Assembly (NCBI GenBank): GCA_031292655.1
Contig: JARLGO010000274.1
Span: forward strand, 1-32,433
Source of the DNA: Geothrix sp.
GTDB lineage: Bacteria; Acidobacteriota; Holophagae; Holophagales; Holophagaceae
Length of the DNA stretch: 32,433 nucleotides
Direction of reading: 5' to 3'
Shown here: in pieces, positions 1 to 32,433 of the stretch
Position numbering within the stretch: position 1 is the first letter of the stretch
Layout of the letters: the number at the start of each line of letters is the position of its first letter
The notes under the pieces: generated by a model
The model's database searches: none
What the model saw: the letters and a program-made list of their open reading frames with translations, nothing else
Told to the model about the DNA's origin: nothing
Translations under genes and position numbers: made by a program

Positions 1-546
1 CCTGGTGACCACGGCCCCCATGGCCACGACGGCGTGATCGCCGATGACGACGCCATCCGTGATGCCCGCGTTGGCGCCGATCCAGACATCCCGGCCGATG
101 CGGATGCCGCGGGAACGCACGGGCTGATCCTTCAGGTCCCGATCCGGGCTCAACCCATGATCGAAGGCGTAGAGGGCCGCGCCGCTGGCGATGCGCGTGC
201 CGTCCCCGACCAGCAGGCCCTTGCGACCGCCATCGAGCCTCGCCCCGGCGTTGACGCTGACGTCGTTCCCGAGGGTGATGGGGCCGTGCAGGAAGGCCTG
301 CGCGGCGATGGCACAACGTTCGCCGATGACCACGCCCCGGCCGGGTTCGCCGAAGATGCCGGCCTCCGGAGCGACGAAGGAGCCGGGCCCGATCTGGACC
401 GTCTCCTGCGCGAGCAGGCGGGCCTGCACCTCGGCTTGCCAGGCCTCGGCCCAGGCCCTGTGCCGGGGCTTGAGGCTGAAGTAGAGCCAGGGCATCCAGG
501 CCAGGCGGCGCTTGTGCTGGTCGCGCAGGGATTCGGGGTCGTGCAT
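1..546 (-). CDS. Hexapeptide-repeat acyltransferase (sugar/serine O-acetyltransferase-like), C-terminus cut by window edge
   Basis: Reverse-strand reading from ATG at 546 gives MHDPESLRDQHKRRLAWMPWLYFSLKPRHRAW... followed by left-handed beta-helix hexapeptide patterns (GRDVWIGANAGITDGVVIGDHAVVAMGAVVTR); no stop before position 1. Confidence 0.8.
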   Translation of the reverse strand, partial: MHDPESLRDQHKRRLAWMPWLYFSLKPRHRAWAEAWQAEVQARLLAQETVQIGPGSFVAPEAGIFGEPGRGVVIGERCAIAAQAFLHGPITLGNDVSVNAGARLDGGRKGLLVGDGTRIASGAALYAFDHGLSPDRDLKDQPVRSRGIRIGRDVWIGANAGITDGVVIGDHAVVAMGAVVTR

Positions 547-596
547 GGGACCAGGGTAGTGGAACAGGGGGCGGCTCCGGGCGGTAGACTCATGCG

Positions 597-1286
597 ATGC
601 CCCACCTCGGCCCCCTGCCCACCTGGTCCTTCGCCCTCGGCGTGACGACCTCGCTGTTTTCCGTGCTCAACCCCATCAGCTCGGCCGCCATCTTCGCCAG
701 CGCCACGGCGGGGATGGAGCGGGCGGCCCTGCGCCGCAGCGCGAGGAAGGCCTCGCTGACCGCCGGGGCGGCCATGCTGGGCTTCGCCCTGGTGGGCCAG
801 TTCATCTTCAGCCTCTTCGGCTTCACGGCCCTGGCCATGCGCTTCGTGGGGGGCGTCCTGGTGCTCTACCGCGCCATCGGGATGCTCTACGGCGAGGACC
901 CCCGCGAGCGGAGCACCGAGAGCCAGAAGGCCGAGGCCAGCCGCAAGCTTCCGGAGGACTTCGCCATCATCCCCTTCGGCATCCCCCTGGTGGCGGGTCC
1001 CGGCACCATTTCGACGGTCATGGGCACGATCGTGGGTCTCGGCTGGCTGGAGTACGGTGTCGTGCTGCTGGCCATCCTGCTCAACACATGGATCGTCTAC
1101 CTCTTCCTCCGCAAGGCCCCGGCGGTCTTCTCCCGCCTCGGCGCCATCGGCACCAACGTGGTGAACAAGCTCATGGGCCTCATCCTGGCGGCCGTGGCCA
1201 TGCAGTTCCTCATCAATGGCGTGAAGGAGCTTTACGTCGAGATCCAACGCCTGCCGCCGGCGGTCGTCTCATCCAGCGGTTCTTGA
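597..1286 (+). CDS. MarC family integral membrane protein
   Basis: 229 aa hydrophobic ORF with MarC-like segments (FSVLNPISSAAIF, FGIPLVAGPGTISTVM). Confidence 0.85.
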   Translation: MPHLGPLPTWSFALGVTTSLFSVLNPISSAAIFASATAGMERAALRRSARKASLTAGAAMLGFALVGQFIFSLFGFTALAMRFVGGVLVLYRAIGMLYGEDPRERSTESQKAEASRKLPEDFAIIPFGIPLVAGPGTISTVMGTIVGLGWLEYGVVLLAILLNTWIVYLFLRKAPAVFSRLGAIGTNVVNKLMGLILAAVAMQFLINGVKELYVEIQRLPPAVVSSSGS

Positions 1287-1294
1287 GGGAACGC

Positions 1295-1762
1295 CTACTT
1301 CAGGGCGGCCTCGATGGCGGCCTTCAGTTCGGGACTGTCCGGGGCCACCTTGCTGCTGAAGGCCTGAAGCACCTGCCCGTCCTTGCCCACCAGGTACTTG
1401 TGGAAATTCCAGGCGGGCTCGCCGAACTTCGCCGTGAGGAAGGTGTAGACCGGAGCCTGGCCGGGGCCTTTCACGTCGAGCTTCTCGAAGAGCGGAAAGG
1501 TCACGCCGTAGTTCTTCTGGCAGAACGTCTCGATTTGGGTCGCGGAGCCCGGCTCCTGGCCGCCGAACTGGTTGCAGGGGAAGCCCAGCACCACCAGGCC
1601 GCGGCCCTTAAGGTCGGCGTAGAGCTTCTGGAGTCCGGCGTACTGGGGGGTGAACCCGCACTCGCTGGCCACGTTGACCGCCAGCACCACCTTGCCTCTG
1701 TAGGCGGCGAGGGACTGGGGCTTGCCATCCAGGGTGTTCAAGGTGATGTCGTAGAGGGACAT
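1295..1762 (-). CDS. Glutathione peroxidase family protein (Cys type)
   Basis: MSLYDITLNTLDGKPQSLAAYRGKVVLAVNVASECGFTPQYAGLQKLY...FPCNQFGGQEPG...; AGGAAGG ribosome-binding site upstream of ATG at 1762; the longer ORF to 2272 runs into a repeat element. Confidence 0.9.
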   Translation of the reverse strand: MSLYDITLNTLDGKPQSLAAYRGKVVLAVNVASECGFTPQYAGLQKLYADLKGRGLVVLGFPCNQFGGQEPGSATQIETFCQKNYGVTFPLFEKLDVKGPGQAPVYTFLTAKFGEPAWNFHKYLVGKDGQVLQAFSSKVAPDSPELKAAIEAALK

Positions 1763-1799
1763 GGGGACCTTCCTTTCGGCGGCGGGCAAGGCGAGGGTG

Positions 1800-2077
1800 C
1801 TTAGAGTGCCCAACAAAACCCCGACGAGGCCGCGATGAAGCCAGGCAGGATGCACCGCAAGGAAGGGCCCGCAGGGCAACGTGGTTCGTTGTTCAAGGGA
1901 CCTGACGCCGCGGGGCGCCTGCCTGGCTTCATCCCTTTGGGCGAAGGCCGGCGGGCGTCGCGATCCAGCGTCACGCTCGTCGCGCGTAGTACCCGCTACG
2001 CGTCTCCTCGCGTTCCTCGCCTCGCTCGCCCGGCGGCCCTCGCGCGGCCCCATGGGGGTTTGGTTAGGCACTCTTAG
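1800..2077. repeat. MITE-like intergenic element with imperfect ~35-bp terminal inverted repeats and an internal perfect 16-bp inverted repeat
   Basis: CTTAGAGTGCCCAACAAAACCCCGACGAGGCCGCG (1800-1834) is the imperfect inverse of the sequence at 2041-2077 (reverse complement CTAAGAGTGCCTAACCAAACCCCCATGGGGCCGCGCG); GATGAAGCCAGGCAGG 1834-1849 is the exact inverse of 1918-1933; hairpin CGCGTAG-TACCCG-CTACGCG in the interior. Confidence 0.65.
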
Positions 2078-2265
2078 GAGGGCCAGGACAGGGATGGGAC
2101 GCATGGAGGCTCCTGGGGTCAGTTCTTGGGTGCCGGTCATCGGCCCTGCGTTCCATGGATGGGCGGGGGCGGACCGGCCCTTCGAGCCGAAAATCAAGCA
2201 ATGGCTGGGATACTGCCGAAACCCCCATGGGGCCTCATGCGGCCCCGGAGTCAGGGCCCACCCCC

Positions 2266-3621
2266 ATGGCACTACCCACCAAGATCCCGCCGAGGGTTTC
2301 CGTGGCCCGATCCGGGGCCCTCCGCGTAGCCGCCCTCTATGCCGGCTGCTCGGGACTCTGGATCCTGCTGTCGGACCGCGTGGTCGAGGCCCTGATTCAC
2401 ACCCCCTCGACCATGACCCGGGTCAGCATCGCGAAAGGATGGGTCTTCGTGGCGGTCACCGCGGCGATGCTCTTCGTCCTGGTGAAGCGTCTGGTGGATG
2501 GTGTCGCCAGCCACGAGGCCAAGCTCCAGGCCCTCATCCACGCCATCCCCGATCTCGTGTGGCTGAAGGATCCCGAAGGGGTCTACCTGAGCTGCAACGG
2601 GGCCTTTGAACGGGCCTACGGAGCCACGGAGGCCGAGATCATCGGACGGACGGACTACGACTTCGTCCCGCGGGCGGAGGCGGACGCATTTCGCGAGAAC
2701 GACCGGCGGGCGATCGCGGCGGGCGGGACCCGGCAGCAGGAAGAATGGCTCACCCCCGCCGCCTCGAATCAATCGCGGCGCTTCGAAACGCTCAAGACAC
2801 CGATTTACGACGGCCAGGGAGGACTGGTGGGGGTCCTGGGCATCGGGCGGGACGTCACGGAACATCATCGCCTGGTCGCCGAGCAGACCAGACTGCAGGC
2901 CCAGCTGCACCAGGCCCAGAAAATGGAACTGGTGGGCCGCTTCGCTGGCGGGGTGGCCCACGACTACAACAACATGCTGGGGGTGATCCTCGCCAATGCG
3001 GATCTGGCGCTTGACCGGCTCCCCCCGAATCAGCCGGAGCGGAAACACCTGGTCGAAATCACGCGGGCGGCTCGCCACTCGGCGGAACTGACGGGCCAAC
3101 TGCTGGCGTTCGCGCGCCAGCAGCCGGTGGACCCCCGCCTGATGGATCTCAATGAGGCCATGACGGGCATTTTGGATGTGCTGGGAAGGCTGGTGAGGCC
3201 CGAGATCCGGATGACGTGGACGCCGGAAACAGGGGCCTGGAAAGTCATGATGGATCCGACCCAGCTCAATCAGGTGCTGACCAACCTGGTGGTGAATGCC
3301 CGGGATGCCATCGTGGGGCCCGGGCAGATCGAATTGTCCAGCTGCAACCAGACCCTGACGGAGGCGGACTGCGCTTCGCTGGCGGAGGCCGTTCCCGGCG
3401 ACTACCTATGCCTCAGGGTCAGGGACAGCGGTTCCGGCATGCCGCCCGAGCTGGTGGCGCGAATCTTCGAACCGTTCTTCACGACCAAGCCGGCCGGCCG
3501 GGGTACCGGTCTGGGCCTGGCCATGGTCCACGGCATCGTGAAGCAAAACCGGGGCACCATCCGGGTCGAAAGCGAACCCGGTCTCGGCACCTGTTTCCAG
3601 ATCTTCCTGCCGAGGGCCTGA
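2266..3621 (+). CDS. Membrane-associated PAS-domain sensor histidine kinase
   Basis: N-terminal hydrophobic segments, PAS region (IPDLVWLKDPEGVYLSCNGAFERAYG), H-box FAGGVAHDYNNMLGVILANADLAL, N-box LTNLVVNARDAI, DSGSGMPPE, GRGTGLGLAMVHGIV. Confidence 0.9.
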   Translation: MALPTKIPPRVSVARSGALRVAALYAGCSGLWILLSDRVVEALIHTPSTMTRVSIAKGWVFVAVTAAMLFVLVKRLVDGVASHEAKLQALIHAIPDLVWLKDPEGVYLSCNGAFERAYGATEAEIIGRTDYDFVPRAEADAFRENDRRAIAAGGTRQQEEWLTPAASNQSRRFETLKTPIYDGQGGLVGVLGIGRDVTEHHRLVAEQTRLQAQLHQAQKMELVGRFAGGVAHDYNNMLGVILANADLALDRLPPNQPERKHLVEITRAARHSAELTGQLLAFARQQPVDPRLMDLNEAMTGILDVLGRLVRPEIRMTWTPETGAWKVMMDPTQLNQVLTNLVVNARDAIVGPGQIELSSCNQTLTEADCASLAEAVPGDYLCLRVRDSGSGMPPELVARIFEPFFTTKPAGRGTGLGLAMVHGIVKQNRGTIRVESEPGLGTCFQIFLPRA

Positions 3622-3626
3622 ACGGC

Positions 3627-4751
3627 CTATTTCCTCAGCTTCAGCAGGTCCAGGACGATCACCAGGGCCATCAGGGAGGCCAGCAGCAGGAAGCCGCCGG
3701 TGAGGATCTTCTCCTTGAGCTCGATGGTGAGATCCCGGCGGCGCAGCTTCTCGAAGGTCAGCAGGGCCATGTGACCTCCGTCGAGGGCGGGGATGGGCAG
3801 GGCGTTGATCAGGCCCAGCTGCAGGCTGATGGCGCCGCACATGAAGAGGAAGACGTCCCAGCCGGTCTTGGCGGCATGACTGCCCTGACGGATGATGCCG
3901 ATGGGCCCGGACACCTCCGAGCTCTTGGCCTGGAAGCTGATGAGTCGCTTGAGGAAGCCAAGCACCTGTCCGCTCATGCGCCAGGAGGTGGTCACGGCGT
4001 AGCGTCCGCCCACCAGAACGTCGCTGGGGCGGTAGGCTCGACGTTCCAGTGGTATGGGCATCGGATAGGGCTGGAAACCGAGACGGCCTTTGCCGCCATC
4101 GAGGCGGGGGGTAAGCGGAAATTCCAAAGGCATACCTTCCCGGGTGATCCGGAAGGGCACGGGCTGGCCGGGGTGGGCCTGGATGTAGGCCACGGCCGTC
4201 TCCCACTCTGTGGCCGGGAAACTCAGGTCGCCGATGCCGCGAAGTTCGTCACCCACCTTGAGGCCGCCCTGCTCGGCGGCACTGCCGGGCACCACCTCGA
4301 CGACGGTCCAGGAGTCCTTCACCTTGGTGACCCGGGCTTGGTCGGCGCCCACGAAGGTGAACAGGATCAGGGTGGTGGCCAGGTTCGCCAGGATGCCGCC
4401 GCTGTAGAAGAGCATGCGCTTGCCGTAGGGCTGCTGGAGGAAGCCGTAGGGATCATCCGCCCCGGGTTCCTCGGGGTTGAAGCCTGCAAGCTTGACGTAG
4501 CCGCCCAGGGGCAGGACGGACAGACGGACATCGGTCTCCCGCCACTTGAACCCGAAGAGCCGGGACCCGAAGCCCAGGGAGAAGACCTCCACGGGCATGC
4601 CCATGTACTTGGCCGCGAGGAAGTGCCCTCCCTCGTGCAGGAAGACCAGGCCGCCGAGCATCAGCACGGGACCCCAGAAACCCACGCTGGGCCACTTCAA
4701 GGACACGATGGAGACGAGGGCGAGGGAAAGGACGAGGGGCAGGCGCTTCAT
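3627..4751 (-). CDS. rseP: RIP (site-2-type) zinc metalloprotease with PDZ domain
   Basis: HEGGHFLAAKYMGMPVEVFSLGFG active-site motif, PDZ-like region, C-terminal NALPIPALDGGH motif. Confidence 0.93.
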   Translation of the reverse strand: MKRLPLVLSLALVSIVSLKWPSVGFWGPVLMLGGLVFLHEGGHFLAAKYMGMPVEVFSLGFGSRLFGFKWRETDVRLSVLPLGGYVKLAGFNPEEPGADDPYGFLQQPYGKRMLFYSGGILANLATTLILFTFVGADQARVTKVKDSWTVVEVVPGSAAEQGGLKVGDELRGIGDLSFPATEWETAVAYIQAHPGQPVPFRITREGMPLEFPLTPRLDGGKGRLGFQPYPMPIPLERRAYRPSDVLVGGRYAVTTSWRMSGQVLGFLKRLISFQAKSSEVSGPIGIIRQGSHAAKTGWDVFLFMCGAISLQLGLINALPIPALDGGHMALLTFEKLRRRDLTIELKEKILTGGFLLLASLMALVIVLDLLKLRK

Positions 4752-4766
4752 GGATATCCAAATGGT

Positions 4767-5921
4767 TCAGGCCCGGGCTTGGACCCACCCTTCAGCATGA
4801 CGCCTCGCGGCCAGGTCCGCATCCAACACTTGGGCGAGGGACCCCAGGGGGGAGGCCGGGAGCTTGGCCAGGACCTCCCGGTTGCAGGCCTGGATGTCCC
4901 AGAACCCGAGGCGCCCCTGGAGAAAAGCGGCCACGGCCACCTCATTGGCGGCGTTCAACAGGGCCGGGGCCGTGCCCCCCTCCCTCAGGGCCTGGAAGGC
5001 CAGGGCCAGGCAGGGGAAGCGCTCCAGATCGGGGGCCTCGAAGGTCCACTGCCGGGCTTCATCCCAGGGGTAGGGGGCCACGGGGCCCGGCTGCTTGTCC
5101 GGGTAGAGCAGGCAGTACTGGATGGGCAGTTTCATATCGTTGGCACAGACCTGTAGCTGGTAGCTGCCATCGTGGAAGCCCACCATGGCGTGCACTTGGC
5201 TCTGGGGGTGGACGGTCACGGCCACCTGGTCGGGGGCAAGGCCGAACAGGACGGAGGCCTCGATGACCTCCAGTCCCTTGTTCATGAGGGTGGCGCTGTC
5301 GATGGTGATCTTCGGCCCCATCTTCCAAGTGGGGTGGTTCAGGGCTTCCTCGATGGTGGCGGCCTGGATGCGCGCCAGGGGCCAGTCGCGGAAGGGTCCT
5401 CCGCTGGCGGTGATGCGGACCTCCCGGATGGTGGCGGGGGCCCGGCCCGACAGGAGCTGGTGCAGGGCGGCATGTTCGCTGTCCACGGGCAGCAGCTCGC
5501 CGCCGCCCGCCTGGGCCGCCTCGTGCATGAGGGCCCCGCCGACCACGAGCGACTCCTTGTTGGCCACGCAGACCCGGCGGCCGGCTCGGAGGGCGGCTTC
5601 GGTGCTGGCCAGGCCCGCGCTGCCCACGATGGCGGCGACCACCGTATCGATGTCGGCATGGAGGGCGCAGGCCAGCAGCCCCTCCGGGCCCCAGTGCAGG
5701 TCGGGCCGGTAGGAAAGGCTGGAACGCAGCCACTCCGCATCCGCCCTCGAGCCCACGGACACGCAGCGGGGTCGGAAGGCCTCGCACTGGACCTTCAGCA
5801 GGTCCCGGTTGCGGCCGGCCGCCAGGGCCACCACCGACAGCTTCTCGGGATGGGCGCTCACCACGTCCAGGGTGGAGGTGCCGATGCTCCCCGTGGAGCC
5901 GAGGATGGCGAGGGCTCGCAC
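4767..5921 (-). CDS. dxr: 1-deoxy-D-xylulose 5-phosphate reductoisomerase
   Basis: MRALAILGSTGSIGTSTLDVV..., VANKESLVVGG, ITASGGPFRDW, HPTWKMGPKITIDSATLMNKGLEVIEA. Confidence 0.96.
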   Translation of the reverse strand: MRALAILGSTGSIGTSTLDVVSAHPEKLSVVALAAGRNRDLLKVQCEAFRPRCVSVGSRADAEWLRSSLSYRPDLHWGPEGLLACALHADIDTVVAAIVGSAGLASTEAALRAGRRVCVANKESLVVGGALMHEAAQAGGGELLPVDSEHAALHQLLSGRAPATIREVRITASGGPFRDWPLARIQAATIEEALNHPTWKMGPKITIDSATLMNKGLEVIEASVLFGLAPDQVAVTVHPQSQVHAMVGFHDGSYQLQVCANDMKLPIQYCLLYPDKQPGPVAPYPWDEARQWTFEAPDLERFPCLALAFQALREGGTAPALLNAANEVAVAAFLQGRLGFWDIQACNREVLAKLPASPLGSLAQVLDADLAARRHAEGWVQARA

Positions 5922-6809
5922 CTAATTGAACCCCTTCACGAAGTGCAGGTAGGCATAGAGCACCGGGGCCGCGAAGACCAGGCTGTCCACCCGGTCCAGC
6001 ATGCCGCCATGGCCCGGGATGGACACCCCCCCGACGCAGGAGTCCTTCACCCCTGCGCTGCGCTTCCAGGTGCTCTCCACCAGATCGCCCAGCTGGCCCA
6101 CGATGCCCAGGAGCAGGCCCAGGGCCAGGGCATCCACGGCGGTCCATTCCCCGCACACCGTGGCGACCATCAGGAAGGCCCCGAGGAGGTTGCCCCCCAG
6201 GTTGCCCAGGGCGCCCTCCCAGCTCTTCTTGGGGCTGACCCGGGGCGCGAGCTTGTGCTTGCCGAAGAAGGTGCCCACGAAGTAGGCGGCGCTATCCCCG
6301 AACCAGGTGATGATGAAGAGGGCCAGGATGAGGCGGCTGCCGGTCTTGGGCAGGGTGCCCTGGAGCATGAAGAGCTTCTGCTGGAAGCCCAGGCCGAAGC
6401 CCATGTAGAGGGCCCCGAGCCAGGTGATGGCCTGGCTGGGCAGGGCCTCCTCCAGCTTCGGGTCGGAAAGCAGGGCCCCGAAGTGGATGAGGAGGGCGCC
6501 GCCGGTAAACACCAGCCACAGCGGCAGGGGGTCCTGGTTTCCCGTGGCCAGGAAAAAGTGGGCGAGGATCCCCCAGGCCACCAGGACGCCGGACACCAAG
6601 GAGGGGTTGAAACCCCGCACCCGGGCCATGAGCGTCAGTTCGCGCACACCCATGACCATGGCCCCGGCCATGGCGGCCAGGTAGGTCCAAGGGGCCCAGG
6701 GCGCGTCCCCGAACCAGAGGAGGCTGAAGAAGAAGAGGCCGAAGACCAGGGCCGAGGTGATCCGCACGGTCAGGTTCTTGGTATCCACCTTGGGCGTGGT
6801 CCGTTCCAT
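5922..6809 (-). CDS. cdsA: Phosphatidate cytidylyltransferase
   Basis: Polytopic membrane protein with CdsA signature region (WFGDSAAYFVGTFFGKHKLAPRVSPKKSWEGALGN; SIPGHGGMLDRVDSL). Confidence 0.95.
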   Translation of the reverse strand: MERTTPKVDTKNLTVRITSALVFGLFFFSLLWFGDAPWAPWTYLAAMAGAMVMGVRELTLMARVRGFNPSLVSGVLVAWGILAHFFLATGNQDPLPLWLVFTGGALLIHFGALLSDPKLEEALPSQAITWLGALYMGFGLGFQQKLFMLQGTLPKTGSRLILALFIITWFGDSAAYFVGTFFGKHKLAPRVSPKKSWEGALGNLGGNLLGAFLMVATVCGEWTAVDALALGLLLGIVGQLGDLVESTWKRSAGVKDSCVGGVSIPGHGGMLDRVDSLVFAAPVLYAYLHFVKGFN

Positions 6810-7495
6810 CAGATTCCCCCGAACCGTCGTTCACGCTGGGTGTAGTCCTCCAGCGCGTCCTGCAGGTCCGCAGGGCTGAAGTCTGGCCAAAGGAGGTCGG
6901 TCATGTAGAGCTCGGCATAGGCGGATTGCCAGAGCAGGAAGTTGGAGATGCGGTGCTCGCCGCTGGTGCGGATGAGCAGGTCCACGTCGGGCACACCGGC
7001 GGTCCAGAGGCGGGCCCCCAGGGCGGCCTCGTCGACCTCTTCGGGACGGAGGCCATCCTGCACGCAGCGCCGGGCGGCCTGGGCCAATTCCAGCCTCGAG
7101 CCGTAGTTGACCGCGAGATGGAAGGTCATGCCCCGGTGCTGGGCCGTGGCGCGCTCCAGGTCCCTGACATCGGCCTGGACGCCCGCGGGCATGCCCTCGA
7201 TCGCCCCCAGGTGGTGGAAGCGGATGTCCTTCTTGGCGAGCTGGTGGACAAACATGCGCAAGTACATGCGAAGGAGGGCCATGAGGGCCCCCACTTCGAG
7301 GGGGGGGCGCTTCCAGTTCTCCGTGGAGAAGGCATAGAGGCTCAGATGCCGGATGCCCGCATCCGAGGCCGCCTCCAGGATCCGTTCCACCGCCAGGACA
7401 CCCGCCTTGTGCCCCTTGATGCGGGGCCAGCCCCGCTGGGAGGCCCAACGGCCATTGCCGTCCATAATGATGGCGACGTGGGTCGGGACGGTCAT
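6809..7495 (-). CDS. uppS: Undecaprenyl/polyprenyl diphosphate synthase (cis-prenyltransferase)
   Basis: THVAIIMDGNGRWASQRGWPRIKGHKAG, LYAFSTENWKRP, DLLIRTSGEHRISNFLLWQSAYAEL; overlaps cdsA start by 1 bp. Confidence 0.96.
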   Translation of the reverse strand: MTVPTHVAIIMDGNGRWASQRGWPRIKGHKAGVLAVERILEAASDAGIRHLSLYAFSTENWKRPPLEVGALMALLRMYLRMFVHQLAKKDIRFHHLGAIEGMPAGVQADVRDLERATAQHRGMTFHLAVNYGSRLELAQAARRCVQDGLRPEEVDEAALGARLWTAGVPDVDLLIRTSGEHRISNFLLWQSAYAELYMTDLLWPDFSPADLQDALEDYTQRERRFGGI

Positions 7496-7605
7496 CGCGT
7501 GCCTAAAGGCCGGTCCAGCCGGGTGTTCCCACGGGGGAGGCCTCGCGCATGCCCAAAGGGCATACCGAGAAGATGATGGCGACGTGGGTCGGGACGGTCA
7601 TCGCG
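7467..7605. repeat. 33-bp perfect direct repeat duplicating the uppS start region (copies 7467-7499 and 7573-7605)
   Basis: ATGATGGCGACGTGGGTCGGGACGGTCATCGCG occurs identically at both positions, offset 106 bp. Confidence 0.95.
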
Positions 7606-7726
7606 CCGGAAACCTCTGAAGCATGAAAAAGATCATGCTAGCACGCGACCTGCCGTTGAGATCGAGGAGCGGCTGGTGCCGCGACCCCCGTGTTAGGCTG
7701 AACATCCTCATTTTCCTGGCGAACCC

Positions 7727-10114
7727 ATGGTTCAATTCAACACCCGAGCCAACGAGATCCTGCTCAAGCTGGTCTACTACGGGCCCGGCTTGTCGGGGAA
7801 GACCACCAACCTGCAGTCCCTGCATGCGATGTGCTCGGATACCCAGCGGGGCGAGATGTTCTCCGTGAACACCCAGGAGGACCGCACCCTCTTTTTCGAT
7901 CTGCTGCCCATCAACCTGGGCTACATCTACGGCAATGCCATCCACCTGCAGATCTATACCGTGCCTGGCCAGGTGCAGTACGACGCCAGCCGCCGGGTGG
8001 TGCTGGGCGGCGCCGACGGCGTGGTCTTCGTGGCGGATTCCAGCGAAGCGAAGATGCAGGATAACGTGGACTCGCTTTCGAACCTGTACCACAACCTCAA
8101 TGCTAACCGGCTGAATATAAAACAGATCCCGTTTGTCATCCAGTACAATAAACGGGACCTGCCGGACGCCATGGCCGTGGGGGTCATGAACCGGCGGCTC
8201 AACTTCCGCAGCGTCCCGTATTTCGAGTCCGTGGCCAATCGCGGCACGGGCGTGATGGACACATTCCTGGCCATCACCCGGGAGACCGTGAGCTACACCT
8301 TCAAGAAGTACCATCTGGACAAGAAGATCAAGGACTTCGAGGAGATGCTGAACCTCATCGAGTCCAATGTCCGCACCAGCATGCAGGAGCTGCCGCCCCC
8401 CCCGGAGGCGGGGGCGTCGCCATCGCCGGCCGCGGAAACCACCATCCTCCGCCACAGCAACGTGAGCGTGGCCGACCTGGTGCCAGGGAAGGTCGCGGAT
8501 GCCCAGGAACTGCTGGAGGACGCCCTCAAGTCCAACATGGAAACGGCCCGGCTCTACTCCGAGCTGAAGCAGGCCAAGGACTCGCTGGAGAAAAAGAACG
8601 AGGAGATGAGCCAGCTCTACGCGCAACTGGACCGGGCGAACAAAGACAACCTAAAGACTCGGAAGTATTTGGAGGGCCTGGTTCAAAACATCGGCGAGGC
8701 GGTCATCTCCTATTCGCCGGAAGGGAAGATCCTCACCTGGAACATGGCCGCCGAGCGCATCTTCGGGTATTCCCGTCCCGAGATCGTGGGCCGGAACATG
8801 GCCCAGCTGGTCCCGGATGGCCTGATCGGCGAACTGGAACAGGTGGCCCAGCAGGTCGGGCGGGGCCAGGTGATCCAGGACATGGCCACCACAAGGCTCC
8901 GCAAGGGGGGGGTCGCCTTTCCGGCCAGCATCACCTACGCGCCCGTCTCCGGGAGCGATGACCGGGTGCTGGCCTACTCGGCCCTCGTGCGCGACATGAC
9001 GGAAAAGCAGGATCTCCAGGAGCGCCTGGTCTATTCCCAGAAGCGGGAGGCCCTGGGCCGTCTGGTCCCCCCCTTGTTCCACGAGGTCTCCAACCGGCTG
9101 ACACCCGTGCTCCTCGAGTCCCGGCTGATCGCGGAATCCGCCATGGATCCCGACCAGGCCGAACAGGCGGGGCGCCTCGTGAAGGCCGTGGAATCGATTC
9201 AGGCCCTCCTTCTTCCGCTCCAGGCGATCATGTACCCGCCCAGTCCCAATCCCCTCAGGGTGCAGCTGAATGACCTGGTGCGGCAGGCCGTCTCCCTGGT
9301 GGAAGCCAAGGCCCACCAGATGGGGGCCACGGTGGAATTGAACCTGGACCCCTCCCTGCCCGAAACGGCCCTCGATCCCGAGCTCCTGGTCAAGGCCCTC
9401 ACGAATCTTCTGCAAAATGGCCTGCAGGCCATGGCCCTCAGCCCGATGAAGCGCCTCCGGGTGGCGACCCGGACTTCCGGCGATGGCCTCCAGGTGGTGA
9501 TTCAAGACACGGGACCCGCCCTGGATGAGCGGCGCCAGGCCGAGCTGTTCGACCTGGCCAGCGCCACGACCACCGAGGCGCTGGGCCTTCCCATTGCCGA
9601 GGTCATCACGCGCCAGCACGGGGGGCGTCTCAGCGCCCGCAGCCAGGAGGGACTGGGGAATGCCTTCCTGCTGGAACTGCCCAGCCAGGGGGCCCAGGTC
9701 CTGCCCCCCGCCGCCCCTGTTCCGGTGGGGTTGAAGGGCATCCGGGCCCTGGTGGTGGATGACGAGACCTTCCTGCTGGAATGTCTCGTGGATGCCCTGG
9801 GTGCCTGGGGCGTGGAGGTCACCTCCAGTTCCCGGGGGGACGAAGCCATCCAGAAGCTGGAAAGCGGGACCTTCGATTTGATCGTGTGCGATATCCGGAT
9901 GCCGGGCCTGTCGGGGGTGGACCTGTTCGACTGGCTGAAGGCCCAGCGGCCAGCCATGACCCGGAGGATCCTCTACACCACCGGCGATACCTTCGACACG
10001 AAAACCCGGGAATTCCTGGAATTGAGCCGGGTCCCCTATTTGGGTAAGCCCTTCGATCTAAAGCAGCTCAAGCAAAGTCTTGAGCGCCTTCTAGAGACTC
10101 CGGTCGAGGCCTGA
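7727..10114 (+). CDS. MglA-like small GTPase fused to coiled-coil, PAS, (degenerate) histidine kinase and receiver domain
   Basis: N-term LLKLVYYGPGLSGKTTNLQSLH (P-loop), YTVPGQVQYDASRRVVLGGADGVVFVADSS, VIQYNKRDLPD (NKxD); PAS (GLVQNIGEAVISYSPEGKILTWNMAAERIFGYSRPEIVGRN); H-box region LGRLVPPLFHEVSNRLTPV; C-term REC (ALVVDDETFLLECL...DLIVCDIRMPGLSGVDLF...YLGKPFDLKQL). One uninterrupted 795-aa ORF. Confidence 0.92.
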   Translation: MVQFNTRANEILLKLVYYGPGLSGKTTNLQSLHAMCSDTQRGEMFSVNTQEDRTLFFDLLPINLGYIYGNAIHLQIYTVPGQVQYDASRRVVLGGADGVVFVADSSEAKMQDNVDSLSNLYHNLNANRLNIKQIPFVIQYNKRDLPDAMAVGVMNRRLNFRSVPYFESVANRGTGVMDTFLAITRETVSYTFKKYHLDKKIKDFEEMLNLIESNVRTSMQELPPPPEAGASPSPAAETTILRHSNVSVADLVPGKVADAQELLEDALKSNMETARLYSELKQAKDSLEKKNEEMSQLYAQLDRANKDNLKTRKYLEGLVQNIGEAVISYSPEGKILTWNMAAERIFGYSRPEIVGRNMAQLVPDGLIGELEQVAQQVGRGQVIQDMATTRLRKGGVAFPASITYAPVSGSDDRVLAYSALVRDMTEKQDLQERLVYSQKREALGRLVPPLFHEVSNRLTPVLLESRLIAESAMDPDQAEQAGRLVKAVESIQALLLPLQAIMYPPSPNPLRVQLNDLVRQAVSLVEAKAHQMGATVELNLDPSLPETALDPELLVKALTNLLQNGLQAMALSPMKRLRVATRTSGDGLQVVIQDTGPALDERRQAELFDLASATTTEALGLPIAEVITRQHGGRLSARSQEGLGNAFLLELPSQGAQVLPPAAPVPVGLKGIRALVVDDETFLLECLVDALGAWGVEVTSSSRGDEAIQKLESGTFDLIVCDIRMPGLSGVDLFDWLKAQRPAMTRRILYTTGDTFDTKTREFLELSRVPYLGKPFDLKQLKQSLERLLETPVEA

Positions 10115-10170
10115 GGTTGTCCCCTGCGGCATAATGGGGGCTTCCACGGAAGCCTACCAAGGAGTCTTGC

Positions 10171-11286
10171 ATGCAACGACGTTGGGTCATGGCCATCCTG
10201 GTGGCCTCGGGCCTTCTGGCCCAGGCACCGCCCCCTGCACCGATCCCGGTTCCCGTCCAGGCCCCCGCACCCGGGCAAAAGCCCACCCCGGCGGCTGCCG
10301 AGGCGCCGGCTCCGCCGAAGGCAGAGGAGCAGCCGCTCGAGCCCAAGGCCTTCGAGCAGCTCCGCCCCACCAAGCGGAAACTGGCCTATACCCTCTACCG
10401 CGCGGCCCTTGCCGCCCATGAGCTGGGCTACTACCGCAGCCACCCCAAGGCCATCGAGGTGCGGGAGGCCCTGGAGACCCTCGTGAGGGCCAAGCTGGAG
10501 ATTCCGGAAAAGGCCTCAAAGGCCCTTCCGGCCGCCGAGGCCTACCTGGCGAAGCTCTACGCCAACCATGGCCTCTATGACGCAGAGGGGAAGAAGCTCC
10601 TGCTCGAAGGCACCTGGAAGGACCTCCAGGGAGCGGCCCGGGCGGCGGCCAAGACCGGTCCCAAGGGCCTGGAGCCCCGGCTCCTGAAGCTCAAGGGCCT
10701 GCTCTTCGACCCCCAGGTGGACGCCATCGCCCCCAGCTGGGCCGAGCCCGAGGCCCCTGCCAAGGGCAAGAAGGCCAAGGCCCCGAAGGGTCCCAAAGAA
10801 CCCGAGGGTTTCGCGGCCCAGAAGGCCATGACGGCCCTGTGGGTGAAGCGGGCCCAGGCTTGGATCGAGAACACGCCCCAGGTCGTGGAGGTCAAGGGCG
10901 AGAAGAAGACCCGCCGCCGACCGAATCCTGCTCAAGCCAAGGCGCTGGACGACCTCCTCGCCTGGTTCGCCAAGGATGACCTGGACCTGCTGCGCGACCC
11001 CGGCTTCGGCTGGCTGGACCTGCGGCGACTCGGCCCGGTGCCGGGAGCGGGCCTGCTCACCAGGGCCGCCGACATCGCCGCCTCCAAGGCCCCCGAGGGC
11101 CCCGCGGGTGACCTGCCCCTGCTGCCCGTCCTCGAGCCCGTGCTGGGCGAAAGCAAGTTCAGTAAAGGCGAGGAGAAGCGGCTCGTCCTTGTCGAGGTGA
11201 AGCAGGGTCCTCCGGCGTCGAGCCTCACCGAGCAGGCGGCGGCCATTGAAAAGCTGGGTCGCAGCCGGGAGTTCGACGTCAAGTAG
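10171..11286 (+). CDS. Hypothetical protein with signal peptide and Pro/Ala-rich N-terminus
   Basis: MQRRWVMAILVASGLLAQAPPPAPIPVPVQ...; no recognised domain; ends just before a terminator hairpin. Confidence 0.75.
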   Translation: MQRRWVMAILVASGLLAQAPPPAPIPVPVQAPAPGQKPTPAAAEAPAPPKAEEQPLEPKAFEQLRPTKRKLAYTLYRAALAAHELGYYRSHPKAIEVREALETLVRAKLEIPEKASKALPAAEAYLAKLYANHGLYDAEGKKLLLEGTWKDLQGAARAAAKTGPKGLEPRLLKLKGLLFDPQVDAIAPSWAEPEAPAKGKKAKAPKGPKEPEGFAAQKAMTALWVKRAQAWIENTPQVVEVKGEKKTRRRPNPAQAKALDDLLAWFAKDDLDLLRDPGFGWLDLRRLGPVPGAGLLTRAADIAASKAPEGPAGDLPLLPVLEPVLGESKFSKGEEKRLVLVEVKQGPPASSLTEQAAAIEKLGRSREFDVK

Positions 11287-11301
11287 GACTTTCTCCCCCA
11301 T

Positions 11302-11331
11302 GAAAACGGGGCGCCCATGCGCCCCGTTTTC
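11302..11331. terminator. Bidirectional rho-independent-like terminator between convergent genes
   Basis: GAAAACGGGGCGC-CCAT-GCGCCCCGTTTTC perfect 13-bp stem with A/T-rich flanks. Confidence 0.85.
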
Positions 11332-12050
11332 TATTCCTCGCCCTTGCGCTGCTTCCCTTCCGGATCGAACTGGTAGCCGACGCTGCGGATGGTGTGGACC
11401 CACCGCGGGTGGTGCGGATCGTCCTCCATGACGCGGCGGATGCGGACGATGAAGTTGTCCACGGTGCGGCTGGTGGGGTAGGCGTCCTCGCCCCAGACCT
11501 TGTCCAGGATGTCCGTGCGGCTCACCACCTGGCCAGGCCGCTCCATGAGGAGCTTCAAGATCATGCATTCCTTCACGCCCAGCTGGAAGGCGCCCCCGGG
11601 CCCCTCGCCGCAGTAATTGTCAAAGTCCACCCAGTAGGGACCGTAGGCCTGACGGCTGCTGGTCTCCCGGTTCTTGTACCAGGACTCGCGCCGCAGGATG
11701 GCGCGCACCCGCAGCAGCAGCTCGCGCACCTGGAAGGGTTTGCCCAGGTAGTCATCGGCGCCGGTCTCGAAACCGTGGACCCGGTCGTCGTCTGTGTTCT
11801 TGGCCGTGAGAAAGAGGATGGGCGTGAAATTCTTGGCCTCGCGCACCTTCTCGCAGATGGTGAAGCCGTCCATGCCGGGGAGCATGACGTCGAGGATGAC
11901 CAGATCGTAGGTCTCCGCCAGGATCTGCTTCAGGGCCTGATCCCCCCGGGAGATCCAGGTGCAGGCAAGGCCCTCCATCTCCAGGTTGAGCTGGATGCCT
12001 TCGGCGAGGCTGAGCTCGTCTTCCACCAGCAGGATCTTGGGCTCGGACAC
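11331..12050 (-). CDS. OmpR/PhoB-family response regulator
   Basis: ILLVEDELSLAEGI...DLVILDVMLPGMDGF...FLTAKN...LGKPF plus winged-helix effector (DILDKVWGEDAYPTSRTVDNFIVRIRR...IRSVGYQF). Confidence 0.95.
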   Translation of the reverse strand: MSEPKILLVEDELSLAEGIQLNLEMEGLACTWISRGDQALKQILAETYDLVILDVMLPGMDGFTICEKVREAKNFTPILFLTAKNTDDDRVHGFETGADDYLGKPFQVRELLLRVRAILRRESWYKNRETSSRQAYGPYWVDFDNYCGEGPGGAFQLGVKECMILKLLMERPGQVVSRTDILDKVWGEDAYPTSRTVDNFIVRIRRVMEDDPHHPRWVHTIRSVGYQFDPEGKQRKGEE

Positions 12051-12103
12051 GGGGGACTCCTGAGATCTGTCGATCCTACTAGAATGGACCCTCCGGAGCG
12101 CCC

Positions 12104-13054
12104 ATGGACCCGTATCTCAGCATCGTGATCCCCATCTTCAACGAGGAGGAGAACATCCCCGCGCTGTGGGAGCGCCTGGCCCGGGTGATGGCGGAGCAGT
12201 TTTCGGATCCGGCGAAACCCTGGGAGGTCATTTTCACCGATGACGGCAGCCGGGACCGGAGCCTGGCCATGCTGCTGGACATCGCCAAGGCCGAACCGCG
12301 CGTGAAGGTGGTGGAGTTCAACCGGAACTACGGCCAGCACAGCGCCATTTTCGGGGCCTTTGCGGAGGTTCAGGGGCAGATCATCGTGACCCTCGACGCG
12401 GACCTCCAGAACCCCCCGGAGGAGATCCCCAAGCTCGTGGCCAAGGTCGAGGAGGGGTACGACGCGGTGGGGGGCTGGCGGCAGGGCCGCCAGGACAACG
12501 ACAGCTTCTTTCGGACCATGCCCAGCAAGATCGTCAACGCCATCACCCGCAAGACCACGGGCGTGGTCCTCCACGATTACGGCTGCATGCTGCGGGCCTA
12601 CGGCCGCGACGTGGTGAACGCCATGCTCCTCTGCAAGGAACGGTCGAGCTTCATTCCGGCCCTGGCCAACAGCTTCGCCAAGCGCATCACGGAGGTGCCC
12701 GTGGCCCACGCCGAACGCGCCGCCGGCACCAGCAAGTACGGGCTGTGGAAGCTGATCAACCTCCAGTTCGACCTCCTCACCAGCTTCAGCCTGCTGCCCC
12801 TGCAGATGCTCAGCGTGTTCGGCGTGATCACCGCCGCCGTGGGCTTCCTGCTCTTCCTGGGCCTGGTGGCCTACCGCTTCCTGCATCCCGAGGGCACGGC
12901 CGAGGGCGTGTTCACCCTGTTCGCCATCCTCTTCTTCTTCGTGGGCTGCCAGTTCATCGCCTTCGGCCTGCTGGGCGAGTACATCGGCCGCATCTACCAG
13001 GAAGTGCGCGACCGGCCGCGGTACATGGTGAAGAAGGTGCACCAGGGGAAGTAG
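12104..13054 (+). CDS. GT2 family polyprenyl-phosphate glycosyltransferase (DPM1/ArnC/GtrB-like) with two C-terminal TM helices
   Basis: LSIVIPIFNEEENIPALWERL, DDGSRDRS, TLDADLQNPPEEIPKL, C-terminal hydrophobic helices, GEYIGRIYQEVRDRPRY. Confidence 0.92.
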   Translation: MDPYLSIVIPIFNEEENIPALWERLARVMAEQFSDPAKPWEVIFTDDGSRDRSLAMLLDIAKAEPRVKVVEFNRNYGQHSAIFGAFAEVQGQIIVTLDADLQNPPEEIPKLVAKVEEGYDAVGGWRQGRQDNDSFFRTMPSKIVNAITRKTTGVVLHDYGCMLRAYGRDVVNAMLLCKERSSFIPALANSFAKRITEVPVAHAERAAGTSKYGLWKLINLQFDLLTSFSLLPLQMLSVFGVITAAVGFLLFLGLVAYRFLHPEGTAEGVFTLFAILFFFVGCQFIAFGLLGEYIGRIYQEVRDRPRYMVKKVHQGK

Positions 13055-13059
13055 CTCCC

Positions 13060-13827
13060 ATGCCCTGGGATCCCGCCCAGTACCTGCGTTTCGATGCCGA
13101 ACGGCTGCGCCCGGCCCTGGACCTGCTGGCGCGAGTCCCCCTGGAGGCGCCCGAGGAGGTCGTGGACCTGGGCTGCGGACCGGGCCACATCGCGAAGATC
13201 CTGAAGGTCCGCTGGCCCTCGGCCCGGGTGACGGGCGTGGACCGCTCCGCGGAAATGCTCGAACGGGCGGCCACGGACGCCCCGGAGCTCCAATGGCGGC
13301 AGGCGGATCTGGCGGAATGGCGGCCGGACCGCCCCGTGGACCTGATCTACGCCAATGCCTCCCTGCACTGGCTGGACGACCATTCGGCCCTGTTTCCCCG
13401 TCTGATGGCCGCCTTAAAGCCGGGGGGCTGGCTGGCCGTCCAGATGCCCCGCAACCAGGACCGGCCCTCGCACCTGGCGGCTTTCGAGGTGGTGGAGGAG
13501 GGCCCCTGGCGGGCCCGGCTGGCGCCGCTGTTGCGCAAGGAGCCCGTGGCCGAACCCGAAGCCTACCTCCGCTGGCTCTCGCCGGCGGCCAGCCGCCTGG
13601 ACCTCTGGCAGACGGACTATCTCCACCTGCTGGAGGGGCCGGATCCCGTGGCGGCCTGGACCCACGGCAGCCTGCTGGTGCCCTTGCTGGAGGCCCTTCG
13701 GGAGGAGGAAAGGGAGGGCTTCCTGGAGGCCTACCGGAGCCGGCTCCGAAAAGCCTATCCTCCCGACGACCAGGGGCGGACACCCTTTTGGTTCAAACGG
13801 CTCTTCCTGGTGGCGCGGGCCAAGTGA
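13060..13827 (+). CDS. Class I SAM methyltransferase, trans-aconitate 2-methyltransferase-like
   Basis: MPWDPAQYLRFDAERLRPALDLLARV..., VVDLGCGPGHIAKIL, IYANASLHWLDDH, LKPGGWLAVQMP. Confidence 0.85.
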   Translation: MPWDPAQYLRFDAERLRPALDLLARVPLEAPEEVVDLGCGPGHIAKILKVRWPSARVTGVDRSAEMLERAATDAPELQWRQADLAEWRPDRPVDLIYANASLHWLDDHSALFPRLMAALKPGGWLAVQMPRNQDRPSHLAAFEVVEEGPWRARLAPLLRKEPVAEPEAYLRWLSPAASRLDLWQTDYLHLLEGPDPVAAWTHGSLLVPLLEALREEEREGFLEAYRSRLRKAYPPDDQGRTPFWFKRLFLVARAK

Positions 13828-13834
13828 AAGCCCG

Positions 13835-14023
13835 TCAGGGCTCCTCTCCTTCTCCGGTCCAGCCTTCACCGTCCTCCTCCTGGGGTTTCTCGGGGACGCG
13901 GTAGCTTTCGCTGGACCAGGCGCCCAGGTCCCGGGTCTGGCAGCGCTCCGAGCAGAAGGGCTTGTAGGGGTTCCCCGCCCAGGAGGTGGGGGTGCGGCAA
14001 ATGGGGCAGGGACGGAGGATCAT
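13835..14023 (-). CDS. yacG: YacG-like zinc-binding protein (DNA gyrase inhibitor family)
   Basis: MILRPCPICRTPTSWAGNPYKPFCSERCQTRDLGAWSSESYRVP; CxxC...CxxxC pattern; start may be upstream at 14059. Confidence 0.85.
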   Translation of the reverse strand: MILRPCPICRTPTSWAGNPYKPFCSERCQTRDLGAWSSESYRVPEKPQEEDGEGWTGEGEEP

Positions 14024-14095
14024 GGATGCAAGCATATCCAGATTGGATACGGTGGTCACGGCGAAGAAAATATGAGTAAAAACATGAAGATCATG

Positions 14096-14123
14096 TTGAC
14101 AATGATTCCATATGCTTTATCCT
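14096..14123 (+). promoter_or_regulatory. Putative sigma70-type promoter for dnaK
   Basis: TTGACA (14096-14101), 16-bp spacer, TATCCT (14118-14123) in a locally AT-rich stretch upstream of dnaK. Confidence 0.5.
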
Positions 14124-14172
14124 CAGGAATCCAGGAGTGGGTTCCCCCGACCTGGACCCTAGGAGGAATGAC

Positions 14173-16068
<1,896 letters not shown>

Positions 16069-16072
16069 CTTT

Positions 16073-16114
16073 CGCAGAAAAACGGGGAGCCGCGGGGCTC
16101 CCCGTTTTTCTGCG
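16073..16114 (+). terminator. Rho-independent-like terminator after dnaK
   Basis: Perfect 19-bp stem CGCAGAAAAACGGGGAGCC / GGCTCCCCGTTTTTCTGCG with 4-nt loop. Confidence 0.88.
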
Positions 16115-16125
16115 CGAACGAAATC

Positions 16126-16142
16126 TTAGTGCATTACACTAA
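16126..16142. promoter_or_regulatory. HAIR-like inverted repeat (candidate HspR operator) abutting dnaJ start
   Basis: TTAGTG-CATTA-CACTAA perfect 6-bp arms; reads CTT-AGT-N7-ACT-AAA, resembling HspR HAIR CTTGAGT-N7-ACTCAAG with one base missing per arm. Confidence 0.5.
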
Positions 16143-16145
16143 ACC

Positions 16146-17213
16146 ATGCCTCACCCCGACTACTACAAGATCCTGGGCGTTCCGAAATCGGCCTCGGAAG
16201 AGGAGATCAAGAAGGCCTACCGCAAGCTGGCGAGGAAGCACCATCCGGATCTCAATCCCGGAAATGCCAAGGCCGAGGCCGAGTTCAAGAAGCTGGCCGA
16301 GGCCAATGATGTGCTGTCGGATCCCGAGAAGCGGAAGAACTACGACACCTACGGCGATCCCAACGGTCCCGGGGCGCAGATTCCGCCCGACTTCCAGCAG
16401 GGGGCGGGGTTCGGCTTCGAGGATATCTTCGCGGGGTTCGGCGGCCGCCCCGTCCGCCATGGGCCCGAGCGGGGGGAGGACCTGATCCATGCGGTCCGCC
16501 TGGGATTCCGCGAAGCCTTCGAGGGCACCCGCCTGAACCTGCGCGTGAACCGGTCCGAACCCTGCCTGACCTGTCGGGGCACGGGCGAATCCAACAAGAA
16601 ACAGGAGGTCTGCCGGACCTGCCAGGGCAAGGGCAAGGTGGGGGGAGGCTCCGGCTTCCTCTCCTTCGGCCGCACCTGTCCCGACTGCGGGGGACGCGGT
16701 TCCCGGGCGCCGGCCTGCCCCGATTGCGACGGCGCGGGCCGCCATGCCCGGCAGGAGACCGTCACCATCGCCATCCCGGCGGGCGTGGAGGACGGCGCGC
16801 GCCTGCGGGTGGCCGGCAAGGGCGAGGCCGGACGAAGGGGCGGCGGGCCCGGCGACCTGTTCCTGCAGATCAGCATGGAGCCTGACGCCCGCTTCGAGCG
16901 GAAGGGCCCGAACCTCTACGTGCGCCTGCCCATCAGCTTTTCCGAGGCGGCCCTGGGGGCGAAGGTGGATGTGCCGACCCCCGGCGGGCAGCAGACCATC
17001 AAGGTGCCGCCCGGAACCCAGACCGGCGCGCGGCTGCGCCTCAAGGGCCAGGGCATGCCCATCCCCCGGAGCAGCCAGCGGGGGGATCTCATCGCCGAGG
17101 TGGTCCTCGTGACGCCCTCGATCCAGGATGAGCGCAGCAAGGAGCTGCTGCGGGAACTGGCTGAGCTGAACGATTCGGACGTGCGCAAGCAGCGGAGTGC
17201 GAACCATGGCTAA
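16146..17213 (+). CDS. dnaJ: Molecular chaperone DnaJ (type I, with zinc-finger region)
   Basis: J-domain [70 protein letters not shown] repeats. Confidence 0.95.
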
Positions 17214-17580
17214 AGATCCCCGCCTGGGTGCCTACATGATCGGCGTGGTGTCGATGCGCTACGGCGTGCACCCCCAGACCCTGCGCCTCTATGAGCGGGA
17301 GGGCCTGCTCACCCCGAGCCGCACGGAGGGAAAGACCCGCCTCTACAGCGACGAGGACCTGGAGCGCCTGGAGTTCATCTTGAACCTGACCCGCGACCTC
17401 GGCGTGAACCTGGCCGGTGTGGAAGTCGTGCTGAGCATGCGGGATCGCCTGAACCATCTGCAAGAGGACCTGGAGCGCCTGGCTCATGCCCTCGAGGCGG
17501 CGGGGGTCAAGGATGTGCCTCGGCCCACCTCGACCACCGGGCTGGTGAAGCTGACCCACCACGGACTGCGCAAGCGCTGA
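17206..17580 (+). CDS. hspR: MerR-family heat-shock regulator, HspR-like
   Basis: [46 protein letters not shown]; start overlaps dnaJ stop. Confidence 0.85.
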
Positions 17581-17645
17581 ATTCTCCCGAGTTCTCCTGG
17601 GGGCCGGAATCGCTTGCTATGCTGATCCTTCCTCCTGGGTGAACT

Positions 17646-18512
17646 GTGCCCCTCCGGCATCTCGAAGAGCGCTCGCTCGACAAGTACTTCGACTCGATCC
17701 GCCATCTGCCCTTGCTGACGGCGGAGGAGGAGCGGATCAACGGGCGGCTCTGGCAGAACGACCGCAACCCCGAGGGCCTGCGCAAGCTGGTGGAGGGCAA
17801 TCTGCGCTTCGTGGTCAAGGAGGCCCGCAAGTTCGAAGGCATGGGCCTCGACCTGCTGGACCTCATCAGCGAGGGCAATCTCGGCCTCATCGAGGCGGCC
17901 AAGCGCTTCGATCCCGAGCGGCAGAACAAATTCCTCACCTACGCCTCCTGGTGGGTGCGGCAGGCCATTTTCCACGCCCTGGCCGAACACGGGAACAAGA
18001 TCCGCCTGCCCCAGAAGGTGGCGGGCCACCTGGTGCAGCTGAATCGCGTCACCCAGAAGCTCAGCCAGGCCCTGGGCCGGGCGCCCATGCTGCAGGAGAT
18101 CGCCGAGGCGGCCGGCCTGAGCATCGAGGACGTGGAGCGCTACCAGCTCCTTCAGCAGACGACCTCCACGGTCTCCACCGAGCAGGGTCTCGGGGACTCG
18201 GATCTCACCGTGGGCGACAGCCTGGAGCAGGAGGTGGAACCCTCCGCCATGCACACGCTGGACCAGGAGGCCTTCCTCGAGCAGATCGAGGTCAGCCTCG
18301 CCGCCCTGAGCGCCAAGGAACGCACCATCATCTCGCTCCACTTCGGCATCGGCGGCGAGGATCCCCTGACCCTCGAGCAGATCGGCAAGCGCTTCGACCC
18401 GCCCATCTCCCGCGAGCGGGTGCGCCAGCTGGAGGAGCGGGCCTTCGCGCGCATCCGGGAGCGCCGCCGGGAAGTGCTGGGCGGCTTCCTGCGGGGCGGG
18501 GACGGGCCATGA
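17646..18512 (+). CDS. Group 2-type sigma-70 family RNA polymerase sigma factor
   Basis: Region 1.2/2 (YFDSIRHLPLLTAEEE; NLRFVVKEARKFEGMGLDLLDLISEGNLGLIEAAKRFDPERQNKFLTYASWWVRQAI), region 4 (ALSAKERTIISLHFG...ISRERVRQLEERAFARIR); GTG start. Confidence 0.93.
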   Translation: MPLRHLEERSLDKYFDSIRHLPLLTAEEERINGRLWQNDRNPEGLRKLVEGNLRFVVKEARKFEGMGLDLLDLISEGNLGLIEAAKRFDPERQNKFLTYASWWVRQAIFHALAEHGNKIRLPQKVAGHLVQLNRVTQKLSQALGRAPMLQEIAEAAGLSIEDVERYQLLQQTTSTVSTEQGLGDSDLTVGDSLEQEVEPSAMHTLDQEAFLEQIEVSLAALSAKERTIISLHFGIGGEDPLTLEQIGKRFDPPISRERVRQLEERAFARIRERRREVLGGFLRGGDGP

Positions 18513-19396
18513 AGGGCCGGCCCGACTGTCCCCGCTGCCAGGGCCAGGGCCTGATCTTCGACCCGGATCCGCAAAAGCCGGTGCTGGTCTGCGGATGCAC
18601 GGCGGACCTGGCCCCCGATGCCGAGACCCTGGGCCTCCCCTCGCGCTATCGCGAGGCGGACTTCACGCGGTTCTGGAAGTGGTGGAACAACGCCCAGGCC
18701 AGCGGGGTCAGCGCCCTGTTGGGCCGGCTGCCGGAGCTGGAGGATCTGCTAAGACGCCCTGTGGACGAGGTCGGGGAGCTGGAGGGCCGCGAGGACCTGA
18801 CAAAGCTGCTCCAGGCCCTGCGCAAGCGGCCGGAGCACGGCATCCGTCCCGCGGGGGCCGACGGCCTGGCCCAGTGGGCCACCGCAGGCAAGCACAAGTT
18901 CCGCCATGGCTGGGAGCTCTGGTGGATCCACGGTCCCGCCCAGAGCGGCCGCAGCACCCTGGCCGCGGCGGCCCTGCGGGCCTGGACCGAGCGCACGGGC
19001 CGGGGCGGCAGTTTCGTGTCCGTGCGGACCCTCAGCCAGGCCATCAAGGACGTCTACCACGACGTGCGAAGCTATCAGAACCAGGCCTTCCAGAGCGTCC
19101 GCGACCTCATCGAGCCCCTCCAGGAACAGCCCATCCTCGTGCTGGACGACTGGGACCGCATGGATTCGGACATCCGGGTGGCCCAGGCCCTGGCCCAGCT
19201 GCTGGATCATCGCTACAGCGAGGAGCTGCCCACCGTCCTCACGGCGTCCTGCTCCCCCGAGGCCATGGATCGGCGTGAGAACCATCCCCTCGTCCGGCTC
19301 GAGGACAGCAGCCTGTTCGAACGGCTGCGGGGCGCCGAACGGGTGGAGATGGTGCCCGCCCTGAAGCCCTGGATCGACCGGATGGAGCGATCCTAG
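18509..19396 (+). CDS. DnaC/DnaA-like AAA+ ATPase with N-terminal CxxC...CxC zinc-binding motif
   Basis: MKGRPDCPRCQGQGLIFDPDPQKPVLVCGC..., WWIHGPAQSGRSTLAAAAL (Walker A-like), PILVLDDWDRM (Walker B); 4-bp overlap with sigma factor gene. Confidence 0.75.
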   Translation: MKGRPDCPRCQGQGLIFDPDPQKPVLVCGCTADLAPDAETLGLPSRYREADFTRFWKWWNNAQASGVSALLGRLPELEDLLRRPVDEVGELEGREDLTKLLQALRKRPEHGIRPAGADGLAQWATAGKHKFRHGWELWWIHGPAQSGRSTLAAAALRAWTERTGRGGSFVSVRTLSQAIKDVYHDVRSYQNQAFQSVRDLIEPLQEQPILVLDDWDRMDSDIRVAQALAQLLDHRYSEELPTVLTASCSPEAMDRRENHPLVRLEDSSLFERLRGAERVEMVPALKPWIDRMERS

Positions 19397-19399
19397 TCG

Positions 19400-21949
19400 A
19401 TGAAAGCCCTGCTGCGCGGCCTGCTCCGTCTGCACCTCTCCCGGTCCCGGGGCCTGTGGCTGCTCGTGGCGGGCCTGACGCTCCTGCTCGGGTGGGGCGT
19501 GCTGCGGGTGGAGCGGGCCCTGGATCTCATGAGCCTGCTGCCTTCGGAACATCCGGCCGTGCGGGCGAACCTGGAGGCGGGCGTGGGTCAGCAGGAGCTG
19601 ATCTGGCTGGTGGCCGAGGGGGACGAGGCCGACCTGGAGGCGCGCAGAACCTGGGCCGAGGGCCTGGTGGACCGACTGCTGGTCGAGGGGAACCTGCCCC
19701 TCAATGGTCTGGCGGCGGAGGGCCGCCTTTCGGATCCCATCCCGGTTCCGGGACCCGGCGGGGCCAGCCCCTGGCCCGCGCTGCTTGCCGTGGGGGCCAT
19801 CGCGGAAGGGGATGCGGCCGTGACCCGCCTCACCACGGAAACCCTCTACACCCTGGCTCCCGCCTGGCTGGGGGACCGCCTGGCCCCCCTGATGGATCCC
19901 GTCTGGCTTCAGCACCGCCTCCAGGCCACCGCCCGGAACCTGGCCTCGCCGGAGCCCCTGGCGGCGGCCCTGGCGCGGCTCGATCCCCTGGGCCTGCGCG
20001 ACCTCACGCCGCAGAACGGGGAAGGCATGGCCAAGGCCCGAGAGCTGGGCCGCTCCTTCACCCTGCACATTCGCACGGGGTATTTCGAAACGAAGGATGG
20101 GCACTTCGTGCTGCTGCCCCTGGTGGCGGGATTCCCGGCCACGAAGACGAAGGCCACCACCCGCCTCCTGACCTGGCTGGGACGGGGGGCCCTGGGACCC
20201 CTGCCCGCCTCCGCGGGCCTCCGGGAGGCGGAAGCCGCCCTGGCGCCCTCCCCAGAACGCCCCTTTCCGATCCAGGTCACCGGCGCCCATGCCATCACGG
20301 CCTGGGAGTCCCATCGCCTCACCCTCGAAGTCCTCCTGAGCCTCGGCCTGAGCTTTCTCCTCATCGGCCTCGTCTACTGGCTGGGCTTCCGCACCCTGGC
20401 CGGCTACGGCTTCGTCATGGTGCCCCTGCTCATCGGCATGGTCTGGGCCCTCGGGCTCACGGGCTGGATCCTGGGCCGGGTGAACCTGATGGCCGCAGGC
20501 TTTGGCGCGGTGCTGCTGGGGGTGGGGGACGACGTGGGCATCCTCCTCTTCAGCCGCTACCGGGACGAGCGCCGGGCGGGCCGTTCCAAGCCCTGGGCCC
20601 TGCGGGCCGCCCTGCTGGGCACGGGCCCGGGCGTGGTGGCCGGGGCGCTCGCCACGGCCCTGGCCTTCCTGGCCCTGGCCTTCGCCCCCTTCCCGGGCAT
20701 CCGCGATCTGGGCCTCACCACGGGGCTGGGCCTGCTGGCCTGTCTCGCCGCCACCTTCCTGGTCCTGCCCGCGCTGCTGATCCGGCTGGACCACGGGACC
20801 GGGGCCTTCGCTCCAGGCCCTGCCCAGGCTGCCGCCCCCCGCCGGCGCTGGGCTCCCTGGGCGGCCCTCGCCCTGCTGGTCCTGGCCCTGATCGGCGCAC
20901 CCCGCACCCGCTGGGAGGAGGACCTGCGGCGCTTCCGCGCCCAGGGCAACCCCGCCCTCATCTTGCAGGAGCGCCTGACCAGGACCCTCGGGGCCAGCCT
21001 CCAGCCCCTGGCCCTCCAGATTCCGCTGGAGGACCCGGATCGGCTGCCGGCCCGGTGGAACAAGCTCAGTCCCATTTTGCGTGAGGCCGGGCTGCCGGTG
21101 CCCGACTGGGAGGTTCTCGATCCCGAGCTGCGCCACGGGCTCGGATCGGAAACCTGGCGCCGGCAGGTGCTGGAAGCCGCCGCCAAGGCGGGCCTGGACC
21201 CCGCCGGGCTGGAAGGCCCCCTGGCCGCCCTGGCCGCCGCTGCGTCGAACCCGGCCCTGCCCGTGGGCGCCCTGCAGGCGCTGTTGCCCCGGGCCTCCCA
21301 GCCGGAGGAGCACCATCCCTGGAGCCTCTGGGAGGGCCTCCGCCCAGGCCGGCCCCTTCCGTCCCTGGCCTCCACCCTGACGGTGCCCCTGCGCCTGGAT
21401 GAGGCCACCCTGCTCCGCCTCACGCCCAGGGTGGAGGCCGCCGGGGGCCGCTTCGTGGGGACCCAGCCCCTCTTCCGGGTGGTGAAGGGCATTGCCAAGG
21501 AGGCCGTCCAGGAGGCCGTCCTCCTGGCCCTGGTGGGCATCCTCGGGGTCATCGCCCTCTTCGGACGCAACCTGCGCTTCGCCTTGTATGCCCTAGTGCC
21601 CCTCCTCGCCAGTCAGGCCGGGGCCTTCGGGGCCCTCGGCTGGGGTGGCGAGCCGCTGACCTTCCTGTCCCTCATGGCCATCCCCATCGCCCTGGGGGTG
21701 AGCGTGGACACGGCCTTCAACCTGCTGCACCGGGCCCGGAGCGAGGCCGATGCGCCCCGGCGCGTGGCCCGGGTGAACGCCGTGTGCGCGGGCACCACCC
21801 TGGCCGGCTTCGGCGGCATGGTCTTCAGCGGCTACCGCGGCCTGCGGGGCCTCGGCCTGGCCTGCCTGGGCGGTGTCGCCCTGGCCCTGCTGCTCACCCA
21901 GTGGCTGCTGCCCGTGCTGCTGGAGAAGTGGCCCCTGGAGAAGAAGTGA
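19400..21949 (+). CDS. MMPL/RND superfamily transporter (HpnN-like exporter)
   Basis: 849 aa with two blocks of TM helices (FLLIGLVYWLGFRTLAGYGFVMVPLLIGMVWALGLTGWILGRVNLMAAGFGAVLLGVGDDVGILLFSRYRDER; PIALGVSVDTAFNLLHRARSE). Confidence 0.85.
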   Translation: MKALLRGLLRLHLSRSRGLWLLVAGLTLLLGWGVLRVERALDLMSLLPSEHPAVRANLEAGVGQQELIWLVAEGDEADLEARRTWAEGLVDRLLVEGNLPLNGLAAEGRLSDPIPVPGPGGASPWPALLAVGAIAEGDAAVTRLTTETLYTLAPAWLGDRLAPLMDPVWLQHRLQATARNLASPEPLAAALARLDPLGLRDLTPQNGEGMAKARELGRSFTLHIRTGYFETKDGHFVLLPLVAGFPATKTKATTRLLTWLGRGALGPLPASAGLREAEAALAPSPERPFPIQVTGAHAITAWESHRLTLEVLLSLGLSFLLIGLVYWLGFRTLAGYGFVMVPLLIGMVWALGLTGWILGRVNLMAAGFGAVLLGVGDDVGILLFSRYRDERRAGRSKPWALRAALLGTGPGVVAGALATALAFLALAFAPFPGIRDLGLTTGLGLLACLAATFLVLPALLIRLDHGTGAFAPGPAQAAAPRRRWAPWAALALLVLALIGAPRTRWEEDLRRFRAQGNPALILQERLTRTLGASLQPLALQIPLEDPDRLPARWNKLSPILREAGLPVPDWEVLDPELRHGLGSETWRRQVLEAAAKAGLDPAGLEGPLAALAAAASNPALPVGALQALLPRASQPEEHHPWSLWEGLRPGRPLPSLASTLTVPLRLDEATLLRLTPRVEAAGGRFVGTQPLFRVVKGIAKEAVQEAVLLALVGILGVIALFGRNLRFALYALVPLLASQAGAFGALGWGGEPLTFLSLMAIPIALGVSVDTAFNLLHRARSEADAPRRVARVNAVCAGTTLAGFGGMVFSGYRGLRGLGLACLGGVALALLLTQWLLPVLLEKWPLEKK

Positions 21950-23010
21950 ATCCGTTGAACGACCTGCTGCAAGCGCGCCTGCTTCAAGGCCCCATCCCCG
22001 CCGCCGAGGTGATGGCCCTGGGCCTCTACCACCCGGAGCACGGCTACTACCGCCGCTCGACCGGGCCCTGGGGCTTCGAGGGCAAGGACTACTACACGGC
22101 CCTGGACCTGGGGCCCCTGCTGGGGCAGACCCTGGCCCTGCGGCTGGAGGCGGCCTGGGAGCGGCTGGGCCGGCCCCCGCGGTTCACGGCGCTGGAGCCC
22201 GGCGCGGGGCGCGGCTGGCTGGGCCGTGATGTGCTGAACGCCGTGTCCGGCCCCTTCGCCGAAGCCCTGGTCTACGTCCATCAGGACGACAACCCGGCCG
22301 CAAAGAAAGCCGCGCAAGCCGCCCTCATGCCTTTTCTAACGGCAAATCGCGCGCGATTCGCCACCGAGGCCGAGCCCCTGGAGCCGTTCATCGGTGCCGT
22401 GTTCAGCAACGAGCTCTTCGACGCCCTGCCCGCCCAGCCCTGGCGCTGGAACGGCGAAGGCTGGGCCCGGGAGGTGCTGACGGTCGCGGGTCCCCAGTGG
22501 CAGGAGGCGGATCCCGGCGAGGCCGGAGCCTGGTTTGCAGCTCAGAGCGACGGCCTGGAACCCGGGGACGGGAGCATCTGGTGCGAGGCCCTGCCGGGCC
22601 TGGTGCAGGACCTGGCGGGATCTCTGGAGGCGGGGCTGTTCCTGGCGGTGGACTACGGCGAATCCGCCGCCCGGCTGCTGGCCAAGGGCGCCGACCTGCG
22701 GCGCTTCAAGGCCCACAGCGTGGATGGGAAGTGGCACGAGGACCTGGGCGAGGCGGACCTGACCGCAGATGTCGATTTCACGCGGCTGGCCGCCCTTCTG
22801 GAGGAGGAGGGCCTGACCGACCTCTCCCACCTGGAGCTGAGCAAGTGGGTCCGCACCCACGCCCCCCTGGACCAGTGGGGTGCCCAGTGGTTGAGCCTGC
22901 CCACCTCCGAGCGCATGAAGCGCACCGAGAATCTCCTGCAGCTCACCCTGCCCAACATGATGGGCAGCCGGTTCCGGGTGCTGGAAGGGTGGAAGGGGAA
23001 AGCGGTCTAG
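21946..23010 (+). CDS. SAM-dependent methyltransferase, MidA/NDUFAF7 (COG1565-type) family
   Basis: MALGLYHPEHGYYRRSTGPWGFEGKDYYTALDLGPLLGQTLALRLE, LEPGAGRGWLGRDVL, GAVFSNELFDALPAQPW; GTG start overlapping upstream stop. Confidence 0.85.
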   Translation: MNPLNDLLQARLLQGPIPAAEVMALGLYHPEHGYYRRSTGPWGFEGKDYYTALDLGPLLGQTLALRLEAAWERLGRPPRFTALEPGAGRGWLGRDVLNAVSGPFAEALVYVHQDDNPAAKKAAQAALMPFLTANRARFATEAEPLEPFIGAVFSNELFDALPAQPWRWNGEGWAREVLTVAGPQWQEADPGEAGAWFAAQSDGLEPGDGSIWCEALPGLVQDLAGSLEAGLFLAVDYGESAARLLAKGADLRRFKAHSVDGKWHEDLGEADLTADVDFTRLAALLEEEGLTDLSHLELSKWVRTHAPLDQWGAQWLSLPTSERMKRTENLLQLTLPNMMGSRFRVLEGWKGKAV

Positions 23011-23092
23011 CCACGGATGAACACGGATTCACACGGATAGAAAAGGCGTTCTTCATCTGTGTTCATCTGTGTTCATCTGAGTTAATCCGTGG
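23011..23092. repeat. Intergenic inverted-repeat element (CCACGGAT ... ATCCGTGG) with internal short periodic repeats
   Basis: CCACGGATGAACACGGATTCACACGGATAG ... CATCTGTGTTCATCTGTGTTCATCTGAGTTAATCCGTGG lies exactly between convergent stop codons. Confidence 0.85.
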
Positions 23093-23093
23093 T

Positions 23094-25013
23094 TCATTTC
23101 TGCTTTTCTGACCACACGCCTACGCCGATGCCGCTGGGTCTCGCCGCATCGTGAAAGACGGTGTGGGTGGCCTTCCGGTAGTCCTCGGGCCGGGCCTGGT
23201 TGATGTCCATGAACACCTGGGGATTGCGGTCCATGAGGGGGAACCAGGTGCTTTGGATCTGCACCATGACGCGATGCCCCTTCTTGAAGGTGTGGAAAAT
23301 GTCGTTCATGGTCCAGGCCACGCGGGTGGGCTGGCCGGGCGTGAAGGGGGCGGGGTGTTCCAGGCTGTCCCGGAACTTGCCCCGCATCACCTCGCCGCGC
23401 ACCAGCTGCTGGTAGCCGCCCATGGGGTTGGGGTTGGGGTCCCAGATCGGGCCGCCCTCCTCGAAGTCCGGATTCTTGAAATCATCGGGATAGACATCGA
23501 TGAGCTTCACCACCCAGTCGGCGTCCGTTCCGGTGGTGGCCACGAAGAGCTCGGGGTGGAGGGGTCCGGCCAGGGTCAGGTCGTGGGCCAGCACCTCGGT
23601 CCGGAACACCAGCACGTCCGGGCGCCGCCCGGCGAAGCGCTGGTCCGCGGTCATGTACTCCCGGGGCATGCCGATGGCGACCTGCTCGATGAAGGGCACG
23701 GGCTTGGCGGGATCGGAGACGAAGGCGTCCGCCCCACCGTCCGGCGGCGGCGGCGTGAAGGAGAGGCGCCCATCGGGCTGAAGGTAGAGCGCCGAGGGCT
23801 TCGTCCCCTTTGGGGGCCAGGCATCGAGGCTGTGCCAGCGGTTGGCGCCGGTCTCGAAGACGGTGGCCTTCGCCGGGAGGGGATCCTGGGTGCCCTTCAG
23901 GTGGCGCATGAAAAAGGGGAAGAGCACCTCTCGCTGGAACCACTCCGAGGTGTCGGCCCCGAATTGCACCGGGCCCAGGTGGTCCCCCTTGGTGCGCTCC
24001 CAGCCCCCGTGGGACCAGGGGCCCATGACCAGGCAGCTGTCCGTGGCGGGGCTCTGGCGGGCGAGGGCCTGGAAGACCTGGAGGGCGCCGTAGAGGTTTT
24101 CCGCGTCGAACCACCCGCCCACGGTGAGCACGGCGGGCTTCACGTCCTTCAGCTGGGGCCGCAGGTTGCGGGCCTGCCAGAAGGCGTCGTAGGTGGGGTG
24201 GTCCAGCATCTCGTTCCAGAAGGCCACCTCCTTCGTGTACCGCCGGGTGGCGCCGGTGCTGCCCAGGCGCAGGAACCAGTCGTAGCCGTCCGAGGTGCCA
24301 TGGTCCAGGGGCGTGGGCCAGGCGCTGGTGGGTGAAGGCCGGGGCTGGCCGAAGCTCACCATGAAGTTGAAGGCGTGGGGCAGCCAGAGGGCGCCGTTGC
24401 GGTGGAAGTCGTCCCCCTGGAACCAGTCCACGATGGGCGCCTGGGGCGAGACGGCCTTGAGGGCCGGATGGCCCGACAGCATCCCCACGGCGGTGTAGAA
24501 GCCGGGGTAGCTGATGCCCCACTGGCCCACGCGGCCGTTGTGTCCGCGGACATGCTGGAGCAGCCATTCGATGGTGTCGTAGGTGTCGGTGCTCTCGTCC
24601 ACGGCGGCGCCGCTGAGGGCCCGCTGGGGCCGCATGTTCACGAACTCCCCCTCGGACATCATCCGCCCGCGGACATCCTGGTAGACGAAGATGAAGCCCT
24701 CCTCCTGGAACTGGGTGGAAGGGCCGAGCTGGGCCATGAAGGCCGTCTCCCCGTAGGGGGCCACGCTGTAGGGGGTGCGCTGCAGGAGGATGGGGTAGGC
24801 GCGGCTGGTGTCCTTCGGCGCGTAGATGGCCGTGAAGAGGCGCACCCCATCCCGCATGGGGATGAGGACCTCGCGCTTGGTGTAGCGGTCCCGGACCCGG
24901 TTGGACTCGGCGGCCGTCCCCGCCTGGGTCGGCCGGGCCTGGAGCCCCGGGGGGACCGCCAGGAGGAGGACGGCGAGGAGGGCCGAAACCCGCAGGCAAC
25001 GAGGAAAGGACAT
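23094..25013 (-). CDS. Secreted CocE/NonD family (peptidase S15-like) alpha/beta hydrolase
   Basis: Signal peptide MSFPRCLRVSALLAVLLLAVPPGLQA; IPMRDGVRLFTAIYAPKD, VYQDVRGRMMSEGEF, GRVGQWGISYPGFYTAVGML nucleophile elbow. Confidence 0.92.
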   Translation of the reverse strand: MSFPRCLRVSALLAVLLLAVPPGLQARPTQAGTAAESNRVRDRYTKREVLIPMRDGVRLFTAIYAPKDTSRAYPILLQRTPYSVAPYGETAFMAQLGPSTQFQEEGFIFVYQDVRGRMMSEGEFVNMRPQRALSGAAVDESTDTYDTIEWLLQHVRGHNGRVGQWGISYPGFYTAVGMLSGHPALKAVSPQAPIVDWFQGDDFHRNGALWLPHAFNFMVSFGQPRPSPTSAWPTPLDHGTSDGYDWFLRLGSTGATRRYTKEVAFWNEMLDHPTYDAFWQARNLRPQLKDVKPAVLTVGGWFDAENLYGALQVFQALARQSPATDSCLVMGPWSHGGWERTKGDHLGPVQFGADTSEWFQREVLFPFFMRHLKGTQDPLPAKATVFETGANRWHSLDAWPPKGTKPSALYLQPDGRLSFTPPPPDGGADAFVSDPAKPVPFIEQVAIGMPREYMTADQRFAGRRPDVLVFRTEVLAHDLTLAGPLHPELFVATTGTDADWVVKLIDVYPDDFKNPDFEEGGPIWDPNPNPMGGYQQLVRGEVMRGKFRDSLEHPAPFTPGQPTRVAWTMNDIFHTFKKGHRVMVQIQSTWFPLMDRNPQVFMDINQARPEDYRKATHTVFHDAARPSGIGVGVWSEKQK

Positions 25014-25162
25014 GCGGGCTCCGAGAGTGGCCGTCCCAGGGTACCTCGATGGGGCGGGAGGATCTTCCTCCCCGATCATTCAATCTCCTCGACGGGGGGG
25101 CCGGCTTTTGATGAACTGGTGGGTGCGCCCCGAGCCGGGGCCCCGCCAGGAACGCCTTCGAC

Positions 25163-26187
25163 ATGACCCCTCCTCCCGCTGTTCTCCAGCCCGCTGAATG
25201 GGATCGCCACAGCGCCTGCTGGCTGGCCTGGCCCAGCCACGGCCACCTCTGGCGGGAGAACCTGGGTCCGGCCCAGGCGGAATTCGCGGCCCTCTGCCGG
25301 GCCATCGCCGAAGGGGGGGGCGAGGCCCTCGACCTCCTGGTGCAGGACGAAGACGCCGAAACCCAGGCCCGTGCGGCCCTGGGGCCCGTGATCGGGCAGG
25401 TGCGGTTCCATCGCGTGCCCGTGGGCGACATCTGGCTGCGGGACACGGCGCCCATCTTCGTGAAGGGTCCTTCGGGCCCCCTCGGCGCCGCCTGCTTCCG
25501 CTTCAACGGCTGGGGCGGCAAGTACGTGCTCCCCGGGGACGACCAGGTGGCGGGGCGCGTGGCGGCCCTCTGCGGCCTGCCCCGATTCCCTCACGACTGG
25601 ATCCTGGAAGGCGGTTCGGTGGAGGTGGATGGCGAGGGCACCCTCCTCACCACCCGCCAGTGCCTGCTGAATCCCAACCGCAATCCCGGCATGGGCCAGG
25701 CGGCCCTCGAGAAGGCCCTGCGGGAGAGCCTGGGCGCCGAGAAGGTGCTGTGGCTGGAGGCGGGTCTGCTCAACGACCACACGGACGGCCACATCGACAC
25801 CCTGGCCCGGTTCGTGGCGCCGGGCGTCGTGGTCTGCATGGAGGCCCGCGACGCGGGCGACCCCAACGCCGGCACCCTCGATCGCATCGCCGCGGACCTG
25901 GCGGCCTCCACCGATGCACGGGGCCGGCGGCTCCAGGTGGTGCGCATTCCCTCCCCGGGCATCGTGCGGGACGAGGCCGGCGAACTGCTGCCCGCCAGCT
26001 TCGTGAACTTCTACATCGGGAATGGAACGGTCATTGTTCCCATCTATGGAACGCCCCACGACGAGGCGGCCGTGGCCGCATTGACACCGCTCTTCCCCGG
26101 ACGCCGGGTCCTGGGCCGTTCCGCCCGTGCCATCCTCAGCGGGGGCGGTGCCTTCCACTGCATCACCCAGCAGCAGCCGGAGGTCCC

Positions 26188-26191
<4 letters not shown>
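25163..26191 (+). CDS. aguA: Agmatine deiminase
   Basis: PAEWDRHSACWLAWPSH, DIWLRDTAPIFV, FNGWGGKY, LEGGSVEVDGEGTLLTTRQCLLNPNRN, NDHTDGHIDTLARFV. Confidence 0.95.
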
Positions 26192-27058
<867 letters not shown>

Positions 27059-27069
<11 letters not shown>

Positions 27070-28243
27070 ACTGCCCCACCTGGTGATTCTGGTCCTCGGC
27101 CACGCGGGCCAGCTCGGCGGCGGTATGGGCGACCTCGGCCACCGTGCGGGCCATCTGGCTGGTGGCTGCGGCATTGTTCTCCACCCGCTCCAGGTTCACG
27201 TCCACCTGCTCGGCCACCTCGGCGCTGGTGCGGGCCTGTTCTTCGGCGGCGGCACCCACTTCGAGGATCATGGCGGCGAGGCTGCGGATGTTGGTTTCGA
27301 TGGTGCCGAGGGCCGCCACGGTGGCATTGACCATGTCGGCGCCCTGATCCACCGAGGCGTTGCTGCGCTCGATCAGGTCGCCGATCTCGCGGGCCGCCGC
27401 GCCGCTGCGTTCAGCCAGTTTGCGCACTTCCTCCGCGACCACGGCAAAGCCCTTGCCCATGGCGCCGGCCTTGGCGGCCTCGATGGCGGCGTTCAGGGAC
27501 AGCAGGTTGGTCTGGCGGGCGATGTCCTGGATCAGCCGGACGGCGGCGACCATCCGGCTGGTGGCGGCGCGGATGTCCTCCATGGCCTGGGTGCTTTCCC
27601 GGCCCGCATGGGTGCCCTGGTTCACGGCTTCCACGGCGGCTTCGGACTCCTGCTGGGATCGCCGGATGTTGCTGGAAACCTGCTCGATGGAGGCGGACAG
27701 CTCGGTGACGGCGGCGGCCACGCGTTCAAAGGCGGCCCGCTGGGCCTCGGAGTTCTCGGCGAGGCTTGAGCTGGTCGCCGCCATCTGTTCACTGGACGCC
27801 GAGAGCTGGGTGGCCCCGCTGGCCACGGAATTGGAGGAACCGCTCAGGTTCTTGAAGACCTCCCGGAGGCGGGCGTTGTAGGCATTGAAGGCGGTCGCGG
27901 CCTGGCCGATCTCGTCTTTGCTTTCGACCTCCAGCTGGAGGGTGAGGTCGCTTTGGCCCAGGCCATCGGCCAGGGCCTTGAGGGGGCGCGTGATCCAGAG
28001 GCTGATCCGGTACACGAGGGTGAACGTGATCATCCAGACCACGAAGGAGGTTCCGAGGTCGAAGACAAACGAGCGCCAGAGGGGCTGGCTCATGTCGAGG
28101 CCCTTCTCGACCAGGCCCTTTGAACCGAGGGCCTGGTAGTCCATCCAGGCGTCGTGGAGGTTGAAGAAGGCATATCCCGCCATGGGTGGCATGAGCATCA
28201 GCAGGAGCTTGCCGCGCACACTCAGGCGATGGGACAGCGACAT
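27059..28243 (-). CDS. Methyl-accepting chemotaxis protein with TM helices and HAMP
   Basis: Hydrophobic N-terminal segments, HAMP ([41 protein letters not shown]), signalling hairpin [43 protein letters not shown]. Confidence 0.95.
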
Positions 28244-28308
28244 GGGGACTCCCTCAGGCACCGGCGCCTCGCCCTTCTCATCGGCCGTGCACCAGGGTTG
28301 TCTGAACT

Positions 28309-29484
28309 TCAACCGAAGAGTTTGAGGGTTTCATCCAGGGTCCGGAGGACGCGCAGGACATGGAAAGGCTCGATGACCAGGTGGTCCACGGCGCCGGCGG
28401 CCACGGCCCGGTTGCGTTTCAGATCGGATTCTTCCTCGGTGCCGGCGATGAGGATGGGCAGGGGGCAGGCCTCCTCCTGGATGAGGCGGCGGCAGCGCTC
28501 CATGGCCGATCCGGACCGCAGCCGGTGGTGGATCAGGATCAGGCGGATGCGGCCCCATCCGGAGGCATCCACGCCCAGGTCCCTGAGGGCGGGCGTCAGG
28601 GGGCCGGGTCCCGGATCCAAGGCGGCCAGTCCGAACTTCCGTCCGAGGGCCTCGGCCAGCCGCGCCGGAAAGGCCTCCCCTTCGGCCAGGACGAGGAGGA
28701 GGGGATCGCGGTCCACCAGCACCTTCGGCAGGGCCCCGGCGGGCTTGGCCAGGTCCTGTCGTCCGGGTAGCCGGGCGGACTCGAGCCCGCCGGGGTTGAA
28801 CCGGGACCGGTCCCGCTGGGCCTGCTGGTGGCGGGCCTCCAGGAGCCATTGGCGGTACCAGCCCACGGCCAGTCGATCCGCCGAATCCGAAAGGTGGAGG
28901 CCCCAGACCTTCTCACCGAAATAGGCGACTCGAACCGGAAGCACCAGGCTTTCGCCCAGGGCGGCCCGGAGGTCCACCGTGGAGGCGGCGTTGAGCCTCA
29001 GCATGTCGCCCAGGACCCGCGTGCCTTCGGGCGGAGCCAGTTCCAGGCCGTCCTCGCCGAAGGCCGTCGCCAGGCCGTCCTTCACATCATTGTGCTGATC
29101 GGCGAAGGGGCAGGCCAGGGGGCGGTCGGGGACGAACTCCGCCAGGCGATGGGTCTCGAGGGCCCGCAACAGCCTGGGCATGGTGACGTGGCCGGCCTCG
29201 ACGCCGTGGACCCTGCCGTGGCCCTGGAAGTCCACCACGGCTTCGAAGGGGAGGCCCCGGTCCAGCAGCTTCAGGGAAAGCCGGGCCCCGGGCTTCAGAC
29301 GCCACTGGCCCCGCTCCACGTCCGAGATGCCCAAGATGATCCGGTCCGGCGCCTCGGCCAGCACCTTGAACTCGCCATGGAGGGCGCCGAAGGTCAGCTG
29401 GAGGACCCCCTCGTCCTCGCAGAGCCGCTGGAAGACCATGCGAATGGCCTCACTGCTGTCCTTGTCGAGGTTGCGGGCTCCCAT
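28309..29484 (-). CDS. Hypothetical two-module protein: N-terminal PilZ/YcgR-like region (tentative) and C-terminal pseudo-receiver-like region
   Basis: 391 aa ORF; C-terminal alpha/beta pattern [18 protein letters not shown]...[13 protein letters not shown]...[12 protein letters not shown]...[20 protein letters not shown] resembles a receiver fold lacking phospho-Asp and Lys. Confidence 0.6.
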
Positions 29485-30451
29485 GGGGCCCTATCGGGTT
29501 TTTCTCCCGGGACTCAAATCCATCGAGGATGGCCCCGACGGCGCTGTAGGGATCTAGGGCCCGGTCCGCGATGCCCTGGATGGCAGCCTCCACCCGGTCG
29601 GGCCCCGCCTGGGCCTTGGCCCGCCGGACCGCGGCTTCGGCCAGCAGCGACTCGAAGCGCAGCCGGGCCCGCTCCCGGGCTTTCCGGGCCAGGCCCCCGT
29701 GGGCCCGCAGCCACTGGCCATGCTCGCGCACCTGGGCCAGGAGCGCGGGCACCCCGTCGCCCACCTGGGCGATGGTGCGCAGGACGGGGGGATCCCAGTC
29801 CCGCACCGCGGCGAGGGATTTCATGGCCTCCAGTTCCCGCTCGACCTGATCGGCCCCCTCCCGGTCGGCCTTGTTGATGATGAACAGATCGGCCACCTCC
29901 ATGATCCCGGCCTTGATGGCCTGGATCTCGTCGCCCATGCCGGGCACCAGCACGACGCAACAGGTCTGGACGCAGCTCACCACGTCCACTTCGTCCTGGC
30001 CCACCCCCACGGTCTCCACGATCACGGTGTCGAAGCCCGCGGCATCCAGCAGGTCGATGGCGTCCTGGGTGGCCCGGGCGAGACCCCCGAGCGCCCCGCG
30101 GGTGGCCATGCTCCGGATGAAGATGCCGGGATCCGTCGCGATGCGCTGCATGCGGATGCGGTCCCCCAGGATGGCCCCGCCGCTGAAGGGCGAGGTGGGG
30201 TCCACGGCCAGGATGCCCACCCGCCGGCCCTCGGCGCGCAGGGCCCGGGCCAGCTGGTCCGTGAGGGTGCTCTTGCCCGCGCCGGGGGAACCCGTGATCC
30301 CGATCACCACGGCCCGACCCAGGTAGGGCCAGACCCGGGCCATGAGCTCCCGGGCCCCGGGGTGGCCATTTTCCATCCAGGAGATGGCCCGCCCGAGGGC
30401 CCGGTGCTCGCCGCGGCGCAGGGGTTCCATGAGGTCGGCAGGAAGGGGCAT
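29450..30451 (-). CDS. meaB: MeaB/ArgK-family G3E-type P-loop GTPase (methylmalonyl-CoA mutase-associated)
   Basis: VVIGITGSPGAGKSTLTDQLARALRAEGRRVGILAVDPTSPFSGGAILGDRIRM, VETVGVGQDEVDVV, LVPGMGDEIQAIKAGIMEVADLFIINKADREGADQ. Confidence 0.93.
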   Translation of the reverse strand: MPLPADLMEPLRRGEHRALGRAISWMENGHPGARELMARVWPYLGRAVVIGITGSPGAGKSTLTDQLARALRAEGRRVGILAVDPTSPFSGGAILGDRIRMQRIATDPGIFIRSMATRGALGGLARATQDAIDLLDAAGFDTVIVETVGVGQDEVDVVSCVQTCCVVLVPGMGDEIQAIKAGIMEVADLFIINKADREGADQVERELEAMKSLAAVRDWDPPVLRTIAQVGDGVPALLAQVREHGQWLRAHGGLARKARERARLRFESLLAEAAVRRAKAQAGPDRVEAAIQGIADRALDPYSAVGAILDGFESREKNPIGPHGSPQPRQGQQ

Positions 30452-30559
30452 GCGCCCAGGATGCCAGACAAAGGGGGGGGTTCGGGTCTCCCAACTCGCG
30501 GGTCGTGGCTGGATGGGGTACTCTGGTCTTTCGGCCCCGGCCGCACTGGAAACCACCGC

Positions 30560-30964
30560 ATGAACAAAGGGCCCAAATCGTCGAACACTCCTCTTCCTGG
30601 GGGTGGGGCACCGGATCGGGCCGACAAGCCCGCCCCAGTCCTGCTCATCAAGCGGGCCCCGGTGGCCCCCCCGGATCCCAAGGCGCCCCGCGAGAAGATC
30701 TGCGCCGAGTGCGGGATGCACTTCCGGGTCGAATCCGGGGAGAAGTTCTACCTCTGCCCGGACTGCTACCGACGCTCCTTCGTCTATAAGCGGAAAGGCG
30801 GGAAGGACGTAGCCCGGATACTGACGCACATCACCTGTGCCAGCTGCGGCGCCCAGGAATACCTGCCCTTCGTGCCGGACGATCCCTCCAAAGCCCTCTG
30901 CCGGACCTGCTTCGCCAAGGAGCGCCCGGAACCAAAGTCTGCCCCCAAACACCCTCATCGATAG
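30560..30964 (+). CDS. Small protein with two zinc-ribbon-like CxxC pairs
   Basis: KICAECGMHFRVESGEKFYLCPDCYRRSF and ITCASCGAQEYLPFVPDDPSKALCRTCFAKE. Confidence 0.75.
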   Translation: MNKGPKSSNTPLPGGGAPDRADKPAPVLLIKRAPVAPPDPKAPREKICAECGMHFRVESGEKFYLCPDCYRRSFVYKRKGGKDVARILTHITCASCGAQEYLPFVPDDPSKALCRTCFAKERPEPKSAPKHPHR

Positions 30965-30988
30965 GCCCTAGCGCTCCGAGGATCTCCC

Positions 30989-32113
30989 ATGCGATTGCCC
31001 ATCCTGCCCCTCCTGCTCACGGCGGCTTTGTTGCCCGCCCAGGTGCCAGCCAAGTCCGACCATCCAGCGACCAAAAAGAGCAATACCAAGACAGCCCCCG
31101 AATCTGAGACCGCGCGGCAGACGCTGAAGCAGGTCCTCGAAGCCGTGGACGCCGGGTGGTTCGGGCAGGCCTACCAGGGCGTGACCTCGGTCGATATGCA
31201 GGGCACGCTGGACATCGCCCTCAGCGCCGCCGCCGTAAACCAGAAGGTGGACAGCCTCAGCCAGGGAATGGTGAAGGGCAACAGCCAGGGCGGGAAGGCC
31301 AACCTCCGGATCAAGGGCACCTATTTCGCCAATGGCGACTTCAAGACCGATCTGGCCGGCGACTTCGGAACGCTGCTCTACACCCGCCGGGGCAACCGGG
31401 GCTTCCTCTACAGCAAAGAGCAGAACGCCTACACCACCCGGGTGGATCTGCCGCCCTCCGACGCGCCGACCACCTACATGTCCTGGTTCCGCCAGACCCT
31501 GAACGACATCAAGGCCGTCTACATCGATGCCCCCACGTTCAAGGCCAGCCTGGCGGGGGAAGATGGCGTCGAAGGGCACGTGGTCCAGCACCTCGTCTTC
31601 AGCGCCCCGACCCGGGGCTGGGACGCCAAGAAGCGCGAGCAGGGCCTGGCCCAGAGCCTTGGATTCTGGAAGCGCGGCAAGCTCGAGGTGGCCGTGGACA
31701 AGGCCACCAAACAGCCCCTGCGGTTCGACTTCCACAACGAGGAGCAGGGTGTGCACACCCACATGGATTTCTCCTATGGCGCCAACGGTCGCCTGCTTTC
31801 GGTGAACATCAGCAACAGCAGCCGCGGATTTCAAGGTCCGGGCTGGCTGCGGGTCGGATACGGTGGAGACGGCCGGATGTCGAACATCGCCGGCGAGCTG
31901 GCCAGTCAGGACAAGAAGGTCTCGTTCGCCATGGACCTGTCCTGGTCGGCGTCCCACACCGCCGCTGACATCGCCGCCATTCCGCCCGCCGGCGCCACCA
32001 AGCGCGGGCGGGAGGAAATGGAGACCCAGCTCCTCGTGGGGCTCGCCTCCAAGATCTTCGACCTCCAGCGCGCCGGCCTGAACCTGCGCAGCGTCGCCAT
32101 CGGCGCCAAGTAG
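30989..32113 (+). CDS. Secreted hypothetical protein (possible outer-membrane lipoprotein-sorting/LolA-like fold, tentative)
   Basis: Signal peptide [21 protein letters not shown]; 374 aa beta-rich sequence; ends shortly before tRNA-Pro. Confidence 0.7.
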
Positions 32114-32130
32114 CGGTACACTGACTCCAT

Positions 32131-32243
<113 letters not shown>

Positions 32244-32253
32244 AATGAAACGA

Positions 32254-32433
32254 GATTCGAACCTCCGAGTGGGATTGTGGAGGCGCGACTAGATGTCGCG
32301 CCGGAGCAAGACCGGCACACGGCGAAGCCGGGTGCGTTCGAGTCCACGTTCTGGTGGGTCGGCGCCAGCTATGGAGAACGGCCAACCTCCGAGTGGGATC
32401 GAGGAACGAGACCGGGGACGGCGAAGCCGGACC
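32254..32433. repeat. Modular repeat region downstream of tRNA-Pro, cut by window edge
   Basis: AACCTCCGAGTGGGAT at 32260-32275 and 32384-32399; ACGGCGAAGCCGG at 32319-32331 and 32418-32430; hairpin GGCGCGAC-TAGAT-GTCGCGCC 32282-32302; GATTCGAACCTCCG 32254-32267 is inverse of the tRNA T-arm 32179-32192. Confidence 0.8.

Follow-up and report, generated by a model that had tools for sequence, protein, structure and literature searches.

An MglA-type GTPase fused in one polypeptide to a PAS domain, a kinase-like module, and a receiver is encoded within a 32,433-nucleotide stretch of DNA (the window; contig JARLGO010000274.1, assembly GCA_031292655.1) from a Geothrix-like soil and sediment bacterium. 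As judged from sequence comparisons, this is a genuine, old, and conserved gene of the Holophagaceae, shared by Geothrix and its relatives. We propose, with a probability of about 0.5, that the protein is a cytosolic sensor in which the GTP/GDP state of MglA is the output, the pseudokinase is a scaffold, and the receiver is phosphorylated by another kinase, and that it acts on type IV pili. How two-component signaling sets the state of a bacterial Ras-like GTPase is an open question: in Myxococcus, the link passes through several proteins, and in conservons the phosphorylation target of the kinase CvnA has been stated to be unknown (PMC13343842). Because the link is covalent in the fusion protein, its coupling should be measurable directly on one purified protein. 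Moreover, the family shows kinase catalytic motifs decaying and the GTPase staying intact.

Domain architecture and conservation of the fusion protein

The gene (Table 1) is open throughout, with no internal stop. Pfam profiles recover, after the GTPase, the PAS (E = 7.6e-12), HATPase_c, and Response_reg domains (E values of the latter two in Table 1), in this order. An AlphaFold model of the 795-residue protein (pLDDT 77, pTM 0.38) has the same domain order, namely GTPase, disordered linker, single helix, PAS, DHp, CA, and REC, and portions of it resemble PDB structures of PAS-histidine-kinases and of MglA; with a pTM of only 0.38, the model does not predict the relative placement of the domains or dimerization. 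These analyses agree with the preliminary description, made from the letters alone, of a single 795-residue frame holding MglA, PAS, kinase-like, and receiver regions in this order, and they bear out its view that a nucleotide switch and phospho-signaling modules are physically fused. The long helix that follows the linker is not peculiar to this protein, as motifs related to LLEDALKSNMETARLYSEL come after the GTPase in other fused types too.

Table 1. Features of the fusion gene, with positions counted in the window
Feature	Residues	Position	Strand	Evidence
Whole fusion gene (MglA GTPase, long helix, PAS, kinase-like DHp/CA, receiver; 795 aa)		7727..10114	+	open frame, domains, orthologues, synteny
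MglA Group 1 GTPase domain	1-190	7727..8296	+	phmmer to MglA 6h17/6hjh/5ymx, E about 1e-55
P-loop, GPGLSGKTT	19-27	7781..7807	+	invariant in 57-sequence family alignment
Arg53, intrinsic arginine finger of Group 1 MglA (switch-1)	53	7883..7885	+	DRTLFFD in 34/34 fused members
G3 motif, TVPGQ (residue 84 is Gln, vs Phe in stand-alone MglA)	78-82	7958..7972	+	
G4 motif, NKRD	141-144	8147..8158	+	
Variable, partly disordered linker	191-258	8297..8500	+	low pLDDT at 226-256; conservation below that of GTPase
Single long helix (62 residues), conserved motif LLEDALKSNMETARLYSEL	259-320	8501..8686	+	AlphaFold; conservation
PAS domain	313-430	8663..9016	+	Pfam PAS_9/PAS/PAS_4
DHp (HisKA-like) helices, His452 then E-x-x-N	431-510	9017..9256	+	His in 37/40 receiver-bearing orthologues
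Degenerate ATP-binding (HATPase_c) domain, without GxGLGL lid, G1 second Gly lost	511-655	9257..9691	+	Pfam E 3.7e-13; motif counts
Receiver domain, phospho-acceptor Asp722	672-790	9740..10096	+	Pfam E 5e-19

A full-length orthologue is present in 32 of 36 same-genus genomes, is cut by contig ends in two more, and has no match in the remaining two. Independent records with an orthologue include the isolates Geothrix fermentans, G. rubra, G. limicola, G. campi, and Holophaga foetida, and the position of the gene is fixed (syntenic) across the Holophagaceae. The source is a draft Holophagaceae genome in 522 contigs, which by itself would leave room for an assembly or annotation artefact. However, the same open frame in the same synteny in many independent genomes, isolates among them, excludes the frameshift or assembly join that the preliminary description had named among the possible refutations, and we regard the probability of an artefact as negligible.

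The MglA Group 1 GTPase domain

Residues 5-189 match Myxococcus xanthus MglA (PDB 6h17) over the whole domain with an E value of 2.4e-55 and with every G motif present, so that the N terminus is indeed MglA-like, as had been read from its motifs. Group 1 MglA proteins are defined by the P-loop, a switch-1 arginine beside the G2 threonine, TVPGQ, and NKxD (PMC4316618), and the fusion protein's GTPase possesses all of these. The switch-1 arginine is the intrinsic arginine finger, whose role in Group 1 MglA has been described (PMC4316618, PMC6876712). Across 40 non-identical receiver-bearing orthologues, the GTPase motifs do not vary, and the GTPase is the best conserved of the domains (mean identity 94.5%).

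While the fusion protein shares G1, the switch-1 arginine, TVPGQ, and NKRD with MglA of M. xanthus and Thermus over a 185-residue match, known MglAs are single-domain proteins of about 195 residues that are usually coupled to mglB. At 795 residues and away from mglB, the protein falls outside the class of small MglB-coupled GTPases (at most 240 residues, at most four genes from mglB). A further difference lies in switch-2, where position 84 is Phe in 29/29 other MglAs, whereas it is Gln (as here), His, Lys, or Arg in 34/34 fused ones. Because Phe84 is replaced across the fused clade, MglB or MglA effectors may not recognize the fused GTPases, and the change suggests altered partner recognition.

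The kinase-like module and the receiver

The DHp region retains the H-box histidine of hybrid histidine kinases (His452), and an adjacent [ED]xxN is found in 39 of 40 orthologues with a receiver versus none of 10 without one, the latter set comprising two lineages only and including f3 members that align poorly at this site. E-x-x-N next to the His in HisKA-type proteins is a phosphatase motif. The CA domain that follows is degenerate. A complete ATP site has the N-box, a DxGxG G1 motif, and a GxGLGL G2 lid; here G1 reads D-x-G-x-A and there is no G2. All 40 receiver-bearing orthologues lack the G2 lid and have lost the second Gly of G1, seven of the 40 have lost the N-box Asn, and the mean identity of the CA domain (61%) is the lowest of all domains. 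The kinase module is probably dead rather than an active kinase, although it may bind ATP weakly, since HATPase_c scores above the Pfam cut-off. An H-box/ATPase-like region had been noted at the outset; its His452 and HATPase_c profile are confirmed, and its key ATP-binding motifs are absent. Likewise, the label "PAS-kinase-receiver" names domains that are present but overstates the middle one, because a kinase with a broken ATP site is probably inactive.

The receiver, by contrast with the kinase module, is intact, as it had looked at first. Its acidic pair (D678 and D679), phospho-acceptor (D722), T/S position (T751), and Lys (K774) are kept in 40/40 receiver-bearing orthologues, with a mean identity of 74% over the domain. 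The base of the Holophagaceae tree lacks the resolution to distinguish a receiver gained once and then lost from one gained late. As a possible source of the receiver, we considered fusion of a stand-alone receiver neighboring the f3 gene, and rejected it: such a gene was seen nearby at one f3 locus only (L077), and no similarity to the receiver of the fusion was detected.

Shorter relatives and genomic neighborhood

Within the same class, the family f2 has MglA-helix-PAS alone (406-413 aa), and f3 has MglA-helix-PAS followed by a degenerate kinase (about 630 aa). The receiver is missing from three Holophagaceae MAGs (L059, L061, and L066), and a fourth (L067, 431 aa) has neither kinase nor receiver at the same syntenic place. 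In these comparisons, the GTPase-helix-PAS core stays while the C-terminal modules vary between relatives.

In the Holophagaceae, the divergent genes upstream of the fusion gene are uppS-cdsA-dxr-rseP (isoprenoid/lipid genes); on the downstream side, nearly every locus of sufficient length carries an OmpR-type regulator and a glycosyltransferase. We looked for MglB and pilus genes near the fusion gene and found none. The preliminary description had suggested searching the genome for both: MglB and PilT-family genes are indeed present, but the genome's only Robl_LC7 (MglB) match is on another contig, where it adjoins an ordinary stand-alone mglA. MglB occurs in 57 of 60 relatives and PilT-family ATPase genes in 59 of 60, the fusion's own genome included; being common to most of the phylum, they are weak evidence for a link to the fusion.

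A link to pili comes from f2. Two f2 genera have genomes in which the MglA-PAS orthologue begins about 15-20 bases after a pilin gene, which is preceded by pilC, and pilB is visible in two loci (L083 and L084), giving a pilB-pilC-pilin cluster; in L086 the pilin is present, but the upstream gene is FHA-T2SSE instead. The f2 orthologue is thus the last gene of a pilB-pilC-pilin operon, an arrangement that points to type IV pili, and in this sister family there is a link to an MglA-type output. Because the Holophagaceae gene adjoins uppS-cdsA-dxr-rseP and not pilus genes, it is the shorter f2 orthologue that supplies the pilus link.

Several other elements surround the gene. A perfect 33-nt direct repeat (7467-7499 and 7573-7605, 106 bases apart) lies at and upstream of the uppS start, and a close relative (L038, 7632-7883) has three copies spaced by 106-107 bases; a segment of about 106 bases is thus repeated between uppS and the fusion gene. 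Located 56 bases past the fusion gene, 10171-11286 (+) encodes an Ala/Pro-rich putative secreted protein of no Pfam family, conserved at 56-81% in Geothrix loci and weakly (25-30%) in deeper Holophagaceae. Three open frames (5172-6845, 6926-7576, and 10516-11568) were discarded, as they lie on the opposite strand of annotated genes or of the conserved gene downstream, match no Pfam family, and have an implausible composition. A promoter and terminator scan gave nothing beyond chance.

Signaling model and alternatives

Architecture and conservation can be read directly from the sequences; from them we infer what the protein may sense, the direction of coupling, and its target. With the GTPase intact and the kinase half broken, the switch, and not the kinase, is suggested to send the signal. 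In our model, the protein would dimerize through the long helix and the DHp bundle, and the PAS domain, together with receiver phosphorylation, would shift the geometry of the helix, the receiver obtaining its phosphate in trans from another kinase. Helix geometry would in turn set the ease of GTP loading, hydrolysis, or presentation by the GTPase. The kinase module would serve as a scaffold for the dimer and would probably dephosphorylate the receiver through its retained E-x-x-N, and the GTP-bound form would, like Myxococcus MglA, most likely target the type IV pilus machinery.

Other readings place the output elsewhere. Phosphotransferases such as Spo0B combine a degenerate CA domain with a functional DHp, and the conservation of His452 (37/40) and of the receiver residues (40/40) would suit a phosphorelay node in which the DHp, with its His452, shuttles phosphate between receiver and partners in an HPt-like manner, with the GTPase tuning this traffic instead of being the output. 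We consider this unlikely, since Holophaga-type members carry Asn at the 452 site yet retain the receiver, and since the GTPase is the best conserved domain and persists with PAS alone in f2 and L067. Another candidate is an active hybrid sensor kinase, for which the GTPase would be an extra input domain and an ordinary His-Asp phosphorelay the output. Hybrid PAS histidine kinases of the EspA/EspC and FixL type have the same PAS-DHp-CA-REC order and supply the best sequence and fold matches to residues 312-790, with an overall resemblance to EspA/EspC over residues 319-790; moreover, a full set of kinase motifs is found in some GAF-type relatives, which adjoin receiver and kinase genes. However, the fusion adds an N-terminal GTPase to this plan and is without the ATP lid motif, and the loss of the G2 lid and of the second G1 Gly in all 40 orthologues, the loss of the N-box Asn in some, and the poor conservation of CA make an active kinase quite improbable.

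The preliminary description had suggested that the fusion could be a one-protein polarity or motility switch, which in this reading would replace MglA, RomR, and the Frz system. The joining of MglA and a receiver in a single chain, the PilT-family genes of the genome, and the f2 pilus operon linkage accord with such a role, but the genome has a separate MglA beside MglB, the switch-2 surface of the fusion differs, and its local neighbors are isoprenoid/lipid genes, not motility genes; a replacement of the whole system is thus quite improbable.

Our preferred reading, a PAS sensor with MglA output, has partial precedents in trans. RomR resembles the fusion in having a receiver that works with MglA: it does so in trans (PMC3441718), and RomR/RomX is an MglA GEF (PMC9481161). 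In the fusion, the receiver is instead in cis and C-terminal, ending at residue 790 of 795 with no linker or RomR-C after it. In the conservons of Actinomycetota (CvnA kinase, CvnB roadblock, and CvnD GTPase), a histidine kinase likewise feeds an MglA-family GTPase and not a classic response regulator (PMC4316618, PMC13343842). These, however, are separate proteins of an operon with a Group 2 MglA, whereas the present protein carries a Group 1 MglA in fusion with a degenerate kinase; nor is there a cvnA-cvnB-cvnC-cvnD cluster at the locus, as no roadblock or separate GTPase gene adjoins the fusion. By analogy, the fusion may work like a covalent MglA plus RomR, or like a conservon kinase-GTPase pair.

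Sensor-fused MglAs in the Acidobacteriota

The architecture is not a one-off. In 247 Acidobacteriota genomes, whose long MglA matches were read individually, we found other sensor-fused types, namely MglA-GAF-kinase, MglA-GAF, and MglA-pseudokinase. With the PAS types included, sensor-fused MglAs span at least ten Acidobacteriota families, members having been read in f1, f2, f3, f5, f6, f8, f17, f34, f38, and f44, and a GAF-type query gave matches spanning GTPase and GAF in further families. The MglA-GAF-kinase, MglA-GAF, and MglA-pseudokinase proteins share the GTPase clade and the long post-GTPase helix region of the Holophagaceae fusion, but have GAF in place of PAS, no receiver, and, in some, intact kinase motifs. 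In a scan of contigs for close relatives, full relatives were confined to Holophagaceae-type Acidobacteriota, and the single match of a plasmid search was a Deinococcus MglA-like protein, in its GTPase part only.

In a GTPase-domain tree, the fused types all fall into a single clade (100/100), separate from the other groups that the tree took in, namely stand-alone MglAs (including M. xanthus MglA) and MglAs with long disordered tails; the split is still 100/100 after removal of long-branch rows. The P-loop, DRTLFFD, TVPGQ, and NK[RQ]D are present in 34/34 fused GTPases. Their kinase motifs range from intact (L091, L133, L135, and L141) to absent (L089), with H-box, N-box, or G2 motifs gone in most of the kinase modules examined. 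Since the four intact members keep these motifs, the pseudokinase claim is lineage-specific. Somewhat more tentatively than for the Holophagaceae protein, we suggest that this clade uses MglA output instead of phosphotransfer: a GTPase-helix-sensor core would have been fixed, kinase and receiver modules would have been recruited and repeatedly decayed or lost, and the resulting cis-controlled GTPases may drive type IV pili or other surface machines.

The main census of bacterial small GTPases left out proteins above 240 aa, which in the MglA subclade numbered 488 as compared with 449 small ones (PMC4316618), and the fused family was among what this length cut-off removed. We found no papers on MglA in Geothrix, or on MglA with a GAF domain or histidine kinase in Acidobacteria, although subscription journals may hold one, and the sensor-fused group is apparently undescribed.

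The surroundings of the fused genes differ between families. In f8, two single receivers and a further kinase share an operon-like run with a fusion whose kinase is intact. At L091 (2878-7333, +) and L133 (343-4828, -), two single receivers are followed by an MglA-GAF-HisKA-HATPase with intact motifs and then by a GAF kinase. In f17, the fusion gene and a TPR-DUF4388 gene overlap. At L139, an MglA-GAF-kinase gene (2573-4879, +) overlaps the start of TPR-DUF4388 (4879-6432, +), a candidate effector pair; DUF4388 is presumably PATAN. PATAN-domain genes have been reported near mglA (PMC4316618).

We also observed a second class of Group 1 MglA, with a long Pro/acid-rich, disordered-looking tail and a short, beta-rich-looking end segment. 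These tailed MglAs (L099, 1066-2487, +; also L144, L147, L148, L152, and L093, with one gene in the window's genome) fall on the stand-alone side of the GTPase tree. Finally, N- and C-terminal MglA fragments lie at contig edges in G000 (C350:21-395 and C7:4883-5194), possibly representing one further, split mglA.
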